Shown: in pieces, positions 1 through 64,000 of the stretch
How positions within the stretch are numbered: the stretch's first letter is position 1
Layout of the letters: every line of letters begins with the position of its first letter
Notes under the pieces: generated by a model
Seen by the model: the letters and a program-made list of their open reading frames with translations, nothing else
What the model was told of the DNA's origin: nothing
Database searches by the model: none
Origin: Candidatus Undinarchaeales archaeon
Lineage (GTDB): Archaea > SpSt-1190 > JASMDC01
NCBI GenBank assembly: GCA_030753015.1
Contig: JASMDC010000010.1
Coordinates: forward strand, 1 to 64,000
Length of the DNA: 64,000 nt
Reading direction: 5' to 3'
Position numbers and translations under genes: made by a program

Positions 1-11
1 CCCCCCAAAGC

Positions 12-19
12 GATAAAAG
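12..19 (+). promoter_or_regulatory. TATA-like box for tnpB
   Basis: GATAAAAG lies about 28 bases before the tnpB ATG at 44, the usual archaeal box A distance for a leaderless or near-leaderless transcript. Confidence 0.4.
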
Positions 20-43
20 ACCAGAAAAGCATAACATACGATC

Positions 44-1180
44 ATGGAGCAAACGCTCGTCGTCAAGCTCGACACCACGATCGAGCAGCACAACAAGCTC
101 CTCGGCACGATGGAGCGGTTCAACGAAGCGTGCAACTTCATCGCAGGTGTCGCGTTCAAACTCCACATCGCCAACAAGATCCGGCTCCAACATGAGATCT
201 ATCATGAGGTCAGGGAAAGGTTCGGCCTCTCTGCGCAGATGGCCGTCCGCGCCATCTCGAAGGTCTGTGAGGTCTACAAACGGGACAAACACATCAAGCC
301 GACATTCCGGACGATGGGAGGGATGGTCTACGACCAACGCATCATGTCGTGGAAGGGGCTTGCCAAGGTATCCCTCCTGACGCTCGGAGGGCGGGAGATC
401 ATCCCCATCCGCATCGGTGAGTACCAAGAGCCGAGGCTGAAGAACCACATCCGTGGTCAGGCAGACCTCATCTATCGCAAGGGCACGTTCTATCTCGCTG
501 TCGTGGTGGACTCGCCCGAGGCAGACGAGTTCGATGCCGTCGGTGCGCTCGGCGTGGACCTCGGACTCAATAACCTCTCCGTCGACAGCGACGGTGACTC
601 GTACAGCGGGAAGGATGTCGATACCGTCCGCGTCAAGACGGACAGGCTCAAGGCAGCCCTCCAACGGAAAGGGACCAAGAGTGCCAAGCGGCATCTCAGG
701 AAGCTCTCCGGTAGGGAGAATCGTTTCCGTCGCAATACCAATCATATCATCTCGAAGCGTCTGGTGGCGAAAGCCAAGGACACTCGCCGTGCCATCGCCC
801 TCGAAGACCTCGGAGGCATTCGCGGCAGGACAACGGTTCGGAAGGCGCAGCGTCGCCGCCACATGAGCTGGTCGTTCTTCCAGCTCCGCTTCTTCATCGA
901 GTACAAGGCCAAGCTCGCGGGCGTCCCCATCGAAGCGGTCAAACCCGAGTACACATCGCAGGAGTGTCCCATCTGCGGTTGCGTGTGCAGGGAGAACAGA
1001 CCGTTCCGCGCTTGGTTCCAGTGCGTGACCTGCGGGTTCGCTGGCTCCGCAGACCACATCGCTGCGATCAATATCGCTGCACGGGCTACTGTCAAGGTGC
1101 CCATCGCGGCAGGCTTGGTCTCGCATCATGCGGGACCTCTGTCTAGCTGCAAGCCCCCCATTTTAATGGGGGGTACTTGA
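44..1180 (+). CDS. tnpB: IS200/IS605-type TnpB RNA-guided nuclease
   Basis: TnpB proteins are RuvC-fold nucleases guided by an RNA made from the element's right end. The 378 aa length is normal. The RuvC-like catalytic set is visible: Asp172 in GVDLGLNN, Glu254 in ALEDLGG and Asp337 in SADHIAAINIA. A four-Cys zinc ribbon (CPIC...CVTC, about residues 306-330) sits between the last two. No tnpA transposase is seen downstream, and only 43 bases precede the gene here, so it is an orphan within this window; tnpA could lie before base 1. A GC-rich hairpin overlaps the last codons, as expected if the guide RNA scaffold overlaps the gene's 3' end. All catalytic residues appear intact, so it may be active. 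Confidence 0.93.
   Translation: MEQTLVVKLDTTIEQHNKLLGTMERFNEACNFIAGVAFKLHIANKIRLQHEIYHEVRERFGLSAQMAVRAISKVCEVYKRDKHIKPTFRTMGGMVYDQRIMSWKGLAKVSLLTLGGREIIPIRIGEYQEPRLKNHIRGQADLIYRKGTFYLAVVVDSPEADEFDAVGALGVDLGLNNLSVDSDGDSYSGKDVDTVRVKTDRLKAALQRKGTKSAKRHLRKLSGRENRFRRNTNHIISKRLVAKAKDTRRAIALEDLGGIRGRTTVRKAQRRRHMSWSFFQLRFFIEYKAKLAGVPIEAVKPEYTSQECPICGCVCRENRPFRAWFQCVTCGFAGSADHIAAINIAARATVKVPIAAGLVSHHAGPLSSCKPPILMGGT
1154..1173 (+). ncRNA. Right-end hairpin of tnpB, candidate omegaRNA stem
   Basis: CCCCCCAT and ATGGGGGG form an 8 bp stem around a four-base loop, inside the last codons of tnpB. In IS605 elements the 3' part of tnpB and the element's right end encode a structured guide RNA (family knowledge). 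The guide would then be the sequence directly after about 1180; the exact end was not determined. Confidence 0.45.
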
Positions 1181-1243
1181 CTAAAAAAATAGCGGCACGC
1201 CGCCCCCCGTCCGTACATAACGCATGAGGGTCTCAATCATTCC

Positions 1244-1483
1244 ATGGAGGAGATCGGGACCCGGGTGACCATCAAGCCGCACATGCTGCGGTGGTCGCTC
1301 GACGGCACCCTCACGTTCTCGTCCGGCGGCACCTATCCGGTACAGGGCGGCAACCTCCGTGAGGTCCGGGACGCCGTGGTCCGGCGCCAGGCTGAGGAGA
1401 TGAAAGGGCTGGAGGAGCGACAGCGCGAGCTGCGGCGCGAGGAGCAGCGTGCGTCCCGACGACAGCGGCGCGCCACCCCGTAG
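1244..1483 (+). CDS. Small hypothetical protein with charged C-terminus
   Basis: This 79 aa protein is not recognised. It has an N-terminal beta-rich half (GTRVTIKPHMLRWSLDG, then a Gly-rich stretch) and a C-terminal half dominated by Arg, Glu and Gln that should form one long amphipathic helix or coiled coil. Coding status is supported by strong G/C preference at third codon positions, as in its neighbours, and by a TACATAAC box about 27 bases upstream of the ATG. It ends 33 bases before the start preferred for the next gene, which has its own TATA-like box, so the two may be transcribed separately. It could be a minor structural or nucleic-acid binding protein, but nothing proves that. Confidence 0.55.
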   Translation: MEEIGTRVTIKPHMLRWSLDGTLTFSSGGTYPVQGGNLREVRDAVVRRQAEEMKGLEERQRELRREEQRASRRQRRATP

Positions 1484-1485
1484 GG

Positions 1486-1493
1486 CTTAAAAG
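1486..1493 (+). promoter_or_regulatory. TATA-like box deciding the dehydrogenase start
   Basis: CTTAAAAG is centred about 27 bases before ATG 1517. It would overlap too closely with the alternative ATG at 1499, so it favours a leaderless start at 1517. Confidence 0.5.
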
Positions 1494-1516
1494 TATGAAT
1501 GCGCTGCCCGCGCTAC

Positions 1517-3001
1517 ATGACGATCGATACGGACGCGCTCATCAAAGGTATCCTCGACGGCACCTACGCTGTCTCCATCCACGGCCAGGGCTATGTGGGC
1601 ATTCCACTGGCGGCGCTGCTGGCGAAGCGGGGCGTGCGGGTCATCGGTGTCGATATCGACGCCTCCAAGGTGGACCGCCTCAACCGAGGTGAGTCGCCCG
1701 TGGACGAGAAGGATCCCAACTCTCTCCTCGAGCAGGGCGCCGAGCGGTCGGAGCACAAGTGCGTCATCGACGGCATCGAGCTCTTCGTGTACGGGGGCGT
1801 GGTGTTCTGTCCGACCTGCCTGCGCACCTACCGCATCACCGACGGCATCCCCGTCCTCACCCAGGAGACCGTGGAGCTGCCCGAGCTTGCTACCGTGGAC
1901 GACTACCTGAAGGAGGCGCTCGCCGCAGGTAAATACCGCGCCACCCTGGACGCTGAGGGGGCCGTACGTGAGTCGAAGGTCCACATCATCTCGGTCCCCA
2001 CCTTCGCCGACTCCTACGAGCCTGTGCTCGCCGTGGCCCGCGCCATCGGCGGATCGCTCGACGAGAGTGGCCACATCATCATCAACAAGTCGACCGTCCC
2101 CGTGGGTGCTACCGACGAGGCCGAGGCCATCGTCCACTCCCTCACCGACCACGAGTTCGGCATGGTGCATATGCAGGAGCGTATCGCCGAGGGCCGTGCG
2201 CTCAAGGAGTTCCAGGACATCCCACGCACCGCCGGTACCCGCGATCCGGAGGCTGGGAAGGTCGCCAAGGCCCTGTTCGACAGCCTGGGTTCGCCGGTGT
2301 ACCTCTTCGACGACCCGCGGATCACCGAAGCGAGCAAGATCTTCGAGAACGCCTACCGCGACTGCAACATCTCCATCGCCAACGCGTTCGCCGTGTATTG
2401 CGAGAAGAAGGGACTGAGCGTGTACCAGGTCATCGCGGCGGCCAACACCAACCTAAAGACCCGCATCTTCCAGCCCGGAATGGTCGGCGGGCACTGCCTC
2501 CCCGAGGACACTTACTACGTGGCCGAGCCCATCAAGGACCTCGAGACCAAGAACACCATCATGGCGGGCCGCAAGCTCAACGAGTGGGTCCCCGGCCACT
2601 TGGTCGACCTGCTGGAGCAGGGCCTAAAAAAGACGGGCAAGGGGCTTGCGGGCACCACCGTGTGCATGCTGGGGCTGGCGTTCAAGGGGAACACCGACGA
2701 CACGCGCGAGAGCGGCGCCCTCATCATCGCGGACATGCTCAACAAGCGCGGTGCCAGGGTGCACATCCACGATCCTTGGGTGCCTGAGGCAGTGGTCGCC
2801 GAGCACGGCAGGCCGGTGGGTGTGGGCGAGGCGCTGAAAGCGGACGCTCTCCTGGTAGCCACGGAGCACACCCAGTTCTTCACGTTCCCCTACCGCGAGG
2901 CGTGGGCCAAGGTCATCGTCGACGGGCGCAACATGGTGCCCCCGGACGCCCTGACGGGCTCGGGCAAGGAGCTTTTACGGTTCGGCGACGGTACCGCCTA
3001 A
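1517..3001 (+). CDS. UDP-ManNAc/UDP-sugar dehydrogenase with Trm112-like zinc insert
   Basis: The family oxidises UDP-N-acetylmannosamine or a related UDP-sugar to the uronic acid with two NAD+, feeding surface glycan synthesis. The N-terminal Rossmann fold has GQGYVGIPLA (about residue 23), then GVDID and NRGESPVDE; the central and C-terminal domains carry GGHCLPEDTYY with the catalytic Cys and the late LGLAFKGNTDDTRES motif. Between NRGESPVDE and YLKEALAAGKYRAT there is an insert of about 55 residues (about 67-123) ending FCPTCLRTYRITDGIPVL, which resembles the Trm112/UPF0434 zinc fold; Cys82, Cys98 and Cys101 are candidate ligands. The start at 1517 is chosen over 1499 from the TATA position. 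The substrate is inferred from family resemblance to WecC. Confidence 0.88.
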   Translation: MTIDTDALIKGILDGTYAVSIHGQGYVGIPLAALLAKRGVRVIGVDIDASKVDRLNRGESPVDEKDPNSLLEQGAERSEHKCVIDGIELFVYGGVVFCPTCLRTYRITDGIPVLTQETVELPELATVDDYLKEALAAGKYRATLDAEGAVRESKVHIISVPTFADSYEPVLAVARAIGGSLDESGHIIINKSTVPVGATDEAEAIVHSLTDHEFGMVHMQERIAEGRALKEFQDIPRTAGTRDPEAGKVAKALFDSLGSPVYLFDDPRITEASKIFENAYRDCNISIANAFAVYCEKKGLSVYQVIAAANTNLKTRIFQPGMVGGHCLPEDTYYVAEPIKDLETKNTIMAGRKLNEWVPGHLVDLLEQGLKKTGKGLAGTTVCMLGLAFKGNTDDTRESGALIIADMLNKRGARVHIHDPWVPEAVVAEHGRPVGVGEALKADALLVATEHTQFFTFPYREAWAKVIVDGRNMVPPDALTGSGKELLRFGDGTA

Positions 3002-3170
3002 TACTACTGGCGGTCGTAACGAAGGCACTTAGCCCACGACGGCCATATCGTGTACTGTGGGCCCGGACCGTCCTGTCTCGTACGTCGTCCTCCCCCGCGT
3101 GGGGCCCGGACGAACCGTGCACCATATGACCACGCGTGCGCTGTCACAGCACGCGCCGCTTTATATGGTG

Positions 3171-3180
3171 GATATAAAAG
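3171..3180 (+). promoter_or_regulatory. TATA-like box for the aminotransferase
   Basis: GATATAAAAG lies about 37 bases before ATG 3213, with a GGGAG Shine-Dalgarno-like sequence at 3203-3207. A leadered transcript of about 10 bases is implied. The box lies downstream of the longer in-frame starts, which argues against them. Confidence 0.5.
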
Positions 3181-3212
3181 GACTTGATTGCTGGCGGCGT
3201 CCGGGAGATACA

Positions 3213-4454
3213 ATGCAGACCCTTGAAAGCCTCTTCTCGCGTTCCGCACGGATGATGAAGGGATCCGAGATCCGGGAGCTCCTCAAGCTCACCCAGCGTC
3301 AGGGGATCATATCCTTCGCCGGGGGACTGCCCAATCCGGACGCTTTCCCCATGGACAACATCCACAAGATGGTCGACCACGTCATGGACCGCCACGCCCG
3401 GGAGGCGCTCCAGTACGGCACCACTGAGGGTCACAACAAGCTGCGGCTCGCCCTGGTTCACGGGATGCAGCAGAACTTCGACGTGACCACGGGCATCCAC
3501 AATATGGCCGTCACTACCGGCTCGCAGGAGGCGCTCTACCTCCTGAGCAAGGTGCTACTCGATCCGGGCGACACCGTGCTCACCGCAGCGCCCACCTACA
3601 TCGGCCTCATGTCCACTATCCTGGCTCAGCAGGCCAACATCGAGTGCATCCCGCTCGATGACCAGGGCATCCGCGTCGACCTGCTCGAGGACAAGCTGGA
3701 GTGGATGGCGCGCAACAAGAAGCTGCCTAAGTTCGTCTACCTCGTCCCCACGTTCCAGAACCCCTCGGGCGTGACCATCCCCCGCGAACGACGCAAGGAG
3801 ATCTACGAGCTGATGTGCCGCTATGACCTGCTCCTCGTAGAGGACGACCCGTACGGCCTGCTCCGGTTTGAAGGCGATACAGTGCTCCCGATCAAGGCAC
3901 GGGACACCGAGGACCGTGTCGTGTACCTGGGCACCTTCTCGAAGATCCTGGCGCCCGGGTTCCGCATCGCCTGGACCTGCGGTCCGGCCGAGCTCCTCAA
4001 CAAGATGACGCTGGCCAAGCAGGCGGTGGACCTCTGCTCGAACACCTTCGGCCAGTACGTCGTGTACGAGGCAATCCACCACGACCTCCTCTTCCCACAC
4101 ATCACGGAGATCAAGCGCCTCTACAAGGAGAAGCGCGACGCCATGCTCGCCGCCATGGCCGAGCACTTCCCCGAAGTGGCCCAGTGGAACACGCCCGAGG
4201 GCGGGCTGTTCATCTGGGTGCGGCTGCCCCACTCGGTCAACACCCGCGACATGTTCCCCAAGGCGGTTGCCAACAACGTGGCCTACGTGGTGGGCCAGGC
4301 GTTCTACCCCGACGGATCGGGCTCGAACACCATGCGCCTGAACTTCTCCCACTCGTCCAACGAGCAGATCTGGGATGGCATCGAGCGGTTGGCCAAGGTC
4401 ATCGACCAGGAGATGGACAAGAAGCTCGAGCCCGAGTACATCCACGTGTACTAG
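3213..4454 (+). CDS. PLP-dependent aminotransferase, class I/II (2-aminoadipate/aromatic type)
   Basis: This 413 aa enzyme transfers amino groups between amino acids and 2-oxo acids using pyridoxal phosphate. It has the fold-type I marks FAGGLPNPDAFP near the N-terminus, the QYGTTEG substrate loop, TTGSQEALYL, VPTFQNPSG, EDDPYG (Asp binding the pyridine nitrogen) and GTFSKILAPGFRIAW with the Schiff-base Lys. This pattern is that of the LysN/Kat-II/MocR-C branch, so substrates could be 2-aminoadipate, aromatic or branched amino acids. ATG 3213 is chosen because a TATA box and a Shine-Dalgarno sequence precede it; longer starts would begin inside the promoter. It appears monocistronic. Confidence 0.92.
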   Translation: MQTLESLFSRSARMMKGSEIRELLKLTQRQGIISFAGGLPNPDAFPMDNIHKMVDHVMDRHAREALQYGTTEGHNKLRLALVHGMQQNFDVTTGIHNMAVTTGSQEALYLLSKVLLDPGDTVLTAAPTYIGLMSTILAQQANIECIPLDDQGIRVDLLEDKLEWMARNKKLPKFVYLVPTFQNPSGVTIPRERRKEIYELMCRYDLLLVEDDPYGLLRFEGDTVLPIKARDTEDRVVYLGTFSKILAPGFRIAWTCGPAELLNKMTLAKQAVDLCSNTFGQYVVYEAIHHDLLFPHITEIKRLYKEKRDAMLAAMAEHFPEVAQWNTPEGGLFIWVRLPHSVNTRDMFPKAVANNVAYVVGQAFYPDGSGSNTMRLNFSHSSNEQIWDGIERLAKVIDQEMDKKLEPEYIHVY

Positions 4455-4468
4455 GAAAAGAAAGGGAT

Positions 4469-4500
4469 GGGGGCAGCGTCCCGGAAAGGGACCTGCCCCC
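4469..4500. terminator. Stem-loop terminator between convergent genes
   Basis: GGGGGCAG/CTGCCCCC plus GTCCC/GGGAC form a 13 bp stem with one bulge and a GGAAA loop. It sits between the convergent ends at 4454 (+) and 4513 (-). On the minus strand it is followed by a pyrimidine-rich tail containing TTTCTTTTCC. Confidence 0.6.
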
Positions 4501-4512
4501 GTTCTCTTGCGG

Positions 4513-5196
4513 TCACTCCCGCTCTTCGAGGTCGACGGCCCGGGCGACGTTCTTTCCCCTGAAGCTCAGGATAGGGTGGAACTGATCGCTCATGTACTGG
4601 GGTGTCCCGTCGAACTTCTCCTTTGCCTCACGCAGGGCACCCTCGATGCCGTTGACGTTCCCGTCCATGCTGAGGTAGAAACCGACCGTCTCGGAGGGGA
4701 TCACTACACCTGGGTAACCGCCGGCGTACGTTTGGACGTGCTCATGGGCCTTGACCTCGATACCATGCTTCTCGGAGAGCTCGGTGGCGTACGCGGTGAG
4801 CTCGTCCAGCGTGCCCTCGGGCATGTCGGTCCGGTAGGCGACATCCAGATGGCCGTCCAGGTCCGCCTCTTTTGCGATCACGTACGAGGAGAGCCGGAAG
4901 CCCTTCCACGCAGCTATGGGGTGACCCGGGTCGATGGCCGGGTTTAACGGAAGACCGTGCTCCTTGGTCTCCTGAACGAGGTACTCGGTGGCCGCCAGTA
5001 CGTCCTTCTCGGACCCCTGGAGGATCACACCGCGGCCGTATTCGCCCACGTGTCGTGCCCATAGTGGGTCATGCTGTGTAGTGACGTCGTACGTGGAGCC
5101 GATATCGGTCAGTGCCTGATCGATGACCTCGGAGCGAGCATCATAGCCTTCGCTGCCGGGATCACCATAGAACTCGAAAAGGGCTTCTGCTTCCAT
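4513..5196 (-). CDS. Hypothetical protein, unknown tandem family copy 3
   Basis: This is the third of three adjacent paralogues (about 228 aa each) that I cannot assign. All begin M-[DE]-A-E, contain HPIAAWKGFRLSSYV near residue 95-110 and end with LHPI-x-SFRGKNVAR followed by an acidic tail. The repeated HPI-x(1-2)-aromatic-[KR]-G motif suggests two similar halves. There is no signal peptide, membrane segment or Cys motif, so a soluble cytoplasmic protein is likely. ATG 5196 is preferred over 5205 because it aligns with the start of the paralogues and lies 30 bases from the TATA box at 5221-5230. This copy has its own promoter, unlike copy 2. Confidence 0.75.
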   Translation of the reverse strand: MEAEALFEFYGDPGSEGYDARSEVIDQALTDIGSTYDVTTQHDPLWARHVGEYGRGVILQGSEKDVLAATEYLVQETKEHGLPLNPAIDPGHPIAAWKGFRLSSYVIAKEADLDGHLDVAYRTDMPEGTLDELTAYATELSEKHGIEVKAHEHVQTYAGGYPGVVIPSETVGFYLSMDGNVNGIEGALREAKEKFDGTPQYMSDQFHPILSFRGKNVARAVDLEERE

Positions 5197-5220
5197 GACC
5201 GGCATGGGCTTGGTGGGTAC

Positions 5221-5230
5221 TTTTTATACC
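5221..5230 (-). promoter_or_regulatory. TATA-like box for the copy 3 gene
   Basis: The minus strand reads GGTATAAAAA about 30 bases upstream of ATG 5196. Confidence 0.5.
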
Positions 5231-5294
5231 GAACTTTTGGTCTGACGACTGACAAATAGTGTCACGATTAAAGCTCAGTATAGCGTTCCCGGAT

Positions 5295-5987
5295 CTATTC
5301 CCGGTCCTCGAGCTCCACGACCTTGGCGACGTTCTTTCCCCGAAAGCTCTTGAACGGGTGGAGCGGGTCGCTGAGGTATTCGGGCTTCTCGTCGAAGTGC
5401 TCCCGGGCCTCGCGCAGGGCCGACTCCACGCCGTCGATGGGCCCGTCCAGGCTGAGCCAGAAGCCATTGACCTTCGACGGGGGCGGGACGGCCGGGTAGC
5501 CGCCATAGGCGGGCTCGTACCGCTCTTGGGCCTTCGCCTTGATGCCGTGCTTCTCGGCGAGCCCGACAGCGTAGGTGCCCAGCTCCTCCATCCTGGCCTC
5601 TGCGTTCTCGTCGTTGAATCCCGCGTCGAGGAAGACGTCAGCGCCCTTCTCCTTGTCGAGCACGTATGAGGATAACCTGAATCCTTTCCAGGCAGCGATG
5701 GGATGGCAGATGTCGAACGGCGAGTTCAGCGGCATGTCGTAGCCCTTGGCCTTCGTCTCGTTCACCAGGTACTGAGTGGCCTCCAAGACGTCCTGCTCAC
5801 TGCCCCGGATGATGACCTTGCGGTCGGAGAACCCGGTGTACGGCAGGAGCACGTCCTGCTGCTTCACCTCGATATCGTAGGATCCGCACGCGTCTTCCAG
5901 CGCGCTGTCGAGGTCGCGGTCAAGGGTGTCGTACGCTTCCTGGTCAAGCCCCATGATGTTGTAGTTGAGGATGACCTCGGCGTCCAT
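5295..5987 (-). CDS. Hypothetical protein, unknown tandem family copy 2
   Basis: This 230 aa paralogue of the flanking genes starts MDAEVILNYN and keeps both signature motifs: HPIAAWKGFRLSSYV in the first half and LHPFKSFRGKNVAKV near the end. The middle is the most divergent part (Pro-rich loop around PAVPPPS). It starts three bases after the stop of copy 1, with a GGGAGGA Shine-Dalgarno sequence, so the two are co-transcribed. No known domain is recognised. The acidic pI and lack of membrane segments suggest a soluble protein; similar length and conserved halves point to recent duplication within this lineage. Confidence 0.78.
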   Translation of the reverse strand: MDAEVILNYNIMGLDQEAYDTLDRDLDSALEDACGSYDIEVKQQDVLLPYTGFSDRKVIIRGSEQDVLEATQYLVNETKAKGYDMPLNSPFDICHPIAAWKGFRLSSYVLDKEKGADVFLDAGFNDENAEARMEELGTYAVGLAEKHGIKAKAQERYEPAYGGYPAVPPPSKVNGFWLSLDGPIDGVESALREAREHFDEKPEYLSDPLHPFKSFRGKNVAKVVELEDRE

Positions 5988-5990
5988 GGT

Positions 5991-6677
5991 TCATTCCTCC
6001 CGTTCTAGCTCGATGACACGTGCAACGTTCTTTCCCCTGAAGCTCCTGATCGGGTGGAGGATGTCGCCGAAGTAGTCCGGTTTGTCCTCGAACTTCTCCC
6101 GCAGCTCACGCGTAGCGCCTTCGATATCGTTGACGTCGCCGTCCAGGCTGAAGTAGAACCCAGTGACCTCCGACGGGGGCGCTACCGGTACGGGGGCAGC
6201 GACGGGGTAGACCTTGATGCGCTCCTTGACCTTGGCGGTGATGCCGTGCTTTTCGGCCAGCTCGGTGGCGTAGACGGAGAGGTCCTCCATCTTGGCCTCG
6301 GCCTCCTTGTCGGCGTAAGCCACGTCCAGGTGGCCCGTGAGCCCCTCCTCCTTGGCCAGTACATAGGACGAGAGCCTGAAGCCCTTGTAGGCGGCGATTG
6401 GATGGAACGGGTCGATGATCTTGTTCGCGGGCAGGGGATGGCCGTTATCCTTCATCTCGGTGACGATGTAGCCTGTGGCCTCCAACAGGTCCTCCTGGGA
6501 CCCTCGCAGGATCACCTCGCGACCGTACGCGCCTACGTGCTGGGCCATCAAGGTGTTGTGCTGGGTCTCGATGTCATAGCTCTTGTTCAGCTCTTCCAGG
6601 GTGCTCTCGATGTCCTCGTTCCGCTGGTTGTATTCATCGGTGGCACCGTAGAAATGGAGAATGACTTCCGCGTCCAT
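5991..6677 (-). CDS. Hypothetical protein, unknown tandem family copy 1
   Basis: This 228 aa protein is the first gene of the pair with copy 2 and starts MDAEVILHFYG. The first half runs through VILRGSQEDLLEATGYIV to HPIAAYKGFRLSSYVL; the second half repeats the pattern up to LHPIRSFRGKNVARVIELE. An upstream in-frame extension (to 6863) crosses the promoter and is rejected. A TATA box at 6702-6709 lies 28 bases upstream of ATG 6677, indicating a leaderless start. Function unknown; the duplicated alpha/beta-like pattern could be a tandem ferredoxin-like fold, but that is only a guess. Confidence 0.78.
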   Translation of the reverse strand: MDAEVILHFYGATDEYNQRNEDIESTLEELNKSYDIETQHNTLMAQHVGAYGREVILRGSQEDLLEATGYIVTEMKDNGHPLPANKIIDPFHPIAAYKGFRLSSYVLAKEEGLTGHLDVAYADKEAEAKMEDLSVYATELAEKHGITAKVKERIKVYPVAAPVPVAPPSEVTGFYFSLDGDVNDIEGATRELREKFEDKPDYFGDILHPIRSFRGKNVARVIELEREE

Positions 6678-6701
6678 GGGATAACCTAGCTCAACAGGCG
6701 G

Positions 6702-6709
6702 TATATAAA
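6702..6709 (-). promoter_or_regulatory. TATA box for the copy 1 / copy 2 operon
   Basis: The minus strand reads TTTATATA centred 28 bases upstream of ATG 6677, which fits a leaderless transcript. Confidence 0.6.
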
Positions 6710-6780
6710 CCTTGTCATCAAGCGGTAGTAACAGTCGGGCCGCATTTAATGGCAGCTGCCCAGTCTGACGTTTGCGACGC

Positions 6781-7335
6781 TCAGCTCCACGTGAGCGGCG
6801 GGGTGAGGCCCACCAGCACACTGCAGCGGTCCTCGCCCTCGTAGCGTACGAGCCGGACTGCAAATCCCTCCTCGGCGAATGCCAGCACCGCCTCGTCCGC
6901 GCTGCTGTTGTAGCCGTAGTCGAGCGTGACCATGCCCCTGGACATGTCGGGGAAGAAGGCCTCTAGGTTACCCAGGTGCTCCTTGGTGACCTCGGCGACC
7001 TTGGCGAGCTGCTGGGTGTCCTCGTGCGTGGGATCACCGATCCGATCCCTGTCAAGGTAGATGGAAGCGATGTCGGAGCCAGGGTTCCTGCTGCGGTGCA
7101 CGGTGTAGGTCTGCCAGAGGTGGTCCATGACACCTTCGTCCGCAGTGGTGACCACGGCGTAGTCGAGGCTGTAGACGTGCTTGAGCTCAAAGGAAGGAGA
7201 CTCCCTGCCCAGGAAGGTCAGTGTCAGCAGCCCGGGCTCGTGGTCCTTCCCGTACTGTTCGAGGGTGTCGCGGACGTGATCGTAGTTGCAGACCTTGTCG
7301 ACCATCCGGTCGATATCTCCGACTTCTAGGTACAT
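6781..7335 (-). CDS. Hypothetical protein, second unknown paralogous family (copy B)
   Basis: This 184 aa protein is a paralogue of the gene at 7517-8053. Shared landmarks are YD-x-VRDTL-(x5)-KD-x-EPG near residue 20-35, a central VVTTADEG / VITTDDTG strand, and P-T-H-x-D-T-Q-x-L-(x2)-VAEV near residue 125. No signal peptide, membrane helix or metal motif is visible, so it is probably soluble. I do not recognise the family. ATG 7335 is preferred to TTG 7344 because a TTTATTAAGG box lies about 35 bases upstream. It lies in a run of five minus-strand unknown genes. Confidence 0.7.
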   Translation of the reverse strand: MYLEVGDIDRMVDKVCNYDHVRDTLEQYGKDHEPGLLTLTFLGRESPSFELKHVYSLDYAVVTTADEGVMDHLWQTYTVHRSRNPGSDIASIYLDRDRIGDPTHEDTQQLAKVAEVTKEHLGNLEAFFPDMSRGMVTLDYGYNSSADEAVLAFAEEGFAVRLVRYEGEDRCSVLVGLTPPLTWS

Positions 7336-7516
7336 GAGTATCAAGGGCGCGGGATTTAGGCAACCTTAATAAACCTGCCCTCGGGGGTGTCACTGTGCGG
7401 TGGTGCTGCATGAGGGTCCCCATGCTCATCTCATGGAGCGCTCGACATGGTAGTTGATGGAATGGGGACGGACGGATCCGGGGGGAGCCCGCCCGCCTGC
7501 TGGTGTGAAAGGTTCT

Positions 7517-8053
7517 CTATTTCATTCCGATGAGGAGCATCCCGCCGTCCTTGTGCGAGTATGGGTCGATCCGGGCATTGATCCCTGCGTCGGCGAAGCC
7601 CGCAGCGGCCTCTTCCAGGGACTCGTTATCGCCGTACTCGATGAGGGCACGCTGGTAGGGGATATCGGGAGAGAAGCTGTCCATGCCCTTGAGGTAGTTC
7701 TTGGCCACCTCGGCGACCTCGGAGAGCCTCTGGGTGTCGGTATGCGTGGGCTTGCCGGCGTAGGTGCCGTCGAGCTCTACCGTGGCGCAGTTGGAGTGGG
7801 AGTCGCGTCTGTAGGCGGTGTCGAACTCCTTCAGGAGCGCCTCGTGCATGCCTGTATCGTCGGTTGTGATAACGGCGCGCTGTACGAAGTAGGAAGGGCC
7901 GGAGCTATAGGAGGGGGCTTCGGCGTCCTTGAAGTGCTTGGCGAAGAAGCCAGGCTCGTTATCCTTAACGTAAGCATCAAGTGTATCGCGAACGGTATCA
8001 TAGTGGGCTCCGCGGGCCACCATGCCATCGATGTAAGCTGCGTCGATTTCCAT
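7517..8053 (-). CDS. Hypothetical protein, second unknown paralogous family (copy A)
   Basis: This 178 aa protein pairs with the gene at 6781-7335. It has YDTVRDTLDAYVKDNEPG near the N-terminus, VITTDDTGMHEALL in the middle and PTHTDTQRLSEVAEVAKNYL in the last third, and ends with a short beta-strand-like stretch GGMLLIGMK. The conserved Thr-His-x-Asp-Thr could be functional, but no catalytic assignment is possible. ATG 8053 is chosen over TTG 8065 because the TTATATA box at 8084-8090 sits about 34 bases upstream. Probably soluble and cytoplasmic. Confidence 0.7.
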   Translation of the reverse strand: MEIDAAYIDGMVARGAHYDTVRDTLDAYVKDNEPGFFAKHFKDAEAPSYSSGPSYFVQRAVITTDDTGMHEALLKEFDTAYRRDSHSNCATVELDGTYAGKPTHTDTQRLSEVAEVAKNYLKGMDSFSPDIPYQRALIEYGDNESLEEAAAGFADAGINARIDPYSHKDGGMLLIGMK

Positions 8054-8082
8054 GCGATCAGTCAACCTCGAACCGTATGGAC

Positions 8083-8091
8083 CTTATATAG
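8083..8091 (-). promoter_or_regulatory. TATA box for the 7517-8053 gene
   Basis: The nearly palindromic CTATATAAG on the minus strand lies about 34 bases upstream of ATG 8053. Confidence 0.55.
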
Positions 8092-8157
8092 GTTCCCTTG
8101 GGAGTGTCACCTGCGAGTGGTTACAGCTCCGGAAGGCAACTCGAGAACGACGCTGCT

Positions 8158-9528
8158 TCAGTTCCGCAGGCTCTTCACTGGGGCCGGGATGCGTCCGCCC
8201 CGGGCGATGAACGCCTTGGAACCGAACTGTGAGACCGGCATGATAGTGGAGCCACCGAGCAGACCGCCGAAGGAGACCATCTCGCCCGCCTTCTTCCCGG
8301 GTACGGGGATGAGCCGGCTCGCAGTGGTCTTGTTGTTGATGACCCCGATGGCCGCCTCGTCGGCGATGATCGCAGACAGGGTCTCTGCAGGAGTGTCGCC
8401 GGGGACGGCGATCATGTCCAGGCCCACCGAGCACACTGCGGTCATGGCCTCGAGCTTCTCCAGGGTGAGGGCACCTTCTGCCACGGCCTCGACCAGACCC
8501 GGGTCCTCGCACACCGGGATGAAGGCCCCGGAGAGCCCGCCCACGTAGCTGGTGGCCATGGCCCCGCCCTTCTTCACGGCGTCGGTGAGCAGCGCGAGCG
8601 CTGCAGTGCTGCCGGGAGCGCCCGCCCGTTGCAGGCCCATGGTCTCAAGTATCTCGCCCACACTGTCACCGCGCGTAGGGCTGGGGGCCAGGGAGATGTC
8701 GATGATGCCGAACTCCACGTCCAGGCGCCTGGCCATCTCGCGGCCGATGAGCTCGCCGACACGAGTGATCTTGAAGGCCGTGCGTTTGACCTCTTCCGCG
8801 ACGGTTCCCAGGCTCCTGCCCTTCAGCTTGTCGAGGGCGGCCTTGACGGTTCCGGGACCGGAGATGCCCACGCTCACTACCGCCTCGGGCTCCTCTGCAC
8901 CGTGGAACGCGCCCGCCATGAAGGGATTGTCGGAAGGAGCGTTGGCGAACACGACGAGCTTGGCGCACCCGATGCCGCCGCTGTCAGCGGTCCGCGCAGC
9001 TATGTCCTTGATGAGCGCACCGATGCGGAGCACGGCGTCCATGTTGATGCCTGCCCGGGTGCTGGCCACGTTCACCGACGAGCACACCCGTTCAGTGGAC
9101 GCGAGGGCGGCTGGAAGGCTCTCGAGCAGCATGCGATCGGCGTCCGTGAATCCCTTTTCGACCAATGCCGAGTAGCCACCTATGAAATCGATCCCCACAC
9201 GCTTGGCCACATCGTCCATGGCCTTGGCAACAGCGCAGCCGGCCTCCTCCGGATCGGCGTCCTTGAGCGGTGCCAGGAGGAAGGAGATGGGCGTGAGCGA
9301 GACGCGCTTGTTGACGATGGGGATGCCGTACCGCTCGGCGACGCCGTCGGCGGTGCCCACCAGATTGCCGGCATAGCGGAGCACCTTCTCCTTGATCTTG
9401 GAGCATAGGGCATCAAGGTCCGGATCGGCGCAGTCCATTACGTTGATGCCCATGGTGACAGTGCGCACGTCCAGGTTCTGGACGCTGATCATCTCGATGG
9501 TCTCCATGATCTCTTCGGGTCTGTACAT
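8158..9528 (-). CDS. PFL-like family protein, UPF0210/DUF711
   Basis: This 456 aa protein matches the UPF0210 family in length and in landmarks such as [27 protein letters not shown] at the N-terminus, [23 protein letters not shown], and the Gly-rich C-terminal region [15 protein letters not shown]. Members have a pyruvate formate-lyase-like barrel, but biochemical function is unknown to me. It starts 12 bases after the stop of the ACT-domain gene, and this ACT-UPF0210 pairing is widely conserved, suggesting a small-molecule-sensing subunit with its effector or enzyme. Soluble, cytoplasmic. No oddities are visible. Confidence 0.92.
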
Positions 9529-9540
9529 GGTGACCGCCTC

Positions 9541-9822
9541 CTAGATCCGGTGCATGAACTCGAAGATGTCGTGGTGCTGGATGTACACCTTGACGCCCAG
9601 CCGCTCGGCCTCTCTCTCAAGCTCCTTCTTCAGCTCGGAGAGGCTCAGGTCCGAGCTGGCGATGTCGGCTAGCACGATCATCGCAAAATAATCCTGCATG
9701 ATCGTGGAGTTCAGGTCCTCGATGTTCACCGCCTGCTGTGCCAGCACGTTGGTGATACCGGCCACGATGCCCGTCCTGTCCTTACCAACGATCGTGATGA
9801 TGACCTGCTCCTTATCGCTCAT
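9541..9822 (-). CDS. ACT domain protein, UPF0237
   Basis: The 93 aa protein is almost entirely one ACT domain: VIITIVGKDRTGIVAGITNVLA starts the first strand and helix, NIEDLNSTIMQDYFAMIVLADI continues it, and a C-terminal helix ends EFMHRI. ACT domains bind amino acids or similar ligands. The gene heads a two-gene operon with the UPF0210 protein, so a regulatory or complex partner role is inferred. A minus-strand CCTATAACTC box about 29 bases before the ATG at 9822 could be its promoter. Confidence 0.93.
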   Translation of the reverse strand: MSDKEQVIITIVGKDRTGIVAGITNVLAQQAVNIEDLNSTIMQDYFAMIVLADIASSDLSLSELKKELEREAERLGVKVYIQHHDIFEFMHRI

Positions 9823-9970
9823 GGAACCGGGAACGGACGGTCAGAGTTATAGGTTTGATGTGCTGGCGTCGGTCCGTTGAAACCGGTTTCACCGTCTTGT
9901 TTTTAAGCTGTTTCGTACATAGGGTCCGATAGTACACGAGAGCAGAACATGTGAGAACGGATGTGATACC

Positions 9971-10126
9971 ATGACCAGAATCATCAACCTGTGCAACGAC
10001 GGCTGCTGTCCCGTCATCGAGATCGACGAGCACGAAGTGCGAATCGGCGAGGAGGGGAACCTCTGCACCCTCTCCCGCGACGAGTGGAACACCCTCGTAT
10101 CCAAGATCAAGAACGATGAGGTATAG
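9971..10126 (+). CDS. Small Cys-rich protein, 51 aa
   Basis: The reading frame encodes 51 residues starting MTRIINLCNDGCCPVIEID and ending SKIKNDEV. The N-terminal C-x3-CC set could bind metal or thiol ligands; the rest looks like a two-strand plus helix miniprotein. It resembles small stand-alone proteins in other prokaryotes with an LC-x3-GCCPV start, but I have no name for them. A GGATGTGA Shine-Dalgarno-like sequence precedes the ATG, and TTTTTAAG at about 9900 could be the TATA box. The stop is TAG, in frame with the ArsM-like remnant 15 bases downstream. Confidence 0.65.
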   Translation: MTRIINLCNDGCCPVIEIDEHEVRIGEEGNLCTLSRDEWNTLVSKIKNDEV

Positions 10127-10141
10127 CTCTATAACGGGGCG

Positions 10142-10348
10142 GTGCTCAAGGACGAATACCTTGAAAAGGTGAATGCGGCCGGGTTCGGGAGAATCGAGGT
10201 CATCCAGGAGAAAGTCTTCCCGATCTCCTCTATGCTCAACGATCCCACTGCCCAGGCCGTGATTCGTGACCTGGAGCTGACACAGGAGGACCTCAAGGGA
10301 CTCGACGACTCGGTAGTGAGCTTGGAGTTCACGGCCATCAAGGGATAG
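10142..10348 (+). pseudogene. ArsM-like methyltransferase C-terminal remnant
   Basis: These 68 codons (GTG start possible at 10142) match only the C-terminal tail of arsenite methyltransferase-like proteins: GAVLKDEYLEKVNAAGF, a middle EKVFPIS, and ELTQEDLKGLDDSVVSLEFTA. The SAM-binding Rossmann domain that should come before is absent; the upstream in-frame codons LYNGAV belong to the same homology but end at a TAG. It is therefore a truncated remnant, or a small stand-alone version fused by deletion to the preceding 51 aa gene's transcript. TAG is an ordinary stop elsewhere in this window, so readthrough is unlikely. Confidence 0.6.
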
Positions 10349-10355
10349 AATGTGC

Positions 10356-10379
10356 GGGGGATCGGGTAACCGGCCCCCC
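10356..10379 (+). terminator. GC-rich stem-loop after the ArsM remnant
   Basis: GGGGG pairs with CCCCC, and the inner CGG pairs with CCG around a GTAA loop, eight bases after the stop at 10348. No long T-tract follows, so termination efficiency is uncertain. Confidence 0.4.
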
Positions 10380-10420
10380 ACCGCCAGGTTCAAAAGGCTT
10401 GTCCTTCATGTTATCCGGAT

Positions 10421-11050
10421 ATGCCTCGTCGTCCCCTCGTCAACGTACGACTCGCCGGGTACTGTGGCATAGCAGCGTTCGCGGTCGCCTTCATCTGCAT
10501 CCTGTTCGCCACCAATGCCTCACCCTGGTTCAGCTGGACCGAGACCTGGCTGAGCGACCTGGGGGGGCGCGATGGTGAGGCAGTGACCCTGTTCGGCCCA
10601 TTCACCGCAGCTCACCTGTTCAACAACGGCGTCATGCTCGCCTCACTGCTGGGCATCGGGCTCGTCGGCGGACTTTGGGGATTTCCGGGGCTGGACACAC
10701 CCTGGGGCAAGCGAGGGCTCGTCCTCCTGGTACTGGACATGGTGGCTCTGTTCGGAGTAGGACTGTTCCCCATCTCGCTCGGCGTTAGACACGATTATGC
10801 CGCTGTGCTCTTCTTCGTGCTCATCCCCGCATCGCTGCTCGCACTTGCGAAGGGGCTGAACGATTCGGGTGAGGACGGGCATGCACGGACCATGGGGGTG
10901 CTGGGGGCGATAGCCCTCGTCACCGTGCCCCTCATCGAGCTCCTACCACAGCCCTGGGGCAATAATGCGCTCATCGAGACCATCCCTTCGCTGGCGCTGG
11001 GGATCGCGAGCTTGGTGTCCGGACGGTGGCTGCTCGTCTTGGACGACTAG
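10421..11050 (+). CDS. DUF998 family membrane protein
   Basis: This 209 aa protein has about six hydrophobic helices, starting with LAGYCGIAAFAVAFICILFA after a short basic N-terminus. The stretch ETWLSDLGG followed by a membrane segment with FNNGVM is typical of DUF998 proteins, whose function is unknown; they are multipass membrane proteins of bacteria and archaea. It ends four bases inside the convergent transporter gene (stop overlap at 11047-11050). The ATG at 10421 follows an AAAAGG-rich region about 30 bases upstream that may serve as a weak TATA element. Confidence 0.8.
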   Translation: MPRRPLVNVRLAGYCGIAAFAVAFICILFATNASPWFSWTETWLSDLGGRDGEAVTLFGPFTAAHLFNNGVMLASLLGIGLVGGLWGFPGLDTPWGKRGLVLLVLDMVALFGVGLFPISLGVRHDYAAVLFFVLIPASLLALAKGLNDSGEDGHARTMGVLGAIALVTVPLIELLPQPWGNNALIETIPSLALGIASLVSGRWLLVLDD

Positions 11051-13389
11051 GCCGGCTCCAACGCGGACCCCATTATGCGACATAGCACCTGGCCGAAGGA
11101 ACCCTCCTGTTCATCAGCATAGGTCTTCAGCCAAGCGGCGAACCTCTCCTCCAGCACGGTGATGGGTGGCACGATCATCAGCGCCCCGATGAGGGCAGAC
11201 GTCACGCCGATGGAGAGGGTGAGCCCCATGCGGTCCATGCCCGGATTGTCCCCGATGGTCATGGCCATGAATCCCATGATTGTGGTGATTGTAGTTACTG
11301 TAATAGCGCTCCCCACCGAGCGGTAGGTCTGGGCCATGGCCTCGGAGGAGGGCAGCGTCTTTCGCAGCCCGTGATATCGGTGGGCAAGATGTAGGGAGAA
11401 GTCGATGCCAAGGCCCATGATCATGCTGAACACGCTCGACGTCGCCATGGTCATGTGTATGCCCGCGTACCCCATGACGCCCCGCACCCACACCATGCTG
11501 ATCATCATTGGCGCCAGGCACACAAGGGCCAGGGCCGGCGAGCGGTAGATCAGGAACACGATGACCATGACGAAGATGAGCCCCCACATGGTGGTCCGCG
11601 CCATGTCGCCGCCGATGAGCTTGCCGATGATGCGGCCGAACGCAGGGCCGCCGCTGTAAGCAACGGTGACGTGCGAGGGGATGTCCATCTCCTCGACATC
11701 GCGTTCGATGGCGCTCATGAACTTTTCGTTCAAGGTCTGCTCGTTACCTATGCTCGTGCTAACGGACATGAGTAGGATATCGCGCTTCTTGTTGTAGTAG
11801 CGTCCGAGCTTCCCCCGGTCCTCCACAGCCTCGAGGAGCTCTCGCTCGTCGTAGGGGATGCGCTCACGCCCAGGTATGCGCTGATTCTGGAACGCCTCCC
11901 AAGGATCGCCCACGCTGTCCACGTGCTCCTCGCGGGCGATGAACTGGGAGAGCAAGTGGAGCTCCTTGAGGAACTCCCGGTCGACGAGCGAGTCGGGAGC
12001 GGGCGCCACGTCGTTGAGCTGGAACACGATGAAAGCCGACTCGGCACCCCCGAATTCGTTCTTAAAGGAGTCCATGGAGCGGACCACGGAAAGGCTCCTG
12101 GGGGAATCTGCGGACATGTCCGTGAGCGTCTTGACATACTGGGCCCCGTTGGCCATGAACACCGTGAAAACAAGGAGTACGAGCATGGTGGTCGCGGGCC
12201 AGGACTCCACCAGCGTACCCACGAACACGAAGAACCGGTCCAGGGACTGGACCCGGACCACCTCCACGGGCCCCTTGCGGCCTTTCTCGGTGATGACCAG
12301 TAGTGCTACAAGGAGCACCAGCGACGAGAGCATGCTGAAGAATATGCCCAGGGCGAGGACGGTCCCCAGGTCCTGGATGCCGGGCATCCGACCCATCCTC
12401 ATGGCCAGGAAGCCAGCCATGGTGGTTGTGGCGGTGGCCAGGACCGCCATCCCCAGGTCGGACAGGGTCTCCTCCACGGCCTCTTCCACGCTCTTCCCCT
12501 CCTCACGCTCCTCCAGGTATCTGTGGACCACGTGGATACCGTAGTCGATCCCGATGCCGATGAGCATGGCGCCGATCCCCACGGTGATGGTGGAGAGCGG
12601 GATGTCCAGCATCTCCATGAACCCGGCGGTCCAGATGACCGAGAGGATGATTGGGAGCATGGGGATGGCGGCGGTGCTCCCGGAGCGGAAGTAGAGGTAG
12701 AGTGTGATGAAGACTAGGAGGAGGCTGTACCCGATGGAGTCGCGGGCACCGCCCACCAGCACGATCATCATCACGCGCATCATCGATGGTCGGCCCGTGA
12801 TCTCGACGCGGATCCCCAGGGGAGGCCGGGCGAACCGGATGGCGTCCCTGACGCTGTCCTCGAACAGTCCGAGCCGCCGCGCGTCGACGCTCACGGCGCC
12901 GAAACCGAACAAGACGGAACGGGTGTAGGCCTTGTTGTAGAAACGATCCAAAGAGCCCATCTGGTCGTGGAGCGCGATTGATCCCTCTATGGTCGTGGGG
13001 AATGGGCGATGTTTCTGGGTGATGGTCTTTGCGGCAGAGTCCGTCGACGACAGCTCCTTCACGTCCTCCAGCCGCTCGTCAAGCGCCTTCGTGAACGCCA
13101 ACACCCGCGGGTCGCGCATGTCACGCACTGCATCGGGCTCATCAACGGTGTCGTCCAGCTCTAGCAGGAGGATGACCGTGTCCTGTGTCCCGTACTCGTT
13201 GGAGATGAACTGCATGGTCTGGAGCACGTCCAGGTCCTCGGGCATGAACTTTCTCATATCGGTCTCGAGCTTGAGCTTGATGGCGTGGGAGTAGACGATC
13301 CCGGTCGCGATGAGGAACACTGCCACCACGATGTACGGATGACGGTAGATCTGGCGTCCCAGCCATCGCAAGACCTTCTTCGCGACCAT
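11047..13389 (-). CDS. RND-superfamily (MMPL/HAE3) transporter
   Basis: This 780 aa integral membrane protein has two similar halves, each with one helix, a large extracytoplasmic loop and five further helices. Marks include MRKFMPEDLDVLQTM after the first helix, the SSD-like TVGIGAMLIGIGIDYGIHVVHRY in half one and SVFSMIMGLGIDFSLHLAHRY in half two. Archaeal HAE3 proteins are proposed to move hydrophobic molecules using ion gradients; the substrate is unknown. It is the last gene of an operon with a MarR/GbsR-like regulator and a surface protein that probably works with it outside the membrane. Start ATG 13389 follows the neighbour's stop by 25 bases. Confidence 0.9.
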   Translation of the reverse strand: MVAKKVLRWLGRQIYRHPYIVVAVFLIATGIVYSHAIKLKLETDMRKFMPEDLDVLQTMQFISNEYGTQDTVILLLELDDTVDEPDAVRDMRDPRVLAFTKALDERLEDVKELSSTDSAAKTITQKHRPFPTTIEGSIALHDQMGSLDRFYNKAYTRSVLFGFGAVSVDARRLGLFEDSVRDAIRFARPPLGIRVEITGRPSMMRVMMIVLVGGARDSIGYSLLLVFITLYLYFRSGSTAAIPMLPIILSVIWTAGFMEMLDIPLSTITVGIGAMLIGIGIDYGIHVVHRYLEEREEGKSVEEAVEETLSDLGMAVLATATTTMAGFLAMRMGRMPGIQDLGTVLALGIFFSMLSSLVLLVALLVITEKGRKGPVEVVRVQSLDRFFVFVGTLVESWPATTMLVLLVFTVFMANGAQYVKTLTDMSADSPRSLSVVRSMDSFKNEFGGAESAFIVFQLNDVAPAPDSLVDREFLKELHLLSQFIAREEHVDSVGDPWEAFQNQRIPGRERIPYDERELLEAVEDRGKLGRYYNKKRDILLMSVSTSIGNEQTLNEKFMSAIERDVEEMDIPSHVTVAYSGGPAFGRIIGKLIGGDMARTTMWGLIFVMVIVFLIYRSPALALVCLAPMMISMVWVRGVMGYAGIHMTMATSSVFSMIMGLGIDFSLHLAHRYHGLRKTLPSSEAMAQTYRSVGSAITVTTITTIMGFMAMTIGDNPGMDRMGLTLSIGVTSALIGALMIVPPITVLEERFAAWLKTYADEQEGSFGQVLCRIMGSALEPA

Positions 13390-13414
13390 GGTCGGTGACC
13401 GTCCTCGGACGAGA

Positions 13415-15502
13415 CTACTTCTTCTCGACGGTGTCGTTCGGTTTACGCGTCACGTAGTACACGAGGCCACCGACCAAGAGGACGACCGCTGCGATGGGAC
13501 CCAGCTGTGAGCTGAGGGGCGCCTCTTCACCGGCCACTTGCCTGCCACCATCTGTGATGGTGACCTCCTTGGAGTCCTCGAACACGTATACGTTGGAGTC
13601 ACCGATATCCCGGTCGCCCACGGCCCTGATCTCGAAAGTAAGGGCGTATTCCTTGGGTGTGCCGTCGCTCTCGATGCGTCCGTCGAGAATACCTGTCCTC
13701 GATACGCCCGGGGGGATAGTGGAAAGGTAGTCGCTCTTGGTCTCGAACACGAAGGGAACGTCGCCCTCGACGATGGCCTTGATTGACGCGGACTCGGCCT
13801 CTTCGCTGCCGGTGTTCATGACCTCGATGGTCATCTTGAACTCATCGCCAAGCTTCAGCGCCGAGACCTTGCGCCCGGCGACGGTGACCTCGAGGGTGGA
13901 GATGGAGAGCCTGGGCTTCTCGTTGACGATGAGGGTGTAGGTCTGCTGGCCGGTGAGGGCCGCTCCTGCGGTGTCGGTGAACGTCAGGTCAACGGTGACG
14001 AGGTAATCGCCCGGTTTCGTGTCCTCAGGCACGTCGAACCTGAACTGGGCGGAGCTGCTGGTGTCCTTGGCTACGTTGCCCAGCACAGAGCGACGGTTGC
14101 CGCCGAAATCCAGGGCGTCGGAAGTAGCTACGGCCACGACGTTCTTGGCCATCCCCGTGCCCACGTTGTTGATGTCGAGGGAGAGGAGCACGTCGTCGTC
14201 ACCGGGTCGCACCTTCTCAGGGTCCACGGACGTATCGCCCAGGCGGAGCTCGGGCATTCCCTGGACGGAGAGGCCGATGATGGACTCGGCGGAGTTTGCG
14301 GTCCCCAGCGCGTCCTCGTAGGTGAGCGCGGCGGTCAGCTGGTAGGCGCCCTCGGGCGTCTTGGGCGCAGCGTAGACCTGGATGGGAAGTCGTGCCTGGG
14401 CATCGGCGGCCAGCTCCCGGACGAGGTACTGCGACGAGCCCAGCGGGATGACGCCGTCCACGGTCACGGGAAGGTTCACTGAGCCCACCATCTGGGCCGC
14501 GGAGGCCACCATGGCCATGGTGGGATCCGCCATTATCGCTTGGGCTGCACCTGAGCCACCGAAGCCCTGCCCCTGGCTCTGGTACGCGCTCACCCGGGTG
14601 AGCGAGAGGCGCACGTTCTTGGCCTCGGCGCTACCGGCGTTGCGGAGGACGAAGACGAGGTCCTTGGTCTCGCCGGGCGTGAAGGTGTCAAGGCCCTCGA
14701 TCACAGCGAGCTCGACAACCGGCTCGGTCTTGTCGACGTGCAGACCGAGCTGGAGCGTTGGATTGGTCGAACCGCTGTCGTCCTCGATGGTGATGGGGAG
14801 AGTGTAGAAGCCCGATGCACGGGCGCTGGTCTGGAGCACGAGATCGATGTAGGCAAGACGGCCGGGCAGCACGTCGCCGAGGGCGAACACGTCCCCCGTC
14901 CCGCGAAGCGAGAAGAGCGTGGTGTCCTCGGAGCCCTCGGGCGTCGTCGCCACAGTCGCGCGCACGTTCTCGGCGACGCCCTTGCCGGCGTTCCGCATAC
15001 TGATGCGCACCTCGATCGCGGTCCCCGACGAGATCGTGTCCGGGAGGGTGGTGCTGGCGATGACCACGAGCGGATCCGCTTCGATCTCGAGGGTCAGCTC
15101 GGTCTCCTCGCGCAGCTCCTCACAGGTGGGGTGGCAGGTGATGATGTCGAGCTTGTAGGTACCCTCCTGGGCCCCCTCGTCAACGTCGAGGTAGAAGTCC
15201 TTGTAGATGACCGGGCGGCCGACGACATCGCCGATGACCTCGACACTCGGGTGCCCCTCACGAACTGAGAAGGGATACTTGGGATCCACTGCCAGGGTTA
15301 GGTCCTCCAGAGCTTTGTCGCCGCTGAACGTCAGCTTGAGCTTGAGGGTCATGGGCATGCCCGGATTGAGTACGGTCGGATCGGTGGACACCTTTGTCAC
15401 CGAAACGGCACCGTAGTCCTTGCCGGCGGCAGCGAGGCCGAACGGAGCGATGAGTATCGCGCAGAGCACGAGGGTCAGTATCAATAGGTTCTCTCGTTCC
15501 AT
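13415..15502 (-). CDS. COG1361-type S-layer/CARDB surface protein
   Basis: This 695 aa protein has a signal peptide (hydrophobic LLILTLVLCAILIAPFGLAAAG), several beta-sandwich repeats of the CARDB/NEW3 type (for example LVFVLRNAGSAEAKNVRLSL and LSLDINNVGTGMAKNV), and a C-terminal membrane anchor GPIAAVVLLVGGLVYYV followed by a short basic tail. Such proteins sit on the outer face of the archaeal membrane. It lies between a transcription regulator and an RND/MMPL transporter in one operon, a common archaeal arrangement, so it is likely an extracytoplasmic partner of the transporter. A Gly/Gln-rich loop (SQGQGFGGSG) lies near residue 310. Confidence 0.85.
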   Translation of the reverse strand: MERENLLILTLVLCAILIAPFGLAAAGKDYGAVSVTKVSTDPTVLNPGMPMTLKLKLTFSGDKALEDLTLAVDPKYPFSVREGHPSVEVIGDVVGRPVIYKDFYLDVDEGAQEGTYKLDIITCHPTCEELREETELTLEIEADPLVVIASTTLPDTISSGTAIEVRISMRNAGKGVAENVRATVATTPEGSEDTTLFSLRGTGDVFALGDVLPGRLAYIDLVLQTSARASGFYTLPITIEDDSGSTNPTLQLGLHVDKTEPVVELAVIEGLDTFTPGETKDLVFVLRNAGSAEAKNVRLSLTRVSAYQSQGQGFGGSGAAQAIMADPTMAMVASAAQMVGSVNLPVTVDGVIPLGSSQYLVRELAADAQARLPIQVYAAPKTPEGAYQLTAALTYEDALGTANSAESIIGLSVQGMPELRLGDTSVDPEKVRPGDDDVLLSLDINNVGTGMAKNVVAVATSDALDFGGNRRSVLGNVAKDTSSSAQFRFDVPEDTKPGDYLVTVDLTFTDTAGAALTGQQTYTLIVNEKPRLSISTLEVTVAGRKVSALKLGDEFKMTIEVMNTGSEEAESASIKAIVEGDVPFVFETKSDYLSTIPPGVSRTGILDGRIESDGTPKEYALTFEIRAVGDRDIGDSNVYVFEDSKEVTITDGGRQVAGEEAPLSSQLGPIAAVVLLVGGLVYYVTRKPNDTVEKK

Positions 15503-15533
15503 TGTAGGTCACTCCTTTCTTCTCTCAATCAGT

Positions 15534-16046
15534 TTAGTTCTCGTTCGATAATGCCTTCTCTCCGGCCTCGATGGTCCGAAGGATCTCCCGGGGATCCTGG
15601 CGGCTCATACGTTCGAGCACGGCCAGGAGCGCGACTGCCTTGTCGATGAGCTCATCGATGTGGCCGTACATCCGCTCGTCACCATCCTTGTCATAGGCGC
15701 CCCGTACCTCCTTGAGGTGCACGATGGCGATGTTGATAGTGGGAATGGTCCTGAAGTGGATGGGTGTCATGAGATCGGTGAGGGCATGGCGGCACACATA
15801 GTAGCCGCGCCGGTCACCGGGGACCTTGACCCGTTCCACGTCCACGAAATCGCCCATCCCCGACAGGATCTTGGACACCTTGGGGACGGAGAAACCCGTG
15901 AGCTCGGCAAGATCCTCCTGTGAGAGGGGCTCATCGGCGGCGAAGAGGATGGCGTACACGGTGGCGCCGTCCCCGGGATACCCGATGGCCTGGCCGATCC
16001 TCGTGATGAGTGCCACGAACGCTTGGTCGGTCTCCGACAGCTCCAT
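15534..16046 (-). CDS. MarR/GbsR-like winged-helix transcription regulator
   Basis: This 170 aa protein has a winged-helix domain in its first half: helices ending at LFAADEPLSQEDLAEL, then TGFSVPKVSKILSGM as recognition helix, and a wing with VKVPGDRRGYYV. The second half is helical (IHLKEVRGAYDKDGDERMY onward), like the dimerisation helices of GbsR/MarR proteins. ATG 16046 is chosen over GTG 16061 because a TTAAAAAC box is centred 27 bases upstream. The gene heads the operon with the surface protein and MMPL transporter, and a palindrome directly behind its TATA box is a plausible autoregulatory operator. The effector is unknown. Confidence 0.82.
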   Translation of the reverse strand: MELSETDQAFVALITRIGQAIGYPGDGATVYAILFAADEPLSQEDLAELTGFSVPKVSKILSGMGDFVDVERVKVPGDRRGYYVCRHALTDLMTPIHFRTIPTINIAIVHLKEVRGAYDKDGDERMYGHIDELIDKAVALLAVLERMSRQDPREILRTIEAGEKALSNEN

Positions 16047-16068
16047 CAGGCCTGGCGGCACACCACAT

Positions 16069-16077
16069 GTTTTTAAG
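16069..16077. promoter_or_regulatory. Shared bidirectional TATA-like box
   Basis: TTTTTAAGA lies about 27 bases from the minus-strand start at 16046 and about 30 bases from the plus-strand start at 16104, so one AT-rich box could serve both divergent genes. Confidence 0.45.
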
Positions 16078-16097
16078 ATTTTCCAATTTTGGAAAAT
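16078..16097. promoter_or_regulatory. Palindromic operator between divergent genes
   Basis: Two perfect 9-base arms, ATTTTCCAA and TTGGAAAAT, are separated by TT. Size and symmetry fit a MarR/GbsR dimer site. It abuts the shared TATA box and starts six bases before the plus-strand ATG at 16104, so binding should block both transcripts. Confidence 0.7.
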
Positions 16098-16103
16098 TTC
16101 ATA

Positions 16104-16727
16104 ATGGCTGCTAAGAAGGCTGCGTCGAAGAAGGGGGCACGGAAGGCCACGAAGGGATTGCGTAAGCCTTCAACGCAGGTCCCGTCGACAACGTTCCGTG
16201 ATGTGGATCGGACGTTAGACACCAAGGTCCCCACATCCACACCTGACGACCGCCTCGCCCGCGCCGTGCTCCTCATCGCCGGCCTCGCCCTCCTCGTCGA
16301 GGGCTACGCGCTCGTGCGTCTCCTGGCCATCACCGTGGCCGTCCCCGATCTGGGTGAGGTCGCAGCCTCGTTCGATAGCGCCGCACAGACCTCGTCCGCC
16401 ATTACCGCAGCCATGGATGAGGTCGCCAAGAAACTGAAAGACCTGGAGGGAACAGCACGAACGCTCCCCGGGATGAGCACACTGGCAGCGGACATAGCCC
16501 AAGTGAGCAGCAGGGTGCGCAAGGTGGGCAAGAGCACATCAGCGCTCGAGGGCGACCTGTCAGCGGCGGCCTCGTCGATGGCCGGTAGCGATTTCCGGTC
16601 ACTGGTGTCGCTGCATGCCTTCCTCGTGGTGCAGACGATCGGCCTCATCCTGCTACTGGTGGCCTTGCTGCTGGACGCTGCCATCCGGCTCGGCGTCGTC
16701 GGCGGGGATGCCGGCCCTAGCCCCTGA
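16104..16727 (+). CDS. Hypothetical membrane protein with basic N-terminus
   Basis: The 207 aa protein starts with a Lys/Ala-rich stretch (MAAKKAASKKGARKATKG), has one membrane helix around residues 52-78 (AVLLIAGLALLVEGYALVRLL), a helical Ala/Ser-rich middle segment with coiled-coil character (about 90-165), and a second membrane helix near the C-terminus. No family is recognised. ATG 16104 is chosen over 16089 because the latter lies within the operator palindrome. Divergent from the MarR-like regulator and sharing its operator, it is probably controlled by it and may be part of the same export or surface response. The last 11 bases overlap the convergent ACT gene. Confidence 0.65.
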   Translation: MAAKKAASKKGARKATKGLRKPSTQVPSTTFRDVDRTLDTKVPTSTPDDRLARAVLLIAGLALLVEGYALVRLLAITVAVPDLGEVAASFDSAAQTSSAITAAMDEVAKKLKDLEGTARTLPGMSTLAADIAQVSSRVRKVGKSTSALEGDLSAAASSMAGSDFRSLVSLHAFLVVQTIGLILLLVALLLDAAIRLGVVGGDAGPSP

Positions 16728-17310
16728 TAAGACCAGAGAGCACCCGGTGCGCCGCGGGCCCGTCCACCTCGTCAACCACGAAGAGCGTGTCCTCCCGGCA
16801 GGAGACGAACTCGGTGATGTTGATACCCTCGCGCTCCAGGGCCGAGAGCAGGTAAGAGAGCACGAATGGCGTGTCCTCGAGCTCCATCCCGGAGTACAGG
16901 GCGATGAGCACCTGGCCTGTGCGCACTTGGTTCGACATGGGGACGCTGAGCCACCTGCGGGGCATGTCGCTCTCGCGCAAGATGGAGGTCCACCCGTGCG
17001 AGGTCCGGGTGTGGGCGAGCACCGGGAGGTCCGGCTCGTCATTGGTGAGCACCACGGCCATACCGCTGCTGATCTCGAACCGCGAGCTGCGCAGCAGAGC
17101 TTCCACCTTCTGGCGTCGCTGTCGTCGCTCGGCCCGCACGGTCTCGGCCTGCCGGATGACCGCCTTCTTCACCGCCTCGAAGCTCCCGCCGACATCCTCC
17201 TGGGCCAGCCGGGCCAGGGAGCTGAAGTTCACCACGCCCTGCCCCACGGCCTCCACGAGGGACGGCTTCTTCGCAAGCCAGATGCGCACCTTTTCCTGGA
17301 TGCTCGCCAT
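16717..17310 (-). CDS. ACT-domain regulatory protein (aspartokinase-ACT-like)
   Basis: This 197 aa protein combines an N-terminal helical segment (MASIQEKVRIWLAKKPSLVEA, with a winged-helix-like arrangement to about residue 85) and a C-terminal ACT-like region beginning VVLTNDEPDLPVL and including LEREGINITEFVSCREDTLFVVD. ACT domains of this type sense amino acids. It is a known archaeal arrangement, but its targets are unknown to me. ATG 17310 is preferred over 17331 because a TATTAAA box is centred 27 bases upstream; the longer start would begin within that box. It is divergent from a small gene at 17396. Confidence 0.75.
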   Translation of the reverse strand: MASIQEKVRIWLAKKPSLVEAVGQGVVNFSSLARLAQEDVGGSFEAVKKAVIRQAETVRAERRQRRQKVEALLRSSRFEISSGMAVVLTNDEPDLPVLAHTRTSHGWTSILRESDMPRRWLSVPMSNQVRTGQVLIALYSGMELEDTPFVLSYLLSALEREGINITEFVSCREDTLFVVDEVDGPAAHRVLSGLIRG

Positions 17311-17332
17311 GTGGAGTCCTAAATGGGACAAG

Positions 17333-17342
17333 TTTAATAAAT
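17333..17342 (-). promoter_or_regulatory. TATA box for the ACT-domain gene
   Basis: The minus strand reads ATTTATTAAA centred 27 bases from ATG 17310, indicating a leaderless transcript. Confidence 0.55.
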
Positions 17343-17365
17343 CTAGGTACGAATAGGCCAGTATA

Positions 17366-17373
17366 GTTTAAAG
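17366..17373 (+). promoter_or_regulatory. TATA-like box for the 54 aa gene
   Basis: GTTTAAAG is centred 26 bases before ATG 17396. Together with the box at 17333-17342 it forms a compact divergent promoter pair. Confidence 0.5.
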
Positions 17374-17395
17374 TATTCCTCAATTTTTCACCGGT

Positions 17396-17560
17396 ATGTA
17401 TCCTCAAGACGTGGGCGCCGAGCGCAAGACGGTGGCGACCACGCTCAAGAAGTACGGGGCGGACACAGCGTCCCACCTCTTTTCGGACATGCTCGCAAGC
17501 TCCTATCCGACGTCAGGCTCACTGGAGGTCATGATCTCGACCCTCTCTCAGCACGTATGA
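17396..17560 (+). CDS. Small hypothetical protein, 54 aa
   Basis: This 54-residue frame begins MYPQDVGAERKTVATTLKKYG and ends MISTLSQHV. It is predicted to be mostly helical and soluble, with no metal or membrane motif. Support for a real gene is the well-placed TATA-like box 26 bases upstream, G/C-rich third positions and a strong stem-loop 46 bases past the stop. No family is recognised. Confidence 0.5.
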   Translation: MYPQDVGAERKTVATTLKKYGADTASHLFSDMLASSYPTSGSLEVMISTLSQHV

Positions 17561-17605
17561 GCCGGGCCCGGGGAACGGGGGGATTGCGGGACACGGTACG
17601 GGAAC

Positions 17606-17630
17606 GGGGGAGGGCTGGAACCCCTCCCCC
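17606..17630. terminator. Stem-loop between convergent genes
   Basis: GGGGGAGGG and CCCTCCCCC pair perfectly over 9 bp around a 7-base loop, between the end of the 54 aa gene and the end of mocA. It could serve both strands. Confidence 0.5.
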
Positions 17631-17641
17631 ACTATCCCCGC

Positions 17642-18256
17642 TCACTCCGAGCGGGCGAGCCCCTCGGCCCTCTCCAGGTCCTTGGGGTAGTCGACATCGA
17701 CCAGCGTGCTCTGCGGAAGCTCCACCTCGAGGAGGTCATCGACATGGCGGCCCGTAAGGTCCCGCATTGACTCCTTTTCGCCCAGCTCTATGACCTCGTC
17801 CAGTAGGGAGCCGTCCACCAGTAGCGGGTGTCCCCGTCTGCCTTCATGGACCGGGACCGCGAGGAGCGCATCGCTCTTGTACCATGCCGCCACCAGCGTG
17901 TCGATGCAGGCAGCGTCGATGAGGGGCACGTCACCCAGCACCATGAGCACGGCGCCCGGCTCGGGGATGTGCGTGAGCACGTGACGCACCCCCCGCTGGA
18001 AGGTTGAGAGCATCCCCCGTTCCCAGTCCTCGTTGACCACCCAGTCCACCTCCTCGTCACGGACGAGCGGAATCAGCTGGTCGGGGCGGCAGCCCAGCAC
18101 CACCACCGTGCCGTCGATGGATGAGCTTGTGCAGGCACCGACCACCCGGCGGATGATGGGGATGCCGTCCAGGGGGGCCAACAGCTTGTTGCAGCCCATC
18201 CTGGTGGATGCTCCGGCTGCGAGCACCACTGCCCAGACGATGCCCGTCCGTCCCAC
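17642..18256 (-). CDS. mocA: Molybdenum cofactor nucleotidyltransferase, MocA-like
   Basis: The 204 aa protein has the NTP-transferase signature VVLAAGASTRMGCNKLLAPLDG at residues 10-31 and ALLMVLGDVPLIDAACID in the middle with the metal-binding Asp. MocA-type enzymes attach CMP (or GMP) to molybdopterin to make the dinucleotide cofactor. It starts nine bases after the stop of the Mo-hydroxylase large-subunit gene, so it is the last gene of that operon and most likely matures its cofactor. Length is typical (about 200 aa). The nucleotide specificity cannot be read with confidence. Confidence 0.88.
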   Translation of the reverse strand: MGRTGIVWAVVLAAGASTRMGCNKLLAPLDGIPIIRRVVGACTSSSIDGTVVVLGCRPDQLIPLVRDEEVDWVVNEDWERGMLSTFQRGVRHVLTHIPEPGAVLMVLGDVPLIDAACIDTLVAAWYKSDALLAVPVHEGRRGHPLLVDGSLLDEVIELGEKESMRDLTGRHVDDLLEVELPQSTLVDVDYPKDLERAEGLARSE

Positions 18257-18265
18257 GATCGTCGC

Positions 18266-20533
18266 CTACCGGCCCTTGATGGCCCGGACGATGCGCTCCT
18301 GGGTCACGGGCAGGTCGTTCACCCTGGCACCGATGGCGTGGGCGATGGCGTTCGTCACCGCCGCCGGTGCGGCCATGAGCGAGGGTTCGCCGATGCCCTT
18401 GGCGCCGTGAGGCCCCTTGGAGTAGGGGTGCTCCACGATGATCGGGGTGATGGCCGGCGCGTCCTTGGTTGTCGGTATGAGGTAGTCGTTGAGACCGGGG
18501 TTGAGGATGACGCCGTTCTCGGACACCAGATCCTCCATCATGGCGTACCCCATGCCCTGGACCGCACCGCCCTCGATCTGACCCTCGACGGCCATGGGAT
18601 TGATTGCCCGGCCCACGTCGTGGGCGGCCACGATGGACAGGACGGTGACCTCGCCGGTCTCCATATCCACCTCGACCTCGACGATATCGGTGGCCCACGA
18701 GTACGTCACGTAGACATCTCCCAGGCCGGTCTCCTCGTCCCAGGTGGTGGCAGGCGTCCGGAAGAAGCCCGAGGCGGCCAGGTGCACCAGCTCCAGCCAG
18801 CACTGCAGGGACAACGCGTCGAAGGCCATGCCCTCGCCGCCGCTTTTCGGCGTGACCTGTCCCTCGGCGAACTCGACCTCATCGCATCCCAGCTTCTGGC
18901 AGGCGAGCTTGGCCATACGTTCCCTGATCTGGCGGCAGCCGTCCATGACGGCCCGGCCCGACATCATGGTGGAGCGGGATGCCACCGTCGGTCCGGAGTC
19001 GGGGACCAGAGCGGTGTCCACCTCGATCACGGTGATCCGGTCGACGTCGATGCCCAACTCTTCGGCGGCGAACTGCGCCATCACTGTCTTGTGGCCCTGG
19101 CCCATGTCGGTCGTACCGACCGCTACCAGCACCGATCCGTCGGCGTGGACCTGGACCAGCGCGCCCGATTTATCGAGCACCTTGCCAGTAGCGCCGAGGC
19201 CGACGCCGTAGTAGATTGTGGCGCATCCGATACCGCGCCGCTTGTGGACGTCCAGGGGCTGCGCGTCGTACTCGCGCCGCTTCGCCTCCCATTCGCTTGC
19301 CAGGGTGGCCTCGTCGATGCACTCGGCGAAACCGCACGACTCCTCGATGAGGTGGTCGGTCATGGTGCGCTTGCCCAGGCCGAGCGCGTTCTTCCTGCGC
19401 AGCTCGAGCGGGTCCATGCCCAGCCTGTCCGCGACGGCGTCCATGTGGGTCTCGCCAGCGAAGATGATCTGGGGCGAGCCGAACCCGCGGAACGCGCCGC
19501 AGGGCACCCGGTTGGTGAGCACGCCGTAGCTGTCGACCTTGACGTTGGGCACGTCGTAGGCACCGATGGCATGAGCGTTCCCGCGGAAAAGCACGACACC
19601 GGTGAGAGTGACGTACGCCCCTGCGTCGAGGATGTACTCGACCTCCTGGGCCACGATGGTGCCGTCCTTCATCACACCGGTCCTGAACCGCGACACGGAC
19701 GGGTGGCGCTTGGAGGTGACCGCGAGGTCCTCCTCCCGGGTGTAGATGAGCTTGACGGGGCGGCCGGTGGCCACCGCTGCGAACCCGGCGAACCCGGAGA
19801 GCAGCGAGGGGTAGTCCTCCTTCCCGCCGAACCCACCGCCGGTGACGGTCTGGATGATCCTGACCTTCGCTAGCGGGAGCCCGAGGCCCTGGGCCACGCC
19901 GGTCTGCACGTAGAACGGGCACTGGCACGTTGTGTACACGGTCACCGAGCCGTCGGCGTTGGGGACCACGGTGGCACCCTGGGGCTCGATGTAAGCGTGC
20001 TCCTGGTAGTTGGTGGAATACTCGCCCTCCACGATGATGTCGGCCGTTCCCATGGCCTTTGCAGCGTCGCCTTTAACGACGCGGAAGTGCGAGATTATGT
20101 TGTTACGCTCCTCCTGCACCTGGTGCGCGTCGTCGTTCATGGCCTCGATTGGGTGGAACACGCCGGGCAGGTCCTCGTACTCGACGATGATGAGGCTTAC
20201 CGCCTTCTCGGCGATGGCCCTGGTCCGGGCGGCCACCACAGCGATGGCCTCGCCATGGTAGCGGACGATGCCGTCAGCGAGGAACGGCTGGTCGTCCTCG
20301 ACCACGTGACAGGCGTTCTTGCCGGGGATGTCGTTGGCGGTGATGACCACCTCGACGCCATCGAGCGTGCGTGCCTTCGAGACGTCGAGACGCAGGATGC
20401 GGGCGGAGGCCCGGGTACTACGCAGCACCTTGGCATGGAGCATGCCGGGGAACGACACGTCGTCGGCGAACCGGGCCTTCCCGGTGACCTTCTCCATGGC
20501 GTCTATCCGCGGGATGGGACGTCCGACCACCAT
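18266..20533 (-). CDS. Molybdenum hydroxylase large subunit (xanthine dehydrogenase family)
   Basis: This 755 aa subunit binds the Mo-pterin cofactor and hydroxylates N-heterocycles, aldehydes or aromatic thioesters. It starts MVVGRPIPRIDAMEKVTGKARFADD, has GGGFGGKEDYP (about residue 235), the NRVPCGAFRGFGSPQ loop (about 346), the TDMGQGHKT loop and the catalytic Glu in GAKGIGEPSL (about 715). The GAFRGFG loop differs from the CSFR loop of form-I CO dehydrogenase, so it is not that enzyme. A much longer in-frame extension to 20881 overlaps the 2Fe-2S gene and is rejected; ATG 20533 shares its A with the preceding TGA. It is the third gene of a four-gene operon. Substrate unknown; a purine or aromatic is possible. 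Confidence 0.9.
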   Translation of the reverse strand: MVVGRPIPRIDAMEKVTGKARFADDVSFPGMLHAKVLRSTRASARILRLDVSKARTLDGVEVVITANDIPGKNACHVVEDDQPFLADGIVRYHGEAIAVVAARTRAIAEKAVSLIIVEYEDLPGVFHPIEAMNDDAHQVQEERNNIISHFRVVKGDAAKAMGTADIIVEGEYSTNYQEHAYIEPQGATVVPNADGSVTVYTTCQCPFYVQTGVAQGLGLPLAKVRIIQTVTGGGFGGKEDYPSLLSGFAGFAAVATGRPVKLIYTREEDLAVTSKRHPSVSRFRTGVMKDGTIVAQEVEYILDAGAYVTLTGVVLFRGNAHAIGAYDVPNVKVDSYGVLTNRVPCGAFRGFGSPQIIFAGETHMDAVADRLGMDPLELRRKNALGLGKRTMTDHLIEESCGFAECIDEATLASEWEAKRREYDAQPLDVHKRRGIGCATIYYGVGLGATGKVLDKSGALVQVHADGSVLVAVGTTDMGQGHKTVMAQFAAEELGIDVDRITVIEVDTALVPDSGPTVASRSTMMSGRAVMDGCRQIRERMAKLACQKLGCDEVEFAEGQVTPKSGGEGMAFDALSLQCWLELVHLAASGFFRTPATTWDEETGLGDVYVTYSWATDIVEVEVDMETGEVTVLSIVAAHDVGRAINPMAVEGQIEGGAVQGMGYAMMEDLVSENGVILNPGLNDYLIPTTKDAPAITPIIVEHPYSKGPHGAKGIGEPSLMAAPAAVTNAIAHAIGARVNDLPVTQERIVRAIKGR

Positions 20534-21006
20534 CAGCGACCACCTCCCTTCTTGAGGCGCTTGGCTGCCTCGAGCACCGCCTCGACGATCTTGACGTAGC
20601 CGGTGCACCTGCAGAGGTTGCCCGAGAGCGCCTCGCGAACGTCCTTCTCGGAGGGGTCGGGATTGCACCTGAGCAGCGCCAGCGACGAGAGGATCACGCC
20701 GGGCGTGCAGAAGCCGCACTGGACGGCCCCAACGTCGATGAAGGCCTGCTGGATCGGGTGGAGCCGCTCGTCGCCGGCCACGCCCTCGATGGTGGTGACC
20801 TCGCGAGCGCGGGCCTGGTGAGCGAAGATGAGGCAGGAGCACACAGGCTCGCCGTCGAGGAGCACAGTGCAGGCACCGCACTCGCCGCTGGAGCAGCCCT
20901 CCTTGACGCCGGTGTACCCCAGCCCGCGGAGCATGTCCAGGAGCCGGGTCTCTCCGGGCGGGTCGACGAGGTGGTCACGGCCGTTGACGGTGAACGTGAA
21001 CGCCAT
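20533..21006 (-). CDS. Molybdenum hydroxylase 2Fe-2S subunit
   Basis: This 157 aa subunit has the plant-ferredoxin-type cluster motif GCSSGECGACTVLLDGEPVCSC (four Cys, about residues 38-60) and the second cluster motif QCGFCTPG with LSGNLCRCTGY further on. It passes electrons from the Mo site to FAD. Length is typical for CoxS/XdhC subunits. It starts at the last base of the FAD-subunit stop codon and overlaps the large-subunit start, showing tight translational coupling in the operon. Confidence 0.95.
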   Translation of the reverse strand: MAFTFTVNGRDHLVDPPGETRLLDMLRGLGYTGVKEGCSSGECGACTVLLDGEPVCSCLIFAHQARAREVTTIEGVAGDERLHPIQQAFIDVGAVQCGFCTPGVILSSLALLRCNPDPSEKDVREALSGNLCRCTGYVKIVEAVLEAAKRLKKGGGR

Positions 21007-21902
21007 CAGACCTCACCTCCCTGGGCGGCGATGGCCTTTCTGAGGATGTCGCGGATGAGGGCGGCAACCATGGTGCGCCGGTACTCGTCGGAGCCGCGGA
21101 CGTCACAGATGGGGCACGCGTCCTGCTGGATGCGCTCCTCGGCGCTGGAGATGAGGTCAATGGCGGATGCGGCGTCGTGAGCGCACGCGCGCAGGTCGGC
21201 GCCCTCAAGTGCCTCCTCGGTGGCAGCAGCGCGGACCGGTGTGGGAGCGACGGAGCCCATGGCGACACGGGCGGAAACGACCAGACCGTCCATCACCGCG
21301 AGCCCCGCGGCCACGGACGTCACCGAGCAGCACAATGCCTTGCGGCGGCCCAGCTTACGAGCCTCCTGGACGAACCCGGGCGGCGGGACAGGGACGATGA
21401 CCTCTGCCAGCAGCTCGTCGGGACGGATGGCCGTCTTCCGGTTCCCGATGAAGTACTCGTCGAGGGACATCTCACGCTCTCCAGTCTTGGAGAGGAGCTT
21501 GACGCGTGCTTCGAGCACCATCAGCGGCGGTGCCGTGTCGGCGGCAGGCGTGGCGTATGCGATGTTGCCGGCCAGTGTGCCCCGGTTGCGGATGAGGGGC
21601 GATGCCATCTCGGCGATGATGTCGGTGAGGATGGGGCAGTGGTCCTGCAGCTCCTTGGAGTTCAGTACGTCCGTCAGCCGGGCGGTCGCCCCGATTCGGA
21701 AGACGTCGCCGTCCCGCTTGACGTACCGCAGGCTGTCCACGGCCGTAAGGTCGATGAGCGTGGTGGCGGTGACGGTGCCCTTCTGCATGAGGAGATAGAG
21801 GTCGGTGCCGCCGGCGACGCAGCGGGCGTCCGCTCCCTTGTCGGTGAGCACCTCGAGCACGTCGTTGATCGTTGAGCAGTCTGCGAACGTGATGCCTTCC
21901 AT
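21006..21902 (-). CDS. Molybdenum hydroxylase FAD subunit
   Basis: This 298 aa subunit has the FAD-binding CoxM-type motifs CVAGGTDLYLLM (about residues 31-42) and IRNRGTLAGNIAYATPAADT (about 108-127), and the C-terminal CO-dehydrogenase flavoprotein domain. It takes electrons from the 2Fe-2S subunit and passes them to an unidentified acceptor. It is the first gene of the operon. ATG 21902 is preferred over TTG 21911; a GTATAAAT box on the minus strand near 21941 gives a leader of about 12 bases. The final bases overlap the start of the 2Fe-2S gene. Confidence 0.93.
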   Translation of the reverse strand: MEGITFADCSTINDVLEVLTDKGADARCVAGGTDLYLLMQKGTVTATTLIDLTAVDSLRYVKRDGDVFRIGATARLTDVLNSKELQDHCPILTDIIAEMASPLIRNRGTLAGNIAYATPAADTAPPLMVLEARVKLLSKTGEREMSLDEYFIGNRKTAIRPDELLAEVIVPVPPPGFVQEARKLGRRKALCCSVTSVAAGLAVMDGLVVSARVAMGSVAPTPVRAAATEEALEGADLRACAHDAASAIDLISSAEERIQQDACPICDVRGSDEYRRTMVAALIRDILRKAIAAQGGEV

Positions 21903-21962
21903 GGGTCCCAAGAGAAGCGCGAACCGGTCAAAACAATTTATACCTTTCCAGCCGGCCGCGGT

Positions 21963-22457
21963 TCAATCGTCAGCGGCCAGCAGGGTCGCCAGTTCGACGG
22001 CCTCCTTCGGTGTCTTTGCGGCCAGGACGTAGTCGTCCCGCCGGTCGTCGATGCGCTCACCACCCATGCGCTCGGCCCACCCACCCGAGGTGATCAGGGC
22101 CACGATGCGCTTGCCGTAAGCCCAGGCAAGGCCTATCTCAGAGAGTGTGCCGCACCCGCCGCCTACGGCGATGACGGCATCCCCGGAGAGCGCTACGCAG
22201 GCGTTCCGGGCGAACCCGATGCCCGTGCGCACCTTCACGTCGAGGAAGGCGTTTGCGTCGCTGTCGTCCTCGCCGGGGAGGATGCCAACGACCAGTCCAT
22301 CGGCCTCCTTGGCTCCCTGGGCAGCTGCGGCCATGACGCCACCTCGGCCGCCGCACACCAGAATGTGCCCCTGCCTGGCGATCTCCTTCCCCAACTGGCG
22401 GGCCAGGCGCAGGGCCCGTTCGTCGGCGTCCTCGCCACCGATCACCGCGATCTGCAT
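21963..22457 (-). CDS. LOG-like/TIGR00725 Rossmann protein
   Basis: This 164 aa protein begins MQIAVIGG and contains CGGRGGVMAAAAQGA (about residues 35-49) and GGGCGTLSEIGLAWAYGK (about 98-115), the paired nucleotide-binding motifs of the lysine-decarboxylase-like/LOG superfamily. LOG members release bases from nucleoside monophosphates, while TIGR00725 members are uncharacterised, so activity is not assigned. ATG 22457 is chosen; a longer frame overlaps the upstream phosphoesterase. It starts two bases after that gene's stop with a GGAGGG Shine-Dalgarno sequence, third in an operon behind purB. Confidence 0.85.
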   Translation of the reverse strand: MQIAVIGGEDADERALRLARQLGKEIARQGHILVCGGRGGVMAAAAQGAKEADGLVVGILPGEDDSDANAFLDVKVRTGIGFARNACVALSGDAVIAVGGGCGTLSEIGLAWAYGKRIVALITSGGWAERMGGERIDDRRDDYVLAAKTPKEAVELATLLAADD

Positions 22458-22458
22458 C

Positions 22459-23085
22459 CTACCACCCTCCGGTCCGTCCGAGCGAGACCGACGAAACCAT
22501 GCCCTTTCGCCCGAGCTTGATGAGGGCGTACCTGCCGTCCTGAGCAGGGCCGGGGTTGACGACCACCGTGTCCCCGAGCTGGAACCGTCCCGGCGACTCG
22601 TGAACGTGGCCGCACACGACAAGGGTCGGAGAGAGCTGCGAGATGGCGCGGTGCACCTCGTCAGAGCCGATGTCCTGGCCGTTGGGGAGCAGGGCGGCGC
22701 CCGTACCGCTCGGGGGAGCGTGGGTCACGAGCACCAGAGGCCCGTCCCTATCGCTGGCAGCCTGGAGGATGGTCCCCAGGTCGGGATGCCCCCCGCCAGT
22801 ACCGGCGAATGTGATCCCCTTCACCGCGACCGACCTCCCGTTGATGCCCCATGCGCTCCCGTCGAGGGCCCGGATGACGTCCCCGAGGTCGCAGTTGCCC
22901 GGGACAGCGAGGACCTGCTTGTCGCCCAGTGCGGCCATGGCCTCCTCCAGCTCGGAGACAGGGCCGAAGTTTGTGATGTCGCCGGCGAATAGCACCAGGT
23001 CGATCTTGTCCAGTGACACGGCCTCGAGGATGTTGCGGAGACCGAGCATGTAGCCGTGGAGGTCAGCGATAGCGAGCAGTCTCAC
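22459..23085 (-). CDS. Calcineurin-like metallophosphoesterase
   Basis: This 208 aa phosphoesterase has the metal-ligand blocks ADLHG (residue 7), AGDITNFG (about 34), PGNCD (about 60), VTHAPP (about 126) and CGHVHESPG (about 158). It resembles the YfcE/MJ0936 group, which hydrolyses phosphodiester bonds with Mn or Ni. The GTG start overlaps the purB stop by four bases (GTGA), so the two are translationally coupled. The natural substrate is unknown; with purB and a LOG-like protein next to it, a nucleotide-related substrate is possible but unproven. Confidence 0.88.
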   Translation of the reverse strand: MRLLAIADLHGYMLGLRNILEAVSLDKIDLVLFAGDITNFGPVSELEEAMAALGDKQVLAVPGNCDLGDVIRALDGSAWGINGRSVAVKGITFAGTGGGHPDLGTILQAASDRDGPLVLVTHAPPSGTGAALLPNGQDIGSDEVHRAISQLSPTLVVCGHVHESPGRFQLGDTVVVNPGPAQDGRYALIKLGRKGMVSSVSLGRTGGW

Positions 23086-24413
23086 AGGTCCTCACCCAGG
23101 ACCTCAAGCACGCGGTCCACCTGTTCGCTTGCGGTGCCGATGTACGACTCTGGCCTGAGAGCGGCCTTCACCTCGTCCTTGCTGATGGCGCCGCTGGCCC
23201 GTTCCACAACAGCGTCGGTGAAGTCGCCCTTGTCCTTAGCCGCCAGGCGCACCAGCTCGTGCGCACCCTGCCGGTCCATGCCCTTGTCGACGAGGGCGGT
23301 CATCACCGCCTCCGCCATGTTGCGTCCACCGGTAAGTGCGAGGTTACGCTTCACGGCCGTCTTGTCGATGGTGAGACCGGCGAGCACTCCGGTCGTAAGG
23401 TCGAGGATGTAGTCAAGGAGCACGCAGCACTCCGGGATGATTACCCGCTCCGGAGACGAATTGGTGAGGTCGCGCTCGTCCCAGAGGGGGACGTTCTCCA
23501 GCGACGAGCAACCCAGCGCCCGCACCACACGGGCCAGACCGCACACCCTCTCTGCGTGGATGGGGTTGCGCTTCTGCGGCATGGCGGAGCTCCCCACCTG
23601 CCTCTCGCCCGTGGGCTCGGCCACCTCGCCGATCTCGGTGCGCTGGAGCGTCCTGATCGCGACACACATCTTGTCCAGTGTGGCCGCTACCTGGGAACAG
23701 AGGAGAAAGAATTCGGCGTACCGGTCCCGCTGGACCACTTGAGTGGACACAAGCACCGGTTCCAGCCCCAACCGCTCCATCATGAGCTCCTGGATGCGCC
23801 GGGCATCGGGTCCCAGGGCGGCCTGTGTGCCCACGGCACCGGTCATCTGGCCAACGAGCAACCGCTTCCGGCACTGCTCGAGGCGCTCCCGGTGACGGCG
23901 GACCTCGCAGGCCCACACGGCGAAACGCAGACCGTAAGTAGTGGGGACGGCGTGCTGACCGTGGGTGCGGCCCACGCACACCAGGTCCCGGTTCCGCCGG
24001 GCCCGCTCGAGGAGCACGCTCTCCAGTCGTGCCAGGTCGTCGCCGATGATGTCGCACGCCTCCGTCAGCTGGAGGGCCGTGGCCGTGTCGAGGATGTCGC
24101 TCGAGGTCGCTCCCAGGTGCACCCACCGGCCGGCGTCGCCCGCCGCATCGGACAGGGCACGAACAAGGGCCACGACGTCGTGTCGCGTCTCGCGCTCGAT
24201 CTCCTCGACGCGCTTTACGGTGACCTTCCCAGCAGCGATGGCGATCGCGTCAGCGTCCTTCCTCGGGATGGTACCCACCTCGGCATGCGCACGGACGAGC
24301 GCCACCTCTACGTCGAGCAGCGCCCGGAGGCGTCGGTCCGGGGTGAACACGGTCCGCATGTGCTCGCGTCCGTACCGGAAATCGATGGGATGAACGGGCG
24401 GGAGGTCGGCCAT
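23082..24413 (-). CDS. purB: Adenylosuccinate lyase
   Basis: This 443 aa lyase of the fumarase/aspartase superfamily cleaves adenylosuccinate to AMP and SAICAR to AICAR in purine synthesis. It has HLGATSSDILDTATALQL (about residues 87-104), GRTHGQHAVPTTYG with the catalytic His (about 141-154), and the signature GSSAMPQKRNPIHAE. The ATG at 24413 lies 27 bases after a CTTTTTATG box; a longer frame to 24797 crosses this promoter and the divergent lipoprotein gene and is rejected. First gene of a three-gene operon. Confidence 0.94.
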   Translation of the reverse strand: MADLPPVHPIDFRYGREHMRTVFTPDRRLRALLDVEVALVRAHAEVGTIPRKDADAIAIAAGKVTVKRVEEIERETRHDVVALVRALSDAAGDAGRWVHLGATSSDILDTATALQLTEACDIIGDDLARLESVLLERARRNRDLVCVGRTHGQHAVPTTYGLRFAVWACEVRRHRERLEQCRKRLLVGQMTGAVGTQAALGPDARRIQELMMERLGLEPVLVSTQVVQRDRYAEFFLLCSQVAATLDKMCVAIRTLQRTEIGEVAEPTGERQVGSSAMPQKRNPIHAERVCGLARVVRALGCSSLENVPLWDERDLTNSSPERVIIPECCVLLDYILDLTTGVLAGLTIDKTAVKRNLALTGGRNMAEAVMTALVDKGMDRQGAHELVRLAAKDKGDFTDAVVERASGAISKDEVKAALRPESYIGTASEQVDRVLEVLGEDL

Positions 24414-24435
24414 ACCAAGGACCACCCGTAGAATG

Positions 24436-24444
24436 CATAAAAAG
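24436..24444 (-). promoter_or_regulatory. TATA-like box for the purB operon
   Basis: The minus strand reads CTTTTTATG centred 27 bases before ATG 24413. Confidence 0.5.
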
Positions 24445-24480
24445 GTTATGGTGAGGCAGGGGCGTCCACCTTCCGAACCA

Positions 24481-24490
24481 TATATATAAT
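24481..24490 (+). promoter_or_regulatory. TATA box for the lipoprotein gene
   Basis: TATATATAAT is centred 28 bases before ATG 24514 and forms a divergent pair with the purB promoter. Confidence 0.6.
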
Positions 24491-24513
24491 TTGGACAGCA
24501 TGACCTGTGCACA

Positions 24514-24885
24514 ATGATACGTGCAGAACGTGCACTTGCATCCTCGCTCATACTCATCCTCGCGCTCGCTGCCATCGCCGGATGTACCGGGGGAAGAGAT
24601 GACGATAAGACCAAGAAGGTCGGGGTCGGGATCATCGCGGGCAACGTGACCGACAGTGCCGGGGAACCGCTCCCGGGTGCGGCCGTCACATTCGCCTCGT
24701 CCACCGGCTCCAACGACACAATGTTCTCGAACGTCAAGGGCTGGTTCCAGTTCGACGTCTCATTGAAGGATGGGCCCTTCACGGGAACGGTCACCATGCC
24801 CGACTACAAGACATGGCAGAAGTCCGATATAGTTGTCGAGAAAGACGAGATGACGATCCTCGAGGTAGTCCTGGTGCCTGAGTAG
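24514..24885 (+). CDS. Lipoprotein with carboxypeptidase-regulatory-like domain
   Basis: This 123 aa protein has a signal sequence (SSLILILALAAIAGC) whose Cys fits a lipobox, so it should be lipid-anchored outside the membrane. After a short Asp/Lys-rich linker comes an about 90 aa beta-sandwich, IIAGNVTDSAGEPLPGAAVTF onward, typical of carboxypeptidase-regulatory-like (CarboxypepD_reg) domains that act as small binding or spacer modules. It is a single gene with its own TATA box. Confidence 0.82.
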   Translation: MIRAERALASSLILILALAAIAGCTGGRDDDKTKKVGVGIIAGNVTDSAGEPLPGAAVTFASSTGSNDTMFSNVKGWFQFDVSLKDGPFTGTVTMPDYKTWQKSDIVVEKDEMTILEVVLVPE

Positions 24886-24910
24886 GACCGGTCCATCAGA
24901 CAGGTGGTCG

Positions 24911-25489
24911 TTACCCGACCTCAAGCGTCCTGATAGCTTCCTCCACGGTGAGGTCGTGCTGCCAGACGGCAGTGAGCAGGCCTTGGAGGGGCATGTCCGT
25001 GGCTTTAATCCGAGACTTCGCTAGGCGCTTCAGAGGCGTCCGATCCTGTGTTTCTCGTTGTCCGGGTTCTGCGCTGTAGTACACTGCTGCCCTTCTCGCA
25101 CCCTGTCGGTGGAGTTTATCCTGTTCGACCAGCGATGTGAGGTGGTGGTGGATATGACTGCTGCCGAGGAGATCGGTGAGCTCGCCCGCAGTAAGCCCTG
25201 TCTCGCTTGCGTCGACCAGGGCGGTGATGGTGGCAAAGAGGTCGCGCCACCGGGAGAAGCGCGCGCCGTTGTGCTCCCAGAGGCCGTTCTCGTCGAACTC
25301 GGCGTCGTCGAGGTGAGCGAGGACAGTGCCGTTGCGGTTGTAGCTGCGAAGGTACCCTGTCCCTGCGAGCTTGCGGAAGACGGTGACCTTTGCGCAGTGG
25401 AAGCGTGCGGCGAGCTCGGTAGCTGTGAGGGCTGTGTTGGCGTGGAGGCAGTTGATGACATCTCCTTTGGTGATGCGCTCACGTCTCAT
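24911..25489 (-). CDS. Two-part winged-helix protein related to transposon ORFA
   Basis: This 192 aa protein begins MRRERITKGDVINCL and has two DNA-binding-like helical regions: residues about 8-45 (ALTATELAARFHCAKVTVFRKL) and about 95-130 (GLTAGELTDLLGSSHIHHHLTSLVEQDKL). The second part and the following HRQGARRAAVYYS match the first protein of the transposon at the window's right end, but no catalytic transposase follows here. A second, deleted copy lies at 61336-61656. It is an orphan transposon-type regulator or a domesticated one. A TATA box (25511-25519) lies 26 bases upstream and perfect inverted arms flank it, suggesting autoregulation. Confidence 0.72.
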   Translation of the reverse strand: MRRERITKGDVINCLHANTALTATELAARFHCAKVTVFRKLAGTGYLRSYNRNGTVLAHLDDAEFDENGLWEHNGARFSRWRDLFATITALVDASETGLTAGELTDLLGSSHIHHHLTSLVEQDKLHRQGARRAAVYYSAEPGQRETQDRTPLKRLAKSRIKATDMPLQGLLTAVWQHDLTVEEAIRTLEVG

Positions 25490-25548
25490 AATGATATAGT
25501 ATGCAGTTATAGTTTAAATACTTTTTGTTAACTATATACTATATCATT
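25490..25548. promoter_or_regulatory. Promoter with flanking 13 bp inverted arms
   Basis: AATGATATAGTAT (25490-25502) and ATACTATATCATT (25536-25548) are perfect inverted copies either side of the minus-strand TATA box at about 25515. The inner arm touches the start codon of the 24911-25489 gene. A shared left arm also precedes the degenerate copy at 61661-61680, supporting an operator role. Confidence 0.65.
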
Positions 25549-25621
25549 TATTGAACTCCTTAACGATCAACACGGAAAAACCGATCACGTTCCGAATGGT
25601 GGAAGGGATGCCAGGAACCGA

Positions 25622-26884
25622 TCACATCAGCTTGGACTTCTTGAGCAGATGCTTCTTCCCGTAGTAGATGAGTCTGCTGTGCATGATGTCGTCCAGGTCC
25701 TCTTTCTTGTGTCGCTCCTCGATATCCCGGTACTCCTTCTGCATCCTGAGGAAGTAGCGGACGAGGACCGGAGATAGGGAGGTTGTCACCAGCGAGAGTA
25801 TGACGATGGACGTTAGCATGTCCTCGGAGAAGATCCCCACTTCGCGTCCGAGCTGTGCTGTGGCGAGCGTGGTGGACAGCTGGGGGATGGTCGCCGAGCC
25901 CACGGCGAACGATTCGATGATCTCCCTGCCAGCGAACATGGCGCCTATGAAGCCGCTGATGATCTTGGAGAGGATGAGGCCTGTGATGATGAGCGCCGGG
26001 ATCCGGATGCTGTCGGAGGACAGGATCACGGAGAAGTCGGTCTCCATCCCGATGAAGAAGAAGAATATGGGCACGAAAACGCCGTACCCGACGGTGTTGA
26101 ACTTCTCCTCCATCCTCTTATCGACCGCGGCCGAGCAGGCGATACCCGTGATGAAGGCGGCGATGATGAGGTGAAGTCCGAAGACCTCGGCGATGAACGT
26201 GACGAAGAGGAGGGTGATGAAGATGAACCGGAACTTCCGCTCGAAGACGTCCTCGTCCTCCTCGCTGAACGAGGTGATGTACTTCTTGGTGAGCTTGGGC
26301 ACGAAGTACAGCACGGTGAAGAGGAATGCAGAGATGAGCAGGAAATAGGAGTAGGGATCGGTGACCTTGCCAGTGTCCGCGACGGTCTGGAGGATGAACG
26401 TGAGCCCCACGAGGCTCAGTATGTCCTGGAGCACGACCGATGAGATGACCAGGCGCCCCAGCTCGGTCTTGAACACGCCCAGCTCGATGAGAGTGGGTAC
26501 CACGATGCCCACGGACGATGAGACGAAGAGCACGCCCAGGAGGTAGTTCGCAGGATACTCGAGGCCAAGGCCACCGGCTATCCACATGCCCACGAAGAAC
26601 GGTATCAGGCCGTTGAAGAACGAGATGATCAGCGCCGAGCGGCCCACCTTCCTGACGACGTCCATCTTTATCTCGAGACCTGCCGAGAACATCAGGAACA
26701 GAAGGCCGATGATCGAGAAGTCGTGGAGGGACTTGTCGATGGGGATCGCCTGCATCCCGTGGGGGCCCAGAACGTAGCCTAGGAGGATGAGGGCGACGGC
26801 GTAGGGGATTCCCATCCGCTTGAAGACCGATGGACCAACTAGGGAGAAGAAGAGGATGAAGGTGAACAGGATGATGAAATCCAT
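25622..26884 (-). CDS. Cation/proton antiporter, CPA2 (KefB/NapA) type
   Basis: This 420 aa protein has about 12 membrane helices and the CPA2 landmarks GPHGMQAIPIDKS near residue 42, FSAGLEIKMDVV (about 66-77), and SSSVGIVVPTLIELG (about 122-136), where CPA2 proteins carry the ion-binding region. It exchanges Na+ or K+ for H+. The TrkA-N domains of Kef-type channels are missing; after the membrane part there is only a short cytoplasmic tail ending LLKKSKLM. It appears monocistronic or transcribed with no close partner. Confidence 0.9.
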   Translation of the reverse strand: MDFIILFTFILFFSLVGPSVFKRMGIPYAVALILLGYVLGPHGMQAIPIDKSLHDFSIIGLLFLMFSAGLEIKMDVVRKVGRSALIISFFNGLIPFFVGMWIAGGLGLEYPANYLLGVLFVSSSVGIVVPTLIELGVFKTELGRLVISSVVLQDILSLVGLTFILQTVADTGKVTDPYSYFLLISAFLFTVLYFVPKLTKKYITSFSEEDEDVFERKFRFIFITLLFVTFIAEVFGLHLIIAAFITGIACSAAVDKRMEEKFNTVGYGVFVPIFFFFIGMETDFSVILSSDSIRIPALIITGLILSKIISGFIGAMFAGREIIESFAVGSATIPQLSTTLATAQLGREVGIFSEDMLTSIVILSLVTTSLSPVLVRYFLRMQKEYRDIEERHKKEDLDDIMHSRLIYYGKKHLLKKSKLM

Positions 26885-26935
26885 GTCAAGGAGTAAGTGG
26901 TTCTTATCGTATTTAAGGAGTCCTTTCCCGGACGC

Positions 26936-27427
26936 TCATAGCAGCAGGTTCAGCAGCAGGAGCAGGAGGGAGATGACCGTCAGCGCGATGATGAACGCGC
27001 GGACCACGAGCACGACGGGACCCTTCCCAAAGGTCACAATCGACAGGCTCGCCAGTATCAGCAGCACCAGTGCTACCAGGTACGTGATGAGGAGGATACC
27101 GCTCAGCCCGTTCATGAGGAGGAAGAGCGATGCGCGCAGGAACAACCCAACATAGAACAGGAGGCTGATCAGATTCATGAGGGAGCCCTTCATGGAATCC
27201 GTGAACTCGCTATAGGTGAAGATGAATATCGCGATGAGGGCTATCGATGACAAGAGGAGCTCAACGAAGAAGAGGCTCGCGAACGCGGCAACGATGCTTG
27301 AGTACTGCACTGGTAGGAGGGTGGTGACGCCCGCCAGGCTCCTCTCCATCGAAAGGAGGACCAGGAGCGTCAGGACGAGGCCCAGAAGCTTCAACACGTT
27401 CATCATGGTCTGAGACATGGTACCCAT
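26936..27427 (-). CDS. Hypothetical five-helix membrane protein
   Basis: This 163 aa protein is almost entirely hydrophobic with about five membrane helices (for example LKLLGLVLTLLVLLSM, LLLSSIALIAIFIFTYSEF and AFIIALTVISLLLLLLNLLL). Only one hydrophilic loop, YSEFTDSMKGS, stands out. I do not recognise it. It lies upstream of, and on the same strand as, the antiporter (51 bases apart), so a joint transcript is possible. ATG 27427 or 27418 could be the start. A GTAAC/GTTAC inverted repeat at 27451-27469 sits in its promoter. Confidence 0.65.
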   Translation of the reverse strand: MGTMSQTMMNVLKLLGLVLTLLVLLSMERSLAGVTTLLPVQYSSIVAAFASLFFVELLLSSIALIAIFIFTYSEFTDSMKGSLMNLISLLFYVGLFLRASLFLLMNGLSGILLITYLVALVLLILASLSIVTFGKGPVVLVVRAFIIALTVISLLLLLLNLLL

Positions 27428-27529
27428 GGTCGCTCGGTCTTGGAAAGGACTGTAACAAATAAAACGTTACCCAACCCGCGCCCGCCCCGACCAAACGCTT
27501 AAGTCTTTACGTGCCGCGAGCCTCACAGG

Positions 27530-28096
27530 ATGCGGGTACAGTTCGCTACATCGAACGAGCACAAGGTCGCCGAGGCCCGTGGTATCCTGGCCGTACTGGG
27601 CTGGGAGGTCGAGCGGGTCGCCATCGACTATCCTGAGGTCCGCAGCCCGTCGGTCGAGGACGTCGCTCTGGACGGTGCACGGTACGTGGCCGACAAGCTC
27701 GGTGGTCCGGTGATCGTCGAGGACACGGGATTGTTCATACGGGCTCTCAAGTGGTTCCCAGGCACCTACTCCAAGTACGTGCTCAACACCGTCGACGTCA
27801 CCGGCGTGCTCCGTCTCATGGAAGGTGTGGACGACCGGTACGCCGAGTTCCGGTGCGCAGTGGGCTTCTGCGAGCCCGGCGGTGATCCAAAGGCGTTCGC
27901 AGGCGCTGTCCCCGGTACCATCAATCATGCACCCCTCGGCGACGGTGGGTTCGGGTACGATCCCATCTTCATCACGGAGGGCGAGAGCAGGACCTTTGCC
28001 CAGATGCCTGTCGAGGAGAAGAACGCCGTGTCCCACCGACGACGTGCGCTGGCCGCTTTCGTGGCGTGGGCGCGCGAGGAGATGCCCGGCAGGTAG
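27530..28096 (+). CDS. rdgB: XTP/dITP diphosphatase (HAM1/RdgB)
   Basis: This 188 aa protein hydrolyses non-canonical purine triphosphates such as dITP and XTP to monophosphates. Signatures are FATSNEHKVAEA at residue 5, EDTGLFI in the centre and the C-terminal GDGGFGYDPIF with FAQMPVEEKNAVSHR. It heads an operon with tldD and tldE: only six bases separate its stop from ATG 28103. A CTTAAG-type box about 28 bases before the ATG may be its promoter. Confidence 0.95.
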   Translation: MRVQFATSNEHKVAEARGILAVLGWEVERVAIDYPEVRSPSVEDVALDGARYVADKLGGPVIVEDTGLFIRALKWFPGTYSKYVLNTVDVTGVLRLMEGVDDRYAEFRCAVGFCEPGGDPKAFAGAVPGTINHAPLGDGGFGYDPIFITEGESRTFAQMPVEEKNAVSHRRRALAAFVAWAREEMPGR

Positions 28097-28102
28097 GTGA
28101 CC

Positions 28103-29473
28103 ATGGAAGGCGTGCTCCGCAAGCTCGAAGGCCGGTGCGACTTCGCCGACGTGGGACGTTCCCGGGTGCACTCGTCCTTCGTAGAAGCGAAGGACCGACA
28201 GGTGCTCACCCTGGGCACGCTCGAGAGCGAGGGGTTCGGTGTCCGGGTCCTCGTGGACGGATGCTGGGGCTTCGCCTCGGTGAACGCAGAGGACCAGCTG
28301 GCCGATGCCGCGGAGCGCGCGCTCCGTCTGGCGAAGGCGTCGGCACGGTTCAACACGGTCACGGTCTCTATGGACGAGATCCCCGCACGGAAGGTCCGAC
28401 ACAGCACACCCTGGGTGGAGGATGTGCGTGATGTGTCCCTGGAGGAGAAGAAGGACCTCGTTTCCCGGATGGAGAAGGCCTGCTACATCGATGACGCTAT
28501 TAGGACCACGTCCTCGCTCTACAAGGACACCCATGTCGAGCGCACGTACATCGACACCGCCGGTTCTGACGTGGAGACCGCCATCCAGCGTCTCTTCTTC
28601 CGCTCGGTGGTGAAGGGCCGGTGTGGCGACCTTATCCAGGAGACCACGGACGGTCACGCCGACGTGGGCGGATTCGAGGTGGCGCGTAGAGGGGGGGCCG
28701 AAGCGCTCGCAGTGGACGCGGCGGAAAGGGTCCTGCGCCTGCTGGACGCCAAGCCCGCGCCCGGGGGCACGTTCCCCGTGGTGATGAACCCGGAGCTCGT
28801 GGGCGTGTTCGTGCACGAGGCCGTGGGCCACGCATGCGAGGCGGACCACATCCTGGCCGGTACATCGGCGTTCGCCGGACGTGAGGGCACTGCGGTGGGG
28901 AGCGACCTGGTGACCATCGCTGACGATCCCACCCTCCCTGGTTACGGCCACTACGCATTCGACTGCGAGGGTATTGCCGGTGTACGCACCGTGCTCATCG
29001 AGGGCGGTACGCTCATCGGGTTCATGCACTCAAGGGAGAGCGCGTCGCGTTTGGGTGTCGCTCCAAATGGTCACGGGCGGTCCGGTTCGTACGCACAACC
29101 GCCCATCGTCCGCATGAGCAACACCCATATGTCGGGTGGTGACCACGACCTCGAGGAGCTCTTCGAGGGCATCAAGCGCGGTGTGTACATGCGCGGCGAG
29201 TACGGTGGCGTGGTGAACACCACCTCGGGCGAGTTCCTGTTCAAGAGCAAGGAAGGCCAGCTCATCGAGAACGGTGAGTTGGGCGAGCCGCTTCGGGACG
29301 CTGCCATGACCGGCCAGGTACGCGAGACGCTTCTCCATGTCAGCCGCGTGGGGAAGGACATGCGTTTGGTGCACAAGCCGGGCGCCTGCGGCAAGCAGGG
29401 CCAGCACGTGCCCGTGGACCTGGGCGGGCCACATATCAGGGTGGAGGAGGTGCGCGTCGGTGGGTCCGTCTGA
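28103..29473 (+). CDS. tldD: Metalloprotease TldD
   Basis: This 456 aa zinc protease subunit forms a heterodimer with TldE that clips unfolded peptides and processes some modified peptides. The metal motif HEAVGH (HExxxH) is at about residue 239, in VFVHEAVGHACEAD, and the Gly-rich C-terminal part includes RSGSYAQPPIVRMSNTHM. ATG 28103 or GTG 28097 could start it. The gene overlaps tldE by 14 bases. Length matches known TldD (about 450-480 aa). Confidence 0.93.
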   Translation: MEGVLRKLEGRCDFADVGRSRVHSSFVEAKDRQVLTLGTLESEGFGVRVLVDGCWGFASVNAEDQLADAAERALRLAKASARFNTVTVSMDEIPARKVRHSTPWVEDVRDVSLEEKKDLVSRMEKACYIDDAIRTTSSLYKDTHVERTYIDTAGSDVETAIQRLFFRSVVKGRCGDLIQETTDGHADVGGFEVARRGGAEALAVDAAERVLRLLDAKPAPGGTFPVVMNPELVGVFVHEAVGHACEADHILAGTSAFAGREGTAVGSDLVTIADDPTLPGYGHYAFDCEGIAGVRTVLIEGGTLIGFMHSRESASRLGVAPNGHGRSGSYAQPPIVRMSNTHMSGGDHDLEELFEGIKRGVYMRGEYGGVVNTTSGEFLFKSKEGQLIENGELGEPLRDAAMTGQVRETLLHVSRVGKDMRLVHKPGACGKQGQHVPVDLGGPHIRVEEVRVGGSV

Positions 29474-30755
29474 GCTCGTCGACGAGATAATCCGGCGCCT
29501 GGACACACCCTTCTTCGAGGTGGCCGTCGCAACGACGGGATCGACGACCCTCTCGACCGAGCGGGAGAGTATCCGCAACGCAGAGAGCGGCGAGAAGATA
29601 GTCATCGATGTGCGGGCCGGCGACGGCGGTCGTGTCGGGTACGCCCGGAGCGTCGGTGGGGAGGCCGGGATCACAGTGCGCAACGCCCTAGAGGCCCTGC
29701 GGCTCTCCAACGTGGACGAGCACTTCCCAGGCGTCACTGAGGCCACGAAGCTGCCGAAGGTGCCCGGGCTGTTCGACCGGAAGGTCGCCGACCTGGGCCC
29801 CGACGACCTGGCCGATAAATTGCGTGCTCTCATGGACGCCGCCGCGTCACCCAAGCTCGAGGTAGAGGAGGCCGCCATATCGACGTCCATGTCGACATCG
29901 GCATTCGGCAACTCGGCGGGAGTCCGGGCCGAGGAGAAGGCCACCATGTGGTCTGCCGCCCTGGTGCTCGCTGGCGGGACAGTGAACGTGTGGGATTACG
30001 ACAGCTCGCGAGCACTGGACATCGATGTCGAGTCGCTGGGCCGGCAGGTGCGCGACCTGACCCTGGCCAGCCTGAAGCCCAAGAAGGTAGAGTCGGGACG
30101 GTTCAACGCGGTCCTGGGCCACCACACCGTCACCGAGCTGGTCTCCAACCTCCTGGCCCCAGCGATCAACGGTGATGTGGTCCAGCGGGGCGGTTCCCCC
30201 CTGGCTGACCGCGTGGGCGAGGCCGTGGCGTCGCCGACGGTGACCATCACCGATGACGGGCTCCTTCCCAGCGGACTCGTGTCCCAGCTGTTCGACGCGG
30301 AGGGAACGCCTTCCTGCACGACCCCGCTCGTGACGAAGGGCGTGCTCAAAGGCTTTCTCCACGATAACTATACCGCGACCCGCGGTGGCGTGGCAAGTAC
30401 CGGTAACTGCTCGTCGCTCTCGATACGGCCCTCGATCCACCCCAACAACCTCGTGATCGCCCCCGGCACCCTCTCCACGGAGGACCTTCTGGGCGAGATG
30501 GGCGACGGGCTCCACATCGAGCTGCCCATGGGCGGGTTCACCGCGAACGCCTCCAGCGGCGACTTCTCGCTCCACGTCCTCGCCGGGTTCCTGGTGAAGG
30601 ACGGTGAGGTGGTCCACGCAGTAAGGGACGCCATACTCTCGGGCAACATGTACGACATGCTCGGTACCGTGGAGGCCGTGGGGAGCGAGGTGCGCCAGAT
30701 ATCCCATGTGGTGGCGCCCCCGTTGCTTGTGCGGGACCTCTCTCTGGTGAGCTAG
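29460..30755 (+). CDS. tldE: Metalloprotease partner TldE (PmbA-like)
   Basis: This 431 aa protein is the TldE/PmbA half of the TldD/E protease, which lacks the zinc motif. Marks include the N-terminal FFEVAVATTGSTTLSTE and the central FNAVLGHHTVTELVSNLLAPAINGD, followed by LVSQLFDAEGTPS and GNCSSLSIRP. GTG 29460 is chosen because a GGAGGAGG Shine-Dalgarno sequence (29443-29450) precedes it at 9 bases; the longer frame would overlap tldD by over 130 bases. It is the last gene of the rdgB-tldD-tldE operon. Confidence 0.9.
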   Translation: MGPSELVDEIIRRLDTPFFEVAVATTGSTTLSTERESIRNAESGEKIVIDVRAGDGGRVGYARSVGGEAGITVRNALEALRLSNVDEHFPGVTEATKLPKVPGLFDRKVADLGPDDLADKLRALMDAAASPKLEVEEAAISTSMSTSAFGNSAGVRAEEKATMWSAALVLAGGTVNVWDYDSSRALDIDVESLGRQVRDLTLASLKPKKVESGRFNAVLGHHTVTELVSNLLAPAINGDVVQRGGSPLADRVGEAVASPTVTITDDGLLPSGLVSQLFDAEGTPSCTTPLVTKGVLKGFLHDNYTATRGGVASTGNCSSLSIRPSIHPNNLVIAPGTLSTEDLLGEMGDGLHIELPMGGFTANASSGDFSLHVLAGFLVKDGEVVHAVRDAILSGNMYDMLGTVEAVGSEVRQISHVVAPPLLVRDLSLVS

Positions 30756-30813
30756 CCCCTCATACCCCAAGGATCGGGTTAAATATTCTGTGACCGTAGG
30801 TGCATCCCGCGGG

Positions 30814-31776
30814 ATGGTGGTCATGGACCGAGAGACGAGCGCGTACGTCGCAGTTCTTGCCACTATCACTGTCTGGAGCACGGCCGCTGCCGCTGTCAAG
30901 CTCCTCATGTCGGACCTGCCCTCCTACCTTGTCATGTTCTACGTGGCCCTGTTCGCCGTGGCCGGCAACCTCGCGCTGGTAGTGCTCACCGGGAGGACAC
31001 AGCGGTTCCTCTCATACGGGAGGGACGACCTGTCAGTGTTCGCCCTCATGGGCCTTCTGGGCAGCTACGGCTACTGCATGCTCTACTACAACGCGCTCGA
31101 CATTGCCCCTGTGGTTGTGGTCAGCTTGGTCCAGTACCTCTGGCCGATCATGACGGTGTTGTGGACCGCGATCCTCCTCAAGGAGCGGCCTGGACGTCGG
31201 GCGGTCACGGGACTTGCCATGAGCCTCGCCGGCGTGATGGTCATCGCCACGGGGGGCGATCTGTCCGCGCTGTCCCTGGAACGGTTCACAGGCCCGCTCA
31301 TGGCCGCCGCTGCCGCGGTGTGCTACGGACTGTTCTCGGCCATCGGCAAGAGGCGGGATGACGACAAGGTGTGCGCCATGGCGTGGTCTTTCATATTCTA
31401 TCTCAGCTTCACCGTCCCCACTGTTCTGGTGCTCGTCCCGGAAGGGTTCCTTCTGCCTGGTTCGAGCACGCTCCTGGGCCTCGCGTGGATGGGGGTCGCA
31501 TGCTACGCCATCGGCTATAGCCTCTGGCTGTACGCGCTTTCAAACGGAGACACGGCCTCGATGTCCAACATGACATTCCTCACGCCCTTCCTCTCGCTCG
31601 TATGGATCCGATTGCTCCTGAACGAGCCCATCCCCCCCTCCGCTGTAACAGGCCTCATCGTCATTATCGCGGGCATCCTGGTGACACGAAGCAGCAGGGT
31701 GACCATCCCCGACGTCCCGTCATCGCGCATGCCCTCGCCGGTACCGGCCGCCGCGATGGCCCGTGATGGGGATTGA
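30814..31776 (+). CDS. EamA/DMT-family exporter
   Basis: This about 320 aa protein has ten predicted membrane helices in two EamA repeats; the first repeat ends near VVSLVQYLWPIMTVLWTAILLKERPG and the second near SMSNMTFLTPFLSLVWIRLLLNEP. The family exports metabolites such as amino acids or nucleobases. ATG 30814 is chosen since the GTTAAATATTC box at about 30782 lies 32 bases upstream; a GTG at 30790 would begin inside it. It lies between the tldDE operon and the hydantoinase gene; an exporter for cyclic amide or amino acid products is a possibility only. Confidence 0.85.
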   Translation: MVVMDRETSAYVAVLATITVWSTAAAAVKLLMSDLPSYLVMFYVALFAVAGNLALVVLTGRTQRFLSYGRDDLSVFALMGLLGSYGYCMLYYNALDIAPVVVVSLVQYLWPIMTVLWTAILLKERPGRRAVTGLAMSLAGVMVIATGGDLSALSLERFTGPLMAAAAAVCYGLFSAIGKRRDDDKVCAMAWSFIFYLSFTVPTVLVLVPEGFLLPGSSTLLGLAWMGVACYAIGYSLWLYALSNGDTASMSNMTFLTPFLSLVWIRLLLNEPIPPSAVTGLIVIIAGILVTRSSRVTIPDVPSSRMPSPVPAAAMARDGD

Positions 31777-31822
31777 ACCGCAGGGACTGTTATTTATGTA
31801 CTGCCGCCCTATAAGCGAGTGC

Positions 31823-34800
31823 ATGGGTGATGGTCGCTGGACCTTCGGTATCGACCGTGGAGGCACCTTCACCGACGTGGTGGCGGTTGCCCCCGACGGC
31901 ACGCTCGTGACCGAGAAGCTCCTGTCCGAGGACCCGGGACGTTACGGCGACGCTGCGGTGTTCGCCGTCCGGTCCATCCTTGGTCTGGGACCTGATGAGC
32001 CCGTCCCTGCTGACCTGATCGAGTCCATCTCCATGGGTACGACCGTGGGCACCAACGCCCTCCTCGAGAGGACAGGGGCCCGTGTGTGCCTGGTCGCGTC
32101 CCGTGGGTTCGGCGATGCGCTGGCCATCGGACATCAGGCACGGCCGGACATCTTCGCCCTGGACATACGCAAGCCACGACCGCTCTACGAGGACGTGGTC
32201 GAGCTGGACGGGCGTATGGCCGCTGACGGTACGGAGCTCGCCCCCCTGGACCCCGAACAGGTCGAGCGGGAGCTGCGGGGTGTCCTCGACCGGGGTGTCC
32301 GGTCCTTGGCGGTGGTCCTGCTCAACAGCTACCGCGACGACGCCCACGAACGGACGGTCGGCCAGGTGGCCCGCAGGCTCGGATTCGAGCAGGTGTCCCT
32401 CTCCTCGGCCACAATGCGGGTCCAGAAGATGGTGGGCCGGGGCGATACCACCGTCGTCGACGCTTACCTCAATCCCGTGCTGCGTCGGTACGTAGAGCGG
32501 GTGCGACGGGACACCGGTGACGTCCCGCTACGGTTCATGCGCTCCAGCGGGGGCCTGGTGGACGCCGGGAGCTTCACCGGCAAGGACGCGATCATCTCGG
32601 GACCCGCAGGTGGTGTGATCGCAGCTTCCCAGGTCGCTGTGTCCTTGGGCATCGAGCGGGTCATCGGGTTCGACATGGGCGGTACTTCCACCGACGTCTC
32701 CCGATACGAGGGGGGCCGGTGCGAGAAGGTGTACGAGACAGAGACCGCGGGGGTACGCATCCACGCGCCCATGGTGAACGTTGTGACAGTGGCGGCGGGC
32801 GGCGGGTCCGTCCTGCACTTCGACGGTACGCGCCTGTCGGTGGGCCCCGATAGCGCCGGCGCCGATCCTGGACCGACCTGCTACCGCAACGGGGGGCCAC
32901 TCACCGTGACGGACGCCAACCTCATGCTCGGCCGCATCCTCCCCCACCACTTCCCTATGGTGTTCGGCCCGGGGCACGACATGCCCCTCGATCCGGACAT
33001 CGTCCGCAAGCAGTTCGCCGAGCGCGCCGAGGAGGTCCATCGGGCCACGGGGCGTCGGATGAGCCCCGAGGAGGTGGCCGAGGGGTACCTACGCATCGCC
33101 AACGAGAACATGGTGCGACCCATCAAGTCCATCTCGGTGGCCAAGGGGTTCGATCCCCGTGACCACGTGCTCATGTGCTTCGGCGGCGCCGGGGCGCAGC
33201 ACGCCTGTGCGATCGCCCGCGAGCTGGGGATGGACCGGATCGTGCTCCACCCGCTGGCGGGGGTACTCTCGGCCTACGGGATGCTCCTGGCGGACGTGCT
33301 CCACGAGGACGCGAGGGCCGTGCTCCTCCCCTTGGAGGACGCTTCGGCCCAGGCCATTGAGGAGGCCTTCGCGGACATGGAGCTGGTGCTCACCGAACGC
33401 GTGGCGGCCGACGGCATCAGACCGGACTGGACCACGATCCGGCGGTTCGCCGACGTTCGTCCCCGGGGCGCCGACACCAGCGAGACCGTACCCTACGACG
33501 GGATCGACGCGTGTCGGGATACCTTCTCCGCTGCCTATCGGCGCCACTACAGCTTCGAGCCACCGGTCGACCGGCTCGAGCTGGTCACCCTCCGGGTGGA
33601 AGCGGTGGGTGAGCGGCCCAAGCCCGCTGAGCCCGAGAGAGAACAGGTCCGCCGTGAGCTGGGACCGGACGACGCGCTTGAGGTCGCTCGCTCCTGCTTC
33701 CGGGGCATCTGGTATGACGCGCCCGTCTACCGGCGGGACGACCTGCGGCCCGGCGACACGCTCCACGGCCCGGCCATCATGGTGGAGGACACGTCGACCA
33801 TCGTCGTGGAACCCGACTTCGCGGCATCGGTGAACGCCCGGGGACACGTTGAGCTGTACCAGGTGGAACGCCCCCCGCGCGGAGAGGAGGGGACTGCGTG
33901 CGATCCGGTGCTCTTGGAGGTGTTCTCCAACCTGTTCGCCTCGGCAGCGGAGCAGATGGGGAGCGCGCTCCAGCGGACGGCCCACTCGGTGAACATCAAG
34001 GAGCGGCTAGACTTCTCCTGCGCGGTGTTCGACGCAGAGGGAGGGATGGTAGCCAGCGCCCACCACATCCCCGTCCACCTGGGGGCCATGGGCGCGTCCG
34101 TGCGTAACGTGCTGGCGGCCGTTGGCACCACTATGGGGCCGGGTGACGTGTACGTCACCAACGATCCCTTCCACGGTGGCTCGCACCTCCCGGACGTCAC
34201 GGTGGTCACGCCCGTGTTCGCCGGGAACGGGCAGCTACTCTTCCTCGTGGCCAGCCGGGGACATCACGCGGACATCGGAGGGACGACTCCCGGATCCATG
34301 CCGCCGGACGCTACCTGCCTGGAGCACGAGGGCGTGGTCATCGAGTGCTTCCGACTCGTGGCCGAGGGACGGTTCGACGAGGAGGGCATCACCGGGCTCC
34401 TTTCGTCGGGGCCGTACCCTGCACGCAACCTCCGCGAGCGCCTGTCCGACCTCAGGGCACAGGTGGCGGCGAACGCAACGGGTGTACGTGAACTGCAGCG
34501 CCTGGTGGCCGACCACGGGCTGGGGACGGTCCAGGCCTACATGGGCCACGTGCTCGCCCACGCTGACCAGGTCATGCGACGCGCCATCGGCAGGCTCCCT
34601 GACGGCGCGCATACCGCTACGGACCGGCTCGATGATGGCACTGTGCTACACGTGACCGTCACAGTCGACGGTGACGAGGCGGTAGTGGACTTCGATGGGA
34701 CCGGGCCACAGCATCCGGGTAACCTCAACGCACCGCCGGCAGTGGCGATGGCCGCGGTGCTCTACGTGTTCCGCACCCTGGTGGACGAGGATGTACCTCT

Positions 34801-35437
34801 CAACGAGGGATGCCTGCGCCCGCTGTCGGTCCGCATCCCCGAGGAGTGCGTGCTCAATCCCCGACCGGGGGCGGCGGTGGCCGGCGGGAACGTGGAGACC
34901 TCCCAGCGCGTGGTGGACGTGCTCTATCGGGCGCTTGGGACCGTGGCGGCCAGCCAGGGCACCATGAACAACCTCACCTTCGGCCCCGAGGACGGTGAGT
35001 ACGGCTACTACGAGACCATCGCCGGCGGAGCGGGGGCCGGACCCGGGTTCAACGGTGCCAGCGCGGTCCACACCCATATGACCAACACGCGCATCACTGA
35101 TCCCGAGGTGCTGGAGCAGCGGTATCCCGAGGTACGTGTGGAGGCGTTCTCCATCCGCCGGGGATCGGGGGGCGGTGGGCGGTACCGGGGCGGCGACGGA
35201 GTCGTCCGAAGGCTGCGGTTCCTGGTGCCATGTCGTGTGTCCATCCTCTCCGAGCGTCGACAGGTCGCGCCCTACGGGCTCGCAGGCGGCGGGGACGGTG
35301 CCACCGGAGAGAACCTCCTGATCCGTGCGGACGGCACCGAGGAGCGGCTCGGCGGCCGGGCCAGCGTATCGGTCTCGCTCGGCGACCAACTGGTGGTAAG
35401 GACGCCGGGTGGCGGCGGTTGGGGCGTAACGATTTAA
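31823..35437 (+). CDS. Fused hydantoinase/5-oxoprolinase A+B subunits (ATP-dependent)
   Basis: This 1204 aa protein joins HyuA and HyuB. The A part (about 1-680) has the ASKHA-type [12 protein letters not shown] motif at residue 8, [18 protein letters not shown], and [20 protein letters not shown]; the B part (about 690-1204) begins [30 protein letters not shown]. Relatives hydrolyse 5-oxoproline, hydantoins or N-carbamoyl substrates with ATP; eukaryotic 5-oxoprolinase has the same fused layout. The GTTATTTATG box about 30 bases upstream supports ATG 31823; 31763 would start within the DMT gene. A cupin gene follows at once. True substrate unknown. Confidence 0.9.
35431..35437 (+). promoter_or_regulatory. 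TATA-like box for the cupin gene
   Basis: GATTTAA overlaps the hyuAB stop codon and is centred about 27 bases before the GTG at 35461. Confidence 0.45.
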
Positions 35438-35460
35438 TCCTCATCCCCCTCCTGACGCCC

Positions 35461-35727
35461 GTGGTCATCGAGATCCGCAAACCGGGTGAGGGCGAGCTCA
35501 AAGAGCTAGGCATCGACGTCTGGGGCACCTGGGAGTGCGCCGTGTCCGAGTTCTCCTGGGAGTACACCGACCGCGAGACCTGCTACCTCTTCGAGGGCGA
35601 GGTCACCGTCACGTCCGACGATGGAGCGGTCACCTTCGGCGCTGGCGACATTGTGGTGTTCCCCAAGGGTCTGAAGTGCACGTGGAAGGTCACCAAGCCC
35701 GTGCGGAAGAAGTTCAGGTTCGGTTGA
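35461..35727 (+). CDS. Cupin-domain protein (DUF861-like)
   Basis: This 88 aa single-domain cupin resembles the DUF861/EutQ type. The core beta-barrel strands ECAVSEFSWEYTDRETCYLFEGEVTVTSDDG and GAGDIVVFPKGLKCTWKV fit the two cupin motifs, but the His-rich metal set of classical cupins is incomplete. Relatives include (S)-ureidoglycine aminohydrolase-like proteins. GTG 35461 is leaderless-compatible with the TATA box at 35431. It sits next to the cyclic-amide hydrolase, so a role in the same ureide/amide metabolism is conceivable. Confidence 0.8.
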   Translation: MVIEIRKPGEGELKELGIDVWGTWECAVSEFSWEYTDRETCYLFEGEVTVTSDDGAVTFGAGDIVVFPKGLKCTWKVTKPVRKKFRFG

Positions 35728-35787
35728 CGCTACCGCGCACGCGGCCCGTGAGGACATATAAAGCTTGGGCGCTCCCTGCGCCACGCC

Positions 35788-37368
35788 ATGCAGTCACTGG
35801 TGGCCTTAATCGCGCAGTTCAGGAGCAGTCATCTCGAGACCCTGCTGACCTCGGTCTGCCTCCTCCTTCTGCCTGTGCTGGTGCTCGCCGCCCGGCGCGA
35901 GCTAGCCACCTTGATCCCGCGTCGATCGAAACGCGAGATCGGGGCGCTCCTGCTCGTGCTGGCGGTGGCCCTGGCGCTGCGGGTCCATCCCATGGCCGAT
36001 CCCTTCCAACACCGTGTCTATTTCGATGAATGGGAATACATGGCCAACGCCCGGTCCATCCTCCTGGACGGACAGGCCTCGGTCTGTGTCCGGGGCACCA
36101 TCGAGCACTGTCTTCAGCCTGCCATATCGCCCAACAACAAGATAGGGTTCACGGTGCTCCAGGCGTTCGCGTTCTCGCTCGCGGGCATCTCCGAGCGCAC
36201 GGCCATGTATCTGACACTGGCCGCATCGGTCGCCTCGGTGGCCCTGGCCTGGCTCCTCGCCGCCACCCTGTTCCCTGGCGAACGGTGGTCGCCTCTAACC
36301 GCCGCTGTGTTCCTGACGGTGCTCCCCCTACACATCAGGTACTCCACCTGCGCCGCCACGGAGTCTATGTCGCTCTTCTTCGGTGGCCTGGCCATGCTCG
36401 CGGGCCTGGCCGCCGCACATACACCTAGCAGGCGGACGCAGTACCTCGCCGCCGTGACCTTCATCCTCGCGGTGACCGTCCGGTACGAGAACGTGCTGCT
36501 CATCGTACCCCTCGCCCTGCTCCTCAGGAGGACGAGAGGAGCACGCGGACCGGCTGTGCTCACGGTGGTGCTTGTGTCGTCCTTCCTGCTCGCATACTTC
36601 TCATCGGTCAACGTGGACGACGCCACGCCCTTTACGACCTCGATCACCGTTCTTGCTCGGAGCGTGCGCGCCTCCGTCCCCCTGTGGCTCGGCAAGGACC
36701 ACCACCCCCTCCTCCTAACTGCGCTCGCGCTCATCGCCCTGTGGCAGGCGCCCCGAGACCGCTCACGCCTCCTTCTCCTGGCTTGGCTGGTGCCCTTCGT
36801 CATGCTCTATGCTCTCCACGACTGGCCCATGGATATCTGGGACCAGGACCGCCATATGCTCCAGGGGTACTTCCCCATCGTCCTGCTCGCGGCGGCCGGT
36901 GTGGACGCACTGAGGAAGTTCATGGGTGGGGGGAGCGACCGCTTCGTGGCCCTCGTGGCGCTTGTCATGGTGGCCAGCTCGCTCTCGCTCCTGACCTCCT
37001 GCCCCGGCCAGGGATGCAGGGACTACGTCGTTCGCGAGTTGGAGTTCGCCCTAGCGCATCGTGAGATCAGGCCGCAGTGCGTCATCGTTGCGCCGACACC
37101 TGTGTTCATCAACTGGATATGGAAGCGCCGGGCCGTCTACTTCGAGCGCTTCGATGACGTGGACGACATCCTTGCAAGGGGCGAGTGCGCTATCCTCCAC
37201 GAGAACTTCTATTGTGATCCCGGAGAGCTTGGACCGGCAAAAGTGTACTGGCGGATCCCGGCGGTGTGCGATGCGTACCGTGAACGATACGACGTACGAA
37301 CCATACTGGAGGACATCGACGGCCCCTATCCGATAAGGCTTTCGACCCTCTCGTCGAAGGGATCCTAA
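35788..37368 (+). CDS. GT39-like membrane glycosyltransferase
   Basis: This 526 aa protein has about 11-12 membrane helices and the acidic FDEWEY motif in the first outward loop after HRVYF (about residue 76), typical of the PMT/ArnT (GT-C) fold where an Asp-Glu pair is catalytic. A further RYENVLLIVPLALLLRR lies mid-protein. Such enzymes transfer sugars from lipid-linked donors to proteins or lipids outside the membrane. A CATATAAAG box at about 35755 is 29 bases upstream of the ATG. The gene's last four bases overlap the convergent metF gene. The glycan target is unknown. Confidence 0.82.
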   Translation: MQSLVALIAQFRSSHLETLLTSVCLLLLPVLVLAARRELATLIPRRSKREIGALLLVLAVALALRVHPMADPFQHRVYFDEWEYMANARSILLDGQASVCVRGTIEHCLQPAISPNNKIGFTVLQAFAFSLAGISERTAMYLTLAASVASVALAWLLAATLFPGERWSPLTAAVFLTVLPLHIRYSTCAATESMSLFFGGLAMLAGLAAAHTPSRRTQYLAAVTFILAVTVRYENVLLIVPLALLLRRTRGARGPAVLTVVLVSSFLLAYFSSVNVDDATPFTTSITVLARSVRASVPLWLGKDHHPLLLTALALIALWQAPRDRSRLLLLAWLVPFVMLYALHDWPMDIWDQDRHMLQGYFPIVLLAAAGVDALRKFMGGGSDRFVALVALVMVASSLSLLTSCPGQGCRDYVVRELEFALAHREIRPQCVIVAPTPVFINWIWKRRAVYFERFDDVDDILARGECAILHENFYCDPGELGPAKVYWRIPAVCDAYRERYDVRTILEDIDGPYPIRLSTLSSKGS

Positions 37369-38297
37369 ACGCCCGCTGCCTCGATGAGGCGGACTATCAT
37401 ATCCTCGTAACCGACGGCCATGATGTGGGCACCAGCTGCCTTGGTCTTGCGGATGTCGGCCAGCAGGTCGCCGAAGAACTCGAGGTTGATCGCATCGTAG
37501 GCCTGATGTTGCTGGTCACGGGTGAGGTTGCGGGCTGTGCGCAGCCGGTCCATGAGCTCCTCGGGGATGGACACGCCCGGTACGCAGGCATCGAACCCCT
37601 CAGCAGCGGCGAAGGAGCGCAGGGGGAGCAGGCCGATGAGGATTGGGATGGTGACACCCTTGTCGCGTGCCATATCCAGGAACCGGTCGACGGTCTCCAT
37701 GTCGAACACCGCCTGTGTCTGGGCGAACCGTGCGCCCGCAATCTGCTTGCGCACCAGCTTGAGGACCTCGGGCTCAAGGGGATCGGCGTTTGGATTGGCA
37801 GCAACGCCCACGAAGAGCCGGGGCGGCCCCTCGATGGGATTTCCCTCCAGATCGCACCCTTCCTCATCCATGCGGGAAATCATGTCCACGAGCTGGGTCG
37901 AGTCCAGGTCGTATACCGGCATGGTGCCCGGGAGGTCGCCCAGGGACGTGTGGTCGCCGGTGATGGCCAGGACGTTGCGCAGTCCCAGGGCCCATGCGCC
38001 CAGGAGGTCCGACTGGAGCGCCAGCCGGTTGCGGTCCGAGCACCGGAGGTGACATACCGTCTCGACCCCGGTCTCGCGTTCGATGATGTGGGACGCTGCG
38101 ATGCTGCTCAGGCGCCCCATGGACTGGCAGTTGTCGGGGACGTTGCACGCCACAACCGAGCCTTTGACCTTCCTGGCCGCCTTGATGAGCCGGGCGACGT
38201 CGGTGGAGCGAGCGGGCTCCAGCTCCCCTGTGAACGTGAACGTACCCTCGGCAAGGGCGACGGAGAGGGCGCTGTCCAGGGATTTCTCAGCGCTCAT
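37365..38297 (-). CDS. metF: Methylenetetrahydrofolate reductase, MetF
   Basis: This 310 aa TIM-barrel flavoenzyme reduces methylene-H4F to methyl-H4F. Marks are FTGELEPARSTDV (about residue 22), RLALQSDLLGAWALGLRNVLAITGDH (about 110-135), FAQTQAVFDMETVDRFL and GLLPLRSFAAAEGFDACVPGVSIPEELM. It overlaps metV by four bases (ATGA). The MetV-MetF pair belongs to the methyl branch of the Wood-Ljungdahl pathway or one-carbon metabolism. ATG 38297 is chosen; longer frames run through metV. Confidence 0.93.
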   Translation of the reverse strand: MSAEKSLDSALSVALAEGTFTFTGELEPARSTDVARLIKAARKVKGSVVACNVPDNCQSMGRLSSIAASHIIERETGVETVCHLRCSDRNRLALQSDLLGAWALGLRNVLAITGDHTSLGDLPGTMPVYDLDSTQLVDMISRMDEEGCDLEGNPIEGPPRLFVGVAANPNADPLEPEVLKLVRKQIAGARFAQTQAVFDMETVDRFLDMARDKGVTIPILIGLLPLRSFAAAEGFDACVPGVSIPEELMDRLRTARNLTRDQQHQAYDAINLEFFGDLLADIRKTKAAGAHIMAVGYEDMIVRLIEAAGV

Positions 38298-38938
38298 ATG
38301 CCCTCGACCCCCGTGCGCGGGTGACGTTCGGACCGCCAATCCCGTGGTGGCTCCACACGCAACAGCTGTCCTGCACGTCCGAGCGCTGACAGCCGGCGCC
38401 AGATGAGCACCCAGACACAAGGAATTGCCTGTACATCGACCTCGCACATGCCGTCGACCTGGCCGCCGCAGGGGCCATTGAGCAAGCCCTTGGGACACCG
38501 GGCCAGTGGGCAAAGCCCGGCCGTGCGGTCCACGAAGCAGTCACCGCAGGCATGACAGCCCTCGAGCACCGTATCCTCCTCCTCGCCCTTGTACCCGATG
38601 AGCATGGTGTCCGCTGCCGGCAGGACTATGTGGTCGGGGAAAGCGGTCGCCAGTGCCTGGAGGCCTGCCCCACAGGCCGTCGAGAGGATGAGCTGGTGCT
38701 TGCCAGGCTCGAGGCGGTCCCCAACGAGAGCGAGATCGCACTGCCGGGGAACGGCGGTGACATCGATGGTGAGCTTGTCCTCGTCGGTGGTCAGTGACTC
38801 GGCGAGGGCCTCGGCCTCCTTTGTGCCTCCGGTGCGGTGCACGGCGGTGCACGCGTTGCACGCGACGACAAGGACGGACGTGGCGTCACCAAGCATGTCC
38901 TTGAGCCTACGCTGTTCCTTGAGCCTGGTAAGGATCAT
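38294..38938 (-). CDS. metV: MetV zinc/Fe-S protein, MetF partner
   Basis: This 214 aa protein belongs to the methylenetetrahydrofolate reductase C-terminal-domain family (MetV), whose members complex with MetF in acetogens. It has CNACTAVHRTGG near residue 28, a central CGAGLQAL, and a Cys-rich end GCHACGDCFVDRTAGLCPLARCPKGLLNGPCGG that binds metal or Fe-S. It is the first gene of the operon; a TTTAAATA box at 38965-38975 lies about 32 bases upstream of its ATG. Confidence 0.9.
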   Translation of the reverse strand: MILTRLKEQRRLKDMLGDATSVLVVACNACTAVHRTGGTKEAEALAESLTTDEDKLTIDVTAVPRQCDLALVGDRLEPGKHQLILSTACGAGLQALATAFPDHIVLPAADTMLIGYKGEEEDTVLEGCHACGDCFVDRTAGLCPLARCPKGLLNGPCGGQVDGMCEVDVQAIPCVWVLIWRRLSALGRAGQLLRVEPPRDWRSERHPRTGVEGI

Positions 38939-39056
38939 GGCCGCTATCCCGGAAGTCGTTGCAGGTATTTAAAGGTGTGGTCGCCGCAGGCCTGGCGCAC
39001 CCAAACCAATATAATCACTGACGTCCTCTAATTATCCACACCTGGTGATACCTCCC

Positions 39057-39785
39057 ATGCACACGGAGCCCATCGTTGTGGAAGGCAGGACCTACGCGGT
39101 CCGCATCCATCTTGAGAGCCGCCGCAACTGCCGTGTGTCCGTGGGGAAGCAGGGGGTGAGCATCCGGATGCCGCGGTGGATGCCCCGGGCAGACAAGGAG
39201 TGGCATCTAGTGGAGCTCCGGGCTTGGGCCGTCGAACGCATCACCAGGGAGCCCGAGCGGTTCGCCCCACGGCGCGGACGAGAGTACCACGACGGCCACG
39301 TGCTGCGTGCGGCCGGTGAGGAGTACGTTGTCCGCCTCAACCTCGAGGAGCGGCGTACGTCCTCAGGCCGGATACGCGGGAACGAGCTACATCTACACCA
39401 CCCCTGGCGTCTCCCGACGGACGAGCTCAGAACGCGAAGCGCCACGGTGGTAAGCCGCCTGCTGGCGGACCGGCACCTACCCCGGGTGAGGGACCTCGTC
39501 GACCGGCTCAATCGGGAGCACTTCCAGGCGAAAGTGAACCAGGTCCGCCTCAAGCACCAGCGCTCCCGATGGGGCTCGTGTTCCTCACGTGGGAACATCA
39601 ACCTCTCCACCCGGCTCCTCATGGCGCCCCCGGACGTGCTGGAGTACGTCATAGTCCATGAGCTCGCCCATCTGAAGGTACGCAAGCACGATCGGAAGTT
39701 CTGGCAGCTCGTGGAGCGGGTGGTGCCCGACTACAAGGAGAAGGTCGCCTGGCTGCGCGAGCACGGACGCGAGTGCGACCTCTAA
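39057..39785 (+). CDS. YgjP/DUF45-type metallopeptidase-like protein
   Basis: This 242 aa protein has the metal motif VHELAHLKVRKHDRKFW (HExxH with a further His) at about residues 201-217, and the preceding RSRWGSCSSRGNINLSTRLL typical of the DUF45/SprT-like M48-related family. The zinc peptidase fold suggests proteolysis, but DUF45 activity is not established. ATG 39057 is preferred over 39045; CTAATTAT sits 26 bases upstream. It is convergent with the helicase gene, with only six bases between stops. Confidence 0.88.
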   Translation: MHTEPIVVEGRTYAVRIHLESRRNCRVSVGKQGVSIRMPRWMPRADKEWHLVELRAWAVERITREPERFAPRRGREYHDGHVLRAAGEEYVVRLNLEERRTSSGRIRGNELHLHHPWRLPTDELRTRSATVVSRLLADRHLPRVRDLVDRLNREHFQAKVNQVRLKHQRSRWGSCSSRGNINLSTRLLMAPPDVLEYVIVHELAHLKVRKHDRKFWQLVERVVPDYKEKVAWLREHGRECDL

Positions 39786-39791
39786 AGGGAC

Positions 39792-41696
39792 TTAGAGCAT
39801 AGCAATGCGGTCGGGGGACGGGCGGTACACCATCCCCTCGACAGACAGTCGCTCCACGGCCTTTGATAGCACGCCCTCGGGGATGCCCTTGCCCTCGGCG
39901 GCCGCGATGAGTTCGTCGAGCCCCACTTCACCACCATTTCGGTGGAGATGGATCATCACCCAATGAACAACACGGTTCATGGCGGGGCCCACCTGCTCGG
40001 GCTCCTCGCGCAAAGCGTCTGCAGGTCCCGATGGTGCGTCCCGTGCGGAGGGCCGTGTACCGCTCTTCAGCCGGAACCGTGCATCCCGCTCCCGCACGGT
40101 CCACCCAGGTGGCTCGGAGATGGGCGACCGCTCGAGCTTGAGGTCCAGTTCACCATACAGCCGGGAGACGATGCCCTTCATCCGGCGCTCCCGTCCCTGG
40201 CTGGCCCAGGCATACGCGACGTCCACCGTCCCTCGGCTGAGTAGGATGTCCACCGCGCCCGAGTGCTTCCGGCCGGTGCGGCCCCTTCGCTGGATGAGCC
40301 TGATCTCCGAGGGGATGGGCTCGTAGAACACCACCCGGTTCACAGCTGGGATGTCCAGTCCTTCCTCCGCGATGGACGTTGCGACCAGCACGTTGTGCTC
40401 GCCGGCAGCGAACTGTTGGATCCGCTCGGCCTGCTCGTTCTGAGATAGACCGGCGGAGCCCTCGCGGCTCGCCTGGCCAACGAAACGGATGGCGCGTGCA
40501 CCGGGCACGTCTGCCAGGGCCTCGACGATGCGATCGACCGTGTCCCTGAACTGGGCGAACACGATGATGCGAGAGGCCGGTTCGTTTGCCAGCTCCTGCT
40601 CCACGAGACCTGCCAGCGCACCGAGCTTGGGATGGGGGATGTGCTCCCACCGCTTGGCCAGGGCCACGAGCTCCTTGAAGCGGGGGTCCTGGCAGAGGCG
40701 CTGTGCCGTCTTGGAGGTCTTGCGCCCCACCTCCCCAAGGAAGCGTACGAGCACCGTGATGTCCTGTGTGGTGAGCACCTCGAGTGCATGCATGAGCGAC
40801 ATGGCCGTGGCCTGGAGCCCAAGCTGCCAGTACACGGGACCCGTCTCCCCCGCGGCCAGCCGCGCTTGGAGCTTGCGTCCCAGCTCCAGGATCTCGCCTT
40901 TGGTGACGCGGCCGTCCTTGCCGCGGGGCGGTCCGAGCACATCCAGCCGGCGAAGACGTACGATCACGTCATCCAGCAGTGAACGGATGAGGTCCGCCAA
41001 GTGCTCGTAGTGGCGAGGGAGGTCGACATGATGGTACCGTTTCTCAATAGACTGGATGTAGGGGGCCACGTCCTCGTCCTCGTCGGAGCGGAACTCTATG
41101 GTCTCGATGGAAAGTGCGTCACACAGGTCCTGGATACGCTCACGGGTGCTGCCGGGGGATGCCGTCAGGCCCAGGACGCGAGGATCGGAGCAGGTCTCTA
41201 TGTAGCGTCGGGCGATCTCGGTGTAGGCATAGCTGGCCCGGGCACGATGTGCCTCGTCGAACACGACCAGTACACAGTTGGAAAGGTCGTACCGACCGGT
41301 CCGTAGGTCATTGCGCACCGTCTGCGGTGTGGCGAAGACCACCCTGGACGCGTCCCACACGATACGACGGACCGCCTGGGGAACCCTGCCGGTGAGCATA
41401 CCAACGGCCTCCACGGGGACGTCACTGTTCAGGAACTGGGTGAAGGAGCGCCGGTGCTGGTCGACCAGGGGCACGGTGGGAGCGAGCACGAGCACTTTAC
41501 CCCATGGGTATTGATCGAGACGCTCCACGGCGACCATGAGGCTGATGACCGTTTTCCCAAGGGCGGTCGGGAGGATGACCAGCGTGTTGCCGTGCTTGCA
41601 GCTGGCCGTGATGCTGCGCTGGTAGAGCCGGTCCTCGATGGTGCCCCGCTTCAGCAGGCGGTGGTCAACGTATGCGGGCACCTCCTCGGCCTCCAT
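39792..41696 (-). CDS. Hef/FANCM-like helicase with winged-helix tail
   Basis: This 634 aa superfamily 2 helicase resembles archaeal Hef and FANCM in its helicase part. It has motif I PTALGKT (about residues 42-48), DEAH (about 146), LTASPGSTRERI, a helical insert (about 240-370) and motif VI QRRGRTGRKHSG (about 467). Hef would continue into an ERCC4 nuclease domain, which is absent. Instead the C-terminus (about 575-634) reads as a winged helix (VGLDELIAAAEGKGIPEGVLSKAVERLSVEGMVYRP) like the C-terminal domain of MCM. It probably acts in fork repair. The first ATG lies next to an AATACATACA-like AT-rich region. Confidence 0.88.
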   Translation of the reverse strand: MEAEEVPAYVDHRLLKRGTIEDRLYQRSITASCKHGNTLVILPTALGKTVISLMVAVERLDQYPWGKVLVLAPTVPLVDQHRRSFTQFLNSDVPVEAVGMLTGRVPQAVRRIVWDASRVVFATPQTVRNDLRTGRYDLSNCVLVVFDEAHRARASYAYTEIARRYIETCSDPRVLGLTASPGSTRERIQDLCDALSIETIEFRSDEDEDVAPYIQSIEKRYHHVDLPRHYEHLADLIRSLLDDVIVRLRRLDVLGPPRGKDGRVTKGEILELGRKLQARLAAGETGPVYWQLGLQATAMSLMHALEVLTTQDITVLVRFLGEVGRKTSKTAQRLCQDPRFKELVALAKRWEHIPHPKLGALAGLVEQELANEPASRIIVFAQFRDTVDRIVEALADVPGARAIRFVGQASREGSAGLSQNEQAERIQQFAAGEHNVLVATSIAEEGLDIPAVNRVVFYEPIPSEIRLIQRRGRTGRKHSGAVDILLSRGTVDVAYAWASQGRERRMKGIVSRLYGELDLKLERSPISEPPGWTVRERDARFRLKSGTRPSARDAPSGPADALREEPEQVGPAMNRVVHWVMIHLHRNGGEVGLDELIAAAEGKGIPEGVLSKAVERLSVEGMVYRPSPDRIAML

Positions 41697-41766
41697 GGTT
41701 GACGGATGGTCATGTATGTATTAAGGTGTTATGGTGGGGCCGTGCCGCTATTCTGAGAAAGTAGTC

Positions 41767-41795
41767 ATAGCGGGGTCGTCCTGCGACCCCGCTAT
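41767..41795. terminator. Strong hairpin after the histone gene
   Basis: A perfect 12 bp stem, ATAGCGGGGTCG and CGACCCCGCTAT, encloses a TCCTG loop. It lies 26 bases beyond the histone stop on the minus strand and is followed there by TTTCTC. It is a likely terminator or 3' stabiliser. Confidence 0.65.
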
Positions 41796-41821
41796 CGATA
41801 CACCTGGTCCTATCGGGATTA

Positions 41822-42025
41822 TCAGGTCCGGAGGGCCAGCTTGATGTCCTTGGCCATAACGGTCTTGCGGCCGCTGTGCCGGGCGATCTGGTTCGCCTGG
41901 TCGGCGACCTCCATGGCATACTCCTCGAGGATCTCTTGCAGGGCCTGAACGCCGCTAACAGCGACGCGCTTGGCGCCAGCGTTCTTCATAAGGCGCGCAA
42001 CGGCAGCGAAAGGCAGTTCTGACAT
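41822..42025 (-). CDS. Archaeal histone
   Basis: This 67 aa protein is one histone fold: ELPFAAVARLMKNAGAKRVAVS (helix 1, loop 1), GVQALQEILEEYAMEVADQANQIARHSG (long helix 2) and RKTVMAKDIKLALRT (loop 2, helix 3). It should form homodimers wrapping DNA, like HMf. It has the canonical KRVAVSG and RKTV turns for DNA contact and no tail. A CTTATAAATT box lies about 33 bases upstream of the ATG. A longer frame extending into the next gene is rejected. Confidence 0.95.
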   Translation of the reverse strand: MSELPFAAVARLMKNAGAKRVAVSGVQALQEILEEYAMEVADQANQIARHSGRKTVMAKDIKLALRT

Positions 42026-42054
42026 AATCTCACCGGCTTTCACAAACAGATTCC

Positions 42055-42064
42055 AATTTATAAG
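42055..42064 (-). promoter_or_regulatory. TATA box for the histone gene
   Basis: The minus strand reads CTTATAAATT about 34 bases upstream of the histone ATG at 42025. Confidence 0.55.
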
Positions 42065-42140
42065 AATTTCCTTTTTTTCGCAAAAAAAGGCCGAATCGTG
42101 CCTCTTTCTCCAGAATACCCGCACAGAACGTCCCCGGGGC

Positions 42141-45100
42141 TCACTGCTGGGGATAACGTCGCCTCTGTTGCTGACCCGGCTGTTGTTGCTGTTGGCCCAT
42201 GCCAGCTTGTTGTTGCTGCTGACCCGGTTGTTGTTGCTGCTGACCCGGTTGTTGTTGCTGCTGACCCGGTTGTTGTTGCTGTTGGCCCATGCCAGCTTGC
42301 TGCTGTTGTTGGGGATAGCGCTGGCCGTACTGCTGCTGCTGGTAGCCTCGCTGGTAGTAGCCGGTCTGGGGGCGTCCCTGCATCCCTGGTTGCTGCTGCT
42401 GCATCCCCGGTTGTTGCTGCATCCCCGGCTTCGGCGCAGCTCCTGCTTGCCCCCCTCCTCCAGCCTGGGCGAGCTTGGCCTGGAACGCGTTAGCCACTCC
42501 CGCCTCGCGCATGTAAGCCATATAGCCGACCACACCAAGTAAGGATCCGAGGAGTACGAACACGACGGAGAACCTGACGACCTTCTGGAGCGTGGAGAGC
42601 TCTACCGTGGCCGGCTTGATGGTGTTAGCGACGATGAAGTCGTTCTGCCGCGCAATCACCTTGTTGATGGTGGCGAGGGCCGTATCGTACTCGCCTTCGA
42701 AGTACTGCTCTTCGGCCTCGTTGATCATCTTCTGGATCTCGAGACGGCCGTCCTCGTCCTCCACCTTCCCGATCCGGCTCTTGGCCTCAGAGAGCTTGTA
42801 CTCAACCTCCTCGACCATTGTCTCGTTCACATCACCTGATGGCTTCTTCGTGGGCTCCGGTGTGGTACTGGCGCCGGGTGAGGCGGACGGGTCCACGCTC
42901 GTATCAGGGGTGGGACTCGGTCCGGATGTGGGTGTGGTGCTGGGCTTGACCGTGGGCTTCGGTGTCGTCGAGGCCGATGGTGTGACGGTGGCATTGGGCT
43001 TGGTCGTTGGTGTTGCGGTCGCATTGGGGGCGACCGTTGCATTGGGCGAGATTGTGGCATTGGGGGCGACCGTTGCATTGGGCGTGAGAGTAGCGTTGGG
43101 CGTGACGGTGGCGTTTGGAACAGGAGTTGGCGTCGCCGATACATCGGGGGCCTCGATCAGTGCCGTGGTGTTGACGCACCCTTCGTTCTCCAGGGTATCG
43201 CGACAGCACACCTTGATCGTCTGGTTGCCTGGTGGGAGGTTCAGGATCCAGGAAACCGATGCGTTGGGCGACTCGATGGACGCGTTGCCCTCGAGCATGG
43301 ACGAGAGGGGCGTAGAGCTGTTGATGGTCACGGCGCACCGCTCCACGGGGAGGTAGGCGTCGGCGACGGACGTAGCGTTGACAGTGAGATTGCCGGACAC
43401 GGCAAGATCAAACGTCGGCGGATCCTGGTCCCGCACGAACACCGTCGTATTGGTGACCGAGTCGTAATCGCTGGAGCAGTTGACCTTCGCGGTGATATTG
43501 CCCGTGTCGGTGATGCTGAAGGAAAGGTAGGCCGAGCCCTGCTTCTTGCCGCTTTCGAGCATGTCCAGCACGGGACCCTTGGTACCGTTCTCGTACACCA
43601 GTCGGCCGGAGCATGATGCTATGTGCTTGCTTTTGTAATCGGCATAGATCATCGCAGTACGGTCGGTGATCGGCTCGATCGGGCGCACGGTGACGTTGAT
43701 GGTACCATTGAGGCCGAGCGCCTGGAACGTGCTGTTGTCGGTGACGTTCCAGCGGCCGCCCTCGTTGATGACCCATGCCCGTGCCGTGATATAGGTCCCT
43801 GCCGTGAGATTGGCCTGGGCGATGGTGAACGTGATGTCGACGAGCCCGCTCTTCCCCGATAGGTCCTCGGTGACGTTCTTGAACTCACCAGTCGCGTTGT
43901 GTTCGAACACGGCGCTCGTAAGAGCGAGGGCGTCACCCGCCTTAACATCGATATCGACGTCCTGGTCGGCCGTGACACTGTCCGGGATGTCGCTGATAGT
44001 GATGTTGGGCGCTCCCGGGTAGCGGAGCAGGGAGATGGTGGAGTTGTTGTTCCCAAGGACGCCCACCAGGAGGTCGCCGTGGCTGCCAAGTGCGATGGAG
44101 GCGATCCGTTCGCCGGGCCACGTACGCGTCGCCAGCTCGTTGAGGTCCTTGTCGAGCAGCACGACCTTGCCACCTTCACCGGGCTTACCGCCACCTGCCA
44201 CGAGCTCGATCTCATCGGAGGAGATCGCACCGGGGATGAGGTCGCCGAATGTGGCGATGGAGAGCGGAGCGATGTCGGTCACGGGGGTGAGAGGGGTACC
44301 CGTGGCTGCGTACTTTGTGATGTCCGTGACGAGCACGTTCTGGTCCTGGATGCCCAGGATGATCTCCTTGAACCCGTAATCGGTCCCGATGGGGCCGTCA
44401 TTGTCGATGATGTCGGCGGCGACGATCCTGCGGATATCGGTCCAACTGGGATCGGTGACCGATTTGATCTCGTCGAAGGCCTGAAGCCCGCGCTGGAGGA
44501 TCACCAGCTTCGAGGTCACTCCGTTGCTCAGGGCCACGACGACCTCCTTGGTTCCGATGGCCTCCTCGTAGAGATTCTTGACATCGAGGTCCGAGACCGT
44601 GGTGTTCTCGTCCCAGGTCGTGACGGGAATGCTGCCGTCGAAGAGCTCGAGGTCCTTGGTGAGGATCTTGAGGAAAGGCCGCTTCTCATCGGCCGCCACA
44701 GGGAGGTAGAATCCCCCGACCAGGATCTCAAGGGTTGTGCTCGAGATCTCGATGTCGGCGACATGGAGGGCGGTCGCGTAGGTCATGCGTCCGTCATGCG
44801 TCCAGTTCAGCTGCTTGACCATGTTGAGCTCACGGTTGAACACGATCACCTGGGATGTGACGTTCGTCGGATCGGTGGTGTTGTAGTTGAAGTTGGCCGT
44901 CACGACGATCTCCTTGAGGTCGTCGCCGTCGAGGTCCACGACCTCCATATCAGTGAACTGGTAGCCCCGTCCTAACAGGTCCCAGTTCATCAGCGACTTG
45001 ACGGTCGTGGAGGGATCGGCCTCGTTAGCGAAGAAGATGAACGCCTTGTCCTTGGTCCCCGCGGGAGCTAATATGTGCCCGGCCATGACGATGGTGTCCG

Positions 45101-45257
45101 GCTCGCCGGGCCCCAGGGGCGTCTTGGCCACCTTGAGGATCTGGATATCGCCTGAGGACGTGTCGCTGGCGGTCTCGATGAGGGTGTAGGCGGCGAGGGC
45201 CGGTCGTAGGAGTAGAAGTATAAGAACTCCCAGTACCAAGAGGCGTCCCCTCTTCAT
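42141..45257 (-). CDS. Large surface protein with glycosylation-rich stalk and Gln-rich tail
   Basis: This 1038 aa protein starts with a signal peptide (LLVLGVLILLLLRPALAA). The first about 410 residues contain repeated short strands with Asp-rich turns (LDGDDLKEIVVTANF) resembling FG-GAP beta-propeller repeats; Ig-like segments follow (about 430-700). Residues about 705-790 form a Pro/Thr/Ser/Asn stalk with seven N-A-T sequons, then a helical stretch, a single membrane helix (VVRFSVVFVLLGSLLGVVGYM, about 915) and a cytosolic Gln/Gly/Pro tail of about 120 residues. Function unknown; probably a glycosylated cell-surface sensor or adhesin. A minus-strand GATAAATAC box lies about 25 bases upstream. 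Confidence 0.8.
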   Translation of the reverse strand: MKRGRLLVLGVLILLLLRPALAAYTLIETASDTSSGDIQILKVAKTPLGPGEPDTIVMAGHILAPAGTKDKAFIFFANEADPSTTVKSLMNWDLLGRGYQFTDMEVVDLDGDDLKEIVVTANFNYNTTDPTNVTSQVIVFNRELNMVKQLNWTHDGRMTYATALHVADIEISSTTLEILVGGFYLPVAADEKRPFLKILTKDLELFDGSIPVTTWDENTTVSDLDVKNLYEEAIGTKEVVVALSNGVTSKLVILQRGLQAFDEIKSVTDPSWTDIRRIVAADIIDNDGPIGTDYGFKEIILGIQDQNVLVTDITKYAATGTPLTPVTDIAPLSIATFGDLIPGAISSDEIELVAGGGKPGEGGKVVLLDKDLNELATRTWPGERIASIALGSHGDLLVGVLGNNNSTISLLRYPGAPNITISDIPDSVTADQDVDIDVKAGDALALTSAVFEHNATGEFKNVTEDLSGKSGLVDITFTIAQANLTAGTYITARAWVINEGGRWNVTDNSTFQALGLNGTINVTVRPIEPITDRTAMIYADYKSKHIASCSGRLVYENGTKGPVLDMLESGKKQGSAYLSFSITDTGNITAKVNCSSDYDSVTNTTVFVRDQDPPTFDLAVSGNLTVNATSVADAYLPVERCAVTINSSTPLSSMLEGNASIESPNASVSWILNLPPGNQTIKVCCRDTLENEGCVNTTALIEAPDVSATPTPVPNATVTPNATLTPNATVAPNATISPNATVAPNATATPTTKPNATVTPSASTTPKPTVKPSTTPTSGPSPTPDTSVDPSASPGASTTPEPTKKPSGDVNETMVEEVEYKLSEAKSRIGKVEDEDGRLEIQKMINEAEEQYFEGEYDTALATINKVIARQNDFIVANTIKPATVELSTLQKVVRFSVVFVLLGSLLGVVGYMAYMREAGVANAFQAKLAQAGGGGQAGAAPKPGMQQQPGMQQQQPGMQGRPQTGYYQRGYQQQQYGQRYPQQQQQAGMGQQQQQPGQQQQQPGQQQQQPGQQQQQAGMGQQQQQPGQQQRRRYPQQ
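42165..42320. repeat. Short tandem repeats coding the Gln-rich tail
   Basis: Units with period 21 bases (GACCCGG at 42221, 42242 and 42263) encode PGQQQQQ repeats, flanked by two copies of a GTTGGCCCATGCCAGCTTG unit. Such DNA can change length by slippage. Confidence 0.75.
43010..43110. repeat. Repeats coding the NAT stalk
   Basis: Imperfect units of about 18 bases, each with GCATTGGG on the plus strand, encode PNAT[VIL]-type repeats of the surface protein's stalk. Confidence 0.65.
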
Positions 45258-45390
45258 GTATACATTACCTCCTGCGTAGTATTTATCCTTTACAGTACGA
45301 CTACTTAAGTCTCAATGATTTATAAAGCAGCATTGGATCGTAGGGTTACGCACGGCACCCCCATCCTACGTACGGCCGCTCTACGGACCT

Positions 45391-48300
45391 CTATCCCGCA
45401 ACGGTGACCTCACCGGCCGCACTTTCTGCCGTTATCGCCGGGTTGTAGTAGGCGTAGGCCTTGCTCACCGGGATCTTGGCCTTCACCGGAAAGAGCGACA
45501 TCATCTTGAAGGAGAGGGCGAGCTCCTTATCTCTGGGCAGGTCGTCGATGTACAGTACGATCTTGCGCCCGGCCGTCTCGAACCGCATGATGGTGCCATC
45601 CTCCAAGAGCGTGTCGAGTGAACCGGGATTGGCAGCGAATCCCGTGGGCACAGCGACGTCCACAAGGAGCATACCTGTGGAGGAACCCGAGCCGCGGTAC
45701 GTCACCGACACGTCCACGTCGATGAGGGCGGAGACGGCCACATCGGCCGTGTCATAAGTGACCTGAAGGTCGAGGTCCGGCGTCGGTGCGGCCTCGAGCA
45801 GGGCGGGCTCATGCCAGATACTGACGACCTGGGTGGACACCTCGCCGGAACCGTCGCCCACGAGCGAGACCGTGGCCGTGCCGCTGGGGACCTCAACGGT
45901 CTGGAGCACGTCGAAGTTGTCCTGATTAACATCCAGAGCGGCCACCTCGGTCCCGTCCGCGAGCACCCTGACGCTGAGATCGACCTCCCGGGCTTGTGAG
46001 CGAGCGGCGAGCATGAGTGTCTTGAAGGCCATCACCGTGTCCTGGGTGGAGCCGTACCCGCCGCGGCTGTTGCGCTGCGAGTGTATCCACTTGACGATGC
46101 CGGCGGCCTCGGGACGCTTGAGCTCCATGAGGAGGATGGCAGCGTACGAAGCGGTCTCCACGGCCACGGTCGCGGGCTGGACGTGCAGGTCCTTGCCCTC
46201 GGTCACGGGCGCACCGAACGACGTCCCCTTCTCCCCCACCTGGGAGAGGTCGAGGACCATGTCGGCTGCCCGCTCGGCATCGGGCGAGGCTAGCCTGTTG
46301 AGGGCGAGCCCGGCGATGGAAAGGGCGTACGCGTCGCTCTTCGCGCTGTCGAGTTCGGCCTCCAGATAGGAGCGCGCTTTGTCGAGCACACCAGAGGGTG
46401 CTCGGCCGTAGTCGGAGAGGGCGAGCACGGTGTAGGCCGTGAGGCCGAAGGTGCCGGAGAGGCCGCCGGAGAGGTCCTTATGACAGAGGAACCCGACAGG
46501 TGCCCATGAGCCATCGGCACCCTGGTGGCTCACGATCCAGTCGGCGGTGCGGTCCATCACGCCCTCGTCGATGGTCATGAGCTCGCGGGCACCGCTGAAG
46601 GTCATAAGGACGAAGGCGGTCAGCCACAGGCTCCCCTCGGGATCTGAGTTACCGAAGGCGGAGAATGAGCCGTCAGTTCGCTGGAAGGTCAGCTCCCGTT
46701 GGTACCCCGTCTGCATGAGGAACTCCGACTTGGCGCGGATCTCGGGAGTGAGCTGGTCGCTTTGCTTGAGGTAGCGGAGCATCTCCGTGTTAGGCGCCAT
46801 CCTGATCATGGTCTGCTCGCCGCATCCGGTGGGGAGGGTTAGGAGGTTCTCGACACCGGTGATCGCCTGGGCGGCCAGGCTAGGCGTTACGTGCACGAGC
46901 ACCTTGTCCGAGTCTGGGACGAGATCGACGGGCATGGACACGTCAACGTCGGTGCGCTGGCCGGCCGAGAGCATCGCGTTCTCCACCGACTCGCGACGGG
47001 TGCCCTCGGGATCCACGATGAGGGTCTTTACGACCGCGTCGGCCTTGTTCGGGCCCCTGGCCGTGATGCGCACCTTCCTGGTGCCGACCTTCGTGGGCCG
47101 GATGACGTACGTGACGGACCGGACGCCACTGGGCTCGACCTCCACCTCGGCGTCCGCGCCGGACACCAGGTCGTACCAGTCGCCGCCCTCCAGCGTCACC
47201 TGGACCTTCTGGGGCACACCCAGGTAGTTGTACACCTGGACCTTGACCGGGAACTCCTCGCCGCGGATGACCGCGTATGGGAGGTCGGGATCCGCAAAGA
47301 ACTCCTGGAACACCTTCAGGCTCCCCTCTGCGATGCCGAGACCTGCTGACGACGAGGATACCGCGTGGAGCCTCCATGTGGTGATGGAGTCTGGTACCGA
47401 GAGCGACATGGTGGCCGTTCCGTCGTCTGCGGTCTCCAAGTCAGGCACCCACATCCACGTCTCCGGGAAGAACTGGCGCACTCGCTCGACCTCGGCGAGC
47501 TCCTGGCCGTCGCTATCGTCGGCTGCCTGCGTCTTCTTTTCCATGGGCGCTGCTGCCATCATCCTCTTTGGAACCGCCATGACCGCTTTTTCGACCATGT
47601 CGAATTCCATCGCCTCCTCGAAGAGACCACCGGGCGCCATGCCCCCGCGCATACCGATATCGGCCTCCTGCGTGCGTGGCACCACGAGGTCGTCCGAGGC
47701 GAGAACTATCAGCCCTGCCTCCTCCAGCGTCTCCCACGCGCCCTGCGGGGGTTTGTACGATGGCCCCCACCGATTGATATCGGGCTTCGGATGTGCCTCG
47801 GCGGACGGCTCCATGAACCGCCGCTCCAGCTCGTCGAACACCTGGCGGAGATTGAGGCGACCCTCGCTGAGGGCGAACACCGATTCGTCCACGATGGCGA
47901 ACCCTATCTCGGACCTGCGCTGGGCGTCGAAGGACACAGTGACCGTGTCCCCCGGTGCCGCCTCATCCTTGTCGAATTCAGCGGTGAGCTCTACCGGGAG
48001 CTTCAGCTCAACATCGAAGGGCAGTGTGTCTGCGGCCACTTCGCTATCGGGATTGATGCGATAGGCCACGATCTTGGCCGACGGTGCCATGGTGGGCGTG
48101 ACGGCGAAGGAGATAGCGTTACCGTCGCTCGCACCCGAGAACACCGTGCGCCCTCCGGCTACGACGTCGTAGAATGTCGTGCCCGGGAAGGTGGCGTGGG
48201 CCTCGGCCTCGAACAGCGTTCCGATCCCGATAACGCCTCTGGTCTTCTGGGCAAGATGGATGAACGAGGAGCTTGGCGAGTAGGCCAGTGTGAGGTCGAG

Positions 48301-50043
48301 CGAGGCGGTGGTCCCCTGGGCCGCAGCGGATACCGATCCCTTCTGAGTAGTGTTGGGGGGCGTGTAGGTCACAAGGGCCATACCGTTCTTCGTCTCGACC
48401 GTCCGATCCGTTGATGTCCCCTCGCTCCACATGTCGTCGCTGAAGGCGGTCGACAGGACAACTTCCGCATCCACGGGCACGCCATCGGGCGTTTTGGTGA
48501 TGACCAGGAGGTCAAAGGGCAGCCCGGGCTTGATCGTCGGGCTCTCGGCGATGAGCTGGATGACCAGCGGCGACTCGACGACCTTCAGAAGACGGGATTC
48601 CTTCTCCTCGTGGTCGCCCGTGTCGGTGACGGTGATGTTGAGCATCAGCGAGCCCGCCCCTCCGGCGCCCACGGTCCCTGCAGCGAAACCAGCGGCAGCG
48701 AGATCGAACTCGGTGTTCCCCTCATCATCGAGCTCGGCGGTGTATGTAGCGTACTCCTCCCACACCCCGCGGTACACCGACGCTACGATCTCGGCCGTCC
48801 CCTTCACGGGCTTGCCAAAGAAGTAATTTCCTGACACCGAGCCCTTAACCTTCTCGTCGACGAGCACCCATTCCTTCTCCATGTCGACCTCGATCTTGAA
48901 CTTGGGGAGCACGTACTTCTCCACGCGCACGTCCACCGTCGCCTCGGCGTCGCCCGATGTCGCCGTGACCTTCCAGGTGCCAAGGTTGAGCTCGGTGGCC
49001 AGTGGGAGGTCGAAGGACAAAGAGCCCCAGCCGGAGGACGTGTCCACCTTCTTGAAGACCTTGATGCCCTTCGCGTCCTGGACGCTCACCTCGAGGGGTG
49101 CTGACACGGGGCGAAGCTCGGCATCGAGCACCAGCACGCGGCCGCGGATCGTCTGTCCCGGCTTGTAGATCGGCTTGTCCGTCTCGATGAACAGCAGGCG
49201 TCCGACCTTGATGGAAACGTCGCCGGTCAGGTGGTCCGGGCCGGACTCGATTATGAGTCGGTAACCGCCCTCGGGCACATCAGGGACGGTGAAGGGAGCG
49301 AGCACGTGGCCGTCGGTACCGGTCTTCCCCTCGTAGACCATGGAGGGGGGTTCGTCGTCCTTGTTGAGGAGGAGGAGGGTGATAGGGGTGTCCGGGACAG
49401 GGCCCCCTTTCTCATCTGTGACGGTGACCGTAGCGGCCGCGCTCCCTCCAGCGTAGAGTGTATCAGTGGTGACGAGCATGACCCGGTGGTCGGTGGCAGG
49501 GATGAGCGTCGTGGCGGTCGTACCCTTGATGTCCACGGCATGGGCGGCCAGTTCCGTCGTGTGCTCCTTGAACCGGGCGAGCAGGTCGGTACAGAGCGCG
49601 GTCTGGTCCCGGCCCCAACCGGCCACGACGATCGCGTAACGATTATCGGAGAGCCTGTTCTTGTACGCGCGCACCACGGCCCGCGGCTCTGTACAAGGCC
49701 AGGTTCGACCTGCACAGAAGTCCCACTTGGTGAGCCTGAGCTCTCGGGCGAAGCTGTTGACGGCGGGCCCGCCCACTACGATGAGATGGGCCTCCTGCCG
49801 GCTCCATGGCGTCAACTGGTCATCAGCGGACGAGATGGCGTCGAAGCCTGCGGCACGCAAACCCTTCTCCAGGGCCTTTGCAGCGGTCTCGTCATCAGCG
49901 TGGGCGGATGCGCCCCAGACGACGATCACCGTGTCGTCACCTATTCCCGCGATGGCCTCGTTGACGGACACTGCGGCAAGTCCCTGGCTGCATATCAGTG
50001 CCAAGATCAATAGGAAATGGAACGGTCGTACTCGGGCTCCCAT
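45391..50043 (-). CDS. Thioester alpha-2-macroglobulin/TEP-like surface protein
   Basis: This 1550 aa secreted protein has a signal peptide (FHFLLILALICSQGLAA), an N-terminal domain of about 190 residues with a GGPAVN turn like those of archaeal S-layer proteins, then macroglobulin (MG) domains, a bait-like region rich in Met/Ala/Lys (about 815-845), FFPETWMWVPDL (about 860) starting the next conserved block, and the thioester LPTGCGEQTM with Cys1074 and Gln1077. C-terminal alpha-alpha toroid and receptor-binding-like domains follow. Family proteins trap proteases or label targets through the thioester. GCGEQ and the FPETWMW block are closer to animal TEP/A2M proteins than to bacterial YfhM. 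No C-terminal anchor is seen. Confidence 0.9.
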   Translation of the reverse strand: MGARVRPFHFLLILALICSQGLAAVSVNEAIAGIGDDTVIVVWGASAHADDETAAKALEKGLRAAGFDAISSADDQLTPWSRQEAHLIVVGGPAVNSFARELRLTKWDFCAGRTWPCTEPRAVVRAYKNRLSDNRYAIVVAGWGRDQTALCTDLLARFKEHTTELAAHAVDIKGTTATTLIPATDHRVMLVTTDTLYAGGSAAATVTVTDEKGGPVPDTPITLLLLNKDDEPPSMVYEGKTGTDGHVLAPFTVPDVPEGGYRLIIESGPDHLTGDVSIKVGRLLFIETDKPIYKPGQTIRGRVLVLDAELRPVSAPLEVSVQDAKGIKVFKKVDTSSGWGSLSFDLPLATELNLGTWKVTATSGDAEATVDVRVEKYVLPKFKIEVDMEKEWVLVDEKVKGSVSGNYFFGKPVKGTAEIVASVYRGVWEEYATYTAELDDEGNTEFDLAAAGFAAGTVGAGGAGSLMLNITVTDTGDHEEKESRLLKVVESPLVIQLIAESPTIKPGLPFDLLVITKTPDGVPVDAEVVLSTAFSDDMWSEGTSTDRTVETKNGMALVTYTPPNTTQKGSVSAAAQGTTASLDLTLAYSPSSSFIHLAQKTRGVIGIGTLFEAEAHATFPGTTFYDVVAGGRTVFSGASDGNAISFAVTPTMAPSAKIVAYRINPDSEVAADTLPFDVELKLPVELTAEFDKDEAAPGDTVTVSFDAQRRSEIGFAIVDESVFALSEGRLNLRQVFDELERRFMEPSAEAHPKPDINRWGPSYKPPQGAWETLEEAGLIVLASDDLVVPRTQEADIGMRGGMAPGGLFEEAMEFDMVEKAVMAVPKRMMAAAPMEKKTQAADDSDGQELAEVERVRQFFPETWMWVPDLETADDGTATMSLSVPDSITTWRLHAVSSSSAGLGIAEGSLKVFQEFFADPDLPYAVIRGEEFPVKVQVYNYLGVPQKVQVTLEGGDWYDLVSGADAEVEVEPSGVRSVTYVIRPTKVGTRKVRITARGPNKADAVVKTLIVDPEGTRRESVENAMLSAGQRTDVDVSMPVDLVPDSDKVLVHVTPSLAAQAITGVENLLTLPTGCGEQTMIRMAPNTEMLRYLKQSDQLTPEIRAKSEFLMQTGYQRELTFQRTDGSFSAFGNSDPEGSLWLTAFVLMTFSGARELMTIDEGVMDRTADWIVSHQGADGSWAPVGFLCHKDLSGGLSGTFGLTAYTVLALSDYGRAPSGVLDKARSYLEAELDSAKSDAYALSIAGLALNRLASPDAERAADMVLDLSQVGEKGTSFGAPVTEGKDLHVQPATVAVETASYAAILLMELKRPEAAGIVKWIHSQRNSRGGYGSTQDTVMAFKTLMLAARSQAREVDLSVRVLADGTEVAALDVNQDNFDVLQTVEVPSGTATVSLVGDGSGEVSTQVVSIWHEPALLEAAPTPDLDLQVTYDTADVAVSALIDVDVSVTYRGSGSSTGMLLVDVAVPTGFAANPGSLDTLLEDGTIMRFETAGRKIVLYIDDLPRDKELALSFKMMSLFPVKAKIPVSKAYAYYNPAITAESAAGEVTVAG

Positions 50044-50066
50044 ACCAGATTGATAGGCTTGCAGGG

Positions 50067-50075
50067 CTTAAAAAC
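50067..50075 (-). promoter_or_regulatory. TATA box for the macroglobulin gene
   Basis: The minus strand reads GTTTTTAAG centred 28 bases upstream of ATG 50043. Confidence 0.5.
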
Positions 50076-50130
50076 CGGCGTGTTTTTCTAGGGTTGACAC
50101 CACACGGTCGTTCATAACGGAAAGAAAACG

Positions 50131-50138
50131 TTTTTATA
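50131..50138 (+). promoter_or_regulatory. TATA box for the HAD gene
   Basis: TTTTTATA is centred 28 bases before the GTG at 50163, supporting a leaderless GTG start. Confidence 0.5.
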
Positions 50139-50162
50139 GAGCCTCTGGGGCTCGGCGTCCTC

Positions 50163-50909
50163 GTGGACGCCGGGTATGATATCGTGCTTAGTGACTTCGA
50201 CGGCACGATATACCACGAGGGCAAGATAGATCCCGAGGTCGTCGAGGCCTTCCGCCGAGAGCACGAGGAAGGACGACGTGTAGGGATCGTCACCGGGGCA
50301 GGTGTTGACCACGTTCTTGACTGCCTCGAGGAGACCGGTGCCACTGAAATGCTCCAGTACGTCGACTTCATCGCCACCCAGTCGGCGGCCGAGTTCCACA
50401 CCCTTGAGAACGGTGAGGTGACCGAGAGCATCTACCTCGTGACCGATGAGGTCCGGGACCTCGTGGCCGAGCTCCACCCCCGGTTCGAGGAGATCTGCGG
50501 AGGGTCCACTTTCAACTGGGGCGGATCCCTCGGGTACATCACCGGCGACGATATCGAGCGACGCGACAGCATCGCCAAAGAGCTCAGGGAAGAGTTCTCA
50601 CCTTACGGGCTCAAGGTGCAGACCTGGGCCACCGGTGTAGGCATCTCCCCGGTGACCAAGTACGACGGACTGGACCGGTACTTTACCGAGCATGAGGGTG
50701 AGATACCAGTTGCTCTCGCTCTCGGCGATAGCGAGAACGATGTCCCGCTATTCACCTTTGCCAAGGAGCACGGTGGGTACGCTGGTCAGGTGGGGAACGG
50801 TCGAGACCTTGATTTCCCGGTCGACTACAAGGCGACGGCACACGCTGGTGCGGGCGTGGCCGAAATCATCGATCACTACCGCGATATGCCGGACGGGTAC
50901 GCTCTCTAA
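50163..50909 (+). CDS. HAD-superfamily phosphatase (type IIB-like)
   Basis: This 248 aa hydrolase has motif I SDFDGT at about residue 10, motif II VTGAG (about 43), motif III Lys in SPVTKYDGL (about 163), and motif IV GDSENDVPLF (about 182). It removes phosphate from a small metabolite (Cof/SPP-like group); the substrate is unknown. The GTG start is preferred on the TATA distance. It is divergent from the macroglobulin gene; the two promoters lie about 60 bases apart. Confidence 0.85.
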   Translation: MDAGYDIVLSDFDGTIYHEGKIDPEVVEAFRREHEEGRRVGIVTGAGVDHVLDCLEETGATEMLQYVDFIATQSAAEFHTLENGEVTESIYLVTDEVRDLVAELHPRFEEICGGSTFNWGGSLGYITGDDIERRDSIAKELREEFSPYGLKVQTWATGVGISPVTKYDGLDRYFTEHEGEIPVALALGDSENDVPLFTFAKEHGGYAGQVGNGRDLDFPVDYKATAHAGAGVAEIIDHYRDMPDGYAL

Positions 50910-50940
50910 ACCTAATCCTTCGTGTCCCGGGAAGGGCACC

Positions 50941-51059
50941 ATGTGTCGCACCATAGCGTGATACTGAGTGTCGCTGGATGCTGAAGGGGCATCACCAATA
51001 CGTTACGGTCGCTCCTAATGTGCCCATGGAAGTGCCAAGATGTGTCGCACTATAGCGTG
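50941..51059 (+). repeat. Two 20-base direct repeats upstream of pepT
   Basis: ATGTGTCGCACCATAGCGTG (50941-50960) and ATGTGTCGCACTATAGCGTG (51040-51059) differ at one base and start 99 bases apart, within the gap between the HAD gene and pepT. They could be regulator binding sites; a mobile fragment cannot be excluded. Nothing else is apparent in this 233-base gap besides the TTTATACC box at 51091-51098. Confidence 0.6.
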
Positions 51060-51142
51060 TCACGAGGATACGCCCACCAGTGATTAACTATTTATACCGC
51101 TTTACCTGCCGAATCCGGCTGTCAGTCAGACGGTGATATACC

Positions 51143-52378
51143 ATGCGCGACCTGATCGATCGGTTCCTGGATTATGTCAAGGTGGAGACTACCTCGGACG
51201 AGGGGTCTGATACCTTCCCGAGCACCCCCGGGCAGAGGGTGCTGGGGCAGAAGCTGGTGGACGAACTGCATGGACTGGGCCTCACCGATGCCGCTATGGA
51301 CGCGAACGGCTACGTGTTCGCCACGCTGTCGGGCAATCTCGCTGACAACTCCGCAGTCCCTGTCGTGGGATTGCTTGCTCACATGGATACATCCGACGGA
51401 GCATCAGGCAAGGACGTGAATCCCATCGTGCACCGCGATTATCAGGGTGGTGATATCGTGCTGCCCGGCGATCCGTCAGTGGTCATCACCGAGGCCGACA
51501 ACCCGGACCTCGCAAACTACGTTGGCCAGGACATAATAACCGCCGACGGTACCACGCTCCTAGGCGCAGACGACAAGGCCGGTATCGCCGAGACCATGAC
51601 CGCTGTGGAGTACCTGCTCGCCCACCCGGAGATCAAGCACGGGGACATCCGCATCGGGTTCACACCGGACGAGGAGATCGGCCAAGGGACCGACCACTTC
51701 GACGTGGCGGCCTTCGGAGCCGACGTGGCCTACACCATCGACGGCGGCCGCCTCGGCGAGCTGGAGAACGAGAACTTCAACGCCGCTACTGCCGTGTACA
51801 CCATCAATGGCGTGAACGTCCACCCTGGTGACGCCTACGGGAAGATGAAGAACGCCGCTCTCATCGCCGGTGAGCTCTCACAAATGCTGCCCGCTGACGA
51901 GACGCCCGCAACCACCCGTGACAGGGAGGGCTTCTTCCACCTCTACGATATGAAGGCCGATGAATCCGAGGGGACGCTCAAGTACCTCGTCAGGGACCAT
52001 GACGCCGCGAAGTTCGAGGAACGGAAGGACCAGCTCCAGCTGTACGCCGACTTCCTCAACGTCGTGTACGGTGCCGGCACCATAGAGCTCACAATCACCG
52101 ACTCCTACAAGAACATGAAAGAGGTGCTTGACCAGCACCCCGAGGCCACCGAGAACGCAGCAGTGGCCTACCGACGGGCCGGTGTGGATCCCGAGATCGT
52201 TCCGATCCGAGGCGGGACCGATGGCGCTCGCCTCTCGTTCATGGGGCTGCCCTGTCCGAACGTGTTCACCGGTGGCCACAACTACCACGGGAAGCTCGAG
52301 TACATCCCGGTCCGGTCCATGGAGAAGGCTGTCGAGGTCATCGTCAACATCGCCGAGGTCTACGCCGAGGGCGTATAG
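51143..52378 (+). CDS. pepT: Peptidase T (tripeptide aminopeptidase)
   Basis: This 411 aa M20 peptidase releases the N-terminal residue from tripeptides using two zinc ions. It shows LLAHMDTSDG (metal His, Asp; about residue 76), LLGADDKAGIAE (about 139), PDEEIGQGTDHFDV (about 173) and a C-terminal region with GGHNYHGKLE holding the last metal His. Length and motifs fit PepT. A GGTGAT Shine-Dalgarno sequence (51133-51138) and TTTATACC (51091) give a leader of about 25 bases. Two 20-base repeats just upstream could regulate it. Confidence 0.93.
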   Translation: MRDLIDRFLDYVKVETTSDEGSDTFPSTPGQRVLGQKLVDELHGLGLTDAAMDANGYVFATLSGNLADNSAVPVVGLLAHMDTSDGASGKDVNPIVHRDYQGGDIVLPGDPSVVITEADNPDLANYVGQDIITADGTTLLGADDKAGIAETMTAVEYLLAHPEIKHGDIRIGFTPDEEIGQGTDHFDVAAFGADVAYTIDGGRLGELENENFNAATAVYTINGVNVHPGDAYGKMKNAALIAGELSQMLPADETPATTRDREGFFHLYDMKADESEGTLKYLVRDHDAAKFEERKDQLQLYADFLNVVYGAGTIELTITDSYKNMKEVLDQHPEATENAAVAYRRAGVDPEIVPIRGGTDGARLSFMGLPCPNVFTGGHNYHGKLEYIPVRSMEKAVEVIVNIAEVYAEGV

Positions 52379-52461
52379 GCCGCCTTCCGAAGAAGTAATC
52401 CCTCCGACAGTTGTCAGGATTCCTATGACCGTGGGTTCTCGGGGACCGAGTGGGCTAGCTG

Positions 52462-53508
52462 CTAACCTTTGGTGAGGATACCGCCAGCTACGAGGCGCTG
52501 CTTCGGATCATTGAGCTGTGCTATGAGGAACCTGTCGTCAGCACGATAGGCGAGCTCTCTTGCGGTCGTCAGCGTGACCGTGCACGTGCTGCCAGGAGGC
52601 GCCTTGTCCGTCTCCTTCCCATCGACCACGATACGTGCCACGGTGGCAGGCGAGGACTGGAGACCGACGAACAGGTGGACCGTATCGCGTAGAGCGAGCC
52701 TGGATGTGAAGGGTGAGAGCCGTGTTTCAATCTCGAACTTGTTACCGATGCTCTCCTGCGCCGAGATGAGATACCCCCGGTCGAAGTCCTTGGCCCGGCC
52801 GCCCTTGAGGCATAGGCCCACACGCGTCCCGGCAGGGGCCTTGTCCACATCCTCGTCATTGCATTGGATGGAGCGTATCTCGACACCGAACTCCGGGGGG
52901 TAGACCGTCATCGCGTCACGCTTGGCGACCACACCACGGTCCACGTGACCGAGGATGACGCACCCGACGCCTTTTACCGTGAAGAAGTGGTCCACAATGA
53001 CCCGTGCGGGGCCATCGATGAGCTTGGCACGGTCCTCCTTGGCCACGACAGTCAGCTCGGCAAGGCGCTCGTGGAGCAGGTCCATCCCGGAGAAGGTTGT
53101 GGATGAGACCGGGACGATTCCCCAATCCTCCATGGACGTCCCCTTAACGACCGTGGAGACATTGTCGGCCAGCTCCGTCAGGGCCACGGGGAAGGACTCG
53201 TCCGCACGGGTGAGGACGATCAGACCGCGCTGCTTCTCGAGCAGGTCCATCGCTACGATGCACTCGCCGGTCCGGGCCGTGAGGCCGGAGGATGGGACGC
53301 ATACGATGACGATATCGGCCATGTTCACCGCCTGGACCAGACTCTTGATCGATTCCGGGTACTTCTTCACGTCAACGAAGGTGAACACACTATCGCCCTT
53401 TACGAGGTTGTAGAAGGTGATGTCCGAGTCGGTCCCCTTCTTTCCGAGCCTCCCAGCGAGTGTTGATACGCCCACGCCTTCGTCGCCCACAATGGCCACT
53501 GTCGTCAT
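52462..53508 (-). CDS. EF-Tu/SelB-like protein with degenerate GTPase motifs
   Basis: This 348 aa protein has the EF-Tu arrangement: a G-domain-like region (about 1-170) followed by beta-barrel domains (from RVIVDHFFTVKGVGCVILGHVDRGVV). The P-loop reads GDEGVGVST, lacking the Lys of the GKS/T consensus, and NKxD is replaced by TRAD, so GTP binding is probably lost. Related proteins occur in archaea as SelB/EF-1A-like paralogues of unknown role. ATG 53508 is chosen over a longer frame: a TTTTTACC box is centred about 27 bases upstream. Confidence 0.75.
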   Translation of the reverse strand: MTTVAIVGDEGVGVSTLAGRLGKKGTDSDITFYNLVKGDSVFTFVDVKKYPESIKSLVQAVNMADIVIVCVPSSGLTARTGECIVAMDLLEKQRGLIVLTRADESFPVALTELADNVSTVVKGTSMEDWGIVPVSSTTFSGMDLLHERLAELTVVAKEDRAKLIDGPARVIVDHFFTVKGVGCVILGHVDRGVVAKRDAMTVYPPEFGVEIRSIQCNDEDVDKAPAGTRVGLCLKGGRAKDFDRGYLISAQESIGNKFEIETRLSPFTSRLALRDTVHLFVGLQSSPATVARIVVDGKETDKAPPGSTCTVTLTTARELAYRADDRFLIAQLNDPKQRLVAGGILTKG

Positions 53509-53574
53509 CGATACGAGCACACGCCCAAAGAGGTAAAAACCTATTGCCAGCGACAGTCCGCGACGCACGGACAA

Positions 53575-54483
53575 CTAGAAGATTATATGGAAGATGTACT
53601 CCGTGGCCTCGACCTCGACGATGGCGGCCGTGAAGAGAATCACGAAAGCGCAGAGATAGGCGGGGGCGAGGCGGGCCGCGACGTCACGGGGACCCTCTGT
53701 AGCGTCCTTATCGACCAGCAGCCAGAATAGTGTACGCCACAAGGTCACGAACACGGCGGCAATCAGGAATATACCGGGGAGCTCGAGCACGCCGTGTGGT
53801 ACGAGCAGGGGGATGGTCATGGGGAAAGGAAGGTCCTCGTCCCCAGCAACGACAGAACCGACGACATATCCGTTGACCACCATCGACATCAGGGGCATGA
53901 AGCAGGCGGCAGCGGCCATCAGGGCGACAGCGACATAAGCGAGCCACCCACGCTCTGACATGGGACGAAGCCAATGAAAGAAACGGGCGACAAGGTAGAG
54001 CATCAGGCCCGGGAGCGTGAACGAGAAGGAGGACATCCCGAAGTTGTTGAGGAACAGGAAGATGTACGAGAGCGTGAACCCGCCATCCTCGGTCTCCTCG
54101 ATGACCTTGTCGGCCAGGGGCGAGGCCTCCAGCAATGAGCGGATGATTTCGAAGTCGATGGGCCAAATGACTCCCACAAGGGCCATCGCGATGAACAGGC
54201 TCGCAAGCGCGGTCCAGGTCCTTCGCAACCGTCGCACCGACCCGAGCATCCTTGCAGGGCCCGTACCGAGTGCTGCGGCCAGCCCCATGAACAGGGCACC
54301 AGCTGAAAGGACCGCGGCCCCGAGGCCGTGGGCGACCTTTATCATTAGCAGGGATGTATCATCGGGACCGATGCGGCCGTCCCACACACGGGCGCCGATG
54401 GAATGGTGGACGAGAAGGAGCGTGACCACTGCAACGATGGTCCTTATCTGCCTGTCCGTGGTCTCGTCCCCGCTGGTCGGCAT
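53575..54483 (-). CDS. SpoIIM/DUF95-like membrane protein
   Basis: This 302 aa protein has about seven membrane helices. The last part carries LLVPHGVLELPGIFLIAAVF (about 225-244), following a helix-loop with FLNNFGMSSFSF, the hallmark of the SpoIIM/DUF95 family, which in bacteria is tied to membrane remodelling during sporulation; archaeal roles are unknown. ATG 54483 is chosen over GTG 54489. Divergent from the next gene, with TATA-like ATTAAACC at about 54515. It starts 66 bases from the SelB-like gene's region on the same strand, so co-transcription is possible. Confidence 0.75.
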   Translation of the reverse strand: MPTSGDETTDRQIRTIVAVVTLLLVHHSIGARVWDGRIGPDDTSLLMIKVAHGLGAAVLSAGALFMGLAAALGTGPARMLGSVRRLRRTWTALASLFIAMALVGVIWPIDFEIIRSLLEASPLADKVIEETEDGGFTLSYIFLFLNNFGMSSFSFTLPGLMLYLVARFFHWLRPMSERGWLAYVAVALMAAAACFMPLMSMVVNGYVVGSVVAGDEDLPFPMTIPLLVPHGVLELPGIFLIAAVFVTLWRTLFWLLVDKDATEGPRDVAARLAPAYLCAFVILFTAAIVEVEATEYIFHIIF

Positions 54484-54603
54484 TCCCACACCAACGGAGG
54501 GGAAGCAAACGGTTTAATCTGCTTTGGTCCGGCGCCCCAAAAAGTTATCACTTCCCCGTGATAAAATATATAACGGGCAGATGGCTGATCTCATTCACTC
54601 GCC

Positions 54604-55215
54604 ATGGAGCTCGGGGATACGACGTTCGGCATCGGCCTCCATCATGACGAGTGCTACGTGGGCGCCGGGGCCGTGTACTCGGAAGCGTACCAGTTCTACC
54701 AGGCCACACCGGTAAAAGACGGCGTACTCCTCTACCCTCACCATGATCCTAACCTCGAGGAGGCCTACGTTCACGGTCCTTACAAGTCCGAGTTCAACAC
54801 CGGAAAGGTCGAATCGGAACGACAGCTCGCGAGCGTCTTTCCCAGCGCGTCGTACCGCAACGATATCCTCTCACGCTACTCTGACCTCGTCATCACCGGT
54901 GGCGACGCCCGTCACTGCATGGCGAACATGCTAGAAGAGCTCATCGAGAACAGCGACCGTGAAAGGGACATCTACCTCGTGTCCGATGCGATCTACGACT
55001 CCTGCAAGACAATGGACCGGCAGCTCGAGAAGCAGAACGCAGCGGAGCGACTGTTCAACAACGGCTCCCACTACGGTGCTTTCGAGCAGCTGAAGGTGCG
55101 CACACCCATCGACGTGTACGAGATCGACGGAACGGTCACCCATATCGACGGTGAGCGGGGCAGGCCGACGGTCCGCGTGCACGTGACAAGCATCGAGGAC
55201 GTCATCGACAGATAA
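54604..55215 (+). CDS. Isochorismatase-fold-like hypothetical protein
   Basis: This 203 aa protein is unassigned. The central stretch SDLVITGGDARHCMANMLEELI followed by IYLVSDAIYDS resembles the nucleophile region of isochorismatase/nicotinamidase enzymes (G-x(2-5)-C-x(4)-T, then SDA), and Cys would be the nucleophile. The N-terminal half has FGIGLHHDECYVGAGAVY, where the expected catalytic Asp position is unclear. It could be an amidase. A AATATATAA box (about 54570) lies some 34 bases upstream of the ATG. Soluble, monocistronic. Confidence 0.55.
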   Translation: MELGDTTFGIGLHHDECYVGAGAVYSEAYQFYQATPVKDGVLLYPHHDPNLEEAYVHGPYKSEFNTGKVESERQLASVFPSASYRNDILSRYSDLVITGGDARHCMANMLEELIENSDRERDIYLVSDAIYDSCKTMDRQLEKQNAAERLFNNGSHYGAFEQLKVRTPIDVYEIDGTVTHIDGERGRPTVRVHVTSIEDVIDR

Positions 55216-55292
55216 TGTCCGGACGGACCGGCGCGGAGCCGTAGCTTATTTAAGCCCAATCGCACTTCCTGCACTCACCTGGCGAGAGAGAG

Positions 55293-56099
55293 ATGGTGCG
55301 AGATCTCAAGGAGGACCGTGAGCGGTTACTACGATTCGGACAGGGGGACAGCCCCGTCATCCTAACTGTACCGCACGGCGGCACGACACCCATCCCCGGC
55401 ATCGATGGACGGCGTGGGGACCCGAATATCCCTGGGGACTGGGAATACTTCACCGACATGGATGTGAACACGTTCCAGCTCGGGGAGCTGGTGAGGGCGC
55501 GGATGGCCAAGCATGAGGTGATCCCCTTCACGGTCATCACCATGGCGAGCAGGCGGGACCTGGACATCAACAGGAGCTGGGACCACAATCTCCGCGGATA
55601 CGAGGCCGCGGGCGTGCCGGAGGATGGGATACGACGAGCTAAACGCGTGTTCGACGGTTTCCATGACACGATAGCAGAGTACATCGGAGATATCCGGGAG
55701 CGGTTCGGGCCGAACCTCGTGGAGAACGCGTTCCTCATCGACCTTCACGGGACACATCTTGCCAGCGACGCCCAGATCGAGCTGGGAACCCTGCATGGCG
55801 TATCGGCCAAGCTCGAGCTCGTCTACCCTGTAGCGTACACCGTGCCCACGCTCTGGGATGCCTTCGCCAAAGCGGGCTTCAGGCTCTCCGGGGAGCCTGT
55901 CCCCGAGGGAGAGGACCTTGAGGGTTGCTTCGTGTCAGCACACCACGGGCGGAAGAATCCGGGCGGTCTCAATGCCGTGCTCGTCGAGGTTGACATAAGC
56001 CTCCGTCAGGAGGAGGAGCTCCCACGGACGGCAGCTCGCATCGGTGACGTCCTGGCAGGTTCCGTCCGCGCAGCGATATTGCGTGCGGACGACGTGTAA
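55293..56099 (+). CDS. N-formylglutamate amidohydrolase-like
   Basis: This 268 aa enzyme has TVPHGGTTPIPGI at about residue 24 (metal His), RRDLDINRSW (about 86) and LIDLHGTHLASDAQIELGT (about 148), matching the FGase family that hydrolyses N-formylglutamate to glutamate and formate in histidine breakdown. No other hut gene is here, so another N-formyl or N-acyl amino acid could be the substrate. GAGAGAGAG precedes the ATG, and TTATTTAAG (about 55249) is the likely TATA box with a leader of about 15-20 bases. Confidence 0.85.
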   Translation: MVRDLKEDRERLLRFGQGDSPVILTVPHGGTTPIPGIDGRRGDPNIPGDWEYFTDMDVNTFQLGELVRARMAKHEVIPFTVITMASRRDLDINRSWDHNLRGYEAAGVPEDGIRRAKRVFDGFHDTIAEYIGDIRERFGPNLVENAFLIDLHGTHLASDAQIELGTLHGVSAKLELVYPVAYTVPTLWDAFAKAGFRLSGEPVPEGEDLEGCFVSAHHGRKNPGGLNAVLVEVDISLRQEEELPRTAARIGDVLAGSVRAAILRADDV

Positions 56100-56153
56100 A
56101 AGAAGGGTGACCGGGAGCGAAGGACACCCCCGACCTTTCCGGTGACGAGGTCG

Positions 56154-57509
56154 TTACTTCTCCTCGTCCTTCTTATCTTCTTCTTCCTTCTCAGGTTCCT
56201 CTTCCTTTTCCTTCTTCTCGGGCACCTTCTTGGCCGACTTCTCCTCTTCCTCTTCTTCTTCCTTCTCAGGCTCCTTGCCCGCAGGAGCATTGGTGATGAG
56301 GGCCAGGAGGGCCGCCACCACGCACAGACCGGCAGCGATGAGGAAGGCCTGGTCGTACACCTGAAGGGTGTCTTTTACATAGCCTCCGAGCATGGGGCCG
56401 AAGATGCCGGCCACACCGTAGGACGTGAACACCCAGCCGTAGTTGATGCCGATGTTCTTGGTGCCGAAGAAATCGGCGGTAGCGGACGGGAAGAGGGCGA
56501 AGTTGCCCCCGAAGTTGAAGCCCACGAGGCAGGCCACGCCCATGATGGCATAGTAACCGGTCACCTGGGTGAGGCCGAACATGGCCCCTGCCTGGAGCAG
56601 GAACATGATCATCATGGCCTTTGCGCGACCGATCTTGTCGGAGGCAGCGCCCCACACGATGCGGCCAAGTCCATTGAAGATGGAGAGCATCCCCACGATG
56701 GTGATTGCCTTGCCACCGGCATCGGCGATGTTCCCTGCGGTGAGGATATCCTGAGAGAAGCCTTTGATGTGGCCGATGGTCATGAGGCCGGCGGTGGCCC
56801 CTATGATGAACATGAACCAGAGCAGCCAGAACTGCTTGGTGCCCAGCATCTCTCCCCACTCGTAGTTGTACGAGGAGGGGCCGCCCGCCTTGGCAGCAGG
56901 CGGCTCCCATCCCTCGGGCTTGTAGCCCTCGGGCGGGTTCTGGAGCATCTGTGCGGCCAGTGTGACCACCACAAGGAAGGTGATACCAAAGTAGAGGAAC
57001 ACGTTGTACAGGCCCGGCTCGGGTGCAGTCGCGATCACGGGGATGAGCTTGGAAAAGATGTACGCGCCAGCACCGAAGCCCGCGACGGCAAGACCCGAGA
57101 TGAGCCCCCGCTTGTCGGGGAACCACTTCACGAGGGCGGCGATTGGGCACACGTAGGCGAGGCCGATACCAGCGCCACCGATGATACCATAGGTGAGCAC
57201 GATCCAACCGGTCGTCGGGGGTACGCCCTGACTGGCGAGGATGTAACCGATACCGTACAGGATACCACCTACCGTGGCGACCTTGCGTGGTCCGGCCTTG
57301 TCCTGCCAGCGGCCTGCGAGCACCATGACCACCGCGAAGGTGGCAAGGCCCACGGAGAAGGGCAGCGATGCATCCTGGTGGCTCCATCCGAAACCCGTTG
57401 TGAGCAGGCTCTTGATGGGGCTCCAGGCGTAGATCACGCCCAGGCATAGCTGGATCGCGATAGCGGCTATGACTATGTTCCATCGGTTCGTAGTAGTCTC
57501 TCTTGACAT
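56154..57509 (-). CDS. OxlT-like MFS transporter with charged tail
   Basis: This 451 aa protein has 12 membrane helices of the oxalate/formate antiporter family: LCLGVIYAWSPIKSLLTTGFGW (residues 21-42), GGAGIGLAYVCPIAALVKWFPDKRGL, GLAVAGFGAGAYIFSKLIP and NFGGNFALFPSATADFFGTKNIGINYGW. These carriers exchange carboxylates such as oxalate and formate. After the last helix comes a tail of about 40 residues made almost only of Glu and Lys, absent in the neighbour. ATG 57509 is chosen. It is next to, and clearly a duplicate of, the gene at 57627. Confidence 0.92.
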   Translation of the reverse strand: MSRETTTNRWNIVIAAIAIQLCLGVIYAWSPIKSLLTTGFGWSHQDASLPFSVGLATFAVVMVLAGRWQDKAGPRKVATVGGILYGIGYILASQGVPPTTGWIVLTYGIIGGAGIGLAYVCPIAALVKWFPDKRGLISGLAVAGFGAGAYIFSKLIPVIATAPEPGLYNVFLYFGITFLVVVTLAAQMLQNPPEGYKPEGWEPPAAKAGGPSSYNYEWGEMLGTKQFWLLWFMFIIGATAGLMTIGHIKGFSQDILTAGNIADAGGKAITIVGMLSIFNGLGRIVWGAASDKIGRAKAMMIMFLLQAGAMFGLTQVTGYYAIMGVACLVGFNFGGNFALFPSATADFFGTKNIGINYGWVFTSYGVAGIFGPMLGGYVKDTLQVYDQAFLIAAGLCVVAALLALITNAPAGKEPEKEEEEEEEKSAKKVPEKKEKEEEPEKEEEDKKDEEK

Positions 57510-57626
57510 GGGATCAGCTACAGCACGAAACCGCCCTGTCACCTTTAAAAATGTTGATTTGGGGGGCGATGAATCTTTGGAGAATGCCTAATCCATATTA
57601 CTTGGAATTCGAAGTGCTAACCTATT

Positions 57627-58895
57627 CTAATCCGGACCTTCCGATGTTACCTCGCTGACATGGCTCGGAACGGCCTGCGCCAGGACGGATCCCATCACGC
57701 ACAGTCCGCCGGCCGCCAAGAACGCCCTGTCGTAGACGAGCAAGGTGTCTTTGACCCAGCCGCCGAGCATAGGGCCCGCGACCCCCGCCATCCCGTAGGC
57801 GGTGATCACCCAGCCGTAGTTCACGCCTAGGTTCTTGGTCCCGAATAGGTCTGCTGTGGCGGAGGGGAAGAGAGCGAAGTTACCTCCGAAGTTGAAGCCC
57901 ACCAGGCAGGCGGCCGCAAGGACGGTATAGTAGGACGAGGTCAGGGTGAGGGCGACCATGGCCCCTGCCTGGAGCAGGAACATGAGGCCCATGGCAGAGG
58001 GCCTTCCGAGCCTGTCGGAAGCGGCGCCCCACACGATTCGGCCAAGGGCATTGAACACGGAGAGCATCCCCACGATGGTGAGGGCCTTGCCCGCTGCGTC
58101 CGTGACACCCTGTGCCTCCAGGACCTCCTGGGAGAAGCCCTTGATGTGGCCGATCGTCATGAGGCCTGCAGTGGCCCCGATGAAGAACATCGCCCAGAGC
58201 AGCCAGAACAGCCGTGTGCGGAGCATCTGGCGCCAGGGGACGTCCGGAGCGGCGTGTGCCGCGGCCTCGCGCGGCGTCGGCACCCATCCCTCGGGACGGT
58301 AGCCCTCGGGGGGATTGCGGAGGAACTGGGCGCCCAAGGTCACGACCACCAGAAAGATCGCACCGAACCAGAGGAACACTGTGTATAGCCCCGGGTCCGG
58401 CGATGTCGCGAGCATGGGGATGAGCTTGGAGAAGATGAACGCGCCAGCACCGAATCCCGCGACGGCAAGACCCGAGATGAGCCCCCGCTTGTCCGGGAAC
58501 CATTTCACCAGGGCGGCGATCGGGCAAACATAAGCGAGCCCGATACCTGCACCGCCGATGATACCGTAGGTGGTCACGAGCCAGGCGAGAGTGGGGGGAT
58601 GACCCAGGCTGGCGAGGAGGTAGCCGAGGCCGTAGAGGATACCGCCCGCAGTGGCCACGCGCCGTGGTCCGACCTTGTCCTGCCACCTGCCGGCGTACAC
58701 CATGACCGCTGCATTGACCGCGAGGGCGACCGAGAATGGCAGGGATGCCGCGGTATGGCCCCAGCCGAATCCCGTGGTGAGCATGCTCTTGATAGGGCTC
58801 CAGGCATAGACGACACCGAGACAGAGCTGTATGGCGATGGCGGCGATCACTATGGTCCAGCGTTCGGGGATGTGACTGTGCGGCTTCGGGGCCAC
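57627..58895 (-). CDS. OxlT-like MFS transporter, tandem duplicate
   Basis: This 422 aa carrier shares the signatures of its neighbour: VVYAWSPIKSMLTTGFGWG near residue 29, AYVCPIAALVKWFPDKRGL and NFGGNFALFPSATADLFGTKNLGVNYGW. It lacks the Glu/Lys-rich tail, ending shortly after the last helix with AVPSHVSEVTSEGPD. The GTG start at 58895 is about 26 bases from a TTCATAAGG box. The two copies differ throughout, so the duplication is not recent, and they may carry different carboxylates. The gap to the next copy is about 117 bases. Confidence 0.91.
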   Translation of the reverse strand: MAPKPHSHIPERWTIVIAAIAIQLCLGVVYAWSPIKSMLTTGFGWGHTAASLPFSVALAVNAAVMVYAGRWQDKVGPRRVATAGGILYGLGYLLASLGHPPTLAWLVTTYGIIGGAGIGLAYVCPIAALVKWFPDKRGLISGLAVAGFGAGAFIFSKLIPMLATSPDPGLYTVFLWFGAIFLVVVTLGAQFLRNPPEGYRPEGWVPTPREAAAHAAPDVPWRQMLRTRLFWLLWAMFFIGATAGLMTIGHIKGFSQEVLEAQGVTDAAGKALTIVGMLSVFNALGRIVWGAASDRLGRPSAMGLMFLLQAGAMVALTLTSSYYTVLAAACLVGFNFGGNFALFPSATADLFGTKNLGVNYGWVITAYGMAGVAGPMLGGWVKDTLLVYDRAFLAAGGLCVMGSVLAQAVPSHVSEVTSEGPD

Positions 58896-58988
58896 GGAAG
58901 CTTGCCTGGGTAGCCCTCCTTATGAACCTTCCCCGGGGGTCAATGGGTGAAGCTTGAAAAAGCAAGAAGTACTCCGGAGTCAGTGCAC

Positions 58989-59552
58989 ATGGACCTACAG
59001 CTCACTCAAGAGCAACGACGTCTGCTGATACTCATCCATACATACACGGCTCCACGGGACGATGGTTCCCAGGTATGGCTCAAGGACCTGCCGCTGCGTG
59101 CGCTGATGTACGACGGTATCGTCAAGAAGGTGTTCGACTGGGACTACTCGCCCACATCTGTGTTCGTCCATGGGATTAGGCGTTTCATCAATATCAGCCA
59201 GGAGGGGGAGCACGACCTCATCGAGCTGCGGGAGGCGGGCCTGGTCGACAAGCTCCGCATAACCGCCACAGAGCACGTCCCTTCGAAAGCTTACCGTTCC
59301 AGTGTCGAGGGGGCCGCCGTCGTGGCCGACTTCCCCGAAGAGGACCGGAAGACCATCATAGACCTCATCTCGTGCCTGCGTTGCGAGAGCGCCCGGGAGG
59401 TGCGGGTGACGTCCAGTGAAGCGTTCTACTTCTGCAAGGACTGCGAGAGCACGGAGCACATCGGTCTGTTCAATATCGAGGACGTAGCGTACGTCGCACG
59501 GCCCTATTTACCTCGAGTGCTGGGTGTGGGATCGACGGGGGGTGAGAGCTGA
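58989..59552 (+). CDS. Hypothetical protein with zinc-ribbon-like Cys pair
   Basis: This 187 aa protein has a helical N-terminal part (LTQEQRRLLILIHTY), a central EYDYSP-like region with VFVHGIRRFINIS, and CLRC (about 133) with CKDC (about 153), two CxxC pairs that could form a zinc ribbon. I do not recognise the family. ATG 58989 is favoured by a TTGAAAAAG box 27 bases upstream. Two bases separate its stop from the next ATG, so the two form an operon and probably work together. Confidence 0.65.
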   Translation: MDLQLTQEQRRLLILIHTYTAPRDDGSQVWLKDLPLRALMYDGIVKKVFDWDYSPTSVFVHGIRRFINISQEGEHDLIELREAGLVDKLRITATEHVPSKAYRSSVEGAAVVADFPEEDRKTIIDLISCLRCESAREVRVTSSEAFYFCKDCESTEHIGLFNIEDVAYVARPYLPRVLGVGSTGGES

Positions 59553-59554
59553 GC

Positions 59555-61345
59555 ATGGAGATCATCGATGAGCTCGAAGAGCTCGTGTTCCTCGAGAACC
59601 CACGTATCCTGGTGACCGAGTGGATCCCGTGCGGGAGGAACCAGATCCTATCGCTCACGGACGGGCTCGAAGCTGTGAAGGAGGTCAATGATTCCCTCTA
59701 CACGACGACGATGGACGTCCCCAACAGGCTCCACACACTGGTGACGGGGCCTGTCCTCACCAAGCTCCAGATGCAGGACCACGATCCTGCGAGCTACATA
59801 CGCTTCCATGCCAAGGTGTTCTACCCCGAGACCGTGCACCAGGTGGAGGAGTTCGGAGTGCACGTGGACTGGACCGGGCGCATCATCTACGGTCTGATCC
59901 TGGAGCAGGTCGAGAAGCGCAAGAAGCGACAATCACTGGACCACATGTCTCGGGTCGTGGCCGACATCGTGCTCGACACGTCAACGATGATCGAGACCAT
60001 GCTCTCGGTGTTCCAGCGGGACGTCCTTGATACGGTGTTCTTCGAGAACCCCAACGAACGGAACAAGTTCGTGACAATCATCGCGGAGCGGATGACGCCC
60101 AAACGCAAGTCCCCCGCGGACTACCTGACCGAACGGCGCCTCAAGGGCGAGATCAACCAGGTCATCGAGAACGTGCACAAGGCAGAATCCCTGAGCGATG
60201 GCGAAGCCGTCTTCCTGGGGACCAAGGGCATAATCCTGGTGTCCCCGGAACCGACGAGGTACGAGGAGGTGCTCTCGCTGTTCAACGGCCTCCAGGCCCT
60301 CGACATATTCCAGCGTAACATCCACGCACGGGTGGGTGCGCTCTGGGACGAGATGCGCGAGACGCGTCGTCTCACGGAGGATGTCTCCGAGCTCGACATC
60401 CAGCGTGTGTCGGAGGCACAGCACTCGCTCTCCCAGATGACCGACCAGCTCCTGGCCATCGGGGAATGTCTGCGGTACATGGAGGACGCGTTGGAGGCGC
60501 TCAGTAGCGAGTGGAGGGAGCTGCGGGAGCGACGGGCCGCAGAGATAGTCCACCCGGGCGTCTCGCGTCTGCTTAGCCTGCTCGACATCGGCAATACGCT
60601 CGATCTCACCGGACACCGGACACGTGGTATCGGCCGCACCCTCGTGGGTCTCCAGAAGGAGGTGAGCGGCGTGAAGGAGCTGGCCTCAACCATCGGCGAG
60701 CGTCAGATGCGCCACCTTAACGAGAACCTCCAGGAGAACATCGTCCAGATGGAGACTATGAGCCGCTCGTCCCAGCGCACCAGCGTGGCCATCAACATGC
60801 TCCAGCTCATCCTCGCGGGCTCACTGGCCTTCGACATACTCAAGACGCTCTCGGGCGATTACGAGAACACGGTGTTCAGCTCCGTCGCCAGTGAGAACCC
60901 GGTGGCATGGCTCGGGCTCACGGTGCTGGTGTGGGTCGGTCTGGCATCCATCTTCTTCAACATCATCCGACCCATCGAGAAACGACGGGAGAAAGGGCTG
61001 CATGCTCGCGTGAAGCTCAACGCACCATATGACAATGATGCGCTCAAGTCGTTCCTCAGCACCCGGGAGATGCTCGTTCAGGAGTCGACATGGGACCTCC
61101 ATCACCACGTGTTCAGACGATCGTGGAGCGAGCGGGGCGAGGGTTGGCGGAACAACGAGGTGACCATCCAGATCGATTACGACGAGCTCACAGGGCTCTT
61201 CCGGGACCTCGTCGTGAGCATACCCGCGCCCCAGTACATCGATGAGAACGACGCGATCCAGATAGCACTGCTGGACCTGGTCACTGCCGATGTGCTGGAG
61301 CACAGGACGCTGGACGCCTTCCGGGAATTATCGGGTCACGAATGA
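59555..61345 (+). CDS. Large hypothetical protein with two C-terminal membrane helices
   Basis: This 596 aa protein is unrecognised. It starts MEIIDELEELVFLENPRIL and is mostly soluble: residues 1-250 alpha/beta, about 250-410 a long helical, coiled-coil-like stretch, and about 415-480 two membrane helices (INMLQLILAGSLAFDIL and WLGLTVLVWVGLASIFFNII). After a charged IRPIEKRREKG comes a C-terminal domain of about 110 residues. The arrangement is like CorA- or signalling-type membrane proteins, with no identifiable catalytic motif. A GGGGGTGAG Shine-Dalgarno sequence precedes it; it is the second gene of a pair with the zinc-ribbon protein. Confidence 0.68.
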   Translation: MEIIDELEELVFLENPRILVTEWIPCGRNQILSLTDGLEAVKEVNDSLYTTTMDVPNRLHTLVTGPVLTKLQMQDHDPASYIRFHAKVFYPETVHQVEEFGVHVDWTGRIIYGLILEQVEKRKKRQSLDHMSRVVADIVLDTSTMIETMLSVFQRDVLDTVFFENPNERNKFVTIIAERMTPKRKSPADYLTERRLKGEINQVIENVHKAESLSDGEAVFLGTKGIILVSPEPTRYEEVLSLFNGLQALDIFQRNIHARVGALWDEMRETRRLTEDVSELDIQRVSEAQHSLSQMTDQLLAIGECLRYMEDALEALSSEWRELRERRAAEIVHPGVSRLLSLLDIGNTLDLTGHRTRGIGRTLVGLQKEVSGVKELASTIGERQMRHLNENLQENIVQMETMSRSSQRTSVAINMLQLILAGSLAFDILKTLSGDYENTVFSSVASENPVAWLGLTVLVWVGLASIFFNIIRPIEKRREKGLHARVKLNAPYDNDALKSFLSTREMLVQESTWDLHHHVFRRSWSERGEGWRNNEVTIQIDYDELTGLFRDLVVSIPAPQYIDENDAIQIALLDLVTADVLEHRTLDAFRELSGHE

Positions 61346-61656
61346 TCGTGAGCTCGACCGGCGGTCCTTTTCTCCGGACGCAGCGTGCTTGCCGCTTCCT
61401 CTGCGGTCATCTCGTGGCGCCAGACGGCGGCGAGCAGTTCTTGGACGCTAATGTCCGCGGTCTTCGACTGATGCGCCCCTTCGCGCTTTCGGGGCGTTCG
61501 CTCCTGTGACCTTCTCTTCTCCGGGTCCTTGCTGAGGTAAACGGCCGACCACCGTGAGCCCTTTCGATGAAGCCTTCCCTGTTCTATCAGCGTGGTGAGG
61601 GTGGTGCTGGCGCGGAGGCAGGAGAGGATGGGTCCCCTGGTTATGCGCTCGGGTCT
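61336..61656 (-). pseudogene. Degenerate winged-helix regulator copy (deleted, no ATG)
   Basis: This is a decayed copy of the 24911-25489 gene. The codon aligned with that gene's start is ATA (61657-61659), so no ATG is present; only a TTG at 61704 lies in frame. Internally 96 codons are missing: RASTTLT runs directly into TLIEQGRLHRKG, where the intact copy has a 288-base segment bounded by CCTCACA repeats. The upstream sequence (61661-61680) still matches the intact copy's operator. Its stop overlaps the end of the plus-strand 59555 gene by ten bases. Confidence 0.7.
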
Positions 61657-61660
61657 TATT

Positions 61661-61680
61661 ATGATATAGTAAGCAGTTAA
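61661..61680. promoter_or_regulatory. Conserved left operator arm before the relic
   Basis: ATGATATAGTAAGCAGTTAA matches 25491-25510 except for two bases, while the right arm present there is missing here, presumably replaced by the transposon. Confidence 0.55.
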
Positions 61681-61700
61681 AATAATAATACGCCATAGCG

Positions 61701-63482
61701 TCAAGAATCGGTTGGGGCCAGAGCCATCTGGCCTGCCAATAGCGGTCGATTGAGATGTGAAATAATTATGTGTGATTCAACATCCTTGAGCACCCTTCTA
61801 CAGACTTCCTTGAACGTCTCGAACTCACCCTCCCCCCTAGCCCTCGTGACGTCGTATCTGCACCGTGCATCCTTGAACTCTGCTGTCAGCCTGTCCACTT
61901 CGTCCTTCGGGATGGTACCGAGCTCCTCGGGCATGCGATCGATCGAGCCGAACATAGTCTTCACGTACTCGTCGGAGTGGAGGTTCTGGACGAGGCACAG
62001 GAGCACCCCGTATCTGTTCAACTCGTAACCGGTGTCCTTCCTTCCCGTCCGCTTCCTGATGCCGGTCTTGACCCGTCCGAACCTGGTATCGAGAAGGCTT
62101 ACAGCCCGCGGCACGGCAATGTTCTTCGTCTTCCCGTCCACGTTCACGGTGATGTTCGGCACCACGAGACCTTTCCAGTGCTTCTTGATGTGATAAAGAA
62201 CGACCTCTTCCTCGGGAGTGATGGTACGCTCCTTCCTGACTTTCTCGAGCCTGTCCCTGAGCGCCGCCAGCTCACGTTCCATCACCGTCGCCTCCTCGTC
62301 CGACACGAGGAGCTGGTCCCGGGGTATGTCGCCCTTGTCCTCGCTCATCCTGAGGACCCCTCTCAGCTCAGAGAAGAGCTCGTAGGCGTCCGCAAGCCGT
62401 CGTCCTAGTGTGTCAGCCGACCTGCTCTCCCTGCTGTTGAATGGGCGCTCGACGATCCTGCGCACCGTCTCGATGTCCCCCGTGTCGAGTCCTGCCCGCT
62501 CCGCCGTCCGTGCGATCATCGATGCGGCCCCCTGCGCCTGCCGGCATCTTCGGTAGAGGTCCGCCCAGGGAATGCTGTAGGGGAACCGGAGCCCGTGCGC
62601 GTCCTCACGGTAGTTGAGGATCCACGACACGAGGTGATAGGTCTCTGCCAGGACGACCGTCCCGTCGTCCTCCACAGGCGCACCCCCCTTGAGGGCGCAC
62701 ATGGTGGCCCTCAGGTCGACGTCCCGCTCCGCGGCCTCGGCGCCGATCTCCTTGCGCCGCCTGTCGAGGTCGGGTCTGATCCTGAGGTCGATCATGGCCT
62801 TTCTGAGCTTCATGTAGGTGTCCTCCATCACATCCTCGCCGACATCACGGAGGAAGTGATAGTTGCACTCCCGGGTCGGAAGATCCGGGAACACGCGTTC
62901 GCCCGCCTTGCGCAGTCCGAGCCCCATGTCCCTGACGAAGGCGAGCGGCGTGCCCGCCCGCTCCTTGATGTCCTCGAAGTACGGACCGATGTGCTTACTG
63001 CTCTCCGACGGTATCGGGCCGCAGGAGAGCGCCCAGCCCGTGAGGAGGTCCATCAGCAGTAGGATGCGGTCACTGCCACCGTCGCCCGTCCCGTCCGCGC
63101 CAAGCACGTAGCCACCGTTCTTGTCCATGGCCTCCACCAGCCGGCCGAAGTGCCGGCGGTGGTACAGCTCGAACCTGGCGAGGAACTCGAGTGCGTGGTT
63201 GCTGACGGTGCCCGCCGACAACGGCACCCCATGCCGCCACCGCATCTCACCACAGGTGTCCTCCCGCGACCGATTCTCCAAATATCGCATCATACCGACG
63301 GCGCACACCACGTCCATCGTGAACCGCGCCTTGCCGCGCGTCAGGCGACGGAGTTCGCAGGAGGTGTACTCCAGCACATGCCCGCGCTCCAGCTTGTACT
63401 TCGGGTCGTAAAGATGGACGATCCGGGCGACGAAGCTCCCGTACCGGACCGTGTGCATCGTGCGCGTCGTGGTCTTGAGCAC
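61701..63482 (-). CDS. DDE-type (IS256/MULE-like) transposase, ORFB
   Basis: This catalytic protein is 593 aa from a GTG start at 63482. It has GADGTGDGG (about residue 128, first Asp), VRDMGLGL (about 183, second Asp), the C-x2-H signature CNYHFLRDVG (about 204) typical of IS256/MULE transposases, and a Glu in GYELNRYG (about 485). Its frame stays open for 49 codons above the GTG, to 63629, where it meets the upstream ORFA frame shifted by -1 at a slippery run. It is probably made as an ORFA-ORFB fusion. It ends close to the relic's promoter, so the element may have inserted there. Confidence 0.85.
   Translation of the reverse strand: MLKTTTRTMHTVRYGSFVARIVHLYDPKYKLERGHVLEYTSCELRRLTRGKARFTMDVVCAVGMMRYLENRSREDTCGEMRWRHGVPLSAGTVSNHALEFLARFELYHRRHFGRLVEAMDKNGGYVLGADGTGDGGSDRILLLMDLLTGWALSCGPIPSESSKHIGPYFEDIKERAGTPLAFVRDMGLGLRKAGERVFPDLPTRECNYHFLRDVGEDVMEDTYMKLRKAMIDLRIRPDLDRRRKEIGAEAAERDVDLRATMCALKGGAPVEDDGTVVLAETYHLVSWILNYREDAHGLRFPYSIPWADLYRRCRQAQGAASMIARTAERAGLDTGDIETVRRIVERPFNSRESRSADTLGRRLADAYELFSELRGVLRMSEDKGDIPRDQLLVSDEEATVMERELAALRDRLEKVRKERTITPEEEVVLYHIKKHWKGLVVPNITVNVDGKTKNIAVPRAVSLLDTRFGRVKTGIRKRTGRKDTGYELNRYGVLLCLVQNLHSDEYVKTMFGSIDRMPEELGTIPKDEVDRLTAEFKDARCRYDVTRARGEGEFETFKEVCRRVLKDVESHIIISHLNRPLLAGQMALAPTDS
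61716..61733. other. Short inverted repeat at the transposase 3' end
   Basis: GGCCAGA and TCTGGCC enclose GCCA, within the last codons of the transposase. It may be part of an element end or a terminator; the role is uncertain. Confidence 0.35.
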
Positions 63483-63607
63483 GCAAAGCTCCCAGAAGCG
63501 GTCGTCATCGACGAGCTCGGGCTCAGGGTAGAAGTCGATGACGGGAGGCTCGTCGCCCAGCAGCTGCGCCCGGTCGATCAGCTCGGATTCGGCAGCACGG
63601 ACCTCGG

Positions 63608-64000
63608 CTAGGACCCGGAGCGAAAGCCCTTTTTTTTGATATCGTACTCATGGATGATCCAGCGAACTCCACGCTCGTTCACATTCATTCCCTTGGAACG
63701 CACGAGGGGCATGAGCTCCTCCACCGAGGTCGCCCGGTGCTTGATAGCGAGCGCAAGCACATCGATGATCTTCCCCTTCGTCAGGCCCGGCGGACGGCCA
63801 ACCCGCGTCCTGAGTTCGGAGCCGCGTCTCTTCATCTGCACACGCCGTTTCCGGCTATTCATGCTGTAGTAGACGGCCGACTTACGGGCGCCCTCGCGAT
63901 AGAGCCGCCCTTTTCCCACACACGAGGACAGGTGGTGATGGATGTTGTCGTGGAGGCGCTGTTTGAGCTCCTTCGCTGTGACTCCTGCGTCGCTGTTCTC
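63608..64000 (-). CDS. Transposon ORFA, winged-helix DNA-binding protein (partial)
   Basis: 130 codons are visible; the start is beyond the window. It begins in GVTAKELKQRLHDNIHHHLSS and VGKGRLYREGARKSAVYYSM, closely matching the second part of the 24911-25489 protein, and continues with GRPPGLTKGKIIDVLALAIK and a second helix-turn-helix-like VNERGVRWIIHEYDIKKKG. It should bind the element's ends. The zero-frame stop (63608) lies 21 bases after an A AAA AAG heptamer at 63629-63635; a -1 slip there would continue into the transposase. Confidence 0.75.
   Translation of the reverse strand, partial: ENSDAGVTAKELKQRLHDNIHHHLSSCVGKGRLYREGARKSAVYYSMNSRKRRVQMKRRGSELRTRVGRPPGLTKGKIIDVLALAIKHRATSVEELMPLVRSKGMNVNERGVRWIIHEYDIKKKGFRSGS
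63629..63635 (-). promoter_or_regulatory. Slippery heptamer for -1 frameshift
   Basis: On the minus strand a run of eight A then GGG reads AAA AAA AAG GGC in ORFA, giving A AAA AAG in the correct phase. A -1 shift continues as GGG CTT TCG into the open ORFB frame with no stop codon until 61701. Confidence 0.65.

Follow-up and report, generated by a model that had tools for sequence, protein, structure and literature searches.

The window, i.e., the whole stretch of 64,000 nucleotides that was analysed, ends within an insertion sequence that carries two overlapping genes on the minus strand. The features of the locus are given below in window coordinates unless the contig is named.

61661-61684, no strand: left arm of the AT-rich palindromic repeat, older than the element, within which the element inserted; the right arm is at contig 64428-64456.
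61685-61692, no strand: 8-bp target-site duplication, ATAATACG; the second copy is at contig 64420-64427, outside the window.
61693-61714, no strand: left terminal inverted repeat, CCATAGCGTCAAGAATCGGTTG, 22 bp, a perfect match to the right repeat at contig 64398-64419, outside the window.
61701-63629, minus strand: ORFB, the -1 frame after the putative slip; 642 codons plus stop, predicted Mutator/IS256-superfamily DDE transposase.
62088-62090, minus strand: codon of residue 514, D in the window copy and the expected catalytic E in all relatives covering the column.
62856-62867, minus strand: residues 255-258, which form the C-x2-H motif (C/D(2)H) characteristic of Mutator-like transposases.
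62928-62930, minus strand: codon of the predicted second catalytic D, residue 234 (RDM), invariant in 29/29 alignment rows.
63093-63095, minus strand: codon of the predicted first catalytic D, residue 179 of the -1 product (ADGT), assigned from alignment and model.
63480-63482, minus strand: GTG, the first possible start of ORFB, with GGGAG 6 nt upstream.
63483-63629, minus strand: start-less stretch of the -1 frame, 49 codons reachable solely by a frame change.
63608-64000, minus strand: C-terminal part of ORFA; the whole gene (contig 63608-64276, ATG at 64276) encodes 222 amino acids with an HTH_11 domain.
63630-63637, minus strand: A8 tract, the candidate slip site; with the next G it forms the in-phase heptamer A_AAA_AAG (63635-63629).

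The complete insertion sequence occupies contig 61693-64419 (2727 bp), and the window edge cuts it at 64000. Perfect 22-bp terminal inverted repeats, with ATAATACG flanking both ends, identify it as an insertion sequence and place its limits at 61693 and 64419, not at 61701 and 64000 as the sequence-only reading had it. A 59-nt, 80% repeat was also considered for the element ends and was rejected: its outer part is the older palindrome, and it is the 22-bp repeat and the 8-bp duplication that mark the ends. The sequence-only reading placed the ORFA stop correctly at 63608; the gene itself is cut by the window edge.

The AT-rich palindrome around the element (ATGATATAGTAA...TTACTATATCAT; window 61661-61692 and contig 64420-64456) recurs in the same genome (loci L015, around 2345, and L012, 76-110): a near-empty paralogue on contig C62 carries the palindrome but lacks the element, and a truncated second copy of the element (end of C78, start of C44) sits in another such palindrome; these two observations suggest that the palindrome is a preferred insertion target. 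Immediately 5' of the ORFA start lies an inverted repeat, ATACTTTTAAGTAAGCATA / TATGCTTACTTTTATGTAT (contig C11 64275-64335; L011 6275-6335), which is a possible operator for ORFA. The same genome holds solo ORFA-like HTH genes that lack ORFB (window 24911-25489 and 61393-61599, both on the minus strand; L005, L006, L007 and L008), some of which have the same palindrome beside their start. These solo genes are perhaps cut-down elements or repressors.

The HTH domain of ORFA matches PF08279 at 30.3 bits. At the junction, its zero frame reads ATC AAA AAA AAG GGC, with GGG (63629-63627) directly after the A8 tract and the stop at 63608. The tract is the sole A/T run of at least 8 bases within the 64-kb window, the GC content of which is 63%. 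Reading of the minus strand confirmed that A_AAA_AAG lies in the zero-frame phase X_XXY_YYZ, as had been proposed, and that the -1 frame is open from 63629 to 61701; in fact, it opens already at 63647. ATG, GTG and TTG are absent between 63629 and 63482, which leaves the 49 codons that had been counted above the GTG. That GTG would be a possible start for an ORFB-only product.

An AlphaFold model of the 642-residue -1 product, for which 29 homologues were aligned, reached a mean pLDDT of 86.6 and shows an RNase H core (strands 175-254 and 493-504) with a helical insert (helices 256-488) between the second aspartate and the place of the catalytic glutamate. D179 and D234 are positioned as expected in the model, and residue 514 is on a helix at the place of the glutamate. 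The best Foldseek match was the ISCth4 transposase (E 8e-7), against which VIA-align gave Z 12.9 over 344 residues (rmsd 7.6). Matches to the HIV/PFV integrases were discounted because only the RNase H core is common, and matches to hemagglutinin were discounted as coiled-coil noise. When checked against the Mutator pattern, in which D, D and E are accompanied by C/D(2)H 11-19 amino acids after the second D, the protein has D179, D234 and C255-x2-H258, with D514 as the third residue.

Six relatives (L104, L029, L027, L028, L124 and L078) score 21.7-32.3 bits with Pfam Transposase_mut (PF00872, gathering score 21), among them L104 with 31.8 and L029 with 32.3 bits; the window ORFB is below the gathering score. 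Among the Pfam and NCBIfam models tested, none has a cut-off that the window protein exceeds. With the IS256 model (NF033543, cut-off 150) it scores 24 bits and its relatives at most 38, while with the ISKra4 model (NF033572, cut-off 205) it gave no match and the best score was 23.5 bits (L111). The best scores were 23.6 bits (L124) for ISH6 (NF041731, cut-off 240) and 25.6 bits (L029) for ISL3 (NF033550, cut-off 180). Because the modelled RNase H fold carries D, D and C-x2-H and matches ISCth4, and because relatives exceed the PF00872 gathering score, the family can be placed, on the strength of the model, in the Mutator/IS256 superfamily. The sequence-only call of an HTH domain joined to a DDE domain with CxxH agrees with the PF08279 match in ORFA and with the Mutator-type DDE domain and ISCth4-like fold predicted for ORFB.

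The window copy itself may be impaired or inactive, because D replaces the catalytic E at residue 514. The NN that adjoins it in relatives is replaced too (RAVSLLD, compared with RTNNxxE).

Relatives were gathered by scanning with an alignment of three proteins (tblastn) and by searching genomes of three phyla, and were present in 18/389 genomes of Thermoplasmatota, 16/392 of Halobacteriota and 4/392 of Planctomycetota; many of the loci are in metagenome assemblies. Unlike the three-protein alignment, a single-protein scan of genome contigs found no relative. A search of viral contigs also found no relative, and tblastn of the window protein against plasmids gave no match.

Among the elements with a readable junction, 32 have ORFB at -1 behind a run of A5-A9 at the homologous site, namely the window copy and 31 others, with L018, L031, L105 and L108 being fragments or degenerate copies. 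The run is A8 in 17 of these, A9 in seven, A7 in four, A6 in three and A5 in one, and 27 of the 32 have an in-phase A_AAA_AAN heptamer in the zero frame (the full heptamer is absent from L071, L088, L093, L108 and L128). The junction codons are, for example, GGA AAA AAA ACG in L104, TTT AAA AAA AAC in L068, GTA AAA AAA ACT in L073 (70% GC) and GTA AAA AAG GGG in the planctomycete L126. The hosts are Thermoplasmatota, Halobacteriota (Methanoperedens, Methanophagales), SZUA-158-like archaea and Planctomycetota, and protein identity falls to approximately 20-30%. Outside the junction, the coding sequence of these elements (56,224 bases) contains five runs of at least A8. The position, phase and direction of the site are thus all conserved among homologues, as expected of a programmed -1 site.

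The sequence-only reading had named two observations that would count against frameshifting: absence of the tract from homologues, and homologues with a single uninterrupted frame. Neither was made. Even distant homologues keep an A-run at this position, and a single uninterrupted frame is present in none of the intact ones; the one ORF with both domains in a single frame (L119) is a deletion derivative, compared with 91 A-only and 140 B-only ORFs. Because the slip site keeps its place across some thirty elements of archaea and bacteria that are only distantly related, it is very probably a functional switch for control, rather than a mutation.

The codons at the junction were compared with the usage of the elements themselves; the P values that follow count representatives as independent. 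Against each element's own usage of AAA and AAG, the junction lysine codons gave log10P = -19.8 for 21 representatives with less than 60% identity to one another, and log10P = -12.8 for the nine GC-rich representatives alone. In L073, for instance, the junction has AAA AAA, compared with two AAA to 13 AAG elsewhere. The X of X_XXY_YYZ, which is the third base of the codon preceding the lysines, is A in 15/15 elements listed, a few of which are related (log10P = -12.5). For the ORFB codons from the run to the first ATG, seven of the nine pairs compared show purifying selection (omega 0.11, 0.20, 0.25, 0.15, 0.22, 0.31 and 0.28); the other two pairs gave 0.59, with the deletion derivative L105, and 1.42, with only a short overlap (L033/L068).

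Relatives have moved recently in two genomes. G567 has three identical 2184-bp copies with their own 8-bp duplications (atctgacg, gtttaaac and atttaaag), and G217 has two identical 2122-bp copies with the duplications attatatc and gcaattca. All of these copies keep two frames, which indicates that the split form transposes.

A frameshift mutation in a decaying element, with A8 as a hot spot for replication slips, would leave the same arrangement in the window copy. The D in place of the catalytic E fits such decay, as does the loss of one A at the run in L115, an element cut by the end of its contig. However, the split is common to 31 other elements, including the identical multi-copy elements with fresh 8-bp duplications, and the codon-usage and selection tests contradict decay, which is accordingly considered very improbable. 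The reading of the locus as a pseudogene was rejected on the grounds of identical mobile split copies, lysine-codon bias and purifying selection.

The ORFA/ORFB boundary is also crossed in other ways. In a clade with a GC content of 68-70% (L079, L083, L087 and L089), ORFB lies at +1 behind C7-C9 (AAC CCC CCC CTG), and in L111, a sister of this clade, and its near relative L118 it lies at +1 behind A9 in DNA of 43% GC. A Thermoplasmatota clade (L047, L076, L078, L080 and L081) has no run; there, ORFA ends with AAATGA and the ATG within it opens ORFB, a stop/start overlap that, judged by its layout, is typical of translational coupling. The homologous lysines of this clade are a mixture of AAG and AAA, making it a natural negative control for the A-run. 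On the ORFB tree the four junction states need three changes; this tree was built quickly, with SH-aLRT support values, and the window element is one of its two long branches.

The bacterial plasmid relatives labelled 'ISNCY' or 'transposase' (L094, L095, L096, L097, L098, L099, L100 and L101) have no visible ORFA, and their frame changes at A- or G-runs downstream of the C-x2-H motif. For two of these relatives, the annotated CDS has a length (1495 and 1510 nt) that is not divisible by three.

The ATGA overlap of the sister clade raises an alternative for the -1 elements, in which ORFA and ORFB would be two separate proteins, ORFB being made from GTG 63482 or by reinitiation, with the fusion unneeded. 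The SD-like GGGAG upstream of the GTG in the window copy would serve such a start. However, the -1 frame is conserved across the 49 codons above the GTG (PPVIDFYPEP in the window, PPVIRFYPQ in L113 and PTINFYPEI in L124), and the A-run would have no reason to be conserved. Moreover, in L104, L028 and L031, ATG, GTG and TTG are absent for approximately 70-80 codons after the run, beyond the zinc ribbon, and internal initiation therefore cannot make a complete ORFB domain in these elements. Two separate proteins are consequently regarded as an improbable explanation.

The best explanation for these observations is that programmed -1 recoding at the A8 tract joins ORFA and ORFB, whichever machinery slips, and on the comparison of sequences this is very probably the case. 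Normal decoding would yield ORFA alone, a DNA-binding protein, and a minority of decoding events would shift to -1 on A8 to give the full ORFA-ORFB transposase, which unites an N-terminal DNA-binding part with the DDE part. Beyond the anatomy of the junction, its conservation, the selection on the -1 frame and the recent transposition of relatives, all of which are observed, we infer that the fusion is the active enzyme and that ORFA alone is a regulator.

The slip itself would be made either by the ribosome or by RNA polymerase. In the former case, the ribosome would slip by -1 on A_AAA_AAG (A_AAA_AAA or A_AAA_AAC in relatives), which would hold the transposase low and tie it to translation in cis. 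In the latter, the polymerase would add one A (or drop two) within A8, such that a fraction of the mRNAs carries the fused frame; as had been correctly anticipated, the protein would be the same. Conserved shift direction is a criterion for ribosomal frameshifting, and families that use slippage often mix directions (PMC3711429). The direction is constantly -1 in the main clades, and constant within each clade, and the heptamer is in phase. GC-rich members keep A5-A7 only, short for a polymerase, and the GC-rich bacterial members are trimmed to the heptamer (A_AAA_AAG with only A6 in L126; A7 in L125 and L037). However, the A8-A9 of 24 of the 32 elements, to which most AT-rich members belong, exceeds what the heptamer needs and suits RNA polymerase. 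Bacterial insertion sequences with A8-A9, such as those of Deinococcus and Nostoc, and one Sulfolobus set are considered to use slippage (PMC1088944), and the +1 sister clade keeps a homopolymer while its base varies, being A9 at intermediate GC (L111, L118) and C7-C9 in GC-rich DNA.

A downstream structure or an upstream SD sequence is a common, not obligatory, stimulator of ribosomal frameshifting, and neither was found at the junction, which counts in favour of RNA polymerase: a scan of 27 elements for stem-loops other than pseudoknots found none that is conserved (mean z -0.36; 2/27 below -1.5), and SD-like matches were scattered. The codon-phased X = A is expected under both mechanisms alike. 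From the phase, direction and length of the runs, the ribosome is somewhat more likely to be the machinery that slips, and slippage by RNA polymerase remains a serious if less probable alternative.

There are reasonable grounds for regarding these elements as a new insertion sequence family of the Mutator superfamily, with ISMich2 compared by description only, that extends across several archaeal phyla and Planctomycetota. The family would have a fixed ORFA/ORFB boundary and at least two changes in the mode of crossing it, which is by -1 at A-runs, by +1 at A9 (C7-C9 where the host is GC-rich) or by ATGA coupling. If so, archaeal programmed +1 recoding on a run of cytosines would be among its modes, and its members would serve as matched natural constructs for studying how the ribosomes or RNA polymerases of archaea slip.

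In archaea, frameshifting has experimental support for very few genes (Sulfolobus fucA1), others being predicted (PMC8211752, PMC5009743). A slip site that is conserved across archaeal phyla in recently moved elements provides ready test cassettes, and three junction types on one tree allow -1, +1 and reinitiation to be compared at one protein boundary. Such split genes are also prone to annotation as two hypothetical genes or as pseudogenes.

The ORFB fold, the order D, D, C-x2-H, the helical insert and the 8-bp target duplications are shared with IS256 (ISCth4, 6xg8/6xgx). IS256 transposases are encoded by a single ORF, whereas the family in the window adds an N-terminal DNA-binding ORFA, a split gene and, in most relatives, a zinc-ribbon segment. 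The ISMich2 group (p-MULT 4, ISKra4 family; Guerillot et al. 2014) is described as Mutator-type (PMC3942029). It shares with the window family the Mutator-superfamily DDE, the C/D(2)H motif, the two ORFs and a -1 frameshift, which in that group is conserved and has been predicted to be programmed. However, the window family is far from ISKra4 in sequence (NF033572, best 23.5 compared with 205; ISMich2 itself was compared by description only), and neither a separate HTH ORFA nor archaeal members are described for the ISMich2 group in the available text. The bacterial 'ISNCY family' plasmid relatives (Nostoc, Microvirga, Deinococcus and Rhodovastum) have a related zinc-ribbon/DDE core and a broken frame; they differ in that no ORFA is seen and the frame breaks at A- or G-runs beyond the C-x2-H motif.

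The joining of ORFs by frameshifting is classical in IS1, IS3, IS5 and IS630 (PMC5009743). IS3 and IS1 have a DNA-binding ORFA, a catalytic ORFB at -1, an A_AAA_AAG-type site and a fusion that acts as transposase (PMC5009743); their transposase is unrelated, and the window family has longer A-runs and no stem-loop or SD stimulator was found at its junction. A 2021 review of archaeal recoding covers fucA1, a halovirus and Mg-chelatase, and its sole mention of a transposase concerns pyrrolysine, not frameshifting (PMC8211752). For archaea, a -1 shift has been predicted in ISTli1 (IS982 family, Thermococcus litoralis; PMC7335449), and A9 insertion sequences of Sulfolobus solfataricus were listed in 2005 as slippage candidates (PMC1088944). 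As far as the available text of these two sources goes, both cases are archaeal, have two frames that need a -1 change or slippage and are predicted only; they belong to other or unnamed families, and cross-phylum conservation is not described for them. The sequence-only reading had taken archaeal frameshift transposases of this type as not known to be described, which must be qualified, as these two cases and the Mutator-type ISMich2 (PMC3942029) precede the present one. Because ISTli1, the Sulfolobus A9 insertion sequences and ISMich2 are already predicted or described, the split element is best understood as a variant of known insertion sequence frameshifting.
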